A stretch of 64,000 nucleotides of DNA from Comamonadaceae bacterium (GTDB lineage Bacteria; Pseudomonadota; Gammaproteobacteria; Burkholderiales; Burkholderiaceae_C): assembly GCA_027486495.1 (NCBI GenBank), contig JAIXOZ010000073.1, positions 1 to 64,000 on the forward strand. The letters run 5' to 3'. The translations under genes and the position numbers were made by a program. Shown here piece after piece: positions 1 to 64,000 of the stretch. Under the pieces are notes generated by a model, which saw only the letters and a list, made by a program, of their open reading frames with translations, had not been told where the DNA came from and did no database searches. Every line of letters starts with the position of its first letter. Within the stretch, counting starts at the first letter, position 1.

Positions 1-48
1 GATCATTTGATCGAGACGGTTGCGAAAGAAATCGGCGGTGATGGACAT
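1..48 (-). CDS. N-terminal 16 codons of a probable IS5-family transposase, truncated by the window edge
   Basis: Reverse strand from 48 reads MSITADFFRNRLDQMI, resembling the N-terminus of IS5-group transposases (..DFFRxRLDQMI..). Only 16 codons visible. Confidence 0.45.
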   Translation of the reverse strand, partial: MSITADFFRNRLDQMI

Positions 49-182
49 ATGGGCCTCAAGAACTCCCAGAAAACAGGCTCCATTGAATATCAATATGGGA
101 GTTTTGAACATTGGGAATGACCCTGAAAGCTAGCATTCATGCGGGTTTCAGGGGTTTATCAGGGACGACTATATAAGATTTT

Positions 183-524
183 TTATTGTCCTTGTGCAGG
201 CTGGTATTCCCGAATCCTGTCCAGCACATCTTGCATCGACTGACGCGCTACGGCCATGTCGTAGTCAGTTTGCAGGCCCATCCAAAATTCGGCGCTGTTG
301 CTAAAAAACTTGGCTAAGCGCAAGGCGGTGTCCACGGTGATGGCGCGTTTTTCTCGCACGATGTCGTTGATGCGCGGGGCGGGTACTTGCAACGCCATTG
401 AGAGCGCATGCGCCGTGAGTTGGTAGGGCGTTAAAAACTCTTCACGCAGCACTTCGCCTGGATGAATGGGGCGCATGCCGTTGACGGGCACGAGATAGGC
501 TGGGGTGGCTTCTTCAACTTTCAT
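183..524 (-). CDS. higA: HigA-family antitoxin (XRE-type HTH)
   Basis: 113 aa; RPIHPGEVLREEFLTPYQLTAHALSMALQVPAPRINDIVREKRAITVDTALRLAKFFSNSAEFWMGLQ is a classic HigA/VapI signature; directly downstream of a HigB-like toxin. Confidence 0.93.
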   Translation of the reverse strand: MKVEEATPAYLVPVNGMRPIHPGEVLREEFLTPYQLTAHALSMALQVPAPRINDIVREKRAITVDTALRLAKFFSNSAEFWMGLQTDYDMAVARQSMQDVLDRIREYQPAQGQ

Positions 525-535
525 GGCAATTCCTT

Positions 536-814
536 TCAGTGGTAGTCCACGATCTCGACATCCAACACATGGCCGTTTTCAAATCGAAAGCAAATGCGCC
601 ACTGGTCGTTGATGCGGATGCTGAATTGACCACTGCGGTAGCCTTTGAGCGCTTCGAGCCGGTTGTTCGGGGGTATTCTCAAGTCGTCTAGTCGAACCGA
701 TCGGTGCAACATGGCCAGTTTGCGTTCGGCCACTGAGCGAAAGTTGACGAACCTGGCAACTGTTTGCCCTGCAAACAATGCATGGGTGTCTTTGCATCGA
801 AACGACTCAATCAT
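536..814 (-). CDS. higB: HigB/RelE-type toxin
   Basis: 92 aa from ATG at 814 inside the longer ORF 536..1546: MIESFRCKDTHALFAGQ...LKGYRSGQFSIRINDQWRICFRFENGHVLDVEIVDYH; typical HigB C-terminus. Confidence 0.92.
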   Translation of the reverse strand: MIESFRCKDTHALFAGQTVARFVNFRSVAERKLAMLHRSVRLDDLRIPPNNRLEALKGYRSGQFSIRINDQWRICFRFENGHVLDVEIVDYH

Positions 815-913
815 GCCGTGCATCGTATAACGACTGCCGTTAAACGTCAAGAGTGGTGCTGATCCATTTGGGCGTTCTTGTATCAACTCGAATAGCCATG
901 GTTTGGTACATTC

Positions 914-2910
<1,997 letters not shown>

Positions 2911-2979
2911 TTCGTTCACTCTCCAAGGGCAGCCGAGCCAGGCCAGATCGTCATATCAGCCTCAACCTCTCAAAAAAAC

Positions 2980-3891
2980 ATGGCCCACATTTACATTTTT
3001 TCCCCCTCCAGCGCGGTGCGCGACAAAGCCGCTTTTCGCCGGGGCGTGAAGCGCCTGAAAGCCCAAGGGCATCAGGTCGAGGTTGATGAAGCCGCGTTGG
3101 CCAGCCACATGCGCTTTGCAGGAGATGACGACACCCGCATTGCCGCCATCACCCGCGCAGCAGCGAGCGAGGCCAATGTGGCGCTGATCTCGCGCGGTGG
3201 CTACGGCCTCACACGCATCTTGTCCGCCTTGCCCTATAAGCAGATCGCCAAAGCGATTGATGGCGGTATGCAGTTTGTAGGTCTAAGTGACTTCACGGCA
3301 TTCAACCAAGCGGTGTACGCCAAAACAGGCCGCATCAGCTGGCAAGGCCCGGCATTGGGCGAAGACTTTGGCTCCGAACAGGAGCCCGACGACATCATGC
3401 AGGCCTGCTTTGACGACTTGCTTTTGGAGCAGGGTGAGGGCACGGGTTGGCAACTGCCCAAGGCTGAAGCTGAGCGCCCCGTGCTAGTGAAAAATGCGCC
3501 CCTGTGGGGTGGCAACCTGACGGTGCTGAATTCGCTGCTGGGCACGCCGTACTTCCCCCATGTCAAAGGTGGCGTGCTCTTTTTGGAAGATGTGGGTGAG
3601 CATCCTTACCGCATTGAACGCATGCTCACGCAGCTGCTGCACGCGGGCGTCTTGGCCGAGCAAAAAGCAGTACTGGTCGGCCAATTCAGCAAGTACAAGC
3701 TGGTGCCCACGCACGACAAAGGCTTCAAGCTGGCCACGGTGGTCGAGTGGCTGCGGGGCCAGATCAAGGCGCCTGTGCTCACCGGTTTGCCCTTTGGTCA
3801 CGTCGAGACCAAGGTCTTGCTGCCAGTGGGTGCCAAGGTCGACCTTGTCACCGAAGGGCGTGACGCGCTGATGGTTTGGGGTCATATTTGA
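2980..3891 (+). CDS. ldcA: Muramoyltetrapeptide carboxypeptidase (LD-carboxypeptidase, S66)
   Basis: 303 aa; IYIFSPSSAVRDKAAFRRGVKRLKAQGH... and SRGGYGLTRIL, GGNLTVLNSLLGTPY motifs. Confidence 0.85.
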   Translation: MAHIYIFSPSSAVRDKAAFRRGVKRLKAQGHQVEVDEAALASHMRFAGDDDTRIAAITRAAASEANVALISRGGYGLTRILSALPYKQIAKAIDGGMQFVGLSDFTAFNQAVYAKTGRISWQGPALGEDFGSEQEPDDIMQACFDDLLLEQGEGTGWQLPKAEAERPVLVKNAPLWGGNLTVLNSLLGTPYFPHVKGGVLFLEDVGEHPYRIERMLTQLLHAGVLAEQKAVLVGQFSKYKLVPTHDKGFKLATVVEWLRGQIKAPVLTGLPFGHVETKVLLPVGAKVDLVTEGRDALMVWGHI

Positions 3892-3932
3892 TTCCCTGAA
3901 AAAACAATCCAACAAAAACAAAGGTGACGATC

Positions 3933-6431
3933 ATGAAGTGGCTCGGACGATTGAGTTTGTTAGCGGTGGTCGCCGTTTTGCTCGCAGGTGGTGTTTTGGC
4001 TGTACAGATGCTGCGCAGCTTGCCCCGGCTCGATGGCACGCTGCAACTGCCCGGTCTGGATAAGCCGGTCAGCATCGGTCGCGATGCATCTGATGTGACG
4101 CACATCCATGCCGCATCAGCTTTGGACGCTTGGCGCGCCATGGGTTTTGTGCATGCGCAAGAACGCGGCTGGCAACTGGAGTTCAACCGCCGCGTCATGC
4201 GTGGCGAGTTGTCCGAGATCCTGGGTTCCGCCACCTTGGACACTGACAAACTGATGCGCACCTTGGGCATCATTGCCGTGGCGCGTGAGCAACTGAAAAA
4301 CCTTTCGCCTCTGGCCCAAGCATCCTTGATGGCTTACAGCGAAGGCATTCAGGCTGCTTGGCGCACTGGTGCGGTTCGGCCATCGCCCGAGTTTCAAATT
4401 TTGGGCACGCACGCTGGTGGCAAATCTGGATTGGCGTGGTCACCGGAAGACAGCGTGGGTTGGGCGCTGATGATGGCGCTTGATCTTGGGGGCAATTGGG
4501 GGCAGGAGTTTGCCCGCTTGACTTCTTCCAAGGTCTTGAACAACGCGCAATTGTGGCAACTGATGCCGCCATACCCCGGCGAGCAAGCCGCGACATCGGT
4601 GGATTTGCCGGCGCTTTATGCACAACTGGGGGTCTATGCTTCGGCCAAGACGAGCGCACAAGCAGGACCTGCTGAACCCAGCCAAATGACTGGTCAAGGC
4701 AACCAGCTTGCCCAATGGTCCGCCGAATGGGTGCGCGACATGGGCATACTCGACGGCAAAGGTAGCAACAACTGGGTGGTTCCCGGCAGCCACACCGAGA
4801 GTGGCCATCCTTTGCTGGCCAATGACCCGCATTTGGCACTCAGCTCCCCGGCCATTTGGTACTTTGCCCGATTGCAAGCGCCTGCAACGGTTTGGCAAGG
4901 ACAGTCCTTGCCTGCACTGGATGTGATGGGAGCCACCTTGCCCGGCTTGCCCTTTGTGGTGCTTGGTCGAACCCGGGGTGTGGCCTGGGGCTTTACCAAC
5001 ACCGGGCCCGATGTGCAAGACCTGTATTTGGAGCAACTCGATGCATCGCGGCCTGGCCAATACAGAACGCCCGAGGGTTGGGCCAGCTTTGAATCACGCC
5101 AAGAAACGATTCGCGTCAAAGGGCAGGGCGATGTGAGCTTGACCGTGCGCAACACCCGGCATGGACCCGTCATCAGCGATGTGCAGTCGCAGTACACCGG
5201 CTTGCTCAATACGGACGCCTATGCACTCAGCTTGCGCTGGTCGGCCCTCTCGCCCGACAACCTCACCATCGATGCCGGCATGCAGGCCAACTGGTCACAA
5301 ACTGTGGCACAGTTGGAGCAAGCTTTTGCTGGACACCATGCGCCCATGCAAAGCGTGGTGATGGCCGACACGCAAGGGGAGGTGGCTTTCAGGGCCATCG
5401 GCAAAGTGCCTGTTCGTGGGCCAGAAAACGACATTCGCGGCGTCGCACCCGCACCCGGTTGGTTGGCGCAATACGACTGGCAGGGTTGGATTGCTTACGC
5501 TGAGAATCCGGCTTTGAACACCGAGCAAATCAAGACCAAGGGCTGGCACGCCACAGCCAATCAGAACATCTTGCCCGCGGTCTATCCGCACTTTCTCGGC
5601 GCAGACTGGACCACGCCAGAGCGCTTTGACCGCATTGAGCAACTGATGGCCGCCAATCCCAAACACAGCCTGCAAAGCATGCAAGCTGTGCAAAACGATG
5701 TGCTGTCTTTGGGGGCCAAATCCTTGCTTCCCTATGCCTTGAAAGTACAAGCCACGCACGCTTTGGGTGAGCAGGCAAATAAGTTGCTGGCTGAGTTTGA
5801 CGGGCAGATGCACACGCACAGCGCAGCTGCCTTGGTATTGAACGTCTGGGCTGACGAGGTCACCCGCGCGGTTTTGTTGCCGCGATTGGGGGCCGAGCGT
5901 TTTCAGGGGCTTTATGGCAAGCGCCATTTCAGAGCAGCTTTGCAGGGCATTTTGGCGCGTGACGACAAGTTCTGGTGTGGCGATGCCGGATGCGCACCCG
6001 TGGCCAACGCAGCCATGGACCGTACTTTGATCCGAATTGCTTCGAAACTCGGCCGCGATTCGAGCTCTTGGCGTTGGGGCGCCTGGCATCCGGCCATCAG
6101 CAGCCACAAGCCATTTGGCAAAGTGCCAGGCTTGAACTCCCTCTTTGATGTGCGCGTTGAGAGCGCAGGAGATCTGTTCACTGTGAACGTTGGCCAGTAT
6201 TGGGCCAATGACAAAACCGAACCCTTTGCCAACCGCCACGCGGCATCTCTGAGAGCCGTGTACGACTTGAGCCCGGCAGGTGATTCCCGTTTTATTTATC
6301 AGACCGGACAAAGCGGCCATGTGTTTTCACCACGCAGTCGCGACATGTTACAAGCCTGGTCACAAGGTCAGTACCGCGCTTTGAATTGGCCTACAACACA
6401 GTACCAGCACGAGCTTCGTTTGTTACCTTGA
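3933..6431 (+). CDS. Penicillin acylase (S45) family Ntn-hydrolase
   Basis: ~832 aa; GSNNWVVPGSHTESGHPLLANDPHL is the S45 beta-chain N-terminal Ser region; N-terminal hydrophobic signal. ORF track start at 3924 is a GTG; ATG at 3933 follows AAGGTG. Confidence 0.9.
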   Translation: MKWLGRLSLLAVVAVLLAGGVLAVQMLRSLPRLDGTLQLPGLDKPVSIGRDASDVTHIHAASALDAWRAMGFVHAQERGWQLEFNRRVMRGELSEILGSATLDTDKLMRTLGIIAVAREQLKNLSPLAQASLMAYSEGIQAAWRTGAVRPSPEFQILGTHAGGKSGLAWSPEDSVGWALMMALDLGGNWGQEFARLTSSKVLNNAQLWQLMPPYPGEQAATSVDLPALYAQLGVYASAKTSAQAGPAEPSQMTGQGNQLAQWSAEWVRDMGILDGKGSNNWVVPGSHTESGHPLLANDPHLALSSPAIWYFARLQAPATVWQGQSLPALDVMGATLPGLPFVVLGRTRGVAWGFTNTGPDVQDLYLEQLDASRPGQYRTPEGWASFESRQETIRVKGQGDVSLTVRNTRHGPVISDVQSQYTGLLNTDAYALSLRWSALSPDNLTIDAGMQANWSQTVAQLEQAFAGHHAPMQSVVMADTQGEVAFRAIGKVPVRGPENDIRGVAPAPGWLAQYDWQGWIAYAENPALNTEQIKTKGWHATANQNILPAVYPHFLGADWTTPERFDRIEQLMAANPKHSLQSMQAVQNDVLSLGAKSLLPYALKVQATHALGEQANKLLAEFDGQMHTHSAAALVLNVWADEVTRAVLLPRLGAERFQGLYGKRHFRAALQGILARDDKFWCGDAGCAPVANAAMDRTLIRIASKLGRDSSSWRWGAWHPAISSHKPFGKVPGLNSLFDVRVESAGDLFTVNVGQYWANDKTEPFANRHAASLRAVYDLSPAGDSRFIYQTGQSGHVFSPRSRDMLQAWSQGQYRALNWPTTQYQHELRLLP

Positions 6432-6563
6432 ACGAACAAAGGGGCCAAATCGATATCTTTGCCCCTGGATTGAGACTGATTGAACTGACACCATCTTTTT
6501 GACTTAACATAATATACATCGTATGTAATTATTGGCAGGACATAACTCAATGGACAGCCTTCA

Positions 6564-6644
6564 GTGACCGGTCACAAAGGTAAATTTGATACGGATTTGA
6601 AGGTAAATCTGATGCTACTCATCAATTGCAAGTAAATTTGATAC
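6564..6644. repeat. Left transposon end with three direct repeats of GTAAATYTGATAC type
   Basis: Copies at 6579-6592 (GGTAAATTTGATAC), 6602-6615 (GGTAAATCTGATGC), 6631-6644 (AGTAAATTTGATAC). Confidence 0.88.
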
Positions 6645-6678
6645 AGAGAGCCTCGCGTCTTGCTGCCGGAATCGAAAT

Positions 6679-7584
6679 TCATTTTTTTGCCTTCCCCAAA
6701 GGAGGAATGCTCTTCTTTGCCACCGATTTGGATTTCTTAGGCAGCACATCGTTGAGGCGCGCAAGATAGCCAGATGCACGCTCGGATAGCAGTGTGTTTT
6801 GTATGCTGAGCTCGTGAAGTTGCTTGCTCAGATTGTCCGCCAGCTCCTGAGCCTCATTTTTTTGTTGTGTCTGCTTCCTTCTTTCAAGCTCTAGCTCGGC
6901 CTGTAATTTTTTAACCTGTTGGCGCTCGCGATCCATTTCAGTCATCAATCTTCGTTCTGAAGACGCAAACTGTGACTGTAACGCCTGGATTTCTGCACTG
7001 TGAGCCCGCAACTGATCATCGTGACGGCGACGCTCCTGATTGCCTTCTGATACCTGCTGCTGAAGGGCCCGCCGCGATGATGTGAGTTCCTCATCCTTCT
7101 TGTTCACAAGCATTTGAAGCTTGTTAGCCTGATCCTGAGATTCGGCCAGCCTGACCTGTAGCGCATCAAGGGCTTGCTTGAGTTCGGAGGCTTGCCGGGT
7201 GAACGCTCCACGCTCAGCTTCAATTTCATCAAGCGCCGTAGTCATTTTCTGTTCTTGCTGACTTGCTGTGTGCGCGAAATCCGCTTTTGACGCTTCAAAA
7301 GTACTGTTTGCCTCCTGCAAAGCGCTTTTCCAAAGGGTGTTCATGGCTATTTGCACAGCGGCTGGAAGATCGCTTGTTTTCTCGTATTTACCCGTTGGTC
7401 CTCCCAAACGTTCTCCCAATGAAGAAAACCAGACATCTAGCATCGGGCCCACAGTGTTGGGCGATCCACGGCCCAATTTCATGCGAACACGTTCGATGGT
7501 GGGTTTGAGTTGCTCATTGAGCAATTCGTCGGCTGCGCCGTTGACATCGGCTTGCTGGACACCCCTTGGACTTTTCACTTGCAT
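6679..7584 (-). CDS. KfrA-N domain DNA-binding coiled-coil protein (TnpT-like candidate)
   Basis: 301 aa; QADVNGAADELLNEQLKPTIERVRMKLGRGSPNTVGPMLDVWF matches KfrA_N; remainder is long coiled coil; divergent from tyrosine recombinase gene. Confidence 0.85.
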   Translation of the reverse strand: MQVKSPRGVQQADVNGAADELLNEQLKPTIERVRMKLGRGSPNTVGPMLDVWFSSLGERLGGPTGKYEKTSDLPAAVQIAMNTLWKSALQEANSTFEASKADFAHTASQQEQKMTTALDEIEAERGAFTRQASELKQALDALQVRLAESQDQANKLQMLVNKKDEELTSSRRALQQQVSEGNQERRRHDDQLRAHSAEIQALQSQFASSERRLMTEMDRERQQVKKLQAELELERRKQTQQKNEAQELADNLSKQLHELSIQNTLLSERASGYLARLNDVLPKKSKSVAKKSIPPLGKAKK

Positions 7585-7612
7585 CGCCCTGCTCCTTGCT
7601 GTAAATTTACCT

Positions 7613-7633
7613 ACGATAAGAGATATTTATCGT
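7613..7633. promoter_or_regulatory. Candidate tyrosine recombinase core/resolution site (ACGATAA-N7-TTATCGT)
   Basis: Perfect 7-bp inverted repeat with 7-bp spacer (GAGATAT) in the 118-bp divergent intergenic region between the KfrA-like gene and the recombinase gene. Confidence 0.45.
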
Positions 7634-7702
7634 GATTTATAGTGTTAAAAGATAAATAATATTACATGCTATGTGTGATTTCATCAATAAATTAAGCCAC
7701 TC

Positions 7703-8782
7703 ATGAACTTGCGCCTGCCCACGCTCAAAAATACACCCGCACTGGAGCCAGAGGCCCTGAGCGAAGTAACGCAACGCGCCGTCGAAGATCTGCTGCGCGA
7801 AGGTGAATCGAAAAACACCCTCATCAGCTACCGCAGTGCCTTACGCTACTGGGCCGCATGGTTTGGCGCACGCTACGGCCGACAAATTCAACTGCCCGTG
7901 CCCACCGCCTGTGTGCTCCAGTTTGTCGTCGACCACGCAGATCGAACCACCGACAAAGGCCTGGCGCACGAGCTGCCCATCGAGATCGATCAAGCCCTGG
8001 TGAAATCTGGCTTCAAAGGCAAACTCGGCGCACTCGCTCACAACACCCTGATTCACAGAATTGCGGTCCTGTCCAAAGCCCACCAAATTGGCGAGTTCAA
8101 AAACCCTTGCCACGACCCCAAAGTGCGCGAGCTTCTCTCCCGCACCCGCAAGGCCTACGCCAAACGCGGCGCCCTGCCCCAGAAAAAAGACGCCATCACC
8201 AAAGAGCCCCTTCAAGCCATCCTGCAAACGTGCGATGACACGATCATCGGCATCCGAGACAAAGCGTTGCTCTTGTTCGCGTGGTCCAGTGGCGGACGAA
8301 GACGATCCGAGGTGGCCAGCGCAGACATGCAATTTCTAAAACGCACCGGCCCCGATGCTTATCTCTACAACTTGTCGTTCTCAAAAACAAACCAGGCAGG
8401 TGTTGAGCGCGCAGAAAACCACAAACCCATCTTCGGGCTCGCAGCGCAAGCCCTCACGGCTTGGCTCTCTGCTAGCCACATCACGAGTGGTGCCATCTTT
8501 CGAAGAGTGCGCAAAGGCGGTCACATTGGTGAAGCGCTCTCCCCTGCTGCAGTCAAAGACATCGTAAAAAAGAGATGTCTGCTCGCTGGCATTGACGGCG
8601 ACTATGCTGCCCACTCCCTGCGCTCAGGGTTCGTGACTGAGGCGGGACTCCAAAATGTTCCTCTGGCAGAAACTATGGCAATGACGGGACATCAAAGCGT
8701 CTCAACTGTATTAGGATATTTTCAGATCACACAAGCGACTAAGGCAGCAGACCTTTTGAAAGATACGCGGATTGATGTTTGA
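7703..8782 (+). CDS. Tyrosine recombinase/phage-type integrase
   Basis: 359 aa; catalytic motifs visible: SSGGRRRSEV (R), HSLRSGFVTEA (HxxR), TGHQSVSTVLGYFQ (H...Y). Confidence 0.93.
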   Translation: MNLRLPTLKNTPALEPEALSEVTQRAVEDLLREGESKNTLISYRSALRYWAAWFGARYGRQIQLPVPTACVLQFVVDHADRTTDKGLAHELPIEIDQALVKSGFKGKLGALAHNTLIHRIAVLSKAHQIGEFKNPCHDPKVRELLSRTRKAYAKRGALPQKKDAITKEPLQAILQTCDDTIIGIRDKALLLFAWSSGGRRRSEVASADMQFLKRTGPDAYLYNLSFSKTNQAGVERAENHKPIFGLAAQALTAWLSASHITSGAIFRRVRKGGHIGEALSPAAVKDIVKKRCLLAGIDGDYAAHSLRSGFVTEAGLQNVPLAETMAMTGHQSVSTVLGYFQITQATKAADLLKDTRIDV

Positions 8783-8909
8783 TGCTTTCAAAATGGCGTG
8801 GCCACTTTTAGACGATGAAAAAAACTACAAGGCAAATGCAGAAAGAATGAATCTGTCGCAAAAGTGGGATTCCGCATTCGAAATTGGTGGTGTACGGCAA
8901 AAACGTAAC

Positions 8910-8938
8910 ACCCCGCCAAGAGTTGGCCTTAGCGGGGT
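8910..8938. terminator. Hairpin, possible terminator (more consistent with minus-strand transcription)
   Basis: ACCCCGC...GCGGGGT stem with inner GCCAAGAGTTGGC; T-run on the minus-strand side (plus AAAAA at about 8899-8903). Confidence 0.4.
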
Positions 8939-9031
8939 ATTGAGCTCACAACGGCATCAACGAGATCCATCTGCAGCAAAAACTATTGGCTGCGTCATTG
9001 AGCTGAGCCTTCACCAATCCGAATCACATCG

Positions 9032-9562
9032 TCAAAGCAACGATTTGTCTTTGATCAAACGAGAACGAAGAGCATGAGGCTTGACTTGTTCATCTGTATC
9101 GTTGGTCCAGGCGTGGGAGGAACTGCCCCAAATCCAATCCGTTCCAGTGATACCGAGCAATCGAACTTCTCCCTTTGCACCTGTTATTGTTCGATCAAAC
9201 GTCTTGCCATTAACACTGAAGGTGAGTTTATGAGTGCCCTCTTTTAATCGCAGACGGATCATTGAGTTGGGAACCGTCTCCATCGCGGCACCACCATCAA
9301 CGGAGACATCCAATGGATGATGTCCTTCGCGCCAATATCGCACGACATAAACGGTCAGTGCGTCTGGCGCAGAGGTGAACGACTTTGCTTCTTCGTCGTT
9401 GGCAAGACTAGGTGCCACATCTTTCGTGCAAATGGCATTTGTTCCGCGGTCTGTGTGGCAATACGGTTTCTCAGCCAGTCGATCCACCGGAGTTGCACAG
9501 CCACTGATCCCGAGGACACAAGCTGAGATCACGAGTGTTTTTGTAATCCAATTTATTGTCAT
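9032..9562 (-). CDS. Putative lipoprotein, unknown function (DUF2846-like)
   Basis: 176 aa; lipobox GISGC after N-terminal hydrophobic segment. Confidence 0.6.
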   Translation of the reverse strand: MTINWITKTLVISACVLGISGCATPVDRLAEKPYCHTDRGTNAICTKDVAPSLANDEEAKSFTSAPDALTVYVVRYWREGHHPLDVSVDGGAAMETVPNSMIRLRLKEGTHKLTFSVNGKTFDRTITGAKGEVRLLGITGTDWIWGSSSHAWTNDTDEQVKPHALRSRLIKDKSLL

Positions 9563-9617
9563 ATTTTTCCTAATTAAATGAAATACGCCTAGCTAAGGCA
9601 AGTGACTTGCCGATGTC

Positions 9618-9992
9618 TCACTTCAATACAAAACGCGCCGATGCGGTTTTGCCTGCTGAATTGACTTGGGCAACAACCTTCGTCCCGGGGGTTATCTTGA
9701 AACTGCCTTTGGCTTCAAGCTTGTCCCCAATCGGTTTCAACTCGACTTCTTGCTTATCTGCTCCAGAAAGCAGTGTGATCTTGGCGGTCGCTTTGCTGAC
9801 ATCAACAGCCTTGCCATGATCACGTAAGTACAACTGCAGGACATCGGGTTTTGCAACCAACTCGTAGTCAACATCTTTGACTGTGGTCAGAACACCCCCC
9901 TGCATGGGCTTGTGATCGCCATCATGGGGTCCTGCCCATGCGAGTCCGCTTAGAACGAGCGACGAGGTAATCAACAAAGAATGTAGTTTCAT
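9618..9992 (-). CDS. Small secreted metal-associated periplasmic protein
   Basis: 124 aa from ATG at 9992; signal peptide ending AWA then GPHDGDHKPMQGG; next to RND genes. Confidence 0.7.
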   Translation of the reverse strand: MKLHSLLITSSLVLSGLAWAGPHDGDHKPMQGGVLTTVKDVDYELVAKPDVLQLYLRDHGKAVDVSKATAKITLLSGADKQEVELKPIGDKLEAKGSFKITPGTKVVAQVNSAGKTASARFVLK

Positions 9993-10035
9993 GAAATTTC
10001 CTTTTTGAATTGAAGTTTGAGCTACGGGTGAACGG

Positions 10036-13000
10036 TCAGAACGCTTCAGCGTTCTTGTCTTGTAAGAGAGCCTCGGTAGGTTTGCGACCAAAAAGCCAAA
10101 ACATGGCGGGCGTGAGAAATGTGTCAAGCAACGTTGAGCTGATCAAGCCAGAGAAGATCACCACAGCAACGGGATGCAAGATTTCGGTGCCTGGACGCTC
10201 GGCCTCGAAGAGCAGAGGTGCCAGTGCAAAAGCCGTCACCAAGGCGGTCATCAGAACGGGGCTCAATCGCTCCAGAGATCCGCGCATGATCATTTGCGTG
10301 TTGAAAGACTCTCCTTCAAAGCGCATGAGGTTGATGTAGTGGCTCACCTTCAAGATGCCGTTGCGCACTGAAATTCCAGCCAAGGTGATGAAGCCGATCA
10401 GGGCAGCCACCGATAAAGGCTGACCTGAGAGCCAAAGACCCAATACAGCACCTACGAGTGCAAGGGGAATATTCACCATAATCAGAGCCGACAAGACAGT
10501 TGATTTGTAGCGGCTATAGAGCACTACAAACATCAAAACCACAGAGACCACGGAGAGCAAAGAAATCAGGCGCGATGCCTCCTCTTGTGCCTGGAACTGT
10601 CCTCCAAGGGTGATGAAATACCCCTCGGGAAGCCGAGAGTCCGCAGTGACTTTTCGAATGTCTGCCACGACTTCTGACAGCGGGCGGCCAGAAGCATTGG
10701 CAGAAATCACGATGCGTCTTTTGCCATTGTCCCGACTGATCTGGTTTGGCCCATCTGCGTCTTCAATCGTGGCGATCTTGGACAAAGGCACTCTACCCAA
10801 AGGTGTTTCGATCAACATCTGGCCTAGGCCTTCAAGAGAACGAGCAGACTCAGGCAAACGCACGACGAGCGCAAAGCGGCGACCTTCCTCCATGATCTGA
10901 GTAACACGTTCGCCTTCGGCCAATGCTTGCAATGTCGAGAGCACTTGTGCGCCTGACAAGCCGTATTGAGCGACTGCAGCGTAGTCCAAACGCACTTTGA
11001 TTTGGGGTGCAAGAACTTGTTTTTCGATTTGCAAGTCTGCAATTCCCTCGATCTCGGACAGCCGTGACCGCAGTGCATCGGCTTGCCCTCGAAGCACATC
11101 AAGGTCTTCCCCGAAGATTTTGATCGCGATTTGTGAGCGCACACCAGAGAGCATGTGGTCGATCCGGTGAGATATCGGCTGTCCCACCTCGACGGAGGCT
11201 GGCAAATTGGCCAGTCGCGCTCGGATATCTGCACGAACCTCATCCATTGAGCGTGTTAACTCTGCGGAGGGTTTGATCCCCACATCCAACTCGCTCACGT
11301 GGACGCCCTCGGCGTGTTCATCGAGCTCTGCACGTCCGCTACGCCTACCCACATGCACCACTTCCGGTACCTGTTTAACCAGCACTTCAGCCTGCCGTGC
11401 CAAGGCAGAAGATTCTGTCAAAGTGACCCCCGGGTTCAATCGAATGCCCACAAGCAGCGTGCCTTCGTTGAAGGGCGGCAAGAAGGTGGTCGGGAAGAAC
11501 GGGACAGCTGCAGCAGCCACCAACACCGCGACGCATGCACTTGTGATCGCCACACGCGGCTTGTCCAGAACCATTTGCAAACTTCTTTTGTAGCCTCGCT
11601 TGAGCCAAGCCAGCACCTTGGTGTCGCCATGGTCCAGATTTTTCATGCGAGGCAATAGGTAGTAACTGAGCACGGGCGTCATCGTGACTGACACCAGCAA
11701 AGAGGCCAGCGTCGAGATGATGAAGGCAATGCCCAGCGGTACAAACAACTTGCCTTCCAAGCCCGGTAGGGCAAAAAGCGGCAAGAAGACCAGCACGATG
11801 ATCACGGTCGCATAAAGGATCGCTGATCGAACCTCCATGGACGCCTTGGCCACGAGCGAGAGCAGCGACATGCGCTGGCTTGGATCTTTGGCACGGTCTT
11901 CCTTCAGGCGGCGCAAGATGTTTTCCACATCCACCACGGCGTCGTCCACCAGGCCACCGATGGCAATCGCGAGGCCACCGAGTGTCATGGTGTTGATTGA
12001 CAAGCCAAAATACTTAAACACCAGCGCCGTGATGAAGATGGACACCGGGATGGCTGTAAGCGCAATGATGGTCGGACGCACCGTACCGAGGAAGAAGAAA
12101 AGAATCGCGGCAACAAACACCGAAGCACCAATCAGTTTTCCTTGCAGTGTCGAAATCGACGCCTCAATGAAACTGGCCTGCCTGAAGGTCACACGCGGAG
12201 CCTCCATACCTGCCGGCAAAGAGGCTTTGAGGTCCGAAATGGCCTCCTCAATGGACTTGGTCAGACTGGTGGTGTCAGCCGTTGGTTGCTTTTGGACGCC
12301 CAAAATTACGGCTGGCTTGCCCTCGAAGCCTGCATCCCCGCGTTTGATGGCTGCGGCAAAGGTGACTTCTGCAATCTGTCGCAACAAGATAGGCTGCCCG
12401 TTCTTGGCGGCAATGGCCAGATTGCGCAAGTCTTCCAGCCGAGAGGTACGACCTAGGTTCCGAATCAGGTACTCACGCCCATTGAGCTCCAGAAAACCGC
12501 CCGAGGTGTTGGCAGAAAATCCGCGCAAAGCCGCATCCAACTGGTCTAAGGAGATGCCCAGGTCCGACATGCGAGCCGTGTTGGGTTGAACCTGGAACTG
12601 ACGTACCTCACCGCCAATGGGGATGATCTGTGCGACGCCCGATATAGACAGGAGCCGAGGCCGGAGCACCCAGTCGGCGTACTCACGAACCGCCATGGGG
12701 GAGATTTTTTCCGGATCAACAGGAATCGCGATCTGCATGATTTCACCCATGATGGAACTGATCGGTCCCATCCGTGGAATCACACCTGCGGCCAAGCCTT
12801 CCTCCATAGAGGAAAGTCTCTCGGAGACGAGTTGGCGAGCACGGAAAATTTCTGTATCCCAATTAAAAGTGACATACAAAAAAGACAGACCAGCAGATGA
12901 AGTCGAGCGGATCGATTCAACGCCGGGCAAACCATTCATGGCCGTTTCCAGAGGAAAGGTGATCAGCTGTTCGACCTCTTCTGCGGCCATACCGCCCGCT

Positions 13001-13155
13001 TCGGTCATGATCGTGACGGTGGGTTTGTTGAGATCGGGAAAAACATCCACCGGCGTTCGGGTCAATGTAAAAGCCCCGTAGGCCATCAACACGGCACCAG
13101 CGATCAACACCAGCAGCCGGTTGGCCAAACTATTTTCGAGAAGCCACTTGAACAT
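10036..13155 (-). CDS. HME-RND heavy-metal efflux inner-membrane transporter (CusA/CzcA family)
   Basis: 1039 aa; N-terminal MFKWLLENSLANRLLVL, TM4 motif GGLAIAIGGLVDDAVVDVENILRRLKE, typical RND repeats. Confidence 0.95.
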   Translation of the reverse strand: MFKWLLENSLANRLLVLIAGAVLMAYGAFTLTRTPVDVFPDLNKPTVTIMTEAGGMAAEEVEQLITFPLETAMNGLPGVESIRSTSSAGLSFLYVTFNWDTEIFRARQLVSERLSSMEEGLAAGVIPRMGPISSIMGEIMQIAIPVDPEKISPMAVREYADWVLRPRLLSISGVAQIIPIGGEVRQFQVQPNTARMSDLGISLDQLDAALRGFSANTSGGFLELNGREYLIRNLGRTSRLEDLRNLAIAAKNGQPILLRQIAEVTFAAAIKRGDAGFEGKPAVILGVQKQPTADTTSLTKSIEEAISDLKASLPAGMEAPRVTFRQASFIEASISTLQGKLIGASVFVAAILFFFLGTVRPTIIALTAIPVSIFITALVFKYFGLSINTMTLGGLAIAIGGLVDDAVVDVENILRRLKEDRAKDPSQRMSLLSLVAKASMEVRSAILYATVIIVLVFLPLFALPGLEGKLFVPLGIAFIISTLASLLVSVTMTPVLSYYLLPRMKNLDHGDTKVLAWLKRGYKRSLQMVLDKPRVAITSACVAVLVAAAAVPFFPTTFLPPFNEGTLLVGIRLNPGVTLTESSALARQAEVLVKQVPEVVHVGRRSGRAELDEHAEGVHVSELDVGIKPSAELTRSMDEVRADIRARLANLPASVEVGQPISHRIDHMLSGVRSQIAIKIFGEDLDVLRGQADALRSRLSEIEGIADLQIEKQVLAPQIKVRLDYAAVAQYGLSGAQVLSTLQALAEGERVTQIMEEGRRFALVVRLPESARSLEGLGQMLIETPLGRVPLSKIATIEDADGPNQISRDNGKRRIVISANASGRPLSEVVADIRKVTADSRLPEGYFITLGGQFQAQEEASRLISLLSVVSVVLMFVVLYSRYKSTVLSALIMVNIPLALVGAVLGLWLSGQPLSVAALIGFITLAGISVRNGILKVSHYINLMRFEGESFNTQMIMRGSLERLSPVLMTALVTAFALAPLLFEAERPGTEILHPVAVVIFSGLISSTLLDTFLTPAMFWLFGRKPTEALLQDKNAEAF

Positions 13156-13166
13156 ACAGTGCCCCT

Positions 13167-14297
13167 TCAGCGAATTTGGTTGATCAGGGTGGCACCCTGA
13201 GTCGCCACGCGATCGCCAGACTTCAAGCCCGAAATCACCGTGACACGAGTGCCATCTAGAGGCTCAAAGGTCACGGTACGAGGTTCAAACTGCTCAGGTG
13301 CAGACTTGACCCAAACCACGTTCTGATTGGCTGCATTCTTCATCAGCGCGGATTGGGGAACCGCAATACCTTTTGTCTTTTGCTTGGACTGGACATAGAC
13401 CCTGACCGGCTGTCCAACAGCCAAACTCAGTTGGTCTGGGCTTCGCACCTGGAAGTTCAGCGGCAAAGCCTGCTCCCGCAAACTGCGCGCAGCGCCGATG
13501 AAGCTCAAAGGTATGCGCTGGGCACCGTCGGCCAGTGTTGCTCCATCGATGTTGTTGGCAAGTGCGCTGTCAAAAGCCAAGGCTTCGACACGCAAACGTT
13601 TGGGATCAACGATTTCGAAAATCAACTCGCGAGCTTCAACCACTTGGCCAGCCACGATTTGCGCGGACGCAATCACGCCCGTGACCGGAGCCACGAGTGC
13701 TTCCTTGCTGGAGAGACCAGCGCTGATGGCATTTATGCGCTCTGACAAGCTGACCACCTCGCTTTCTACGGCCTCCACTTCTTTACGTGGCACAGTGTCA
13801 GATAACTCACGCAATCGTGTAAGACGTTTTTCAGCAAGCATCTTGGCAGCTCGGATTTCAGCCAGTTGAGCAGACTGATTGGCTCTTTCCAAAGGGGCAA
13901 CCGCAGGGATGACATAGGCCAAAATTTGTCCTTTTTTCACTGACTGACCGGCGTTGGGCAAGCCATTGGGACCTGGCTCAATCCGTCCTGCGGTGATGGG
14001 CTGGACTTTCCCCCCCGCGTTCGGATCCATCAGCACCCGCCCATTGAGTTCAAAGGAGCGCGGCACCTCGGCGATTTCCACCGCCAAAGTTCTGACCCCC
14101 AGCTGCCGTTGAGCTGGCTTGGGTAAAAACACACTGCCATCGGCCATGCGTTGGGGACCATTGGCGCTGGCCACTGCAGGTGCTGCGCCGTGGTCATGAC
14201 CTTCTCCCGCATACGCTGAAAGAGCGGCGCTTGCGAGAGTCAAAGTTGTTGCAAGTACGATCAAGTAGCGCTGTTTCGAAGTATTGTTTGTTTTCAT
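13167..14297 (-). CDS. RND periplasmic adaptor (CzcB/CusB family)
   Basis: 376 aa; signal peptide then AGEGHDHGAAPA; hairpin/lipoyl/beta-barrel architecture (RIEPGPNGLPNAGQSVKKGQILAYV). Confidence 0.92.
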   Translation of the reverse strand: MKTNNTSKQRYLIVLATTLTLASAALSAYAGEGHDHGAAPAVASANGPQRMADGSVFLPKPAQRQLGVRTLAVEIAEVPRSFELNGRVLMDPNAGGKVQPITAGRIEPGPNGLPNAGQSVKKGQILAYVIPAVAPLERANQSAQLAEIRAAKMLAEKRLTRLRELSDTVPRKEVEAVESEVVSLSERINAISAGLSSKEALVAPVTGVIASAQIVAGQVVEARELIFEIVDPKRLRVEALAFDSALANNIDGATLADGAQRIPLSFIGAARSLREQALPLNFQVRSPDQLSLAVGQPVRVYVQSKQKTKGIAVPQSALMKNAANQNVVWVKSAPEQFEPRTVTFEPLDGTRVTVISGLKSGDRVATQGATLINQIR

Positions 14298-14309
14298 TTT
14301 GATGAACCC

Positions 14310-14846
14310 TTATGCACTGCGCGTTTGTTGACGAGACCGAATGATCGCGCCCAGCGCAATCAAGCCCAAAAGACCTGCACTGATCCACATGGCAATGACC
14401 TTCCAAGGAGAAAGACTGGTTGGTACATCTAAGTCCTCATGCAAATCGATCTCTGCAGCAAGCAGATCGACCAAATCAGCGGCTTGGATGGTGGCAGTGA
14501 TCGCAATGACACCTGGTTTGAGCGTGTCCTTAAGGATGACCTCGTATTCACCGACATCATGCTTTTCGGCTTTGTATTTGCTGCCTGCGATGTCCAAGTC
14601 AATTTGAGCGTCGTTTACTGGGCTGTTATCGCTGAAACGATCCAGGTAAAGCGTCAGTTGTTTCCCGTTAATGATGCCGACCAGTTCTAGATCTTCGGAT
14701 GCCGCAGTAAAACGCGGCAACGCGGCTCCAGAGACTTGCGGCGCTGCTTCACCATGGTCGTGACCAGGGCCAGCAATTACTGTTTGACTGAGCAGGGTCA
14801 AGATCAGAGCCATAAAAATGGCCACTGTCGATTGAATGATCTTCAT
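14310..14846 (-). CDS. Secreted/membrane protein with HDHG motif in metal efflux operon
   Basis: 178 aa from ATG at 14846; signal then AGPGHDHGEAAPQ; C-terminal TM segment. Confidence 0.75.
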   Translation of the reverse strand: MKIIQSTVAIFMALILTLLSQTVIAGPGHDHGEAAPQVSGAALPRFTAASEDLELVGIINGKQLTLYLDRFSDNSPVNDAQIDLDIAGSKYKAEKHDVGEYEVILKDTLKPGVIAITATIQAADLVDLLAAEIDLHEDLDVPTSLSPWKVIAMWISAGLLGLIALGAIIRSRQQTRSA

Positions 14847-14877
14847 GTTGTTCCTTAAATTTTGAGAAGAGGCAACG

Positions 14878-16146
14878 TCATTGAGGCAGCAAGCCCAAGG
14901 ACTGACGCCATGCAGAAATGGCGGCGGACAAGTCGATTTGGCTTCGGACGGCTTGTCGATCTGCTTCAACTGCTTCCGCCTCAATGCGTAACCGGGTAGG
15001 CAGATCTGTCTCACCCAGTCTGAAAGACTTATCAAAGTAGCCACGGGATTGGTTTGCCAATTGAGCCCGGCGTTGTGAAGCTGCGAGTTGAGTTCTTGCA
15101 GCTTCAACCCGCAATGCACCTGCTTGTTGATCCGCTTGAATACGGTCTTTTTCAAGCGTCAACAAGGATTGCGCTTCTATAGCTTCAGCCTTTGCTGTTG
15201 CAATGCGGGCATCATGTCTCGGGCCTGAACTGAACGGCACACGAATACCAATCAGTAAAGTTTTTCCGTACCGCTCCCCAAAAGAACCGCGATCGCGGCT
15301 GGTCGCAAATGTGAGTTCTGGGTTGGACCGCACTTGGTGCCTGATCAGCTCAGCCGTACGCTCGGCTATCGTGATGCGGTCATCCAGTTCAGCCAGCAAG
15401 GGATGATCGATCGCAAGCGCGGCTCCTGGGACTGGTTCTCCGTCAAATTTGACGGACAAGTCAGCCTTTGTGAACCCTCCAGTGAGCGCGGTAAGGTGGG
15501 CAAAAGCTGCTGCAGACGCTGCTTGAGCCTGAGCTGAAAAGGCCTCCGCTGCAGCAACAGCGCCTTCGGCTTGATGCCAATCGGACTTGGCCAGATCACC
15601 GGCATTAGCTCGCTTGGCCACGTCTGATGCCAAGCGTTTCGCATTACCCAATTGTTCGTGTGCCAAATCTGCATCAACGCGAGCTCGCAGCCAATCCCAC
15701 CAAGCGTTCCTCACGGAAGAGGCTAGCCGCAGTTGTGCAGCGCTAAGTCTGCGCTCAACAGACGAGATTTCAGCCTGCGCCAGAACGGCACTGGCCTTGC
15801 GTTGCCCCGGTAACCAAATGGGAATGGCGATACCGAGTTCTGTTTCCCGCATTCCGTTGTTGCCTGTCGTTCGGTCTGATCGCTGACTTACTTCCAGTGA
15901 TGGCGGCTCAGGCAAAAAAAGACCGGCGGATTTGGCCTGGGCCTGTGCGGCATCGCGACGCAATTGCAGTGCACGCGCTTCTGGCTGTCTTTGCCATGCG
16001 GAATCAAAAATATCTTTCAAGGACACCGCGTTAGTTGACGTTGCGGCGGATATGCCTTGAGCTTGGGCTGTCAGCACCAAGCTACTCAGGGTTAAGACCG
16101 ACAACACGAAACGAATCGGTGCCGATCTTTTTTTATTGAAACTCAT
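14878..16146 (-). CDS. TolC-family outer membrane factor (CzcC-like)
   Basis: 422 aa; LKDIFDSAWQRQPEARALQLRRDAAQAQ...RQSLGLL; upstream of adaptor and RND genes. Confidence 0.9.
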   Translation of the reverse strand: MSFNKKRSAPIRFVLSVLTLSSLVLTAQAQGISAATSTNAVSLKDIFDSAWQRQPEARALQLRRDAAQAQAKSAGLFLPEPPSLEVSQRSDRTTGNNGMRETELGIAIPIWLPGQRKASAVLAQAEISSVERRLSAAQLRLASSVRNAWWDWLRARVDADLAHEQLGNAKRLASDVAKRANAGDLAKSDWHQAEGAVAAAEAFSAQAQAASAAAFAHLTALTGGFTKADLSVKFDGEPVPGAALAIDHPLLAELDDRITIAERTAELIRHQVRSNPELTFATSRDRGSFGERYGKTLLIGIRVPFSSGPRHDARIATAKAEAIEAQSLLTLEKDRIQADQQAGALRVEAARTQLAASQRRAQLANQSRGYFDKSFRLGETDLPTRLRIEAEAVEADRQAVRSQIDLSAAISAWRQSLGLLPQ

Positions 16147-16292
16147 AACTCATCTCCAATGTTGAAAACATCCAAGGAGATCAGCGAGCAGCGACAGGGC
16201 GTCGCTAGGCGATGAGGAACAACGCAAGATGCGTCATGCTCACCTGCACACAGGGGATTTGAAAGTGGAAAATAAAACCCGAGGCTCGCCGA

Positions 16293-16646
16293 TCAGGCAA
16301 GCAAGGGCCATTGAGGGCGTTCAGGGCGTTCTCGGAATAGTTGAGAACCGGTGGCCTGAAGATGGATTGGATGATCGTCAGAGGCCGTTACTGTTGTCGT
16401 GCTCTGAACGCTGACAAGAGCTGCTGCACAGCCTAAATGGCAAGTAACACAGTCATGATCCATGCTGGCAGATTGAGAGGTGTTTTGACTAGCCTCTAGC
16501 TGATCAGCTGATGCATGTTCGTGGGTGTGATGCCCAGGATGTTTGGCAGTCACGCCGGTTTCGTGCTGGCAATAGCTGGCCACTGCTGCCCAGCTGAACT
16601 GCAAGGGCATCAAAACCAGCAAGAAAATTGCCAAATACTTTTTCAT
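16293..16646 (-). CDS. CzcI-like His/Cys-rich secreted protein
   Basis: 117 aa; signal peptide, CQHETGVTAKHPGHHTHEHAS, MDHDCVTCHLGC. Confidence 0.75.
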   Translation of the reverse strand: MKKYLAIFLLVLMPLQFSWAAVASYCQHETGVTAKHPGHHTHEHASADQLEASQNTSQSASMDHDCVTCHLGCAAALVSVQSTTTVTASDDHPIHLQATGSQLFRERPERPQWPLLA

Positions 16647-16746
16647 GTTTCCTTATTGTATCTACTCACATTTCTCAATGTCATCAGATACGTATTTATC
16701 CTCGTGCAGGTAGAGGTCAATGGAGAGTTTTTTGCGACGCATGATG

Positions 16747-18984
16747 CTAGTCATCGCTTGCCTTGAGAAGTCGCAACCCGTTGAAAACAACCAGCAAGCT
16801 AGCGCCCATGTCTGCAAAAACTGCCATCCACATGGAAGCATTGTTAAAAAGTGCCAACAGCAGAAACACAAGCTTTATACCCAGAGCTAGCGTGATGTTC
16901 TGCAAGAGTACCGTATGGGTACGTTTTGATAGCCTTATCGTTTCGGGCAGTCGGCGCAAGTCATCATTCATGATCAGCACGTCAGCAGCCTCCATAGCGG
17001 CGTGGGTCCCCGCCGCCCCCATCGCAAAGCCAATGTTAGCTTTGGCGAGGGCTGGAGCATCGTTGATGCCATCGCCAGACATAGCAGTCAACCCAAAGCG
17101 TTGTTGTAGCTCGCCAATAGCTTTGAGTTTGTCTTCTGGAAGCAAATTGCCGTGCACTTCGTCAATGCCTGCCTGGTTACCTACAGTTCGTGCTGTAGCA
17201 ATGTTGTCACCGGTTAACATCACTGGCGTCACTCCAAGAGACTTTAGCTCGGAAATCGCTTGTGCAGAAGATGGCTTGATGGTGTCTGCCACTGCGAAGA
17301 TAGCCATTACCCGCTGAGAGTTAGCCAAGATAGTGACCGTCCGTCCAGCCTCTTCATGAACTCTAAGACGTGCTTCGAGTTCTTCTGAACACTGTCCGCG
17401 CTCTTCAATCCAGCGATGGTTAGCAAGCACGTAGGGATGATGGTCTATGACGCCCTGAACACCACGTCCGGCAACCGCTTGAAACTCACCAACATCTTGC
17501 GCCTCGGCTAGGAGTCCCTCAGCGATGGCCTTGGAAACTGGATGATCTGAACGAGCCGCGAGGCTTTTGGCTAACCCGTGCAAGTCACCTTGAGCCACAT
17601 TGGTATCCACAGGCTCGAAAGCAATCAATTTAGGCTTGCCTTCAGTGATGGTTCCAGTCTTGTCCAAAGCTAAGGCCTTGATCTTGCGGGCGTCCTCCAA
17701 ATACACACCGCCTTTGATGAGTATGCCCCGGCGTGCACCCGCGGCAAGGCCGCTGACAACCGTGACGGGAGTAGAAATCACCAGAGCACAGGGACAAGCA
17801 ATGACCAACAGCACCAACGCCTTGTAAAACGCCTGAATCCAGTCCCAACCCATCAGCGAGGGCATTAAAAGAGCTATGGCGACTGCCAGTATGAAAACCG
17901 CCGGGGTGTATATGGCCGCGAATCGATCCACGAAGCGTTGTGTTGGCGCACGCGAAGACTGCGCTTGCTCGACCGCGTGGATAATTCGGGCTAATGTGCT
18001 GTCGGAAGCGGGAGCGGTTACCCGAATTTCCAACGCAGCCGCTTGATTGATGGTGCCCGCGTAGACCTCGTCACCGGAGGTCTTATCCACGGGCAAACTT
18101 TCACCGGTGACGGGAGACTGGTCAACAGCGCTTTGACCCGACATGACGACACCGTCTAGGGGGATGCGCTCACCCGGACGAATGCGCACTATCGCGTTGA
18201 CAGTGACAGTCGTGACAGAAACGCGTTTCCAGAGATTGTCTGGTTGACGTACTTCGGCTTGTTCCGGAGCGAGCGCAAGAAGGCCCTTGATGGCGTTGCG
18301 AGCGCGATCTACTGCGCGAGCTTCAATAGCTTCTGCCATGGCGTAAAGGGCCATCACCATGGCCGCTTCCGGCCATTGACCAATCAAAAAGGCCCCGGTG
18401 ACCGCCACAGTCATTAGAGCGTTGATGTTTAAACGGCCCTGGCGCAAAGCTGCCAGCCCCTTGCCATAGACAGAAAAGCCAGCCAGTCCGATGGCAAAAA
18501 ACGCTAACGACATGCCTACTGCCTTCACTGTCCAACTGTCAGGGAATGCAAAAGCCAAACTTTCTGCGGCCAGTGCCAGCACCAGAGCACTGATCAGCTT
18601 GCCCCATGCACCCCAAAAACCAAATGAGAAAGCAGCCTTTTCTTGCTTTGTTTCACTGTTCAAGCCAATCACTTGCAGTTTGAAACCAGCCATGCGAATT
18701 GCGGAAAGGGCTTGCCGCAAAGCTTCGTCATCAGCGGTGATGCTCAACTCGCGATCACCAAAATTAAAGTGAAGGTTCTTGACGCCTGTCACGCCTGCAA
18801 GCGCATGGCGAATTTCCGACTCCTCGGCTGCGCAGTCCATATTGGCAATGCGTAAACGATGCGCGCCGGTGATTGATTTTGTGGACGCACTCGTTTCAAC
18901 AGCAGTGGCTGCTGCTAGACAAATATTGCTGCAACTAACATCACTGTCTGCTTCAGGTAGCCGATGCTTTTTAGAGGGAATCAT
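16747..18984 (-). CDS. Heavy-metal P-type ATPase (CadA/ZntA type, Zn/Cd/Pb)
   Basis: ~745 aa; HMA motif [11 protein letters not shown] motif [27 protein letters not shown] at 18984 has SD GGAG; the ORF-track start 19005 lies at the predicted promoter. Confidence 0.95.
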
Positions 18985-19005
18985 GATTTTCTCCATATTG
19001 CACAC

Positions 19006-19036
19006 ATTGGAAACCCTATAGCCACTACAGTGTCAA
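19006..19036 (-). promoter_or_regulatory. MerR-type promoter/operator driving the P-type ATPase
   Basis: Minus strand TTGACA-N19-TCCAAT (-35 at 19036-19031, -10 at 19011-19006) with dyad ACCCTATAG-CCA-CTACAGTGT (plus strand 19013-19033) in the over-long spacer, as in CadR/PbrR/ZntR promoters. Confidence 0.85.
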
Positions 19037-19085
19037 GCACATAAAATTGATCTTTAGGTCAATCAACGAAAACCAAGGTCAAAGT

Positions 19086-19550
19086 ATGAGGATCGGCGAA
19101 TTAGCCAAAGTCACTCAAACGCAAGTAGAAACAATCCGTTACTACGAGCGCGAGGGCCTGTTGCCAGAATCGGCACGTACAGCGGGAAACTACCGGGTCT
19201 TTACAGACAGCCACATTGACCGCCTGGCTTTCGTTCGACATTGCCGAGGGCTTGACATGACGTTGGACGAAATCAAGATTCTTTTGACGTTCAAGGACGC
19301 ACCTGAAGCAAATTGCGCGCAGGTCAACCACCTACTTGACGAGCACATCGGCCATGTTGCCGCCCGGATTAAAGAGTTAAAAGGTCTGGAGCGAGAGTTG
19401 AAAATTTTGCGGGAAACCTGCCGTGCGTCTCAAGAAGCCAGTCAGTGTGGAATCTTGTCCCAGTTGTCAGCGAGGTCACGTCAAGCTCATGATGCAGGCC
19501 CCCGTAGGGTTCATATTGCGGGGTCACACAGCCTCAAAGGCCACAACTGA
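19086..19550 (+). CDS. MerR-family Cd/Pb/Zn-responsive regulator (CadR/PbrR-like)
   Basis: MRIGELAKVTQTQVETIRYYEREGLLP...; Cys in EANCAQ and ETCRASQEASQC; divergent from the ATPase gene. ORF track extends to 19047; ATG at 19086 is preferred. Confidence 0.92.
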   Translation: MRIGELAKVTQTQVETIRYYEREGLLPESARTAGNYRVFTDSHIDRLAFVRHCRGLDMTLDEIKILLTFKDAPEANCAQVNHLLDEHIGHVAARIKELKGLERELKILRETCRASQEASQCGILSQLSARSRQAHDAGPRRVHIAGSHSLKGHN

Positions 19551-19668
19551 AAGGATGTGGTCTTACCCCGTAATTGGACCGACTCAGCGAGCGAGGCGCA
19601 AAGGCCACTTTGATCCGACACGACACCATGTAGCCAATACTTAACGGGGGACGCGGTCAGGAAATCTC

Positions 19669-21522
19669 CTACCGATGTAATAGGCGACCAAGGCCATACA
19701 TTTCAATATGACGATCGGCTTTGCAGAAGCCATGCCCGTTGATCGCCAGTTCACAAAAATAGCTGTAGTGATCAAAGTCTTGGTTGGCTTGGCTAGCATC
19801 GTCCATTGATTGCTGAGAGGGATAAACTTCGCCAATGGGTTTAGAAATATTATTCAGCTTGCAAAATTCAGCAAATCGCTGACGCATGAATGTGAACAGG
19901 TCGGATGTTCGGATAGAAAAAACTTGAATTTTATATTCAAATAATCTCAAATAAAAATACCCTCCCGTATAAACAAGCAATGCCTTGAGTCTCCGCCTCG
20001 GAGCGATGGAGACATGGTGGATTTTCCATTGGTCAATGAAGCCAATACCTGGCGCAGTGTGCCAGCCGTCGCGTTCTGACCACGTTAAGCAAAGACCGTC
20101 GACACACTTTTGGCGCATCACTCGAATAAAGTTGTCGTAATCCAAAATTCTTTGTGATTTACTGCGTCCAACTTTTCGTGATAACGCCAAGGGCTCATCA
20201 ACATAGCTTGTCAATTCAAGACTTTGTTCGGAAGGTCTAGTGACAGTAATCTGAAAAAGGTTCACCTGAGGAATTTCATCTGTTGACCAGACGCATCTTT
20301 TCTTTCTGATCCCATTTTCAACAAACCGCTCTGCTTCTTTCCAAATTGCAAGGCAATACAATCCGAATACATGATTTCGCACCCAGCTCAAATACCCTGC
20401 CTTTAAATGCCCTTGAAGATACTGCTCAAATCCAGCAGTAGCCTCGCCTAAGACCTCTGAAAATCTGCATACATACCAGTTTGTGGATGTGAATTGTTTT
20501 CGCTTATCCCATCTCCTGATATCGACCGTCGGCTCTACGGTTCTTGCCCAAATCAGCTCAATAAATGCCAAACGGGCAAGGCTATTTGACCGTAGCAATA
20601 CGGCAATCGCCTCTGGAGTTATACACTTTTTGAATTGCCATACCCAATAGTCAGAACGAGGAACTACATGACGTCGCAAGTACCTGGCTATCGCTTTGTA
20701 AACATCTGTAGGTTCAGAACTCATGTGCCAAAACCGGCCTTTACTCCCCTTTTCGGGTTCAGAATCAGGTTTATTTGAGAAGTCTCGAAATTCAATGCTT
20801 CTGGTTCGGTAGGCGTATCGATAGTGCGATGCTTCATATTTAATCAAGGTGGGTGGATAGCCAATGCCATGAATTTCACTCAACTCTTTGAGTCGAATGA
20901 TCCACTCGGTCTCATGCACATTTTCAAATTTTGTGTTCATGTATGAGGCTACATAGATGGCGCGCAATGATGAAAGCCAGTCGACGATGGGCTTTAGTTT
21001 TTCGGTGTCAACAAAGCAATGATCTTTTTCATATAACCGAGTTGGATCGAAATACCTTAAGCTTGAACAATGACACGTATACGGCGATAAAAGAGATTTG
21101 GCATCAACCCTTTCCCCGTTTTTACCCATGCAAGAACATTCGATGTGAAGCGGCTCGCCGTGGATCGGACATTGATTGAGTAATTTCAGAGAAAAGAGCC
21201 TGGTGTGGTACCCCAACTCCAAGCACTTTGGGCAGTAGCCGTTTTGGGGTGTGAACAAGAATTGCCAGCACGCGGGAATAAACCGCTGATCACAAAGTTT
21301 AAAAAGCTCCAGTGGCTCGCCTATCAGGCGGGAAAGAACCCGAAGATCGACATCTTGAACGGCACGATTTGGGCTCAAAGTTCGTTTGAGCTTTGGTGAA
21401 AAATTCTCACTCAATGGAAAGTCAGAAATTCTGAGTTTGTTCAAATAAGCCAGTTTTCTCAAGGTCAGCCAAAGCGACGTGTAGGGCAGCAGCGTGCCCG
21501 GTTTCCATGTCAGAGTTGTCAT
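19669..21522 (-). CDS. tniQ: TniQ/TnsD-family transposon target-selection protein
   Basis: 617 aa; TniQ zinc-finger pattern CPKC...NQCPIHGEPL...CSC...TCHC; third gene of the tniA-B-Q operon. Confidence 0.9.
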   Translation of the reverse strand: MTTLTWKPGTLLPYTSLWLTLRKLAYLNKLRISDFPLSENFSPKLKRTLSPNRAVQDVDLRVLSRLIGEPLELFKLCDQRFIPACWQFLFTPQNGYCPKCLELGYHTRLFSLKLLNQCPIHGEPLHIECSCMGKNGERVDAKSLLSPYTCHCSSLRYFDPTRLYEKDHCFVDTEKLKPIVDWLSSLRAIYVASYMNTKFENVHETEWIIRLKELSEIHGIGYPPTLIKYEASHYRYAYRTRSIEFRDFSNKPDSEPEKGSKGRFWHMSSEPTDVYKAIARYLRRHVVPRSDYWVWQFKKCITPEAIAVLLRSNSLARLAFIELIWARTVEPTVDIRRWDKRKQFTSTNWYVCRFSEVLGEATAGFEQYLQGHLKAGYLSWVRNHVFGLYCLAIWKEAERFVENGIRKKRCVWSTDEIPQVNLFQITVTRPSEQSLELTSYVDEPLALSRKVGRSKSQRILDYDNFIRVMRQKCVDGLCLTWSERDGWHTAPGIGFIDQWKIHHVSIAPRRRLKALLVYTGGYFYLRLFEYKIQVFSIRTSDLFTFMRQRFAEFCKLNNISKPIGEVYPSQQSMDDASQANQDFDHYSYFCELAINGHGFCKADRHIEMYGLGRLLHR

Positions 21523-21526
21523 GCGC

Positions 21527-22546
21527 TTACGCCTTTGGTGTTCGTCCCCTAGGTGCCCCCGCTGAAATAATCGCCATCAGGGCACCATGGCCAGAATGCT
21601 CGACGATTTCACTGATTGATTTTTTTGACAGCACATCAGACACAGCTCGTCCCGACGCCAGCAAAAGGAGCATCCTTCTGCACACCACGGAGATGGTTTT
21701 CATTGGAATTTCATGCGGCCCGTCATAGCGATGCGGCAATTGGTTGATGAACTCTTCCCAAAGTGGTGCCGCATAACTGGCAAGGCGAAATCCATTGCTC
21801 CAAAGCTCAGGGACGATGCTCGCAGTAAAAGATATGCCCGATCCCGCAGGCCATTCAGAGCCTTCGTCATACCCCGACATCACGTACCCCAATTGCGCCT
21901 CATCGCAAATGCCATGAAACCTTGCAGCAGTGAGCAAGAATCTCGCAGCGACATGTGCACCGCCTGCCATGGCGAGATTGATCGGATCATCCCGAAACTG
22001 AACAGAAGCGATGGAGATCACACACAACCGAATCCTCTTTTTCTCCAGCATGCTGTGCAGCTCGACAAGCCACAACCACTCGCGCATCGTCATGCCTTGT
22101 GCTTCGTCAATCACCAGTACAACAAAACGTCCACCCGCCTGTGCTGACAATTGTTCAAAGCGGTCGACGAGCATTCCCAAGCGTTCCCTTGGGCTACGGG
22201 TTGATCTGGCCAAATAATGCTTGGCTGCTTCCAGCAAATTTGCATAGAACCGCCCGGATGAGCTGGCACCGCCCGATTCGGTATGACTCCAGATCACCAT
22301 CGGGATGAATCCGCCATACCTTGCAGCAAGCAAGCCTTCGAGCCAGTTATCCACAGCGCTGGATTTACCCAGTCGAGAGGCACCATATATGGTGGCACCA
22401 TCAAATTGATCGTCTAGCCACCGTCCGATGGTGCTCACCATTTTTTCAATGGCGGGGGTGTACAACGAGTAATCTCTCGTGACCAGGGGATGGTCTTTGG
22501 GGATGTGCTCTGGAACGAGCTGAAAGTCTGAGTTTTCCATCACCAT
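21527..22546 (-). CDS. tniB: TniB/TnsC-family AAA+ ATPase
   Basis: 339 aa; Walker A GASRLGKSS, Walker B FVVLVIDEAQ. Confidence 0.93.
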   Translation of the reverse strand: MVMENSDFQLVPEHIPKDHPLVTRDYSLYTPAIEKMVSTIGRWLDDQFDGATIYGASRLGKSSAVDNWLEGLLAARYGGFIPMVIWSHTESGGASSSGRFYANLLEAAKHYLARSTRSPRERLGMLVDRFEQLSAQAGGRFVVLVIDEAQGMTMREWLWLVELHSMLEKKRIRLCVISIASVQFRDDPINLAMAGGAHVAARFLLTAARFHGICDEAQLGYVMSGYDEGSEWPAGSGISFTASIVPELWSNGFRLASYAAPLWEEFINQLPHRYDGPHEIPMKTISVVCRRMLLLLASGRAVSDVLSKKSISEIVEHSGHGALMAIISAGAPRGRTPKA

Positions 22547-24609
22547 GTCTTTGCCATGCGCATCTTGGGAAGTGGAGCGCTCTGGCTTGCCGATTTGGGT
22601 TTAGGCTCAGGTGGCGGTGGAGAGCCCTTCCTTTTGCTGGATGCTCCGGAGACCTTGGTCGGCTCTTCGGACTTGGCCTGACCGTTAATTTCACCAGTGA
22701 CGTCCGGTAACGAAAAGTTCGGCTCTTTCATTTCATCCAACGCTTGAGTGCTGGTCATCATGATTCGTCGCGCTTGCAGATAGGCCGGATGAACAGGCAG
22801 CTTTTTGTTGGCATGTATCTCAGCGTATTCAATCAACGCCTGAACGGGATCCCTATTGCCGGTCAGAAATAACAGGCGCTTTGTTGCAAGTGCGCGAATG
22901 GCTTGCCGCATGTAAAGGGTGTGGGGTGATCGGTGCCACGGCGGTTGAACATGTACGGTTCCGTAGATCAGTCCATTTGAATCGCAGACGGTGGCCCAGC
23001 GAGCGTCTGTTTCGTCATCGAGTTGAAGCCAAAGTTTTTTACCGAGGAGATCAGGACGTTGAACCAGCCACTCGGAGGTGTATTTGGCGTTCTCAAAGTT
23101 GAAATACGGTCTTTTGCCCGTGTATTCACCGCCAAGCAATGTGCAAACCTTTCTGGTTCCCGCCATTCTTTTGACGAGTTCCGGGTCAGCATGACGAATA
23201 CGATTTTTTGTTTTGGAAGACAAGAAGTCCATTTGAGCCAGAGGACTGCGATAGCCTAGACCTGTATGTGGCGTGGCGTTGTAGTTCGCGATGGTGACAT
23301 CCAGCAACTCCTCGGCATAGTCAAGTTGGAACTGGACCTCTGCAGCAATTTTTTCTGGATCTCGTCCTTTCTTATCTTCGTGACTGCTGCCTGTGCTCGG
23401 AGAAAGTCGGTGCATAGTGCCAGAGGCCAAAACCCTGAAAAAAGACTCGATAAATGGCCGATCATCTTTGCTGCGTCTTGAGCTAAAAGACATTGGGTCC
23501 TGGGGCTTGATGACCTTTGCGCCAACGATATGGAGCAATGGTTCCTCGACTCTGGGGCAAACGTTCGCCAACGCGCCATCGACACTGAATTCATTCCAAC
23601 AAGCAGACAAATAAACTTCAGAGTGCGCGGATGGCAAGGCTGCGCCTTCTGCGTACCCATCCTCACAAAACGTCAAGGTTCTTGGGGCCCACTTGGATAA
23701 AGCATTTTTGATGGTGATCAAAACGTCGAGCGCACTGCATTCGCGTCGCAAGCTGATGTGGTACCCCAGAACTGCACGGGATCTGACGTCAATGATCACG
23801 ATGATCCAGATGCGGCGGATCTTTCTGGGTTCATATCCACCGTGAGGAGACGGCACCATGACCACCATACGGCAGTCCAATTTGTGAGCATCACACTCGA
23901 CCCGATCAAACAGTTTGAAATCAGGCCGTCGTGTTCCATCGGAGGCTTTGGCTTTTGCAATTGCGTCTGGACCTCCAATCTTGGAAAGGGCCAGAAGGGG
24001 GTGTGCCTGCGTGACTTTTTTTATGTACAACCTGATGGACTGATACCCGAGCGTTTCAGTATTGAAAGGCCACTGACCTTCCTTTTCTAAGCCAAGCGCT
24101 CGAAGTTCACCAATTAACCATCGAAACAACCTCTGCACATTGGGTTTGGGATGCGCTAACGCGTTGCTACTGCCAATGATCTGCTTGTGAAAACGCTCTT
24201 TTAACCCTCGGGCTTTCGGTATTTCAAAAAGCCACTGAAGCGCACCTGAAGCTCCAGATCCGTTAGCCTGTAGTGCAGGAGGATGCTGACGGTCATAACT
24301 TTTGACGCGATAGTAATGAAGTGCTCCTCGCCACCCATACATATTCCCATCCGGATGAGGGGCCAAACATCTGGAAGTGATGATCCTATAAATATTTGTG
24401 CGGATCTCACCCGTTTTTTTCAGCAACTGAGCTTCACTGGCTCCCGCGATGTAGAGCTCAATCGCTTTCTTTCGAAGGAGGAATTTTTTTCGTCTGGCTT
24501 CCGACAAAGCGGATTCATCAACCATGGGCCAGGTGCTGAGGTCAAATTGAGTCTGGAGCAGATCCTCATCGTGAATCAAATGATCACGAATTTTTCCTTT
24601 TACGCCCAT
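22540..24609 (-). CDS. tniA: TniA/TnsB-like DDE (Mu-type integrase catalytic domain) transposase
   Basis: ~689 aa; integrase core around FDRVECDAHKLDCR... and DDRPFIESFFR; ATG at 24609 with strong GGAGG SD (upstream in-frame TTG is the track start). Confidence 0.93.
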   Translation of the reverse strand: MGVKGKIRDHLIHDEDLLQTQFDLSTWPMVDESALSEARRKKFLLRKKAIELYIAGASEAQLLKKTGEIRTNIYRIITSRCLAPHPDGNMYGWRGALHYYRVKSYDRQHPPALQANGSGASGALQWLFEIPKARGLKERFHKQIIGSSNALAHPKPNVQRLFRWLIGELRALGLEKEGQWPFNTETLGYQSIRLYIKKVTQAHPLLALSKIGGPDAIAKAKASDGTRRPDFKLFDRVECDAHKLDCRMVVMVPSPHGGYEPRKIRRIWIIVIIDVRSRAVLGYHISLRRECSALDVLITIKNALSKWAPRTLTFCEDGYAEGAALPSAHSEVYLSACWNEFSVDGALANVCPRVEEPLLHIVGAKVIKPQDPMSFSSRRSKDDRPFIESFFRVLASGTMHRLSPSTGSSHEDKKGRDPEKIAAEVQFQLDYAEELLDVTIANYNATPHTGLGYRSPLAQMDFLSSKTKNRIRHADPELVKRMAGTRKVCTLLGGEYTGKRPYFNFENAKYTSEWLVQRPDLLGKKLWLQLDDETDARWATVCDSNGLIYGTVHVQPPWHRSPHTLYMRQAIRALATKRLLFLTGNRDPVQALIEYAEIHANKKLPVHPAYLQARRIMMTSTQALDEMKEPNFSLPDVTGEINGQAKSEEPTKVSGASSKRKGSPPPPEPKPKSASQSAPLPKMRMAKTW

Positions 24610-24662
24610 AAATCCTCCGATCAGAGGTTTTGATGCCAATTATTAAAAAGGATTACTCACAC

Positions 24663-24772
24663 GACGTCAAATTTACTTTTTTTGGGCCGTATCAAATTTA
24701 CTATTAATTGCCGGATCTCTATAGCTACAGGGGGCAACTTTCTGTATCAGATTTACCTTTGTGAACGGTGAC
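24663..24772. repeat. Right transposon end with three repeats (inverted relative to left end)
   Basis: GTATCAGATTTACC 24744-24757, GTATCAAATTTACT 24689-24702, partial GTCAAATTTACT 24666-24677; tip 24761-24772. Confidence 0.86.
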
Positions 24773-24785
24773 CAAGCTAAAAGAG

Positions 24786-25463
24786 TCAAGGTTTTTGGCG
24801 AATTGCCAATCTGGCCAAGCCTGTTTCAATCAGCTCTTTGGCATTCAGGCGCTCACCCCGAATGGCGAAGTCCAGTGCAGTCAATCCCAATTGGTTTTTT
24901 ATGGTCAAGTCGGCGCCGGCTTGAATCAAGTGCTTGACGGCTTCAGGGCTGCCGTACATGGCCGCCATCATCAAGGGTGTTGTGCCATTGGGAGATTCAG
25001 CGTCGATGTAAGCACTGTGCTCAAGCAAATGAACGATCACCGGCACATGGCCCGCTGAGGCGGCGTAATGTAAAGGTGTCCATCCGGTTTTGTTGACGTC
25101 GGCATCGTTGTCAACGAGCTTTTGCACCAATGCCAAATAACCCTTGAGGGATGCCAGCATGAGCACGCTTTCATCCTTCTCATTGCGAACTTCGGTCAGG
25201 GTGCTGGGGTGAGTCGCCAGCAACTCGGCCACTTTCAGAGAAGGCTCACGAACTGCCAACATCAGAGCTGGCACACCCTCGGAGTTGACCGTGTTGGGGT
25301 CAAAGCCACGCTGGAGCAAAGCCTGAACCACGCGAACATTGTCGAACTGGACCGCTTTGAAAAAATCTTCGTAGGAACCCGCTTTTACCGAAAATGAAAA
25401 ATATAAAAATCCAATTAAAACAGAAAGATTTTTGAATTTATTAAAGCAAGACATGAGAGACAT
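24786..25463 (-). CDS. Secreted ankyrin-repeat protein
   Basis: 225 aa; signal peptide and repeats such as GWTPLHYAASAGHVPVIVHLLEHSAYIDAESPNGTTPLMMAAMYGSPEAVKHLIQAGAD. Confidence 0.9.
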   Translation of the reverse strand: MSLMSCFNKFKNLSVLIGFLYFSFSVKAGSYEDFFKAVQFDNVRVVQALLQRGFDPNTVNSEGVPALMLAVREPSLKVAELLATHPSTLTEVRNEKDESVLMLASLKGYLALVQKLVDNDADVNKTGWTPLHYAASAGHVPVIVHLLEHSAYIDAESPNGTTPLMMAAMYGSPEAVKHLIQAGADLTIKNQLGLTALDFAIRGERLNAKELIETGLARLAIRQKP

Positions 25464-25472
25464 ATGGGGGGC

Positions 25473-26279
25473 TCAGCAGGCGGTTTTCGCGAACAGCCGC
25501 AGAAAATTATGGGTCGTCAACTCACCGATGGCCTCGGATGAGCTGCCGCGTAACTCACCCAACAGCTTGGCCACATAAGGCACATACGAAGGATTGTTGG
25601 TCTTCCCGCGATACGGTATGGGGGCCAAATAAGGGCTGTCCGTTTCGATGAGGAGCCGGTCATCGGGCACAAATTTGGCTACTTCGCGCAAGTCAGCCGC
25701 CGTTTTGAAGGTCAGGATGCCTGAGAACGAGATGTAAAAACCCAGATCTAGAGCAGCCCTGGCGACTTGTTGGCTTTCAGTGAAGCAGTGAAAAACTCCC
25801 CCCGCACAACCAGCCCCGCCTGTTTCGCCCTCTTCTTTCAAGATGGCTATGGTGTCTTCTGAAGCCTGCCGGGTATGGATCACCAGCGGAAGTTGAGTTT
25901 GCCTGCCCGCCCGGATGTGGGTGCGAAAACGCTCGCGCTGCCATTCCATGTCCGAGATGGATCGCCCGCCTTTGCGTTCTTCCATTTGGTAATAGTCCAA
26001 GCCCGTCTCGCCAATGGCCACCACTTTAGGGCGTGTTGCGCCGTCCAGCAGATCTTGCAAACTGGGCTCAAGCACGCCTTCGTTGTCGGGGTGCACACCC
26101 ACCGTGGCCCACATGTTGTCGTTGGCCATGGCCAGGTTATGAACTTCATCAAACTTTTCCAGGGTGGTACAAATGACCATGGCTCGGGTGACTTGGGCGT
26201 CCAGCATGGCTTGTTGGATGTTGTCCAGTTCACTCATCAGCTCGGGAAAATTCAAATGGCAATGGGAATCGGTGTACAT
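25473..26279 (-). CDS. TatD family metal-dependent hydrolase
   Basis: MYTDSHCHLNFPEL...GETGLDYY...IETDSPYLAP. Confidence 0.93.
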   Translation of the reverse strand: MYTDSHCHLNFPELMSELDNIQQAMLDAQVTRAMVICTTLEKFDEVHNLAMANDNMWATVGVHPDNEGVLEPSLQDLLDGATRPKVVAIGETGLDYYQMEERKGGRSISDMEWQRERFRTHIRAGRQTQLPLVIHTRQASEDTIAILKEEGETGGAGCAGGVFHCFTESQQVARAALDLGFYISFSGILTFKTAADLREVAKFVPDDRLLIETDSPYLAPIPYRGKTNNPSYVPYVAKLLGELRGSSSEAIGELTTHNFLRLFAKTAC

Positions 26280-26282
26280 GGG

Positions 26283-27287
26283 TCAGCCCTTGGTCATCAG
26301 GGTTTGTTGGGCATCGGCGGTCAGCGCTTCGAGCATCAGACCGGCATTAAAGGGGTGTTCGGCGGTGCGCGCAGACTGCATCAGGCGCTTGAACCAATCG
26401 GTCAGTACACGGATGCAAGCGTGACTTGGTGGCAAGTGTGCGGCCTCAAAAAAACGTGGGGCAACACCCGACTGCCGCAACACCAAATCGTGGCAAAGTT
26501 TTTGCAAAGCGTCTATGGCTTGGGCGGGGCTCAAATCGGCCAGGTGACGGACATCACCTTGGCGCATGGCCATGGGCAAATGGGCCCACCAATCGGGTGA
26601 CAAGCCCGATTCAGTTTGGCGCAACACATCGGTGGGGCGGCCGCCTGCACTGAGCAACAAGGCCTGGGCCACGGGAGCGGGCACACCCTGCTCGCTCAGC
26701 CAGGTCAAAGCTTCGTCGGCCTCGGGCCACTTCATGGTGTGCGCCAAGCAGCGGCTGCGGATGGTGGGAAGTAGCATGTGAGCCGCCTCGGTGGCCAGCA
26801 CAAAGCGCACATTGCCCGGCGGTTCTTCCAGGGTTTTGAGCAAAGCGTTGGCGGTGATGGTGTTCATGCGCTCGGCCGGAAACACCAGCACCGCCTTGCC
26901 GCGCCCCCGCGCGTCGGTGCGCTGCGAAAACTCCACCGCGTCCCGCATTGCATCCACCCGGATTTCTTTGCTGGGTTTGCGGGTTTTTTTGTCAATCTCG
27001 TCTTGGGCTTTTTCCGGCAAAGGCCAACCCAGCTCAAGCATCACGGTCTCAGGCATCAGCACGGCCAAGTCGGCGTGGGTGCGCACGGCCACGGCGTGGC
27101 AACTCGGACAGTCGCCACAAGCGCCTTGGGCTGTAGGCTTTTCACAAAGCCAGGCGGAGACCATGGCAAGCGCCAAGTCGTATTGGCCCAGCCCCGACGG
27201 ACCTTGCAACAACCAAGCGTGACCACGCTGGGCCAGCAAATCGCTGGCTTGGCGGGCAATCCAAGGGGCGTTCAAAACGGCGCTCAT
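26283..27287 (-). CDS. holB: DNA polymerase III delta' subunit
   Basis: 334 aa; [27 protein letters not shown] zinc module, [19 protein letters not shown]. Confidence 0.9.
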
Positions 27288-27925
27288 GCATCGACCTTAT
27301 TCAGCCAGTTGGTCACCACACGGTCCACGTCAGCGCCTACGGCTTCCATGCTTTGGGCGGCATCGATCCTTGCAAAACGCTCGGGCGTTTCGGCCAGGCG
27401 TTTGGCATAGCCAGCGCGCACATCAGCAAAAAAGTCCGCTGGCTGCGATTCAAACTTGTCCGGTATGCGGGCCAAAGCCAGGCGCTGCGCGGCAATTTGC
27501 GGGTCCAAATCAAACCACACGGTCAGCTCAGGCTGGCGCAAGCCACCATTGGGCAAGGATTGCACCATGCGCTCCAACTGGGCCAGCACCTGCCAGTCAA
27601 AACCACGTCCACCACCTTGGTATGCGAAAGTAGCGTCGGTGAATCGATCGCACAGAACCACATCGCCACGAGCCAGAGCGGGCTCGATCACCAGTACCAA
27701 ATGCTCACGGCGGGCCGCGAACATCAACAATGCTTCAGTCAGCAGGTCCATGGGCTCGTGCAGAACCAATTCGCGCAGCTTTTCAGACAGCAGCGTGCCG
27801 CCCGGCTCACGGGTCAGCACAACCGCTCTGCCCGCTTGGCGAAACAGTTCGGCCACACGGGCGATGTGCGTGGACTTGCCCGCGCCGTCGATGCCTTCAA
27901 AACTGATGAACAAACCGCGTGTCAT
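27284..27925 (-). CDS. tmk: Thymidylate kinase
   Basis: [48 protein letters not shown]; 4-bp overlap with holB. Confidence 0.96.
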
Positions 27926-27973
27926 GGTGTGTGAAAAGGGGAAAACCCGATTGTCGCAGGCTCTCGCCCACCC

Positions 27974-28993
27974 TCAATCCTTGGCCGTTTGAATGCCGCG
28001 CTGGTAACGGTTGACCGCCCGGTTGTGCTCGTCCAGCGTGGCGCTGAAGTGGCTGCTGCCGTCGCCTTTGGCGACAAAGTACAGCGCTTGCGTCTTGGCA
28101 GGTTGCACCGCCGCCCACAAAGCAGCCTTGCCGGGCATGGCAATCGGTGTGGGTGGCAAACCGCCCCGGGTGTAGGTGTTCCATGGACTGTCGGTCAGCA
28201 AGTGAATGCGGCGCAAGTCACCGTCAAAAGCTTCACCCAGACCATAAATCACCGTCGGATCGGTCTGAAGGCGCATGCCAATGCGCAGCCGGTTGTTGAA
28301 TACACCCGAAATCTGCGCTCGGTCTTGGGCCTTGCCGGTTTCTTTTTCGACGATGCTCGCCAAAATCAGCGCCTGATCTGGCGACTGCAAAGCTGCACCG
28401 GATTGCCGAGCCTCCCAGGCGAGTTGCAACTGCTTGTCCATGGCTTTCAAGGCCCGCTGCAACACCGCCAAGTCGCTGGTGCCTTTGGCATAAGAATAAG
28501 TGTCCGGGTAAAAGCGCCCTTCCGGAGCCACGCCGGGGCGGCCCAGTTGGGTCATCAAGGCCTCATCAGACAGAACGCGGCTGTCGGGTTGGAGGTGCTC
28601 GGCCTTGGCCAAGGCCTGGCGCACTTGACGCCAATTCCAGCCTTCCACCATCGTCACGGTGCGCAGGCTTTCTTCGCCGCGCACCAGCATGCTCAGCAAA
28701 CGCATGGGCGATGTGCCAGGGGCAATTTCATAGCTTCCGGCACGCATTTGGCGCGACTGACCCGACAGGCGAAACCACGCATAAAGCAAGGTGGGTGAAG
28801 TGTCCACACCGGCATTGGCCACGGCCTGCGCGATGGCTTTGGCCGATGTGCCCGGCTCGATCGACAAATCGACCGGTGTGGCCGATGCGGCACGCAACGG
28901 CATGGGGCCTTGCACCCAAAAATAGGCGGCCGCAGCCAAAGCCAAAGCCAGCACGACCAAACCCACCAAGCCCTTGAACAAACCTTTGATCAC
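27974..28993 (-). CDS. mltG: Endolytic murein transglycosylase MltG (YceG)
   Basis: EGRFYPDTYSYAKGTSDLAVLQRA, ILASIVEKETGKAQDRAQISGVFNNRLRIGMRLQTDPTVIYGLGEAF. Confidence 0.95.
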   Translation of the reverse strand: MIKGLFKGLVGLVVLALALAAAAYFWVQGPMPLRAASATPVDLSIEPGTSAKAIAQAVANAGVDTSPTLLYAWFRLSGQSRQMRAGSYEIAPGTSPMRLLSMLVRGEESLRTVTMVEGWNWRQVRQALAKAEHLQPDSRVLSDEALMTQLGRPGVAPEGRFYPDTYSYAKGTSDLAVLQRALKAMDKQLQLAWEARQSGAALQSPDQALILASIVEKETGKAQDRAQISGVFNNRLRIGMRLQTDPTVIYGLGEAFDGDLRRIHLLTDSPWNTYTRGGLPPTPIAMPGKAALWAAVQPAKTQALYFVAKGDGSSHFSATLDEHNRAVNRYQRGIQTAKD

Positions 28994-29142
28994 CCACTGC
29001 CCCTGAAAAATGTCCGCACAGCGCCGATTGACTCTGGCGGCTGATCATAATTGAGGCCTTCAAGCCTTTGCTTTGTGGCCCCAATCGGCCCCCATTGGTT
29101 TCTGCGGGTCTCGCTTGCAGAACTCATCTCACACCTTTTGCC

Positions 29143-30102
29143 ATGACCACCTCAGCCACAGCCTCCATCGACCACCTCGCTTTACACCTGCAAGGCGTTG
29201 CCGGCCTGCCTCATCTGGGGGTGATCCAGGCCCAAGGCGAGGACGCGGCCAACTTTTTGCACAACCAATTGAGCAACGACGTGCTGCTCTTGCCCGTGGG
29301 CCAATCGCGCCTGGCCGCTTTTTGCTCGGCCAAAGGGCGGATGCAGGCCAGTTTTGTGGTCATCAAAACCGCGCCCGACACCGTTTTGCTGGTCATGAGC
29401 CTCGATTTGCTGCCCCAAACGCTCAAGCGCCTGTCCATGTTTGTGCTGCGCGCCAAAGTCAAGATGAGCGACGCCACGGGCCAATGGCAGCTGCGCGGTT
29501 TGTTGGGCAACAGCGCCCGCGCCGTTTTGCCTCAGGGCTCGCCTTGGCAAACCGCCATTGCCGATGGGGTCCATGCCGTGTCGCTGTATCCCGCCGTGCT
29601 GGGCGACACCCAAGTGCCACGCGCCCTGTGGCTCGGCGCGCCATCGCAAGCACAGCCTCCCGGGGCTGAGCTGTCCACCGAATTTTGGGACTGGGCCGAA
29701 GTCATGAGCGGCGTGACGCTGGTGACCCCTCCGCTGTTTGAGGCTTTTGTGCCGCAAATGCTCAATTACGAATCGGTCGGTGGTGTGAACTTCAAAAAAG
29801 GCTGCTACCCCGGTCAAGAGGTCGTGGCCCGCAGCCAGTTTCGCGGCACGCTCAAGCGCCGTGCGGCGCTGGTGCACAGCCCAGTGGCCTTGGCTGCGGG
29901 GCAAGACGTGTTCACTCCCGCAGACCCCGAGCAGCCCTGCGCCACCGTGGTGCTGAGCGCTGCAAGGCCCGATGGTCAGGGTTTTGATGCCCTGGTCAGC
30001 GGCACGCTGGAGAGCCTGCAGACCGGCTGGCGGGCGGGCAGCTCAGAGGGCGAAGCTCTTGAGCTGCTGCCGCTGCCTTACGCCCTGCTCGAAGACATTT
30101 AA
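29143..30102 (+). CDS. ygfZ: YgfZ/GcvT-like folate-binding protein
   Basis: 319 aa from ATG at 29143; KGCYPGQEVVARSQFRGTLKRR is the YgfZ signature. Confidence 0.92.
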   Translation: MTTSATASIDHLALHLQGVAGLPHLGVIQAQGEDAANFLHNQLSNDVLLLPVGQSRLAAFCSAKGRMQASFVVIKTAPDTVLLVMSLDLLPQTLKRLSMFVLRAKVKMSDATGQWQLRGLLGNSARAVLPQGSPWQTAIADGVHAVSLYPAVLGDTQVPRALWLGAPSQAQPPGAELSTEFWDWAEVMSGVTLVTPPLFEAFVPQMLNYESVGGVNFKKGCYPGQEVVARSQFRGTLKRRAALVHSPVALAAGQDVFTPADPEQPCATVVLSAARPDGQGFDALVSGTLESLQTGWRAGSSEGEALELLPLPYALLEDI

Positions 30103-30112
30103 CTTTGCGGAC

Positions 30113-30448
30113 TTGGAAGCCAAACAATTGAACGCGTGGAATATCCCCGCATGGCTGGAAGCCGAGGTCAGAGCAAGGGACAAGTCCTGCGTTTATTGCC
30201 ATCGTGACTTCACCACTCCAGCCCTGACCCGTGGAGAAAAACCATCCTGGGAGCACATCATCAACGATGCAAACATCATCACCCGAAGCAATATTTCACT
30301 GTGCTGCATGTCCTGCAATGCCAGCAAAGGTGCCAAAGATCTGCGAGTTTGGCTTGCATCCAATTACTGCCAATCCAAGGGTATCGACCGAAGTACGGTT
30401 GCAGATATTGTGAAAGTCGCCCTGTCAGAAATTGAAAAAGCGGCCTGA
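30113..30448 (+). CDS. Small HNH-endonuclease-like protein
   Basis: Downstream part of ORF 29972..30448: CVYCHRDF...WEHIINDANIITRSNISLCCMSCNASKGAKDL; start uncertain (TTG 30113 suggested). Confidence 0.6.
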   Translation: MEAKQLNAWNIPAWLEAEVRARDKSCVYCHRDFTTPALTRGEKPSWEHIINDANIITRSNISLCCMSCNASKGAKDLRVWLASNYCQSKGIDRSTVADIVKVALSEIEKAA

Positions 30449-30458
30449 GCCGCTATTT

Positions 30459-31316
30459 TCAAAGCTTGCGCACCATCTCAATATGCGCAATCCCCGCATC
30501 TTCAAAAACAACCCCGTGCGGCTCAAAGCCTGAGCGTTTGTAAAAGCCTTCTGCGCTGCACTGAGCGTGCAGGATCACTTGGGTGTCGCCTCGGTGCTGC
30601 GCAGCTTCCATCAGGGCGTGCAGCACGCGGCGGCCCAGATCGCTGCCGCGCATCTGCTTTTTGACAGCCATGCGGCCGATGCGGGCCACACCGGGGGCGT
30701 GCTGAATCAAGCGACCCGTGGCCAGAGTCATACCCATGCGGTTCAGGGCGACCGCGTGCAAGGCGGTCTCGTCTTCATGGTCCAACTCCAACTCGACAGG
30801 CACTTTTTGTTCATCCACAAACACCTCATGGCGCAGGGGACTGGCCAGTTTCTGGAAGTCGTGCCATGAACCCACATGCACCTGGACCATGTCTTCGCCG
30901 CGTTCAAAGCCTTCGAGCATCTCGCGCAAGGGCGCGGGGATGGGCTGACTCTTTTTGGCCACCGGGTCGGCATACACATAGACCAACTCGCTGGTGATCA
31001 GCAATTCATCGCCCCGAAAAATCGCGCCGACAAAGGTCATGGACGAGTTGCCGATGCGGTCGCATCGCATGCAAACATCGAGAAAATCGTCCATCTCTGC
31101 ACTGGCGAGGTATTCCACGCTGGCCTTTTTGACGAACAAGTCACCGCCCAGCTGGTGCATGGTCTCGGCATAGGGCATGGCCAGGTTTCGCCAGTAGTCG
31201 GTCACGGCGGTGTCGAAGTACATCAGGTAATGGCCGTTGAAGACGATTTTCTGCATGTCCACCTCGACCCAGCGTACGCGCATGCGGTGAGAAAAACGGA
31301 AATCTTGGCGTTTCAT
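30459..31316 (-). CDS. Fusion: YbgC/FadM-type acyl-CoA thioesterase + GNAT N-acetyltransferase
   Basis: N-half hot-dog thioesterase (RVRWVEVDMQKIVFNGHYLMYFDTA), C-half GNAT (RIGRMAVKKQMRGSDLGRRVLHALMEAA...AEGFYKRSGFEPHG). Confidence 0.85.
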   Translation of the reverse strand: MKRQDFRFSHRMRVRWVEVDMQKIVFNGHYLMYFDTAVTDYWRNLAMPYAETMHQLGGDLFVKKASVEYLASAEMDDFLDVCMRCDRIGNSSMTFVGAIFRGDELLITSELVYVYADPVAKKSQPIPAPLREMLEGFERGEDMVQVHVGSWHDFQKLASPLRHEVFVDEQKVPVELELDHEDETALHAVALNRMGMTLATGRLIQHAPGVARIGRMAVKKQMRGSDLGRRVLHALMEAAQHRGDTQVILHAQCSAEGFYKRSGFEPHGVVFEDAGIAHIEMVRKL

Positions 31317-31320
31317 GGCT

Positions 31321-32283
31321 TCAACTTTCAAAAGCGATTTTCAAGGCCCTGCCCGCATCGGCGTGCGCGTGCAGGGCTTCGGGAATGGCGCGGCCCATGG
31401 TGATGAAGCCATGTACCACGCCTTTGTATATTTCCAAATCAACAGGCACGCCCGCCATGCGCAGGGTGTCCGCGTATTGCACGCCCTCGTCCACCAGCGG
31501 GTCGCATTCGGCCAAGCCGATCCAGGCGGGGGCCAGACCTGCATGGTCGGGCGCGTTCATCGGGGCAAAGCGCCAATCGTCTCTGTCAGCTTCGTCGATG
31601 TAGTTGGCAAAAAACCAGTCCACTGTGTCCTTGTCGAGCATGAAGCCGTTGGCAAACGTGTGGTGCGAGGCGGTGTCTTGCCGAGCGATGCAGCCGGGGT
31701 AAAACAGCAGCTGTAAAGCCAGTTTCAAGCCCGTATCTCGTGCCATCAAAGCGCACACGGCACTCAGCGTGCCGCCTGCGCTGTCGCCTCCCACAGCCAA
31801 GCGACGGGTGTCCAACCCCAAGGTCTGACCGTTCTGGTGCAGCCAGCTCAGCGCGTCCCAGCTGTCGTGCACAGCGGTTGGAAATCGGTACTCGGGTGCC
31901 AATCGGTAATCCAAAGACACCACGGCGCAATGGCCTTGGCGTGAAAGTTGGCGGCACAGCACGTCATGGGTCGTCAAGCTTCCCACCGAAAAACCGCCGC
32001 CATGGATGTAAAGCAACACCGGCAATGCCACATCGCTTTGTGGTGCGTACAAACGGGCGGGTATGGCGTGGCCATCGCGGGCGGGGATGCTGAAGTTATG
32101 CACCCGGTCCACCAGCGGCGCAGGCTGCAGGTCGAGCATGGGCCCACCAATGTCGTAAAACTCACGGGCTTGTGCGGGCGTCATGACGGACATGGGTGGG
32201 CGGCCTGCCCGCTGTACGCGCTCGATCAGGTCGCGCGTGGCGGCATTCAGCAAGCCGCGGGGGTTGGTGTGGTGGCTGCTCAT
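31321..32283 (-). CDS. HSL-type alpha/beta hydrolase (esterase/lipase)
   Basis: YIHGGGFSVGSL, GDSAGG motifs. Confidence 0.9.
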   Translation of the reverse strand: MSSHHTNPRGLLNAATRDLIERVQRAGRPPMSVMTPAQAREFYDIGGPMLDLQPAPLVDRVHNFSIPARDGHAIPARLYAPQSDVALPVLLYIHGGGFSVGSLTTHDVLCRQLSRQGHCAVVSLDYRLAPEYRFPTAVHDSWDALSWLHQNGQTLGLDTRRLAVGGDSAGGTLSAVCALMARDTGLKLALQLLFYPGCIARQDTASHHTFANGFMLDKDTVDWFFANYIDEADRDDWRFAPMNAPDHAGLAPAWIGLAECDPLVDEGVQYADTLRMAGVPVDLEIYKGVVHGFITMGRAIPEALHAHADAGRALKIAFES

Positions 32284-32469
32284 GACAAGGATCAAAACTG
32301 TAAAAGGTCGCGGGCTAAGGCATGGGGGCACTTCCCCTGTTGGCAAACAAGGGTGACAGCGCCAACATGCCCCAAAGCCATTCCTGCATCAAAATGGGCT
32401 TTCATCGTACAACGCCCCGCCCCGCCGTTGTGTCACTTCCGAACCGGGCCCCCTGATTGGAGTTTTCGC

Positions 32470-33606
32470 ATGTCTTTCATCAACTACGTCACCCAGATCC
32501 AGATCGACTTTGGCGCCGTGAAACTGCTGCAGTCCGAATGCGAGCGTGTGGGCATCCGCAAACCCTTGATCGTGACCGATGCGGGTGTCAAAGCCGCAGG
32601 CGTGTTGCAAAAAGCGCTCGACGCCCTGCCCGGCTTGAATGTCACGGTGTTTGACCAAACGCCCTCCAACCCGACCGAGGCAGCTGTTCGCGCCGCAGCG
32701 GCCATGTACAAGGCCAGTGGTTGCGACGGTCTGATCGCGGTGGGCGGCGGTTCGGCCATCGACTGCGCCAAGGGCGTGGCGATTGCCGTGAGCCACGATG
32801 GCCCGCTCAAAACCTTCGCCACCATCGAAGGCGGCTCGCTCAAAATCACGGACCGCGTGGCCCCCATCATCGCCGTGCCCACCACCAGTGGCACCGGCAG
32901 CGAGGTGGCCCGGGGTGCGATTTTGATTCTGGACGACGGCCGCAAAGTGGGCTTTCACAGCTGGTTCATTGTGCCCAAAGCGGCCATTTGTGACCCTGAA
33001 CTCACCTTCGGCTTGCCTCCCATGCTCACGGCCGCTACGGGCATGGACGCGGTGGCGCACTGCATGGAAACCTTCATGGCCACGCCCTTCAACCCGCCGG
33101 CCGACGGCATCGCGCTCGACGGCTTGGCCCGCGGCTGGGCCCATATCGAGCGCGCCACCGTCAACGGCCAAGACCGTGAAGCCCGCCTGAACATGATGAG
33201 CGCCAGCATGCAAGGCGCCATGGCCTTCCAAAAGGGTCTTGGCTGCGTCCATTCACTCAGCCACAGCCTGGGCGGCGTGAACCCGCGCCTGCACCACGGC
33301 ACCCTGAACGCCATGTTTTTGCCCGCGGTGGTGAAGTTCAACGCGGCGGCCGAATCGGTGCAAAAAGAAAACCGCCTGAACCGCATGGCCCAAGCCATGG
33401 GCTTGCAAAGCGGCTCGGACATTCCCGACGCCATCCGCGACATGTGCGCCCGTCTGGGCCTGCCTACCGGGTTGGGGGCCATGGGGGTGACCGAAAGCCT
33501 GTTTGACGCCGTGATCACCGGCGCACTGGCCGACCACTGCCACAAAACCAACCCACGCATCGCCTCGGCCGATGAATACCGGGACATGCTTCTGACGAGT
33601 TTGTGA
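32470..33606 (+). CDS. Iron-containing alcohol dehydrogenase
   Basis: 378 aa from ATG 32470; GGGSAIDCAKGVAI, TTSGTGSEVAR, HSLSHSLGG. Confidence 0.93.
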   Translation: MSFINYVTQIQIDFGAVKLLQSECERVGIRKPLIVTDAGVKAAGVLQKALDALPGLNVTVFDQTPSNPTEAAVRAAAAMYKASGCDGLIAVGGGSAIDCAKGVAIAVSHDGPLKTFATIEGGSLKITDRVAPIIAVPTTSGTGSEVARGAILILDDGRKVGFHSWFIVPKAAICDPELTFGLPPMLTAATGMDAVAHCMETFMATPFNPPADGIALDGLARGWAHIERATVNGQDREARLNMMSASMQGAMAFQKGLGCVHSLSHSLGGVNPRLHHGTLNAMFLPAVVKFNAAAESVQKENRLNRMAQAMGLQSGSDIPDAIRDMCARLGLPTGLGAMGVTESLFDAVITGALADHCHKTNPRIASADEYRDMLLTSL

Positions 33607-33609
33607 CGA

Positions 33610-34014
33610 TCATTCGTCCTTTGAAAGGGGCTTGGAATACCGGGCCCTTTCAAGAGCTCTTTTGCGAGATTTTTCCCGCGCCTGCTCCTTGGACAAATGC
33701 CCCCTCAAAGCAGCGTCCCAAGCTGATTGCGCCCAACGCACCGCCTCCAGGGGCTCGTCAAAAATTTCATCCGGTGCGGCGCAATATGACAAAGCTACGT
33801 CTTTACCCTTCATGGTGAAGGTGAAAGGTTTTAGGCCCATGGCTTCAAAATCCGGTCGATTCAGCTCATCGGTCTTGAGGTAGAGGCGCTGGTCCATGAC
33901 GATGGCGAACATCAAGCCTTCGTGGTACAGACCATGGCCGCCAAACATGCGGCGCGCGGTGATCTGTCCCCACTTTTGCAACAACTCCTGAACAAAGCTG
34001 ATGAATTCACTCAC
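33610..34014 (-). CDS. TfoX/Sxy N-terminal domain protein
   Basis: MSEFISFVQELLQKWGQITARRMFGGHGLYHEGLMFAIV. Confidence 0.88.
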   Translation of the reverse strand: MSEFISFVQELLQKWGQITARRMFGGHGLYHEGLMFAIVMDQRLYLKTDELNRPDFEAMGLKPFTFTMKGKDVALSYCAAPDEIFDEPLEAVRWAQSAWDAALRGHLSKEQAREKSRKRALERARYSKPLSKDE

Positions 34015-34180
34015 AGGCTACCCCGGCCGAGCCCGTGCCAGAAAGGTGGCTGCAAGCTGCCAAAAACCCGGTGTCCTGCAGCAAGCTGGGTGCACGCAAC
34101 CCGTTCATGTTGTTCCAATCGGTTGAAGTCAAAGAAAAACCAGTGTGAAACAGTGCCTCCCTGCCGACTGTCACCTTGGT

Positions 34181-35134
34181 TCAAAGGCTATCGGGGTGGG
34201 GCATCTTGGCGCCCACATGGATTTCGCCCCGCGCATCCGCCAGTTCGACCTGGCGCTGGCGTTCGGCCAGTTTTTCCTTTTGCTCGGGTGTGCGCTGGTT
34301 GTGGCAATGGGCACAACTGACACCTAAGACGTAATGTGGTGACTGCTTGTCTTGCTCGCTCAGCGGCCAACGGCAAGAGCGGCACAACTCGTGATGTCCC
34401 AAGCCTAGCCCGTGGCCTACGCTCACGCGTTCGTCAAACACAAAGCAGTCACCTTCCCAGGTGCTTTGCTCGGGCGGGATTTCTTCCAGGTACTTGAGAA
34501 TGCCGCCTTCGAGGTGGTAAACCTCGTTAAAACCGCGCATTTTCATAAGCGCCGTGGACTTTTCGCAGCGGATGCCACCGGTGCAGAACATCGCCACTTT
34601 GGTCTTTTTGGCGGCCTCGCCTTGCAGGTTTTCTTGCGCGTCCAGCCACGCGGGCAGCTGTACAAAGTTCTTGAGGTTCGGATTGATCGCGCCCTTGAAG
34701 GTGCCAATGGCCACCTCATAGTCGTTGCGCGTATCGATCACCACCACGTCCGGGTCGGCCAACAGGGCGTTCCAGTCGGCAGGTTTGACATATTGGCCCA
34801 CGGTTTTGTTCGGATCCAATTCGGGCACGCGCAAGGTGACGATCTCTTTTTTGAGCTTGACTTTCATGCGCGTAAACGGCGGCTTTGGGCTCCAAGACTC
34901 TTTGTGCACCAGACTGGACAGGCGCGGATCGGCGCGCAAAAAAGCCAGTACGGCGCGGATACCCGCTTCAGGCCCGGCAATCGTGCCGTTGATGCCTTCG
35001 TGCGCCAAAAGCAGCGTGCCTTTCACATTGTTGTCCTCGCAACAGGCTTGCAAAGGCGCTTGCAGGTCGACGAAGTCGGGCAGATCGACGAATTTGTAAA
35101 GGGCGGCAGTGAGAAAAATGGGTTCGGTCAACAT
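34181..35134 (-). CDS. trhO: Rhodanese-type tRNA uridine hydroxylase TrhO (YceA family)
   Basis: [62 protein letters not shown]. Confidence 0.9.
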
Positions 35135-35162
35135 GCCTTGATTATCCACTTTGAAAAAAGGG

Positions 35163-35450
35163 TCATGCCGCATAAGTGGTCAAAACCACATTTGCCGCTT
35201 CTTGGCGCAAGGCAATCAAAGCTTGGTAGGCAGCAGACGCGTGCCAGCTTTGCGCATCGTCCAAAGAAGGGAAACGGATCACCACGATGTCAGGGTGAGG
35301 GTTGACACCCGAAAACGATTGAACCTGTTCACCCCGAAATACGAGTTCTCCACCAAAAGGAAGCAAGGTGGCCAAGACCTGAGAACGGTATTGGGCCCAT
35401 TTTTCAGGCTGTTTCACGGTCATCTGACCGACAACAAAGGCTTGAGACAT
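35163..35450 (-). CDS. DUF1330 family protein
   Basis: 95 aa; [38 protein letters not shown]...[18 protein letters not shown]. Confidence 0.85.
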
Positions 35451-35459
35451 GAGTGATCC

Positions 35460-36545
35460 TTACAAAGGCTGAACCATGGAGGCGTTGGGGTTTTGTAACC
35501 AGTGGCTGAACTCATCTGCCAATTGCTGACTGGCACGGGCAGCCGCATTCCACACCTTCACCCGACCCGCCAGATCGCGGTCATAGGTCATGAAGTCCTT
35601 GCGGTCGGGCAGTTTGGCGTTCGGCAGGGTTTTGACCCACTCGGGGTTGGGGGCCAAGATGATGGTGCTGTCCAGAAAAGGCGATGCCCCATGCCGCCAC
35701 TTGAGCGCTTTGTCGAGCCAACCGGGCACCACACTTTTCTGAAAATGCGGGTAGAGCACGATAGACCGATCTGGCCCCTTGGATGGCGCGTTCCAATTCA
35801 GGTGCAAGTGGTAGTCGGTGATGCCGCCATCCCAATATGCACCGCTCGGAGCGCCAGGTATGTCATGCACGGCTTTCAGGGCAAACGGGATGGAGCAACT
35901 CGCTTGCAGCGCAGGCATGAAATTGCCTTCTACCAGGCCCACAGCGCGGGTTCGAAAGTCATGCGCATCAAAGGGCAATGGCGCAGCTTGGCCTGAAAAC
36001 ACCACCCGCTCCAGCCAGCCGCCCAAGGCACGGCGGTGCAAGGCGTTGCTTAAAAAAGCCCCCGCATAGCCCAGTGGCGTGCCCAATGGGTGCTCTTTGT
36101 GCAGGATGTGTCTCCCGCGCGAGGTGACGATGTGGAGTTTGTACCGCGGGTGGTTCAGCACCTCAGCGATCCTGCCGCCGTAAAAGGCTTGCAGGCTTTG
36201 GCCAAAGGCCTCGCTCACCTGCATGGCGCTCACACGCTTTTGGCCTGCAAGCGGTTCGTAGTGCTGGTGGATGTAGTCGTGCTCCAAGCGTTCGAACGCC
36301 GGCAACGATTCATTCAAACAAGCCGTGGCCATGCGCCAAGCACCGATTGAGGCCCCGACCAAGTCCACTTGCTGTTGGCTTTGGGTCAGCCACTCGCCAA
36401 AGATAAAACGGTCCAGCGGGCCTAGGATTAGACCCTTGGGGCCACCGGCTGCTCCTGGAATGACTCCGATGTGCTCAGGCAGAAGGCCATGTTCGCGAAT
36501 GTGAGCCAGGGCCTTGGGGCCTGAGTGGATGTGGAGGGCTTGCAT
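35460..36545 (-). CDS. Patatin-like phospholipase family protein
   Basis: GVIPGAAGGPKGLILG, VGASIGAWRMA, DGGITDYHL. Confidence 0.85.
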   Translation of the reverse strand: MQALHIHSGPKALAHIREHGLLPEHIGVIPGAAGGPKGLILGPLDRFIFGEWLTQSQQQVDLVGASIGAWRMATACLNESLPAFERLEHDYIHQHYEPLAGQKRVSAMQVSEAFGQSLQAFYGGRIAEVLNHPRYKLHIVTSRGRHILHKEHPLGTPLGYAGAFLSNALHRRALGGWLERVVFSGQAAPLPFDAHDFRTRAVGLVEGNFMPALQASCSIPFALKAVHDIPGAPSGAYWDGGITDYHLHLNWNAPSKGPDRSIVLYPHFQKSVVPGWLDKALKWRHGASPFLDSTIILAPNPEWVKTLPNAKLPDRKDFMTYDRDLAGRVKVWNAAARASQQLADEFSHWLQNPNASMVQPL

Positions 36546-36572
36546 GCTTGGATCAATGTCTCACAGGGGTGT

Positions 36573-36769
36573 TCAGTGCGCAGGGCTTCGGTAAGCGCGG
36601 CCCACACGCTCAGCCAAGGCATGCAGGCGCTGGTCAAGCGACCACAGTACAGCCCCTTCGCTCAGGCAAGTGGCGGCCAGCAGCTGCAGGTCAAGCCATC
36701 CACAGCCGCGCCCAAAAAGCTGTTCTCTTTCGATGAGAACTGGTCATCAATGGTCACGGTGGTTCGCAT
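36573..36769 (-). pseudogene. Remnant of a vapBC toxin-antitoxin locus (VapB start joined to VapC C-terminus)
   Basis: Minus strand begins MRTTVTIDDQFSS (VapB-type start), then in another frame GCGWLDLQLLAATCLSEGAVLWSLDQRLHALAERVGRAYRSPAH* (VapC/PIN C-terminus). Confidence 0.75.
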
Positions 36770-36849
36770 CAGAGCCTCCAAGCATCAAATAAGGTGCAAT
36801 CATGCATCTCGATGGAGGCAAATGAAGATTTTACTTTTTCTGAAGTCGC

Positions 36850-39231
36850 TTATTTCTTCAAGCCCTGCAGCTTGGCAAATGCGCTGGCCATGGCAGACCC
36901 CGAACCAGCGGCTGGCGGCGAGGTGTAACCCCCAACCGATCCACCGCCACGCTGGCGGTTGTCCCGCCCTGCCCCTTCAAACTTGTTGTCGCGCGGGCCC
37001 CTTCCGTCTTGTCCTTGGCGGGCAGGCGCAGCGTCCAGCTTCATGGTCAGGCTGATGCGCTTGCGGGCCACGTCGACTTCGAGCACTTTCACTTTGACGA
37101 TGTCGCCGGTCTTGACCACCTCGCGGGCGTCGGTGACGAACTTGTTGGCCAGCTGGCTCACATGGACCAAGCCGTCCTGGTGAACGCCCAAGTCCACAAA
37201 CGCGCCGAACTGGGCCACGTTGCTCACGGTGCCTTCCAGGGTCATGCCCTCTTTCAGGTCTTTGATGTCTTCCACGCCGTCGGCCAAGCGGGCCACCTTG
37301 AAGTCGGGGCGCGGGTCGCGACCGGGCTTTTCCAGCTCGCCCAGGATGTCCTTGATGGTCACTGCACCGAATTTGTCGTTCACAAACAGCTCAGGCTTGA
37401 GCGTTTTGAGCACCTCAGAGCGCCCCATGATCTCCTGAATCGGCTTGGCAGTTTTGACGATGATCTGCTCGACCACGGGGTAGGTTTCGGGGTGCACGCC
37501 GGTCATGTCCAGCGGGTTGTCGCCGCCGCGAATGCGCAAAAAGCCCGCGCTTTGCTCGAAAGTTTTGGCGCCCAAGCCGGTCACTTTGAGCAGGTCTTGA
37601 CGGGTTTTGAACACGCCATTGGCATCGCGCCAGCGCACCACGGCCTTGGCCACGCTGCCCGACAGGCCCGACACGCGGGTCAGCAAAGGTACGCTGGCGG
37701 TGTTCAGGTCCACGCCGACCGAGTTCACGCAGTCTTCGACCACGGCGTCCAGCGTCTTGGCCAGCTCGCTTTGGTTCACGTCGTGCTGGTATTGGCCCAC
37801 ACCAATGGCTTTGGGGTCGATCTTGACCAGTTCCGACAGCGGATCTTGAAGGCGGCGGGCAATGGAGGCTGCGCCGCGCAGGCTCACATCCACATCGGGC
37901 ATTTCCTGGCTGGCGAATTCGCTGGCCGAATAGACCGAAGCGCCCGCTTCGCTGACCACGACCTTGGTGATTTCTACACCGTCTCGCAATCGGGCCAGTT
38001 GCTTGATCAGGTCACCGGCCAGCTTGTCGGTCTCGCGGCTGGCGGTGCCGTTGCCAATGGCGATCAGGTTGACGTTGTGCTTTTCGCAGAGCTTGGCCAA
38101 GGTAAAGAGCGAACCCTCCCAGTCCTTGCGCGGCTCATGCGGGTACACCGTGGAGGTGTCCACCAGCTTGCCGGTGGCATCGACCACGGCCACCTTCACG
38201 CCGGTGCGGATGCCCGGGTCCAGGCCCATGACCACGCGCGCACCAGCGGGCGCGGCCAACAGCAAATCACGCAGGTTGTCCGCAAAAACCTTGATGGCGA
38301 CTTTTTCAGCGTCTTCACGCAGACGGGTGAACAGGTCGCGCTCGGTGGACAAGCTCAGTTTCACGCGCCAAGTCCAGGCCACGCATTTGCGGATCAGGTC
38401 GTCCGAGGGGCGCGACGCATGGCTCCAGCCCAGGTGCATGGCGATCTTGCCTTCGGCGATGCTGGGTTTGCCGGGCTCTGGTTCGACAGGAAGAACCAGC
38501 TTGGCGTCCAGCATTTCCAAAGCACGGCCCCGAAACACGGCCAAGGCGCGGTGGCTGGGCACGCGGCCAATCGGCTCGTCGTAGTCGAAGTAATCGCGGA
38601 ACTTGGACACATCGGCGTTGTTCTCGTCTTTGCCGTCGGCCAGCTTGCTTTTGAACAGGCCTTCGTTCCACAACCATTCGCGCAGGGCCTGCACCAAAGA
38701 GGCGTCTTCGGCCCATCGTTCGCTCAGCAAATCGCGCACACCGTCCAGAACGGCGGCGGTGGTGGTGAAGTCGGCACCTTCAATCGCGCCTGCGGCCAGC
38801 ACAAAGGCTTGGGCTTCGGCATGGGGGTCGAGTGTGGGGTTGGCAAACAGCTTGTCGGCCAAGGGCTCCAGCCCGGCTTCGCGGGCAATCATGCCCTTGG
38901 TGCGGCGCTTGGGCTTGAAGGGCAAATACAGGTCTTCCAACTCTTGCTTGGTCGGCGCGGCGTCGATGGCAGCCAGCAATTCGGGCGTCATCTTGCCCTG
39001 CTCGGTGATGCTTTTGATCACGGCGGCGCGGCGGTCTTCCAGTTCGCGCAGGTAGCCCAGTCGCGACTCCAGCTCGCGCAACTGGATGTCGTCCAGCCCG
39101 CCGGTCACTTCTTTGCGGTAACGGGCGATGAAGGGGACAGTGGCCCCACCATCGAGCAGCTCCACGGCAGTCTTGACCTGCTCAGGGCGGATACGGATTT
39201 CTGCGGCCAGTTGGGCCAGGATTTTTTGCAT
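36850..39231 (-). CDS. tex: Tex-family RNA-binding transcription accessory protein
   Basis: 793 aa; PFIARYRKEVTGGLDDIQLRELE, GLDPGIRTGVKVAVVD, S1 domain GTVSNVAQFGAFVDLGVHQDGLVHVSQLA. Confidence 0.96.
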   Translation of the reverse strand: MQKILAQLAAEIRIRPEQVKTAVELLDGGATVPFIARYRKEVTGGLDDIQLRELESRLGYLRELEDRRAAVIKSITEQGKMTPELLAAIDAAPTKQELEDLYLPFKPKRRTKGMIAREAGLEPLADKLFANPTLDPHAEAQAFVLAAGAIEGADFTTTAAVLDGVRDLLSERWAEDASLVQALREWLWNEGLFKSKLADGKDENNADVSKFRDYFDYDEPIGRVPSHRALAVFRGRALEMLDAKLVLPVEPEPGKPSIAEGKIAMHLGWSHASRPSDDLIRKCVAWTWRVKLSLSTERDLFTRLREDAEKVAIKVFADNLRDLLLAAPAGARVVMGLDPGIRTGVKVAVVDATGKLVDTSTVYPHEPRKDWEGSLFTLAKLCEKHNVNLIAIGNGTASRETDKLAGDLIKQLARLRDGVEITKVVVSEAGASVYSASEFASQEMPDVDVSLRGAASIARRLQDPLSELVKIDPKAIGVGQYQHDVNQSELAKTLDAVVEDCVNSVGVDLNTASVPLLTRVSGLSGSVAKAVVRWRDANGVFKTRQDLLKVTGLGAKTFEQSAGFLRIRGGDNPLDMTGVHPETYPVVEQIIVKTAKPIQEIMGRSEVLKTLKPELFVNDKFGAVTIKDILGELEKPGRDPRPDFKVARLADGVEDIKDLKEGMTLEGTVSNVAQFGAFVDLGVHQDGLVHVSQLANKFVTDAREVVKTGDIVKVKVLEVDVARKRISLTMKLDAAPARQGQDGRGPRDNKFEGAGRDNRQRGGGSVGGYTSPPAAGSGSAMASAFAKLQGLKK

Positions 39232-39489
39232 GTCTCAGTTGGCGCTTTTGTGGCACCCCAATGGTCAAAGGGCGAGAGTGTGCCACAGCCCTTGGTCATT
39301 CTCGGCCCGCTTGAAGGCTCTGAATGCCTGCCTGAAATCCCACCCAATGCAGGCCTGTCACCACGGTCGGTGCGCCACAAATCGCCCTGTCGACCCAAAA
39401 ACAACAAAAATGTTAGTCACAAAGCAGTAGATGCCAATTCAATGAAAATCTACCCAAAAATTGTTTTAATGCCTATTTAAACGACAAAT

Positions 39490-39518
39490 TTGACACACAA
39501 CTAATAAATACGTAAACT
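39490..39518 (+). promoter_or_regulatory. Predicted sigma70 promoter of HExxH lipoprotein 1
   Basis: TTGACA-N17-TAAACT upstream of the ORF at 39546. Confidence 0.55.
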
Positions 39519-39545
39519 CTCAATCATTGATGGTTTTGATGATTA

Positions 39546-39950
39546 ATGGAGTTACGAATGATGATCTCTGGCAAAAACATGATTCGCGGCACATACCGTC
39601 GTTTTGCAATTTTGGCCTCAGCCGGCGTGTTGATGGTGTTAACGGGTTGCGCTTCGGTGCAGGGCCCCACATTGCCCGTGTCTGAATTAGAGACCTTTGT
39701 ACCACTGCCCAAGCACGCGCGCTTGATGAACGATGTCAAGGTTCGCTGGGAAGTCCGCGAAAACGTGGTCGAGGTGTGCAGTCGAGCTGCCAAAATCAGC
39801 ACAGCCCAAGCTTGGATGACGCCGCCATTGGCCTGTGCCATGTGGAACGTGGCCAGCAAAGAGTGCGTGATCATCACAGGCAAAATTGTTTCCCACCTTG
39901 AACTGGGCCATGAGTTGCGCCACTGCTTTGAGGGCAACTTTCACCGCTGA
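39546..39950 (+). CDS. Small putative lipoprotein with HExxH motif (paralogue 1)
   Basis: 134 aa; lipobox LTGC; TPPLACAMWNVASKECVIITGKIVSHLELGHELRHCFEGNFHR. Confidence 0.7.
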   Translation: MELRMMISGKNMIRGTYRRFAILASAGVLMVLTGCASVQGPTLPVSELETFVPLPKHARLMNDVKVRWEVRENVVEVCSRAAKISTAQAWMTPPLACAMWNVASKECVIITGKIVSHLELGHELRHCFEGNFHR

Positions 39951-40217
39951 AATTCGGGTTTTCGCGGTTAGATACCGGCTGACAGATGCTGTTGTGTCGC
40001 CGGAGTGGTCCATTCCCGTGCAGAAAGCGGTCTCTGAAAGCGATGGTTTCGGCACACCCTCTTCGCGGTCGAAGAGCGCTCCCACAAGGGCTTGGCTTTC
40101 TAAGGGCCGATGGCTGAAGGCAAGATGAATTGTAAAAATTAGTGTTTTATAAATGACAGTTGAGAACTAATAAATACTAATTTATTAATACAATTCGTCA
40201 GAATTTATACCAAGCTT

Positions 40218-40610
40218 ATGCATTCGTCGTTACCAGTTTCGGGTTTTTCTTGGTTTTTCTTGCTTCGCCTTGTATCCGTGACCGTTGGGGTCCTGGGATT
40301 GAGCGCATGCCAAGTTGCATCCCAACACAAATTAGCCAGCTGGGAATTTGTTCCTTTCAACGTCATGCCTTCCCAATACAGGATCATGAACCAAGTGCGC
40401 ATCAACTGGGAGGTGCGGGAGGATGTGGCGCACTTTTGCTCGCACGCCAGAAGCATGGGCCGTGATCAATCGTTTTTGACGCCACCCATGGCCTGCGCTG
40501 TTTGGGACATTCTCAAAGCCGAATGCACCGTGGTAACGGGCCCCCTGACCAGCCATGTGGCCTTGGGCCATGAATTGCGGCACTGTTTCGAAGGCCACTT
40601 CCACCGTTGA
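40218..40610 (+). CDS. Small putative lipoprotein with HExxH motif (paralogue 2)
   Basis: 130 aa; LSAC lipobox; TPPMACAVWDILKAECTVVTGPLTSHVALGHELRHCFEGHFHR, clearly paralogous to 39546..39950. Confidence 0.7.
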   Translation: MHSSLPVSGFSWFFLLRLVSVTVGVLGLSACQVASQHKLASWEFVPFNVMPSQYRIMNQVRINWEVREDVAHFCSHARSMGRDQSFLTPPMACAVWDILKAECTVVTGPLTSHVALGHELRHCFEGHFHR

Positions 40611-40637
40611 CAGCAGTGGCCTTGGTGTTATGCGGCT

Positions 40638-41543
40638 TCAACTGGCGCGCAGTGCCCGGCGCAATCCCTCGCCCACATCGGGGCGTGCTTCAAAGGGGTC
40701 AGGTGGGTTGATGCCCTGAACGATTGCTTCCATGCGGCTTTGCACGTTGCCCAGCGCTTGCGGATGGCTGTAGATGTAAAACTGACCGTTGGCCACGGCA
40801 TCAAACACCTTTTGCGCCACATCAGCCGCTGACACCTTGCCACTGCCAACAGCTTTATCACTTTGCGCTTGCCCTATCAATTGGCTGGCTGTGGGCTTGT
40901 CTGCCGCCAATTGTGCAGGTCTGTTGCGGTGGCTCTGGCTGATGCCCGTGGGCACAAAATAAGGACACAGCACACTGGCGCTGACCTGATCAGACACCAG
41001 CTGCAAGTCTTGGTAAAGCGTTTCGGTCAAAGACACCACGGCGTGTTTGCTGACGTTGTAGATGCCCATGTTGGGCGGCGTCAGCAAACCCGCCATGCTG
41101 GCGGTGTTGACAATATGGCCTTGGTAAGCCGGATCGGCCTTGGCGGCTTCGAGCATCATGGGCGTGAACAGGCGCACGCCGTGCACCACACCCCAAAGGT
41201 TCACGCCCAGCACCCATTCCCAATCGGCCACCGAGTTTTCCCAGACCAAGCCCCCTGCCCCGACGCCCGCGTTGTTGAAAACCAAGTGCGGTGCGCCAAA
41301 GCGGGCTTTGACATCGGTGGCCAGCTGTTCCATGGCCTGGGCATTGGACACATCCACTTGACGAGCCAACACCTGAACGCCTTGGGCGGTCATTTCGGCC
41401 TCGGCTTTGTCCAAGGCGTCTTGCTGCACGTCCACCAGCACGAGGTTCATGCCCCACTTGGCACCGATGCGGGCGCATTCCAGACCAAAGCCTGAACCGG
41501 CACCGGTCAGTACCGCAGTTTTGCCTTTGAAGTTGTCGATCAT
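40638..41543 (-). CDS. SDR-family oxidoreductase
   Basis: TAVLTGAGSGFGLE, NNAGVGAGG, YNVSKHAV. Confidence 0.9.
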   Translation of the reverse strand: MIDNFKGKTAVLTGAGSGFGLECARIGAKWGMNLVLVDVQQDALDKAEAEMTAQGVQVLARQVDVSNAQAMEQLATDVKARFGAPHLVFNNAGVGAGGLVWENSVADWEWVLGVNLWGVVHGVRLFTPMMLEAAKADPAYQGHIVNTASMAGLLTPPNMGIYNVSKHAVVSLTETLYQDLQLVSDQVSASVLCPYFVPTGISQSHRNRPAQLAADKPTASQLIGQAQSDKAVGSGKVSAADVAQKVFDAVANGQFYIYSHPQALGNVQSRMEAIVQGINPPDPFEARPDVGEGLRRALRAS

Positions 41544-42475
41544 GAGGAAATCTTTTTCAATGTGAACCCGACACGCGGGAAATGAACATGGACAGTGCCC
41601 GAACGCTCACCCGTGCGGCGCAAGGTGAAACGGGTACGGGTCGCGGCAATCAGCTCGCCCTCGGTCGGCTCCAGGCCAAAGTTGTCGGCAGCAATCACCA
41701 CCTGCTTGCCCAGCGCAATGCCGTGCTCGTCCTGGAAGACCTCGCCTTGCACTGCGGCAGGCGATGAACCGCGGGCCAACTGCAAGGCTTCTTCTGCGCT
41801 GTATGGACCGGGTGTGCCGTGACCTATGGCCTTCATGCGGCCCATCCAGCTTATGACTTCTGGCGTCGCATCCAAGATGCCCGACAAGTCGGGCGTGCGC
41901 TCATGCGTGAACCAAAGCGGGTGATAAGCCGCAAAGTCTGCCACGCAAGGCTGAGCGCCGAACAAAAAGTCTTGCCCGTGCAGCATGCTGGCGAGGCGGC
42001 GCAAGTAACTTTTGTAAGTGGCTGCGGCATCGGTGGACGACATGCGTGCTGCGCCACTGCGCATGGCGGCGCGGTCGGCCACAAAAGCCTGCACACCCTC
42101 TGCAGGTGCACCCGCAAATACCTGTGCCACACCCGCCGGCTGAAAGTTGTAGGCCATGGAGGCCGTGAACAAAGCGCTGTCGGCCCACTGCGCCACGATG
42201 CGCGACGTGCCCTTGACGGCTTCGGGGTAGAGCGTGGGCGTGGGCGTGATCTGATCGAGCACATCGCAAATCAAGGCGGTGTCACAGTAGATGTCCGCAC
42301 CGATTTGCAACACCGGCGTTTTACGGTACCCCCCGGTGAGCGCCGTCAGATCAGGCTTGGGCATGATCATTGGAATGAACACGCTCTTCCAAGCCAGTTG
42401 TTTATAGCCCAGAATCAGCCGGACTTTTTCAGCGAACGGAGAGGTCGGGTAATGGTGCAGGATCAGATCGGACAT
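41540..42475 (-). CDS. Glutathione S-transferase family protein
   Basis: LILHHYPTSPFAEKVRLILGYKQLAWKSV; thioredoxin-like N-domain and GST C-domain. Confidence 0.85.
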   Translation of the reverse strand: MSDLILHHYPTSPFAEKVRLILGYKQLAWKSVFIPMIMPKPDLTALTGGYRKTPVLQIGADIYCDTALICDVLDQITPTPTLYPEAVKGTSRIVAQWADSALFTASMAYNFQPAGVAQVFAGAPAEGVQAFVADRAAMRSGAARMSSTDAAATYKSYLRRLASMLHGQDFLFGAQPCVADFAAYHPLWFTHERTPDLSGILDATPEVISWMGRMKAIGHGTPGPYSAEEALQLARGSSPAAVQGEVFQDEHGIALGKQVVIAADNFGLEPTEGELIAATRTRFTLRRTGERSGTVHVHFPRVGFTLKKISS

Positions 42476-42485
42476 GCACCTGGCC

Positions 42486-43502
42486 TCAGATCAGCTTGAC
42501 CAATTGTTTGCCAAAGTTTTTGCCTTTGAGCAAACCGAGGAAAGCTTCAGGCGCAGCGGCCAGTCCTTGGGCCACGGATTCACGCGGGCGCAGTTTGCCG
42601 GTGCCGACCAAGGTGCCGAGTTCTTGCAAGGCCTCGGGCCAGACTTCCATGTGTTCGCTCACGATGAAGCCTTCGATCTTCATGCGGTTGATGAGGATGA
42701 GGGCCGGGTTGCTCATGGGAAGGGGCGCGCCATCGTAGCCCGCGATCATGCCGCACACCGCAATGCGTGCGAATGCGTTGGTGCGCAGCATCACGGCGTC
42801 CAAAACCATGCCACCCACGTTCTCAAAGTGGCCATCGATACCATTCGGGCAAGCTTCGCGAAGCGCTTTGGACAGCGAGATGTAGTCCTTGTGTTCTTTG
42901 TAGTCAATGCAGGCGTCAAAGCCCAACCCATTGACCACGTAGTCGCACTTGTCTTTGCCCCCGGCAATGCCGACCACGCGGCAGCCGCGGGCCTTGGCCA
43001 ATGCGCCATAAGCGCTGCCCACCGCACCGCTGGCGGCGCTCACGGTGACGGTCTCGCCCACTTTGGGGTTGATGATTTTGACCAGGCCATACCAAGCGGT
43101 CACACCGGGCATGCCCACTGCGCCCAGGTAATGCGACAGCGGCACATGGGTCGTGTCCACCTTGCGCAGCGCACCCAACACATTGGCATCGACCACGCTG
43201 TATTCTTGCCAGCCGCCCATGCCCACCACTTGGTCGCCTGCTTTGAACTTGGGGTTTTGGCTGTCCACCACCTCCCCCACCGTGCCACCGATCATGACCT
43301 GGCCCAGCGGCTGGGGCACCGCATAGCTCTTGCTCTCGTTCATGCGGCCTCGCATGTAGGGATCCAAGCTCATGAAATGGTGGCGCACCAGCACTTGGCC
43401 GTCTTGCAGGGCAGGAACAGTGGCTTCAACCAGTTTGAAGTTGGCCACAGTGGCTTCGCCTTGCGGGCGGTTGTCGAGCACGATTTGGTGATTGAGGGTC
43501 AT
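42486..43502 (-). CDS. NADP-dependent MDR oxidoreductase (prostaglandin reductase/CurA-like)
   Basis: HHFMSLDPYMRGRMNE, VSAASGAVGS..GALAKARGCRVVGIAGG. Confidence 0.9.
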   Translation of the reverse strand: MTLNHQIVLDNRPQGEATVANFKLVEATVPALQDGQVLVRHHFMSLDPYMRGRMNESKSYAVPQPLGQVMIGGTVGEVVDSQNPKFKAGDQVVGMGGWQEYSVVDANVLGALRKVDTTHVPLSHYLGAVGMPGVTAWYGLVKIINPKVGETVTVSAASGAVGSAYGALAKARGCRVVGIAGGKDKCDYVVNGLGFDACIDYKEHKDYISLSKALREACPNGIDGHFENVGGMVLDAVMLRTNAFARIAVCGMIAGYDGAPLPMSNPALILINRMKIEGFIVSEHMEVWPEALQELGTLVGTGKLRPRESVAQGLAAAPEAFLGLLKGKNFGKQLVKLI

Positions 43503-43540
43503 CTTTGTATCCGTTCTTTGTTGGGTGGTCGTTGAAAAAA

Positions 43541-43963
43541 TCAGTCGGTTTGAAGGGTACCGGTGCCACGTCGAGGCACATATTTGAATGTGCCCGTGGC
43601 ATGTGCACACAAACGGCCCTCAGGGTCGTAAACCCCACCTTCCGTGAAAGCAAGTTTGCGAGTGCGGTGCAGCAAGCGTCCACGGCCAATGAGTTGCCCG
43701 CCCAAGGGGGCTGAAGCAGCTTGCATGAAACTGGTTTTCATTTCAATCGTGAACACGCCGTTGCTGGGCTCAACGCTGCGTGCGGCTGCCGCCAAGACGA
43801 TGTCCAAAAAGGTCATGATCGCGCCCCCATGGACGACGTCGAAGGAGTTGAATATTTCCGGGCGCATCGGAAACCACAGTTCGGATTGGCCGTCTTCAAA
43901 TTTTTCCAATGTGATGCCCAAGTGGTCCACAAACGGAATCGGAACACCAAAAGGAATGCTCAT
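43541..43963 (-). CDS. PaaI-type hot-dog thioesterase
   Basis: FDVVHGGAIMTFLDIVLAAAARS...TIEMKTSFMQAA. Confidence 0.85.
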   Translation of the reverse strand: MSIPFGVPIPFVDHLGITLEKFEDGQSELWFPMRPEIFNSFDVVHGGAIMTFLDIVLAAAARSVEPSNGVFTIEMKTSFMQAASAPLGGQLIGRGRLLHRTRKLAFTEGGVYDPEGRLCAHATGTFKYVPRRGTGTLQTD

Positions 43964-43978
43964 GTCAGGCCTTGGAGC

Positions 43979-44770
43979 TCAGCCGCCGATGATGGCGCTG
44001 ACGCCACCGTCCACCGCCAGCCACTGACCGGTGATGTGCTTGCCTGCGGCCGATGCGAACAACAGTGCCAAGCCCTTGAGGTCTTCGTCGTCGCCCAAGC
44101 GACGCAGGGGGGCCGCTTGCGCCATGTTGTCGGCCCCGATGGTGTCCAAAAGACCTTGGCTCATCTTGCTGGGAAAGAACCCTGGGCAAATTGCATTGAC
44201 GGTGATGCCGTGCTCGCCCCACTCACCTGCCAATGCGCGGGTGAAGTTGATGACCGCCCCCTTGGAGGTGTTGTAAGCGATGGTTTCCATCGCAGAAGGG
44301 TTGCCCGCCAGGCCCGCGATGGACGCCACGTTCAAGATGCGGCCTTTGCCACGCGGGATGAAGCTTTGCTTGGCCACCTCTTGAGAGAGGATGAAATAAC
44401 CGCGCACGTTCAAGTTCATGACCTTGTCCCAGGCCGGGACCGGGTGGTCTTCGGCAGGTGCGCCCCAAGTGGCACCGGCGTTGTTGACCAAAATATCGAT
44501 GGGCCCCATGCGTTCCATGGTTTCAGTGGCCAGGCGGCGAATGTCTTCTTCCTTGCCGCAGTCGGCAGCGATCCAGCGGGCGTCGATGCCTGCGGCCTGC
44601 AACTCGGCAGCGGCTTCTTCCAAGTCTGCGGCCTTGCGCGAGCTGAGCATGATCTTGGCTCCAGCCTCGCCCAAGGCGTGAGCCATTTGCAGGCCAAGGC
44701 CGCGCGAGCCGCCGGTGACCAAGGCCACCTGGCCGGTCAGATCAAAAAGTTGTTGAACCGTGCGTGCCAT
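43979..44770 (-). CDS. SDR-family oxidoreductase
   Basis: ALVTGGSRGLGLQ, NNAGATWG, YNTSKGAV. Confidence 0.92.
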   Translation of the reverse strand: MARTVQQLFDLTGQVALVTGGSRGLGLQMAHALGEAGAKIMLSSRKAADLEEAAAELQAAGIDARWIAADCGKEEDIRRLATETMERMGPIDILVNNAGATWGAPAEDHPVPAWDKVMNLNVRGYFILSQEVAKQSFIPRGKGRILNVASIAGLAGNPSAMETIAYNTSKGAVINFTRALAGEWGEHGITVNAICPGFFPSKMSQGLLDTIGADNMAQAAPLRRLGDDEDLKGLALLFASAAGKHITGQWLAVDGGVSAIIGG

Positions 44771-44783
44771 GTTGGAGCTCCTT

Positions 44784-45089
44784 TTATTCGACGATGTAAT
44801 CCATGCAGCGGCGTTCTTTGACGACCGCCTTCATGAAGGGTTTGATGGCCACATGATCGGGGTGATTTTGGTAATCCGCTAGCACCTGCGCGTCATCGAG
44901 CAGCATGTGCAGCACCAAGTCATTCGTGCAGTCCATCCCGGGGCTGGCGGTGGCGACTTCAAAAGCGCGGATGCCAGGCACCACCTGCGCGCACGACATC
45001 AGCAGCCTTTGTGCTTTTTTCAAATTGGTGGCCTTGTCTGCGCCTTCTGCCTGCTCGTGCAGGTTCCACATCACGATGTGGCGGATCAT
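44784..45089 (-). CDS. Dabb (stress-responsive A/B barrel) domain protein
   Basis: MIRHIVMWNLHEQAEG...DLVLHMLLDDAQVLADYQNHPDHVAI. Confidence 0.85.
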   Translation of the reverse strand: MIRHIVMWNLHEQAEGADKATNLKKAQRLLMSCAQVVPGIRAFEVATASPGMDCTNDLVLHMLLDDAQVLADYQNHPDHVAIKPFMKAVVKERRCMDYIVE

Positions 45090-46930
45090 CAGAAAGCATC
45101 CTCGGGCAAGTCGGCGCAAGTGGGGTCGCGGCTTTTCACCACGCTCAGCCATGCGCCAATTTTGGGCAATTCGTAGCGGAAGAAATAACGGCAGGCAGCA
45201 CGGCGACCTTGTGCAGCGAGTGTGTCATGGCCATCCAGGCTTGCAGCCACATCGAGCCAGATCCAGGCAATGACGGTATGGCCAAACGCTTGCAAATATG
45301 GCACCGCGTTAGCCAGGGCCTGCGCGGGCTCGGCGCCGTCCCAGGCTTGCTGGGTGGCTTGGCCGATTTGTTGGAGCGCGTCACGCAAAACGGCGGCTTC
45401 AGGGCCCCAAGACGCTTCGGCTTTGGCGGCAGTGGCCAGCATGCGTTCGGCCAGCAGTTTCAGGCCACGGCCGTTTTCCATCAGCACCTTGCGGCCCAGC
45501 AGGTCCATGGCCTGGATGCCGTGGGTGCCCTCGTGGATCATGTTCAGTCGGTTGTCGCGCCAATACTGCTCGACCGGGAAGTCACGCGTGTAGCCGTAGC
45601 CGCCGTGGATCTGGATCGCCAAGCTGTTGGCTTCCAGACACCATTCGCTGGGGAAGCTCTTGACGATGGGGGTGAGCACCTCCAGCAGCAAACGCGCCAC
45701 ATCGGCGTCTTCAGCCGTGCCGGTGTGCTGTTCGTCCACCAGTCGGGCGCTGTACAAAGCCAGGGCCAGTGCGCCTTCGCTGTAAGCCTTTTGGGCCAGC
45801 AGCATGCGCTTGATGTCGGCGTGCTCGATGATGCGCACCTGCGGGCGGCTGGCGTCCTTGCCCCCTGCCCCGCTGGGTCGGCCTTGGGGGCGGTTCTTGG
45901 CATAGTCGAGGCTGGCGTAATAACCAGCCATGCCCAGCATGGTGGCGGCCATGCCCACGCCGATGCGGGCTTCGTTCATCATGTGGAACATGCAGCGCAG
46001 GCCTTCGCCGGGCTTGCCGACGAGGTAGCCCACGGCGCCGCTTCCGGCGCCGTCCAAGCCTCCGCCAGCTTCGCCGCGCACGGGGTATTTGCCCTCGCCA
46101 AAGTTCAGCAACGTGTTGGTCGTGCCTCGCCAGCCACACTTGTGGTTCAGACCTGCCAGCGCCACGTCATTGCGCTCGCCTGTCAGTTGGCCATCGGAGC
46201 CCACCAGCTTTTTGGGCACGATGAACAGTGAAATGCCTTTGACGCCAGGCACCAACTGGCCATTTGCATGAGGGATTTTGGCCAAGACCAAGTGGATGAT
46301 GTTCTCAGACAGCTCATGCTCGCCCGAGGAGATCCACATCTTGTTGCCTTTGAGGCGGTAACGCGCCCCCAGGGGATCGGCTTCAAAGTCAGCGCCATCG
46401 GGCGTGGCACGGGTCATCACATCGCTCAGCGACGAGCCCGCTTGCGGCTCACTCAAGCACATGGTGCCCGAAAAGCGACCGCTGAATTCGTTCAAGGCAA
46501 ATACCTGCTTTTGCAAGTCGGTGCCGTGCACCATCAGCAAATTGGCGTTGCCGCTGGTGAGCATGCCCGAGCCGATGCTCACTGATGCCATGGCAAAAAA
46601 CGCGTTGGCGGCCGCTTCGACGGTGTAAGGCAACTGCATGCCGCCCACTTCGTAGTCTTGGGCTGCACTCAACATGCCCGACTCGGCATAAGCCTTGTAC
46701 GCATCGTGGGTGGCTTGCGGCAGCGTGACTTTTTCGCCATCAAAGTGCGGCTCCTGTGTGTCCACCAGGCGGTTGAACGGCGCGTATTTTTCGCGGGCGA
46801 TGCGCTCGCAGGTGTCGAGCACCGCGTCAAAGGTTTCGCGCGAATGGTCGGCAAAGCGCTCGCGGCTTTGCAGGCTTTCGATTTTCAGCCAGTCGTGCAG
46901 CAGAAAATCAACGGTGGGGCGCAGGCTCAT
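45089..46930 (-). CDS. Acyl-CoA dehydrogenase with C-terminal domain (AcdB/DmdC-type)
   Basis: 613 aa; GTMCLSEPQAGSSLSDV, GGYGYTRDFPVEQYWRDNRLNMIHEGTHGIQAMDLLGRKV. Confidence 0.93.
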   Translation of the reverse strand: MSLRPTVDFLLHDWLKIESLQSRERFADHSRETFDAVLDTCERIAREKYAPFNRLVDTQEPHFDGEKVTLPQATHDAYKAYAESGMLSAAQDYEVGGMQLPYTVEAAANAFFAMASVSIGSGMLTSGNANLLMVHGTDLQKQVFALNEFSGRFSGTMCLSEPQAGSSLSDVMTRATPDGADFEADPLGARYRLKGNKMWISSGEHELSENIIHLVLAKIPHANGQLVPGVKGISLFIVPKKLVGSDGQLTGERNDVALAGLNHKCGWRGTTNTLLNFGEGKYPVRGEAGGGLDGAGSGAVGYLVGKPGEGLRCMFHMMNEARIGVGMAATMLGMAGYYASLDYAKNRPQGRPSGAGGKDASRPQVRIIEHADIKRMLLAQKAYSEGALALALYSARLVDEQHTGTAEDADVARLLLEVLTPIVKSFPSEWCLEANSLAIQIHGGYGYTRDFPVEQYWRDNRLNMIHEGTHGIQAMDLLGRKVLMENGRGLKLLAERMLATAAKAEASWGPEAAVLRDALQQIGQATQQAWDGAEPAQALANAVPYLQAFGHTVIAWIWLDVAASLDGHDTLAAQGRRAACRYFFRYELPKIGAWLSVVKSRDPTCADLPEDAF

Positions 46931-47023
46931 GTCGCATCATTCCGGTACAAAAAACAGACAAAAAAGGCGGTCAGTTGCAAGCCGACCGCCTTGGTTTTGA
47001 TCAGGCGTCAACAGCCATGGGCA

Positions 47024-48199
47024 TCACAGCACTTCAAAAATGCCGCAAGCGCCCATGCCGCCGCCAATGCACATGGTCACCGCCACGCGTTTGGCACCAC
47101 GGCGTTTGCCTTCGATCAGGGCGTGACCCGTCAGGCGTTGGCCCGACACACCGTAGGGGTGACCCACTGCGATCGCACCACCGTTGACGTTCAAGCGGTC
47201 GGCCGGGATGCCCAGCTTGTCGCGGCAGTACAGCACCTGCACGGCAAAGGCTTCGTTGAGCTCCCACAGGTCAATGTCGTTGACCGTCAGGCCCAGACGC
47301 GCCAGGGCTTTTGGCACGGCGTACACAGGGCCAATGCCCATTTCGTCAGGCTCGCAACCGGCCACAGCAAAGCCGAGGAATCGGCCCATCGGCTTCAAGC
47401 CGCGTTGCTCGGCCAGCTTTTCGTCCATCAGCACACAAGCGCCTGCACCGTCCGAGAACTGGCTGGCGTTGCCTGCAGAGACCAAACCACCGGGCAGCGC
47501 CGAGCGCAGACCGCTGATGGCTTCCACCGTGGTGCCTTCGCGCAGGCCTTCGTCCACGCTCACGGTCACTTGTTTGGTGGTCATGCCCATGACCTTGTCG
47601 ATCACGCCTTGCGTGACGGTGATGGGGGCGATTTCGTCGTTGAACAAACCAGCGGCTTGGGCAGCGCAGGCTTTTTGCTGGCTGGCCGCACCATACGCGT
47701 CCATCACATCGCGGCCGATTTTGTAACGCTTGGCCACTTGCTCGGCGGTTTGCAGCATGTTCCAGTAGATCTCGGGCTTCATCTTGGCCAATGCCAAGTC
47801 TTGCATCATGTGGGTGTTCATCTCTTGCTGCACGCAAGAGATGCTTTCCACACCACCAGCCACGTAGACCTGGCCTTCGCCCGCGATGATGCGCTGCGCT
47901 GCCAAGGCAATGGTTTGCAGGCCCGAAGAGCAAAAACGGTTCACGGTCATGCCCGACACCGAAATCGGCAGACCGGCCTTGAGGGCGATCTGGCGGGCGA
48001 TGTTGGCACCGGTGGCGCCCTCAGGGCTGGCGCAACCCATGATCACGTCTTCGACCTCGGCGGCGTCAATGCCTGCGCGGGCCACGGCGTGTTGCACGGC
48101 GTGCCCGCCCAAGGTTGCGCCATGGGTCATGTTGAAGGCGCCCTTCCAGCTCTTGGCCAGCGGGGTGCGTGCGGTAGATACGATGACAGCATTCGTCAT
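47024..48199 (-). CDS. Acetyl-CoA C-acyltransferase (thiolase)
   Basis: [49 protein letters not shown]. Confidence 0.94.
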
Positions 48200-48258
48200 G
48201 ATGGTCCTTTCAAGTGGGGGACAGCGCTTTCAGTCTGCCCCGCCAAAAATTTAAAAAA

Positions 48259-50370
48259 TCAGTTGAATGTCTTGCCTTCGGCCACCAAACGCGCCAGCAA
48301 AGGTGCGGGTTGCCAGAATTGGGCGTCGTCGAGCGGGTTCTTGGCAAAGCGCTTCATGGCTTCGGCCACGTTGAACAGGCCAATCGTGTCGGCGTAGTTC
48401 ATGGGGCCACCGCGCCAGAACGGGAAGCCGTAGCCGGTGATGTAGACCATGTCGATGTCGCTGGCCTTGCTGGCAATGCCCTCTTCCAGAATGTGACAAG
48501 CTTCGTTGACCAGCGAGAACACCAGGCGCTGCACGATTTCTTCGTCAGCTATCTTGCGGGGCGTGATGCCTTGGGCGGCGCGGTGCTTCTCGATCATCTC
48601 GACCACCACGGGGCTGGGGATCGCATCGCGTTTGCCGGCCTGGTAGTCGTACCAGCCAGCGCCGGTCTTTTGGCCGTAGCGGCCCATTTCGCACAGCAAG
48701 TCAGCAGTCTTGCTGTACTTCATGTTCGGCTTTTCCTGGTAGCGGCGCTTGCGGATGGCCCATCCGATGTCGTTGCCGGCCAAGTCGCCCATGCGGAAGG
48801 GGCCCATGGCAAAGCCAAACTTTTCGACCGCCTTGTCCACTTGGGCGGGTGTGCAGCCTTCTTCGATCAGGAAACCGGCTTGGCGGCTGTACTGCTCGAT
48901 CATGCGGTTGCCGATGAAACCATCGCACACGCCAGAGACCACTGAGGTTTTCTTGATCTTCTTGCCAATCGCCATCACCGTGGCCAGCACGTCCTTGCCT
49001 GTTTGAGCGCCGCGCACAACTTCGAGCAGCTTCATCACGTTGGCGGGGCTGAAGAAGTGCATGCCGATCACGTCTTGCGGACGCTTGGTGAAGGATGCGA
49101 TCTTGTTGACGTCCAGCGTCGAGGTGTTGGAGGCCAGGATCGCACCGGGCTTCATGACTTCGTCGAGCTTCTTGAAGACGGTTTCCTTGACGCCCATCTC
49201 TTCAAACACGGCTTCAATGACCAAGTCGGCCTGACCAATGTCGTCGTAGCTCAGTGTGGTGGACAAAAGGGCCATGCGCTCGTCGTACTTCTCTGGCTTG
49301 AGCTTGCCCTTTTTGACCTGGGCTTCGTAGTTCTTGCGGATGGTGGCCACGCCACGGTCCAGCGCGTCCTGCTTCATCTCGAGGATCTTGACCGGGATGC
49401 CCGCGTTCAGGAAGTTCATCGAGATGCCACCGCCCATGGTGCCAGCGCCGATCACGGCGATGGACTTGATGTCGCGTTTGGGGGTGTCTTCGGGTACGTC
49501 AGGGATCTTGCTGGCGGCACGGTCGGCCATGAAGATGTGGCGCAGCGCTTTGCTTTCAGGCGTCATCATCAGGGCGGTGAAAATTTCACGCTCCAAGACC
49601 ATGCCTTCATCAAACTTTTTCTTGGTGGCGGCTTGCACGGCCTCCAGGCACTTTTCTGGCGCGGGCAGGTTTTTGGCCATGCCTTTGACCATGTTGCGAG
49701 CAAACTGGAAATAAGCATCGCCCTGAGGGTGTTTGCAAGGCAAGTTGCGCACCATGGGCATGGGCGAGCCGTCTGCGTGGGCGGCAGCCACTTTGCGGGC
49801 CATGGCCAAAGCTTCTTCGGCCAAGGTTTCAGCCGACTGGGCCATGGCATCGAACAGCTTTTGGCCAGGCAACATGGCCAGCATTTCGCTCTTGATGGCT
49901 TCGCCGCTGACAATCATGTTCAGGGCCGCTTCAACGCCGATCACACGGGGCAGACGTTGCGTGCCGCCTGCGCCGGGGATCAAGCCCAACTTGACTTCAG
50001 GCAAAGCAATGGAGCTGCCAGGCGCGGCCATGCGGTAGTGGCAACCCAAAGCCAATTCCAGACCGCCGCCCATGGCCACGGAGTGGATCGCGGCCACGAT
50101 GGGTTTGGCCGAGTTTTCGCAAGAACGAATCACGCTCAGCAAATTGGGCTCCTGGATCGCTTTGGGCGAGCCAAATTCACGGATGTCTGCACCGCCCGAA
50201 AAAGCTTTGCCGCCACCGGTGATGACGATGGCTTTGACGGCGCTGTCCTTGTTGGCTTGCTCCAACCCCTCGGTGATGCCCATGCGGGTGGACAGACCCA
50301 AACCGTTGACCGGCGGGTTGGTCAGGGTGATGACCGCGACATCGCCGTGGACTTTGTATTCAGCTGTCAT
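48259..50370 (-). CDS. Bifunctional enoyl-CoA hydratase/3-hydroxyacyl-CoA dehydrogenase (FadB/FadJ-like)
   Basis: 703 aa; crotonase N-half, SIAVIGAGTMGGGISMNFLNAGIPV NAD-binding C-half. Confidence 0.95.
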   Translation of the reverse strand: MTAEYKVHGDVAVITLTNPPVNGLGLSTRMGITEGLEQANKDSAVKAIVITGGGKAFSGGADIREFGSPKAIQEPNLLSVIRSCENSAKPIVAAIHSVAMGGGLELALGCHYRMAAPGSSIALPEVKLGLIPGAGGTQRLPRVIGVEAALNMIVSGEAIKSEMLAMLPGQKLFDAMAQSAETLAEEALAMARKVAAAHADGSPMPMVRNLPCKHPQGDAYFQFARNMVKGMAKNLPAPEKCLEAVQAATKKKFDEGMVLEREIFTALMMTPESKALRHIFMADRAASKIPDVPEDTPKRDIKSIAVIGAGTMGGGISMNFLNAGIPVKILEMKQDALDRGVATIRKNYEAQVKKGKLKPEKYDERMALLSTTLSYDDIGQADLVIEAVFEEMGVKETVFKKLDEVMKPGAILASNTSTLDVNKIASFTKRPQDVIGMHFFSPANVMKLLEVVRGAQTGKDVLATVMAIGKKIKKTSVVSGVCDGFIGNRMIEQYSRQAGFLIEEGCTPAQVDKAVEKFGFAMGPFRMGDLAGNDIGWAIRKRRYQEKPNMKYSKTADLLCEMGRYGQKTGAGWYDYQAGKRDAIPSPVVVEMIEKHRAAQGITPRKIADEEIVQRLVFSLVNEACHILEEGIASKASDIDMVYITGYGFPFWRGGPMNYADTIGLFNVAEAMKRFAKNPLDDAQFWQPAPLLARLVAEGKTFN

Positions 50371-50403
50371 GCTGGACTTCCTTTGCGTGAAAATTTAAAA
50401 AAG

Positions 50404-50417
50404 AACGACCGTTCGTT
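50404..50417. promoter_or_regulatory. TetR-family-type palindromic operator upstream of fadB/J-like gene
   Basis: AACGA-CCGT-TCGTT palindrome ~34 bp upstream of the start codon at 50370. Confidence 0.5.
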
Positions 50418-50435
50418 TTTGAACATTGTAGACAT

Positions 50436-50473
50436 AAAAAAACCCGTTGCGGCAACATTTTTGTCGCAACGGG
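50436..50473 (-). terminator. Rho-independent terminator of the liv operon
   Basis: Minus strand CCCGTTGCG...CGCAACGGG stem followed by TTTTTTT, just downstream of livF. Confidence 0.88.
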
Positions 50474-50490
50474 GACGGCACTCAAGCCGA

Positions 50491-51186
50491 TCAGACTTCC
50501 AGCCATTCCTTGCGAATGTAGCTGTTGGCGCGCAGTTCGTCGGGTGTTCCTTGGAACACGATGGCTCCATGGCCCATGACCAGGGCGCGGTCGGAGATGC
50601 TCATGGCGATTGTCAGTTTTTGTTCAATCAACAATACCGAAACTCCCTTGGCTTTGAGGCTGTAAAGAAATTGGCCAACCAGCTCGACAATTTTGGGAGC
50701 CAGTCCTTCCGTCGGTTCATCGATGATGATGAGATCGGGGTCGCCCATCAGGGTGCGGCACAGCGTGAGCATTTGCTGCTCACCACCCGAGAGCACACCG
50801 GCTTCATTGTGTTCTCGCTCTTTAAGGCGGGGAAACATGGCGAACATGTCGTCAAACGACCAACGGCCGTTTTGCCCATTGCGTTTTTGGCCCAACTGCA
50901 GGTTTTGGCTCACCGTGAGTTTGGGGAAAATCTCGCGGTTCTCTGGCACATAGCCCACGCCCAGATGGGCGATTTCATAGGCTTTTTTGCCCTGAATGGG
51001 CTGGCCTTTCCAGTCAATTCGCCCTTCGCACTCCACCAAGCCCATGATGGCCTTGGCGGTGGTGGAGCGGCCTGAGCCGTTGCGCCCGAGCAGAGCCACG
51101 ATCTCGCCCTGCCCCACTTCGAAATTGACGCCATGCAGAACATGGCTTTTGCCGTAAAAAGCGTGAAGGTTGTCGATTTGCAGCAT
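50491..51186 (-). CDS. livF: Branched-chain amino-acid-type ABC transporter ATPase LivF
   Basis: LLGRNGSGRSTTAKAIMG, LSGGEQQMLTLCRTLMGDPDLIIIDEPTEGLAP. Confidence 0.92.
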   Translation of the reverse strand: MLQIDNLHAFYGKSHVLHGVNFEVGQGEIVALLGRNGSGRSTTAKAIMGLVECEGRIDWKGQPIQGKKAYEIAHLGVGYVPENREIFPKLTVSQNLQLGQKRNGQNGRWSFDDMFAMFPRLKEREHNEAGVLSGGEQQMLTLCRTLMGDPDLIIIDEPTEGLAPKIVELVGQFLYSLKAKGVSVLLIEQKLTIAMSISDRALVMGHGAIVFQGTPDELRANSYIRKEWLEV

Positions 51187-51956
51187 CAGTGGCCTCCTGC
51201 TTGGCTGTCTGCGACCGGAGAGCCCAGATAAGCCTCCTGTACTTTGGCATTGGCGCGCACGGCCTCAGGGGTGTCAAAGGCAATGACTTCGCCATAAACG
51301 ACCACCGCGATCTTGTCGGCCAGGCCAAACACCACGCCCATGTCGTGCTCCACCGTGAGCAATGTTTTGCCCACAGTGATGTCTTTGATGAGCTGGATGA
51401 ATCTCGAGGTCTCGCTCTTGCTCATACCGGCCGTAGGTTCGTCCAGCAAGATCACATCCGATCCCCCCGCGATGGTCACGCCAATCTCCAGCGCCCTTTG
51501 CTCGGCATAGGTCAGGTTGACCGCCAGCACGTCGCGTTTTTTGTCCAGATGGATCATGTCCAACAGCTCGTCAGTGCGGTCGTTGGCGTCCTTCAGGTCG
51601 GACAGAAATTTCCAAAAGCTGTACTTGTAGCCCAAGCTCCAGAGCACCGCGCAGCGCAGGTTCTCGAACACACTGAGCTTGGGGAAGATGTTGGTGATCT
51701 GAAAGCTGCGCGACAGTCCCATGCGGTTGATCTCATAGGGTGTCTTGTTCTGGATGGCCTGGCCGTTCAGCAAGATTTCGCCACTGGTGGGGCCAAAGCG
51801 GCCGCTGATCAGGTTGAACAGCGTGGACTTGCCCGCGCCATTGGGGCCGATGACGGCCACGCGTTCACCGGACTGCACAGCCAGGTTCACGCCCCGGATG
51901 ATTTCGGTCTTGCCGAAGTTCTTGCGCACGTCCTGGAGTTCAAGGGCGTAACTCAT
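51186..51956 (-). CDS. livG: ABC transporter ATPase LivG
   Basis: VIGPNGAGKSTLFNLISG, LDEPTAGMS. Confidence 0.92.
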   Translation of the reverse strand: MSYALELQDVRKNFGKTEIIRGVNLAVQSGERVAVIGPNGAGKSTLFNLISGRFGPTSGEILLNGQAIQNKTPYEINRMGLSRSFQITNIFPKLSVFENLRCAVLWSLGYKYSFWKFLSDLKDANDRTDELLDMIHLDKKRDVLAVNLTYAEQRALEIGVTIAGGSDVILLDEPTAGMSKSETSRFIQLIKDITVGKTLLTVEHDMGVVFGLADKIAVVVYGEVIAFDTPEAVRANAKVQEAYLGSPVADSQAGGH

Positions 51957-53245
51957 AAGGCCGCTTCCCTTCGTTTGATTTCTTTTTCGATGTCGGTTTG
52001 AATTTCTCCCCAGTCGCGAGCAAACTGCCTGCGGGCCAGCTCAAACAAACCCAAACCGGTCAACATGACAAAAGCCGAGCCAAACCAGCTGTCCAAACTC
52101 TTGGCATTCAGCGTGGCACCCATGAACTTGACCGTGTCACCCAAGGCCGAATTGAGTTGCAGGTGGTAGACCATCTCGATCATGGCACCGGCTCCCGCGA
52201 GCATGACGATCCCCGTCAGGCCCAGCGCCAGGTAACTGGTCCAGATCTGTCGTAACTTGCCGAACTTGGCGACCCGCAAGTTCATCATGATCAGGCTGGC
52301 AATGCCGCCTGGTGCATACATGACCATGAACAGGAAGACCAGTCCCAAATACAGGAGCCAGGCTTTGGTCAGCTCCGACAACAGCACAAAGGCGATGATC
52401 ATCAGCACCGCACCGATGATGGGGCCAAAAAAGAAGGTCGCACCGCCCAAAAAGGTGAACAACAAGTAGGCACCCGAGCGGGCTGCACCCACCACCTCTG
52501 CGGTGACGATCTCGAAGTTCAAAGACGCCAAGCCGCCCGCGATGCCCGCAAAAAAGCCCGAGATGATGAACGCCATGTAGCGCACACGCTGCGTGTTGTA
52601 GCCGATGAACTCCACGCGCTCGGGGTTGTCGCGCACGGCGTTCAAAATCCGGCCGAGCGGCGTTTGCGTGAAGGCATACATGAGCGCCACACACACAAAG
52701 GTGTAGGCCGCGATCAGGTAATACACCTGGATTTGCGGACCGTAGGTGATGCCAAAAAATGGCTGACCGGCCACACGGTTGCCAGAAACACCCGCCTCGC
52801 CCCCGAAAAATTCGGAGAACATGAGCGACATGGCGAACACCAACTCGGCCACGCCCAAGGTGATCATGGCGAAGGTGGTGCCCGATTTGCGGGTGGTGAC
52901 CCAGCCCAGCAAGATGGCAAAGCCCATGCCGGTGAGGCCACCGATGATGGGCAGCAAACTGACTGGGATGTTGAGCTTGCCTGCGCTCACCGCATTGAGC
53001 GCGTGAATAGCCATGTAGGAGCCCAAGCCTGTGTAGACCGCATGGCCAAAGCTGAGCATGCCGCCTTGTCCCAACAAAATGTTGTAGGACAGGCAAGCAA
53101 TGATGGCGATGCCCATTTGGGCGAGCATCGTGGTCGACAAGTTGCTGGTGAACACCAAGGGTGAAGCCACCAGAACCAGCGCGAACAGACTCCAGATGAC
53201 CCAACGGCCGACGTTGTAGGGTTTGAATTTGTAAACAGCAGCCAT
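51953..53245 (-). CDS. livM: ABC transporter permease LivM
   Basis: 430 aa multi-TM; LSYNILLGQGGMLSFGHAVYTGLGSY. Confidence 0.92.
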   Translation of the reverse strand: MAAVYKFKPYNVGRWVIWSLFALVLVASPLVFTSNLSTTMLAQMGIAIIACLSYNILLGQGGMLSFGHAVYTGLGSYMAIHALNAVSAGKLNIPVSLLPIIGGLTGMGFAILLGWVTTRKSGTTFAMITLGVAELVFAMSLMFSEFFGGEAGVSGNRVAGQPFFGITYGPQIQVYYLIAAYTFVCVALMYAFTQTPLGRILNAVRDNPERVEFIGYNTQRVRYMAFIISGFFAGIAGGLASLNFEIVTAEVVGAARSGAYLLFTFLGGATFFFGPIIGAVLMIIAFVLLSELTKAWLLYLGLVFLFMVMYAPGGIASLIMMNLRVAKFGKLRQIWTSYLALGLTGIVMLAGAGAMIEMVYHLQLNSALGDTVKFMGATLNAKSLDSWFGSAFVMLTGLGLFELARRQFARDWGEIQTDIEKEIKRREAAL

Positions 53246-53249
53246 GGCA

Positions 53250-54287
53250 TCAAGTCTCGCGAGTACCCAACAGACCCTTGGGTCGGAAGATCAGGATCAG
53301 CACCAAAAACAGGTAGGGCAAGATGGGTGCCACCTGCGACAGCGTGAGCTTGGCAAAGGAGTTTTCTTGAGTGGCTGCCGACAAGGCCCAGCCCATGTCT
53401 TTGGCCAGAGTCAAAAAGGAGTAGTCGATGGCCACGGCGAAGGTCTGGATCACGCCAATCAGGATGGACGCCAAAAAGGCCCCCGACAGAGATCCCATGC
53501 CGCCCACCACCACCACCACGAAGATGACCGATCCCACGGTGGCGGCCATGGCTGGCTCCGTCACGAAGGTGCTGCCACCAATGACGCCCGCTAGACCGGC
53601 CAGGCCCGTGCCAGCGCCAAACACCAGCATGAACACGCGTGGCACGTTGTGCCCGAGCGACTCCACCATTTCGGGGTGGGTCAACGCAGCCTGAATGACC
53701 AGGCCAATGCGGGTGCGGGTGAGCAAGAGCCACAAGGACAACAGCATGAGCAATGCGACCAGCATCATGAAGCCGCGTGTGGCCGGAAACGGCGAACACA
53801 CCACGCGGATGGCGGCATCGGCTGCACTGCACATCTCGGCAGGCGCTGAGCCCCAGACCACGCTCAGACCATTGGCAGAGTGGTTGATCAGCGTGAAGGC
53901 CGAGCTGCGCAAAATTTCGGGCGGTGGAAACTCCACAGCCGTGCGGCCCCACACCAACTGCACCAACTCCAGCACCACATAAGACAGGCCGAACGTCACC
54001 AGCAATTCGGGCACATGGCCAAAGGGGTGGACTTTGCGCAGCGTCAGGCGCTCAAACAGGGCACCACATGCCCCGACCAAAAGGGGCGCAATGATCAGTG
54101 CAGGCCAAAAGCCAACCCACTGCGAGATGGTGTAGCCAAAATAGGCGCCCACCATGTAGAAGCTGGCGTGCGCAAAGTTGAGCACACCCATCATGCTGAA
54201 GATCAGCGTCAGTCCGGAGCTGAGCATGAACAGCAACAGCCCGTAACTGAGGCCGTTGAGCATGGAGATGATGAAAAACTCCATCAC
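53250..54287 (-). CDS. livH: ABC transporter permease LivH
   Basis: 345 aa multi-TM; LNGLSYGLLLFMLSSGLTLIFSMMGVLNFAHASFYMVGAY. Confidence 0.92.
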   Translation of the reverse strand: MMEFFIISMLNGLSYGLLLFMLSSGLTLIFSMMGVLNFAHASFYMVGAYFGYTISQWVGFWPALIIAPLLVGACGALFERLTLRKVHPFGHVPELLVTFGLSYVVLELVQLVWGRTAVEFPPPEILRSSAFTLINHSANGLSVVWGSAPAEMCSAADAAIRVVCSPFPATRGFMMLVALLMLLSLWLLLTRTRIGLVIQAALTHPEMVESLGHNVPRVFMLVFGAGTGLAGLAGVIGGSTFVTEPAMAATVGSVIFVVVVVGGMGSLSGAFLASILIGVIQTFAVAIDYSFLTLAKDMGWALSAATQENSFAKLTLSQVAPILPYLFLVLILIFRPKGLLGTRET

Positions 54288-54372
54288 AAACTTTCCAGAC
54301 CCTTGGGGTCTAAAGCATTACCGAAAGTGGACTTGCTCTGGCAAATCCGGTCTCAATGGGGCACAAAAGCCC

Positions 54373-54407
54373 AAAAAAAAGCCCGATGAACCCTCAGGTG
54401 ATCGGGC
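54373..54407 (-). terminator. Intrinsic terminator/attenuator between the SBP gene and livHMGF
   Basis: Minus strand GCCCGAT...ATCGGGC stem followed by T8. Confidence 0.85.
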
Positions 54408-54479
54408 CTTGCCCCAGCCTCCCTGCGCTCAGCGTGCCGTGCGGGCAGCTTAGCGATCGGTGACGGCTGGGATTGCGCC

Positions 54480-55712
54480 TTAGCCTGGGCGTTTCATCTG
54501 GCAGCTGGTCGGCGTGCTGGAGACAAAAGATGGGAAGTCTTTCACAGGTGCCAGCGTCATGCCGGTGTTTTCAGGACTATAGGGGAACTTCTTATCGGCC
54601 TTTTGCCACACCGTCATCCACAGAGGTTGCTGCAACTGGTGGTCAGTTTTGCGCATTTGCACTTCACCGTGGTAGCTCTTGAAGCTCAGGCCTGACAAAG
54701 CAGCGGCCACCTTGACCGGGTCGGTCGATTTGGCTTTGGCCATGGCCTCTCCCAAAGCGCTGTAGATCGAGATCACCGAGCCGGTGTAGAAGTCGTCGTT
54801 GAACTTCTGCTTGAACTCGGCCATCCACTTGCCCATGTCGCCACCCATGTTGTAGTGGTTGTAGGAGATTTGGAACACGCGGCCTGCACCACCTTGGCCC
54901 AAGGCCGTGGGCGTGCCCGTGACACCGGTGTAATACGTGTAGAACTTGCCATTGAAGCCGCCTTCGTTGGCCGCCTTCACGAGCAGCGCCAGGTCAGAGC
55001 CCCAGTTGCCGGTGATCACGGTGTCGGCACCTGAGGCCTTGATCTTGGCGATGTAGGGAGCGAAATCACGCACTTGGGCCAATGGGTGCAAGTCTTCGCC
55101 GACGATCTTCACGTTCGGCATCTTGCGCGCAATGTTTTCCTTGGCAAACTTGACGACCTGGTGGCCGTGAGAATAGTTCTGATTGAGCAGGTAGATGTTC
55201 TTGATGTCTTTCTGATCCTTCATGAAGGTGGTCATGGCCTCGATCTTCATGGAGGTGTCGGCATCAAAGCGGAAGTGCCAGAAGCTGCACTTGCTGTTGG
55301 TGAAGTCTGGGTCCACCGCGGAGTGGTTCAGAAAAATGATTTCCTTGCCGGGGTTGCGCTCATTGTGCTTGTTCACGGCCTCGATCAGGGCGCCCGCAAC
55401 AGAGGAGCCGTTGCCTTGGGTGATGTAGCGCACACCCTGGTCCATGGCGGCTTTGAGCGCATTCAAGCTTTCAGCAGGGCTCAATTTGTTGTCGATGCCG
55501 ATCACTTCAAATTTGACGCCTGCTGGGTTGGTTTTGCTGAACTTTTCTGCGAAGAACTGGAAGCTCTTGAGTTGGTTGCTGCCCACAGGTGCCATGAGGC
55601 CGGACAAAGGATCAATCCAAGCGATTTTGACGGTTTCGCCTTTTTGAGCATGAGCGCCAAAGGAACAAGCGGCCAATGCGGCTGCAGCGATCAAACGGTG
55701 GGTGGTTTTCAT
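54480..55712 (-). CDS. ABC transporter substrate-binding protein (Liv-type)
   Basis: 410 aa; signal peptide, KGETVKIAWIDPLSGLMAPVGSNQLKSFQFFAEKF. Confidence 0.92.
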   Translation of the reverse strand: MKTTHRLIAAAALAACSFGAHAQKGETVKIAWIDPLSGLMAPVGSNQLKSFQFFAEKFSKTNPAGVKFEVIGIDNKLSPAESLNALKAAMDQGVRYITQGNGSSVAGALIEAVNKHNERNPGKEIIFLNHSAVDPDFTNSKCSFWHFRFDADTSMKIEAMTTFMKDQKDIKNIYLLNQNYSHGHQVVKFAKENIARKMPNVKIVGEDLHPLAQVRDFAPYIAKIKASGADTVITGNWGSDLALLVKAANEGGFNGKFYTYYTGVTGTPTALGQGGAGRVFQISYNHYNMGGDMGKWMAEFKQKFNDDFYTGSVISIYSALGEAMAKAKSTDPVKVAAALSGLSFKSYHGEVQMRKTDHQLQQPLWMTVWQKADKKFPYSPENTGMTLAPVKDFPSFVSSTPTSCQMKRPG

Positions 55713-55850
55713 ACAAGTTCTCCTGCGTTGTGAATCAAAACGTTAGCAGCGTAACCGCTGAAATTTCGAATAGAGTTGGGGTTTGCACCTAAACCTATCA
55801 CCCAAGCGACTAACCCGCACAGCGCATTTGCGTGCGAATGGATTTTTGCA

Positions 55851-57479
55851 TCACAGTCCAGGCAAAACGTACTCGGACAATTGCTCGCGCAATTTGGTCT
55901 TGAGCATCTTGCCGGTGCCCCCCAACGGAATGGCTTCGACAAAGACCACGTCGTCAGGAATTTGCCATTTGGCGGTTTTGCCCTCGTAGAAAGCGATCAG
56001 CTCTTCGCGGCTGACCTCGGCCCCGGGTCTTTTGACCACACACACAATCGGGCGCTCGTCCCACTTGGGGTGGCGCATGCCGATGCAGGCGGCCATGCCC
56101 ACGGCGGGATGCGCCATGGCGATGTTTTCAACATCGATCGAGCTGATCCATTCGCCGCCAGACTTGATCACGTCCTTGCTGCGGTCGGTGATTTGCATGA
56201 ACCCGTCGGCGTCAATCGTGGCCACATCGCCCGTGGGGAACCAGCCATTCACCAGAGGGTTGCCACCTTCTTGTTTGTAATAAGAAGCAATGACCCAGGG
56301 GCCTTTGACCAGCAGGTCACCCGCCGCTTTGCCATCGTGGGGCAGGGTTTGGCCCTCGGCGTCCACGATCTTCATGTCGATGCCGAAGATGCAGCGGCCT
56401 TGCTTCATGCGCAGCTTCATCTGCTGATCGGCTGGCAGGCTCAGGTGTTTGTTTTTGAGGGTGCACACGGTGCCCAGCGGGCTCATCTCGGTCATGCCCC
56501 AGGCGTGCAGCACGTCCACTTGGTAGTCTTCACGGAAGGCATCGATCATGGCAGGCGGGCAAGCCGAGCCACCGATCACGGTGCGGTTCAGGCGGCTGAA
56601 CTTCAAGCCTGCCGGCTTCATGTGCCCCAGCAGCATTTGCCACACGGTGGGCACACCGGCTGCAAAGGTCACGCCTTCGGATTCAATCAGCTCATACACC
56701 GACTTGCCGTCGAGTGCTGGGCCGGGAAACACCAATTTGGCCCCCGCCATGGCCGCGCTGTAAGGAATGCCCCAAGCGTTGACGTGGAACATGGGCACCA
56801 CCGGCAAGATGGCGTCACGCGCCGAGATGCACATCGAGTCGGGCAAGGCGGCGGCGTAAGCATGCAGCACGGTGGAGCGGTGGCTGTACAAGGCGCCCTT
56901 GGGGTTGCCCGTGGTGCCACTGGTGTAGCAGAGGCTGCAGGCGGTGTTTTCGTCAAGTTGGGGCCAGTCATAAGCGTCACTTTGCTGGCCCATCCAGGCC
57001 TCGTAGCTGACCAAGTTGGGAATGCCCGAGTCTGCGGGCAATTTGTCGGCATCGCACAGGGCTACGAAATGGGTGATGGTGGTGCATTGGGCATGCACCG
57101 CCTGCACCAGCGGCAAAAACGTCATGTCAAAGCACAACACCTGGTCTTCGGCGTGGTTGGCAATCCAGGCCAACTGATCGGGATGCAGGCGTGGATTGAT
57201 GGTGTGGAGCACGCGGCCCGAGCCGCTCACGCCAAAGTACAGCTCCAAGTGTCTGTAGCCGTTCCAGGCCAGCGTGGCAATGCGGCTGCCTGGCGGCAAC
57301 TTTTGCGCATCCAACGCGTTCGCCACTCGGCGCGAGCGGCGCGCCACATCGGTCCAGGTGTAGCGGTGGATGTCGCCCTCCACCCGGCGTGAGACGACTT
57401 CACCATCGCCGTGGTGTTGGTCGGCAAATTCAATCAACGAAGAAATCAGCAGCGATTGCTGTTGCATCAGTCCCAGCAT
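55851..57479 (-). CDS. Medium/long-chain fatty-acid-CoA ligase (AMP-binding)
   Basis: CYTSGTTGNPKGALYSHRS, HAWGMTEMSPLGT, GEWISSIDVEN; 542 aa from ATG 57479. Confidence 0.94.
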   Translation of the reverse strand: MLGLMQQQSLLISSLIEFADQHHGDGEVVSRRVEGDIHRYTWTDVARRSRRVANALDAQKLPPGSRIATLAWNGYRHLELYFGVSGSGRVLHTINPRLHPDQLAWIANHAEDQVLCFDMTFLPLVQAVHAQCTTITHFVALCDADKLPADSGIPNLVSYEAWMGQQSDAYDWPQLDENTACSLCYTSGTTGNPKGALYSHRSTVLHAYAAALPDSMCISARDAILPVVPMFHVNAWGIPYSAAMAGAKLVFPGPALDGKSVYELIESEGVTFAAGVPTVWQMLLGHMKPAGLKFSRLNRTVIGGSACPPAMIDAFREDYQVDVLHAWGMTEMSPLGTVCTLKNKHLSLPADQQMKLRMKQGRCIFGIDMKIVDAEGQTLPHDGKAAGDLLVKGPWVIASYYKQEGGNPLVNGWFPTGDVATIDADGFMQITDRSKDVIKSGGEWISSIDVENIAMAHPAVGMAACIGMRHPKWDERPIVCVVKRPGAEVSREELIAFYEGKTAKWQIPDDVVFVEAIPLGGTGKMLKTKLREQLSEYVLPGL

Positions 57480-57600
57480 GGGGTGTCTCCTGTCAGGGCG
57501 GTGGTCTTGAAAAAAATCATTGTGCACCCAGGCAAGGGTTGCGCGCTGCGTAAAACCCGCCAAACAGCGGGTACTTGTCAAGGGCGTGACAATTGGAACT

Positions 57601-59148
57601 ATGTCACTTGCCTCTTTGGACTCCCCCGCCAGCGCCCCGCACGACGACCCCGTGCTGAACTGGACGCACCGCCTGACCCAACTGGGCCCCCGGTTTTTCA
57701 CACCCTTGCAGCCCACACCGGTTTCCGCCCCGCGCTGGGCTGCGCGCAACGAGACTTTGCGCGCCGAGTTGGGCTGGCCCAGCGCACTGTTTGACGATGA
57801 ACACCTGCAAGCCTTCGCGGGCAATTCGCTGATGGTGGGCTCCCAGCCTCTGGCCACGGTGTACAGCGGCCACCAGTTTGGCCAATGGGCGGGCCAGTTG
57901 GGCGACGGCCGCGCCATCTGGTTGGGCGAGGCCGAATCTGCCCAAGGCCCCCAAGAAATCCAGCTCAAAGGCGCGGGCCGCACGCCCTACTCACGCGGGG
58001 GTGATGGTCGTGCCGTGCTGCGCTCGAGCATCCGCGAGTATTTGTGCAGCGAAGCCATGCACGGCTTGGGCATTCCCACCACCCGGGCACTGAGTCTGGT
58101 GGCCTCCCCCGAGCCGGTGCGGCGTGAAACCATGGAAAGCGCCGCTGTGGTGGCCCGCGTGGCCCCCAGCTTCTTGCGTTTTGGGCACTTTGAACACTTT
58201 TCGGCCCAAGGCGACACGGACAGCCTGCGCGCCCTGGCCGACCATGCCATAGCCCACCACCTGCCCGAATGCCGTGAGCGCGCCGCGCTGTGGCAGGGCA
58301 ATCTTTACGCGGCCCTGCTGGACGAGGTGCAAGAACGCACCGCCAAACTGTTGGCGCAATGGCAAGCGGTCGGTTTTTGCCACGGCGTGATGAACACCGA
58401 CAACATGAGCCTGCTCGGTCTGACCATCGACTATGGCCCCTTTCAGTTCCTGGACGGCTTTGACCCCGGCCACATTTGCAACCACTCGGACCACCAAGGC
58501 CGTTACGCCTATGGCCGCCAACCGAATGTCGCTTACTGGAACTTGTACTGCCTGGCCCAGGCCTTGGCCCCGTTGATCGACGACCACGACATGACGCTGC
58601 AGGTGCTGGAGGGTTACAAAAACCTGTTCCCCCGCTTCTTGGGCGATGCCATGCGGGCCAAACTGGGCCTGGTTGGCGACTTGGCCCCCGAGTCCGAGCG
58701 TGAAACCGACTGGACCCTGGTGGAAGACGTGATGCAAATCATGGCGGCAGAAAAAGTGGACTTCACCTTGTTTTGGCGTCAACTGAGCCAAGCCGTGGTG
58801 ATGCAATCGACCGTTTCTTCTTTGACCGATGCGGATTGGAGCACCGTGACCGATTTGGTACTGGACCGCCCTCGCCTGCTGGCTTGGCTCTCGCGTTACA
58901 CCGAGCGGGCAGGTCCAAGCCACTTCGCGGCCATGGGGCAGCAGATGCTGCGCAGCAACCCCAAATTCGTGCTGCGCAACCACTTGGCCGAAACCGCCAT
59001 CCGCCAAGCCCAGGCGGGTGACTTCTCGGAAATCGACACCTTGTACAACTTGTTAAAGTCCCCCTTCGAAGAGCATCCGGGCTTTGAAGCCTATGCCGAC
59101 TTGCCGCCCGACTGGGCGGGTCAACTGGAAATCAGCTGTTCATCATGA
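57601..59148 (+). CDS. selO: Protein adenylyltransferase SelO (YdiU/UPF0061)
   Basis: [87 protein letters not shown]. Confidence 0.96.
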
Positions 59149-59552
59149 GCCTCATCACAAAAACCGAAAAAGAGTGGCGCGAGCTGCTGGCCGCCAAAGG
59201 TGCCGAGCCTGTGGCCTTTGCCGTCACGCGCCAAGCCGCCACCGAGCGGCCTTTCACAGGCAAATACGAGGGCCACTGGGCCAAGGGCAATTACCGCTGC
59301 ATTTGCTGCGACGCCGAATTGTTCAAATCTGACACCAAATTCGACGCCGGCTGCGGCTGGCCCAGCTTCTCGCAGGCCTCGTCGGAAGGAGCCATTGAAG
59401 AGCGCGTGGACACCAGCCATGGCATGCGCCGCGTGGAAACCGTCTGCGCCCAATGCGGCGCGCATCTGGGACATGTGTTCGAAGACGGCCCCGCCCCCAC
59501 GGGCCTGCGATACTGCATGAACTCCGCTTCGTTAGACTTCGAGCCTTCCTGA
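59145..59552 (+). CDS. msrB: Peptide-methionine (R)-S-oxide reductase
   Basis: [39 protein letters not shown]. Confidence 0.96.
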
Positions 59553-59596
59553 CCTCTCCCGGCCGCGCCCTGTTGACGCGGCAACTGACCCCCAAC

Positions 59597-60154
59597 ATGA
59601 AACTCATCCTCGACTTTTTCCCCATCTTGCTGTTTTTTGGCGCGTACAAGATGGCCGACATCTACACCGCCACGGCGGTGCTGATGGGTGCGACCGTGCT
59701 GCAAACGGCCATCATCTACAAGATGGACGGCAAGCTGCAAACCATGCACAAGATCACGCTGGTGCTGGTGTTGGGCTTTGGCGCCCTGACGCTGAGCCTG
59801 CACGATGAGCGTTTCATCAAGTGGAAACCCACCTTGCTTTACTCGGGCCTGGCGATTGCACTGGCCGTGGCGCACTGGCTGTTGAAGAAAAACTTTTTGC
59901 ACATGCTGCTGGGCACGCAACTGCAATTGCCGCACGCCGTCTGGAACCGCCTGAACCTGTCGTGGATGCTGTACTGCGTTTTCATGGCCGCCATCAATGC
60001 CTATGTGGCCCACTACTTCAGCACCGAAGCCTGGGTGAACTTCAAGCTCTGGGGCTATGTCTTTCCCTTGGTCTTCATTTTGGGACAGGGTCTGTACATC
60101 TCGCGCTACTTGCCCAAAGAGGATAATGCGGCCCAAAACGGTGATCAAAAATGA
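59597..60154 (+). CDS. yciB: Inner membrane-spanning septation protein YciB
   Basis: 185 aa; [33 protein letters not shown]. Confidence 0.95.
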
Positions 60155-60423
60155 ACACCACTGCACTGCCCTTGAGTGAGCAAATCCATGCCCGCTTGAC
60201 CGAGCGCCTGCAGCCCACCGCGCTGCGCGTGATCGACGAAAGCTCGGCACACGCCGGACATGTGGGCGCCAATGACAGTGGCCAGGGCACACACATGCGG
60301 GTGTTCATTGCCTCACCCCTATTTACCGGTATCAGTCGCGTTCAGCGCCATCGCCTTGTGTATGATGCGCTGCAAGATTTCATTGACCAAGGCTTGCATG
60401 CCTTGGCCATCGAGCTGATCTGA
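60151..60423 (+). CDS. bolA: BolA family protein
   Basis: [23 protein letters not shown]...[24 protein letters not shown]. Confidence 0.94.
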
Positions 60424-60507
60424 ACCGGGCCGTCATCCTTGGGTGGCAGCCCCTTTTTTTGAACCCTTGACCCATCTCTGACACGCGGTCTCTCTTAGGA
60501 AAAAACG

Positions 60508-61281
60508 ATGAAAAAGCACATGCTCAGCGCCGCTTTGGTGGCCTTGCTGGCGTCCCCTGTACTGGCGCAAAACCTGGCCGTGGTCAACGGCAAGCCCGTG
60601 CCTTCGTCACGCGTCAAAGCACTGCAGCAGCAAGTTGAAGCCTCGGGCCGCCCCGTGACCCCTGAGGTGATGGCACAGATTAAAGAAGAGCTGATCGCCC
60701 GCGAAGTCTTTATGCAAGAAGCCCGCAAGCGCGGTCTGGATGCCTCTGACGACTACAAAACCCAACTGGAACTGGCCCGCCAGACCATCCTGATCCGCCA
60801 GTTGTTTACCGACTTTCAAAAGAAAAACCCCGTCACTGACGCCGACATCAAGGCCGAGTACGACAAGTTCGTCAAGGAAAACGGCGGCAAGGAGTACCGT
60901 GCCCGCCACATCCTGGTGGAAAAAGAAGACGAAGCCAAGGCCCTGATTGCCGAGATCAAAAAAGGTGGCAGCTTTGAAGAATTGGCCAAAAAAGCCTCGA
61001 AAGACCCAGGGTCTGGCGCCAACGGTGGTGACCTGGATTGGGCAGCCGCAGGCAGCTATGTGCCCGAGTTTTCGGGTGCCATGGTGAAACTGGACAAGGG
61101 CCAGATGACGGATGCCCCCGTCAAGAGCCAGTTTGGCTTTCACATCATCCGCGTGGACGATGTGCGCGAGGCCCAGTTGCCCAAGCTCGACGAGGTCAAG
61201 CCTCAGATTTCTCAGCAGTTGCAGCAGCAAAAGCTGAGCGCCTACCAAGAAGGTCTGCGCAGCAAAGCCAAGATCCAGTGA
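60508..61281 (+). CDS. PpiC/parvulin-type periplasmic peptidyl-prolyl isomerase
   Basis: 257 aa; signal peptide, EYRARHILVEKEDEAKALIAEIKKGGSFEELAKKASKDPGSG...FGFHIIRVDDVR. Confidence 0.95.
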   Translation: MKKHMLSAALVALLASPVLAQNLAVVNGKPVPSSRVKALQQQVEASGRPVTPEVMAQIKEELIAREVFMQEARKRGLDASDDYKTQLELARQTILIRQLFTDFQKKNPVTDADIKAEYDKFVKENGGKEYRARHILVEKEDEAKALIAEIKKGGSFEELAKKASKDPGSGANGGDLDWAAAGSYVPEFSGAMVKLDKGQMTDAPVKSQFGFHIIRVDDVREAQLPKLDEVKPQISQQLQQQKLSAYQEGLRSKAKIQ

Positions 61282-61300
61282 TCGGGGCTTGGGTCACCTG

Positions 61301-61328
61301 AAAAACGCGACTTCGGTCGCGTTTTTGT
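61301..61328 (+). terminator. Rho-independent terminator after the ppiC-like gene
   Basis: AAAAACGCGAC-TTCG-GTCGCGTTTTT, perfect stem with TTCG tetraloop and T-run. Confidence 0.93.
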
Positions 61329-61347
61329 TTTCTGGGGTTCTGTGGTC

Positions 61348-61423
61348 AAAAGGCATGGGCGCGGGCTGGGGTTCAGAGGCGCTTCGCTTTGCCACATCAC
61401 CCCATCCCGCGCCCAAGCCTTTT
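61348..61423. repeat. Long hairpin 1 (24-nt arms, 28-nt loop)
   Basis: AAAAGGCATGGGCGCGGGCTGGGG / CCCCATCCCGCGCCCAAGCCTTTT, 22 of 24 pairs; loop 61372-61399. Confidence 0.9.
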
Positions 61424-61547
61424 GTGGGGCGTCTCTGGTGAGCGCACCTCGAAATGCAGGAGTTCCAGTTCCAGGTCCCGGCATGACTTGGCAAACCCGA
61501 AGGCAGCGCCGAACATAACACCTGCACCAGCACCACGAACACCCATG

Positions 61548-61629
61548 CCCTGAAGTGGTGGGCACTGGCCGGGGTGATGTGGCAAAGCGAAGCGCCTCTG
61601 AGCCCCGGCCAGTGCCCGCCAATTCAGGG
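61548..61629. repeat. Long hairpin 2 (27-nt arms, 28-nt loop sharing the inverted loop sequence of hairpin 1)
   Basis: CCCTGAAGTGGTGGGCACTGGCCGGGG / CCCCGGCCAGTGCCCGCCAATTCAGGG, 25 of 27 pairs; loop 61575-61602 matches the reverse complement of loop 1 at 27/28. Confidence 0.9.
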
Positions 61630-61632
61630 CTC

Positions 61633-61685
61633 CCCAAGAGTTACAGGGCCACCCAAGAGTTACAGGCCCACCCAAGAGTTACAGG
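61633..61685. repeat. Three 19-bp tandem repeats
   Basis: CCCAAGAGTTACAGGGCCA / CCCAAGAGTTACAGGCCCA / CCCAAGAGTTACAGG..., starts at 61633, 61652, 61671. Confidence 0.93.
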
Positions 61686-61729
61686 GCTCTCGCATGGCTG
61701 GAAGACACAAACTGGGATAATCCCAGCCC

Positions 61730-63700
61730 ATGCAGCCTCACCAACTCGAACTCCTCGCCCCCGCCCGCACCTTCGACATCGGCATCGAAGCCATCAACCA
61801 TGGCGCTGACGCGGTCTACATTGGCGGCCCGTCTTTTGGGGCACGCTCCACGGCGGACAACAGCGTTCAGGACATTGCCAAACTGGTGCAATACGCCCAC
61901 CGCTTTCACAGCCGCATTTTTGTCACGCTCAACACCATCTTGCGCGACGACGAATTGGAAGGCGCACGCAAGCTGGCCTGGCAGCTTTACGACGCAGGCG
62001 TGGATGCCTTGATCGTGCAGGACATGGGCCTGCTCGAGATCGACATGCCGCCGATTCAGCTGCACGCCAGCACGCAGACCGACATCCGCACACCCGAAAA
62101 AGCCCGATTTTTGCAAGACGCGGGGCTGAGCCAGATCGTGTTGGCCCGCGAACTCACACTGCCGCAGATCAGCGCGATCCGCGACGTGATCGACACCGAG
62201 CGCACCGTGATCGAGTTTTTTGTGCACGGCGCTTTGTGCGTGGCCTACAGCGGCCAGTGCTTCATCAGCCACGCCCACACCGGGCGCAGCGCCAACCGGG
62301 GCGATTGCTCGCAGGCTTGTCGCTTACCGTACGAAGTCAAAGACGCGCAAGGCCGCATCGTGGCGCACGACAAACATGTGCTGAGCATGAAAGACAACAA
62401 CCAAAGCGAGAACTTGCGCGACCTGGTGGACGCGGGCATTCGCAGTTTCAAGATCGAAGGCCGTTACAAAGACATGGCCTATGTGAAAAACATCACGGCC
62501 CACTACCGCAAGCTGTTTGACGAAGTGCTGACCGAGCGACCCGAGCTGGCCCCGGCTTCACATGGCCGCAGCACCTTCAGCTTCGAACCCGATCCGAACC
62601 AGAACTTCAACCGCGAGTTCACCGACTACTTTGTGCAGGGCCGCAAGGAAGACATTGGCGCGTTTGATACGCCCAAAAACCCCGGCCAGCCGATTGGCTG
62701 GGTCAGCAAGGTGACGGCCGAACACGTCGAGATCACCACCGACGACCCGACCACCGAACTGCACAACGGCGATGGGCTTTGTTACTACGATCTGCAAAAA
62801 GAACTGGTGGGCCTGCAGATCAACCGTGCCGAGGCCGCTAAAGCCAAGGGCGTGTGGAAGCTTTACCCCAAAGACCCCATGGACGGTTTCAAAGACTTGC
62901 GCCAGGGCGTGCAGGTCAACCGCAACCGCGACATGAGCTGGGTGCGCACGCTGGACAAAAAGTCTGCCGAGCGGCGCATGGGCGTGTGGATGCAGTTGGC
63001 CGAAACAACCAGCGGTCTGCAACTGACCCTGACCGATGAAGCGGGCCACACCGGCACCGCGGCATTGGCCATCGAATGGCAAGCCCCCAAAGACGCAGCA
63101 CAAGCCGAGGACAAACTCAAAACCGCTTTGGGCAAACTGGGCGTCACCCTGTTTGAACCGCTGGATGTCCAACTCGCCCTGCCCCGCCCTTGGTTCGTGC
63201 CGCCCTCACAGCTCAACGCCCTGCGCCGGGACGCCGTGCAGGCGCTTGAAAACGCCCGCACCCAAGGCCTGTACCGCCTGCCGCGCGCGGTGCCGGTGAA
63301 GCCGCCCGTGGCTTACCCCGAAGACACGCTGACCTATTTGGCCAATGTGTTCAACCAAAAAGCCCGCGACTTTTACGCCAAGCACGGCGTGAAGGTCATT
63401 GATGCGGCCTATGAAAGCCAGGAAGAGTTGGGCGAAGTCAGCCTGATGATCACCAAGCACTGTGTGCGCTTTTCCTTGAGCCTCTGTCCCAAGCAGGCCA
63501 AAGGCGTGACCGGCGTGCAAGGCACGGTGAAAGCCGAGCCCATGCAGCTCATCAACGGCAAAGAAAAACTCACCCTGCGCTTTGACTGCAAGCCCTGCGA
63601 GATGCATGTGGTGGGCAAGATCAAGAAGTCGGTGCTCAACGCTGTGCCCGAAAGCCCGGTGCTGTTTTACAAGACCCGACCGGTGGTGGGTTTGCACTGA
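61730..63700 (+). CDS. rlhA: U32 peptidase-family rRNA hydroxylation protein, RlhA-like
   Basis: 656 aa; ELLAPARTFDIGIEAINHGADAVYIGGPSFGAR, HGALCVAYSGQCFISHAHTGRSANRGDCSQACR, long C-terminal domain; length fits RlhA (YdcP) rather than TrhP. Confidence 0.85.
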   Translation: MQPHQLELLAPARTFDIGIEAINHGADAVYIGGPSFGARSTADNSVQDIAKLVQYAHRFHSRIFVTLNTILRDDELEGARKLAWQLYDAGVDALIVQDMGLLEIDMPPIQLHASTQTDIRTPEKARFLQDAGLSQIVLARELTLPQISAIRDVIDTERTVIEFFVHGALCVAYSGQCFISHAHTGRSANRGDCSQACRLPYEVKDAQGRIVAHDKHVLSMKDNNQSENLRDLVDAGIRSFKIEGRYKDMAYVKNITAHYRKLFDEVLTERPELAPASHGRSTFSFEPDPNQNFNREFTDYFVQGRKEDIGAFDTPKNPGQPIGWVSKVTAEHVEITTDDPTTELHNGDGLCYYDLQKELVGLQINRAEAAKAKGVWKLYPKDPMDGFKDLRQGVQVNRNRDMSWVRTLDKKSAERRMGVWMQLAETTSGLQLTLTDEAGHTGTAALAIEWQAPKDAAQAEDKLKTALGKLGVTLFEPLDVQLALPRPWFVPPSQLNALRRDAVQALENARTQGLYRLPRAVPVKPPVAYPEDTLTYLANVFNQKARDFYAKHGVKVIDAAYESQEELGEVSLMITKHCVRFSLSLCPKQAKGVTGVQGTVKAEPMQLINGKEKLTLRFDCKPCEMHVVGKIKKSVLNAVPESPVLFYKTRPVVGLH

Positions 63701-63834
63701 TATTGACGCCATGCATCCTTAAAAATGCATAAAAACTTGACTTCGACGGCCGTCTGCTTGGGCATCTTCCTTTTGCCGTTTTCCCAAGTCACTTGAGGGC
63801 ATGCGGCTCACCCCACAGCCGCCTTGCGCCAGGC

Positions 63835-64000
63835 TCAGCCCCTTGCGCGTGAGAACAACTGCAGACCCCCCACCACAAGCGCCCCAGCCACCAAACCTGT
63901 CAGGCCACCTGCCAGACTGTTGATCCAGGGCTCCGCCCATGCCCACGACTGCGCCCAGTGGGCGACGGCATGGCCAAGGGCAGGCAGGCCGTGCAGCAAA
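63835..64000 (-). CDS. C-terminal part of a membrane protein (DUF808/YedI-like), truncated by window end
   Basis: Reverse strand reads ...LLHGLPALGHAVAHWAQSWAWAEPWINSLAGGLTGLVAGALVVGGLQLFSRARG*. Confidence 0.55.
   Translation of the reverse strand, partial: LLHGLPALGHAVAHWAQSWAWAEPWINSLAGGLTGLVAGALVVGGLQLFSRARG

Follow-up and report, generated by a model that had tools for sequence, protein, structure and literature searches.

An interspersed palindromic repeat family of Burkholderiaceae with a conserved hairpin tip and a stem of free sequence

Background

Bacterial palindromic repeats are usually defined by the sequence of their stem or by a tag at its end. The locus studied here raises a different question: what is being kept when two neighbouring hairpins share their loop almost letter for letter and seem to share little of their stems? 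The window, the whole stretch of 64,000 nucleotides that was analysed, belongs to a Limnohabitans genome (Comamonadaceae) of 3.78 Mb. A first-pass annotation of it had described two long hairpins, each with arms more than 90% complementary, unrelated from one hairpin to the other, around near-identical 28-nt loops, and had read them as a recognised structured element, possibly a MITE-like hairpin repeat family or an element bound by a protein as RNA or single-stranded DNA. Where the tip is fixed and the stem drifts with compensating changes, nature itself offers a test of whether structure or sequence is recognised. Such a family also lets selection and template switching be compared as keepers of hairpins, and in a genus abundant in fresh water the tip provides a sharp bait for a protein specific to single strands.

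Two divergent hairpins in the window

The features of the locus are the following, the two genes and the terminator being given as context.

60508..61281, + strand: PPIC-type peptidyl-prolyl isomerase gene, upstream neighbour
61301..61326, + strand: intrinsic terminator belonging to the upstream gene, with both hairpins located past it
61347..61424, - strand: hairpin 1, arms of about 26 bp, with the GATG...CTGA tip on the - strand; covariance-model match 61344-61427, 81 bits
61373..61398, - strand: tip of hairpin 1, 26 nt, conserved and structured, sequence GATGTGGCAAAGCGAAGCGCCTCTGA
61425..61546, no strand: spacer between the divergent hairpins
61547..61630, + strand: hairpin 2, arms of about 28 bp; covariance-model match 61547-61630, 90.5 bits
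61576..61601, + strand: tip of hairpin 2, 26 nt, conserved and structured
61730..63700, + strand: peptidase U32 gene, downstream neighbour

A repeat search of the window places the arms of hairpin 1 at 61347-61372 and 61399-61424, where they are 92% complementary, and those of hairpin 2 at 61547-61574 and 61603-61630, with 93%. Both tips fall inside an exact 31-bp inverted repeat (61373-61403 versus 61571-61601), as had been read directly from the letters. Compared with shuffles, the folding of the two hairpins has z-scores of -8.3 to -9.7, as RNA and as DNA, and the loop has no match in shuffled windows. No sigma-70-like promoter was found in the spacer. At this locus, relatives have an empty site, a single hybrid hairpin, or remnants of both outer arms without the tip.

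Other repeats are found in the same intergenic region. Directly 3' of hairpin 2, at 61625-61687, a 19-bp unit, CACCCAAGAGTTACAGGGC, is present in three tandem copies, and in two relatives the region between ppiC and the U32 gene has other REP-like repeats at the hairpin site, for example GTAGGTCGGGCCTTTACGGTCCGACA and TGTGGGAGCCCCGCCCTCGGGGCGATGG.

A repeat family richest in Limnohabitans and a sister genus

The loop is not unique to the window: a search of the whole genome, allowing at most one mismatch, finds nine copies, each in a long GC-rich hairpin, mostly of 25-29 bp, whose arms differ from copy to copy. The flanks of the other copies are thus complementary too, one of them (C51, on the + strand) missing part of one arm. 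In the genus, loop copies are present in 50 of 90 genomes, with 1 to 15 per carrying genome; a control pattern, the reversed loop, is present in none of the 90. Named records with the loop come from Limnohabitans, Comamonadaceae and other Burkholderiales, with the exception of one metagenome-assembled genome titled Akkermansia. The contigs of that assembly, titled Akkermansia muciniphila, bear typical Limnohabitans hairpins, and its title is probably wrong. Viral contigs gave no exact loop match.

A covariance model widens the family. It has 17 matches in the window's own genome, the weakest with an E-value of 0.14, and several of them have another type of tip, GATTTGGCGAGC...GAGT(T)ATGA. Two Limnohabitans genomes without the first tip have 7-8 covariance-model copies each, four others have no match, and a genome of a sister genus has as many as 15 copies. 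Sampling the bacterial family gave matches, among them relatives with other tips, in 35 of 399 genomes and in 14 of 112 genera; when the order was sampled, only one match, a weak one, came from outside the family. The hairpins are thus members of a family of interspersed palindromic repeats that is found in Burkholderiaceae and is most abundant in Limnohabitans and one sister genus. No description of the hairpin sequence or of such a family was found in the open-access literature or in Rfam and, judged from these sources, the family is apparently undescribed so far.

A fixed tip on a drifting stem

The repeat unit is about 84 nt long, with a stem of 25-31 bp, usually 29, and a structured tip of about 24-28 nt. 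Among 168 distinct hairpins, whose stem lengths peak at 29 bp, 155 have the identical 26-nt tip GATGTGGCAAAGCGAAGCGCCTCTGA. The stem behaves otherwise. In 32 representatives, both partners have changed in 31 of the 33 stem pairs, and paired cells amount to 96%, whereas sliding the partner leaves no more than 50% paired; since the representatives were picked for good pairing the 96% is inflated, but the contrast with the slid controls far exceeds that effect. The covariation of arms between loci is thus strong, and together with the loop copies and their complementary flanks it supports the earlier reading of a recognised structured element or hairpin repeat family. The description of the arms as unrelated has to be divided along the stem: it holds for the outer part, where identity between loci is near chance over 10 bp (31% versus 29% in shuffled arms at positions 18-27), and fails for the inner 8 bp, with 66% versus 44%; positions 9-17 have 42% versus 37%.

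Substitutions within clusters of orthologous or near-orthologous units, which were not filtered for pairing, tell on which strand the stem is kept. The copies group into some 15 clusters, each of at least 4 units, and departures from the cluster consensus comprise 181 double Watson-Crick changes, 149 G·U, 44 A·C and 126 others. G·U is commoner than A·C in 13 of the 15 clusters and, counted by column, outnumbers it by 146 to 40 on the tip strand (p = 2e-15, the columns not being fully independent). It follows that the GATG...CTGA strand is the folding strand. This bias singles out one strand as the folded form, which is compatible with action as RNA or as single-stranded DNA.

The 28-nt loop of the first-pass annotation is conserved as claimed, but it is not open. 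Read from the closing pair, which is C-G or T-A, towards its centre, the tip has G·A, A·G, T·T, G-C, T·T, G-C, G-C, C-G and AAAGCGAAGC, and its short internal helix is backed by compensatory changes in other genera: in one, GATtTGGCAAAGCGcAGCGCCTaTGA, pair 4-23 changes from G-C to T-A; in another, GATGTcGCAAAGCGAAGCGCgTCTGA, pair 6-21 changes from G-C to C-G; a third genus has both changes. Judged from this covariation of pairs 4-23 and 6-21 between genera, the tip is itself structured. In many tips the apex is GCGNAGC, where N is found as A, C and T. In DNA, a GNA loop with two or more closing G-C pairs makes an extraordinarily stable mini-hairpin (PMC4686876), and a stable apex of this kind fits single-stranded DNA, and RNA too.

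What is observed is thus the folding of one defined strand, with a stem conserved in structure rather than in sequence and a tip that is near-invariant in Limnohabitans. A stem kept as pairing ability beside a tip kept almost letter for letter suggests that a folded single strand is recognised, and not the sequence of the stem. At the base of the stem, the flanks are weakly C-rich; their profile has no GTAG/CGTC tag and no conserved motif like the core sites of integron attC.

Placement, hybrids and inversions

Limnohabitans copies are mostly intergenic, and their orientation to neighbouring genes is mixed. Beyond the window, the neighbours include genes for an Orn/Lys/Arg decarboxylase, enoyl-ACP reductase, acyl-CoA dehydrogenase and an ETF protein, GAPDH, an HpcH/HpaI aldolase and a class II tRNA synthetase with an editing domain. 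Close pairs of hairpins are mostly divergent (7 of 11 cluster combinations); the 4 convergent combinations involve the overlapping clusters 2, 7, 14, 15 and 24, apparently one locus. Hybrid hairpins, in which the left arm comes from one unit and the right arm from the unit next to it, are found at other loci. At the HpaI-aldolase and U32 sites the direction of the tip is reversed in some species, for which separate insertion is also a possible explanation.

In several species, two hairpins about 7 kb apart seem to keep their positions, one of them adjoining a thioredoxin-reductase-like (trxB-like) gene. Flanks of rRNA or tRNA operons were considered as the reason for this spacing and rejected, no rRNA lying between the copies.

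In other genera, units are found in frame inside MmeI-type restriction-methylase, recG and valS genes, and possibly, with a weaker score, in uvrA. One linker of the MmeI-type genes is, across genera, short, occupied by the hairpin family, or occupied by other palindromic repeats. Such insertions in linkers, the empty sites in relatives and the spread over several genera argue for palindromic DNA that is, or formerly was, mobile. Most Limnohabitans units occupy old shared sites, which gives no sign of present mobility. Divergence at the empty sites obscures where an insertion would begin and end, and neither a boundary nor a target duplication turned up.

Two other ideas were abandoned on the evidence of the MmeI-type genes. 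A 1.3-kb segment between two hairpins, considered as an autonomous element, is the middle of a restriction-methylase gene. Stems copied from the target, as an inverted target duplication, do not agree with the outer arms of the MmeI subfamily, which are alike by eye, of the type GRGGYGYGGGY, and therefore look inherited and diverged rather than target-derived. In Burkholderiaceae the hypervariable linker before GNPPFLG gathers different palindromic repeats in frame, with peptides such as SDPDFAQRNSGSDP, VRAEPVEA, PLGEGRG and that of the hairpin-family unit.

Competing explanations

The hairpins could act as RNA: small RNAs, or elements of untranslated regions, with a tip bound by a protein or another RNA and a stem serving as scaffold or RNase III substrate. 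G·U tolerated on one strand, a tip with tandem G·A and with U·U, the high stability of the RNA folds and a covariation typical of structured RNA would all agree with this, and we hold it unlikely without dismissing it. The mixed gene orientation, the inverted pairs, and units past terminators and inside coding genes favour single-stranded DNA, which we take to be likelier than RNA; the window pair, past its terminator, also has no promoter-like site. Nor does any Rfam family reach the cut-off: against Rfam 15 the window hairpins have generic sub-threshold hairpin matches only, none above the gathering cut-off, and the other copies of the genome have no match, tRNA excepted. Intrinsic transcription terminators, which the intergenic position and the very stable GC-rich stems bring to mind, are hardly credible: a T-tract follows the stem in 1 of 168 hairpins on the tip strand and in 11 on the other, the window locus is already served by its own terminator, and termination does not require an invariant 26-nt tip.

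The palindromes could also be old and without function, their arms held complementary by template switching and their tips alike by recombination between copies. Template switching is known to homogenise arms and to invert spacers (PMC8604942, PMC8794818); there is some excess of adjacent double changes (8 versus 2.8 expected), and hybrids and tip inversions do exist. Template switching alone explains neither the asymmetry of G·U over A·C nor the compensatory changes inside the tip between genera, and single G·U steps are common, so that we judge the absence of function rather improbable. Still less do we credit an ordinary REP or REPIN family moved by a host RAYT (Y1_Tnp), in spite of inverted pairs, inter- and intragenic sites and strand-specific folding that are all REP-like (PMC3733652, PMC8266576). 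The units are three times the length of a REP and low in copy number, and the base of their stem is without the tag. The Y1_Tnp gene is nearly always present, in 85 of 90 Limnohabitans genomes and in 15 of 15 hairpin-bearing genomes tested from other genera, but in Limnohabitans it is equally present in genomes without the hairpin; it never adjoins a hairpin where checked, no covariance-model match being found around 8 Y1_Tnp loci. With neither correlated occurrence nor adjacency, co-occurrence with RAYT was rejected, and the HUH/REP-type transposase for which a search had been proposed is not supported as partner.

A folded strand proposed to be read at its tip

The elements are best read as a new family of palindromic repeats whose way of working resembles that of REP, BIME or RPE, with the conservation reversed: the tip is fixed and the stem is free. 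Strand-specific folding, a fixed tip and a paired but drifting stem lead us to infer a folded strand read at its tip by a trans-acting factor, and we see about an even chance that the unit is a non-autonomous palindromic repeat whose folded single strand is read through the tip by a trans-acting protein, the sequence of the stem being free. The unit would be, or would have been, non-autonomous mobile DNA. The protein would recognise the tandem G·A at the stem junction, the T·T mismatches and often a C-GNA-G triloop; the stem, needed only as a helix, would be free to drift in sequence. Selection can keep the arms complementary, and so can template switching: compensatory change and template switching during replication would both contribute, the latter also being able to invert the tip, and deletion through neighbouring tips would yield hybrid hairpins. 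The absence of the GNA apex from some tips weighs against this model of the tip, and no protein partner turned up. More tentatively, and with some doubt, the family may be a new kind of DNA element, mobile or regulatory, for which the folded single strand is the sole form recognised: it would be read through its structured tip, often capped by GNA, its stem would be free in sequence, and the single-strand-specific protein serving it would not be a RAYT.

Relation to known systems

The stem sequence of integron attC sites is largely free. Sites of this kind and the ends of IS200/IS605 (PMC8266576) resemble the present family in that recognition would fall on a folded single strand that bears unpaired landmarks; here, however, the tip is conserved and not the stem base, and no integrase or IS200-type gene is linked. 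The d(GCGNAGC) mini-hairpins (PMC4686876) are a physical motif rather than a genetic element: many tips contain GCGNAGC, with A, C or T as N, and some are without it. Rickettsia palindromic elements (described in PMC3733652) are likewise palindromes in frame in protein-coding genes, but they belong to another clade, the likeness is one of insertion behaviour, and Limnohabitans copies are mostly intergenic.

The closest comparison is with REP, BIME and REPIN sequences and their TnpA-REP or RAYT proteins (PMC3733652, PMC3116915, PMC8266576). These too are dispersed palindromes mostly between genes, with inverted pairs, folding of one strand and possible recognition as folded single-stranded DNA; intragenic copies are known in repair and tRNA-synthetase genes (PMC3733652), and those in repair genes are a further likeness. 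The differences are in scale and in what is conserved: a REP is a palindrome of 20-40 bp with a stem of 5-13 bp, whereas our unit has about 84 nt and a stem of about 29 bp; stem and end tag are conserved there, the tip and no GTAG/CGTC tag here; and the hairpin family has about 5-17 copies per genome and no adjoining RAYT. In one genome, a REP-like palindrome, TGTAGGAGC...GCTCCTACA, is present in two near-identical copies 450 bp apart.
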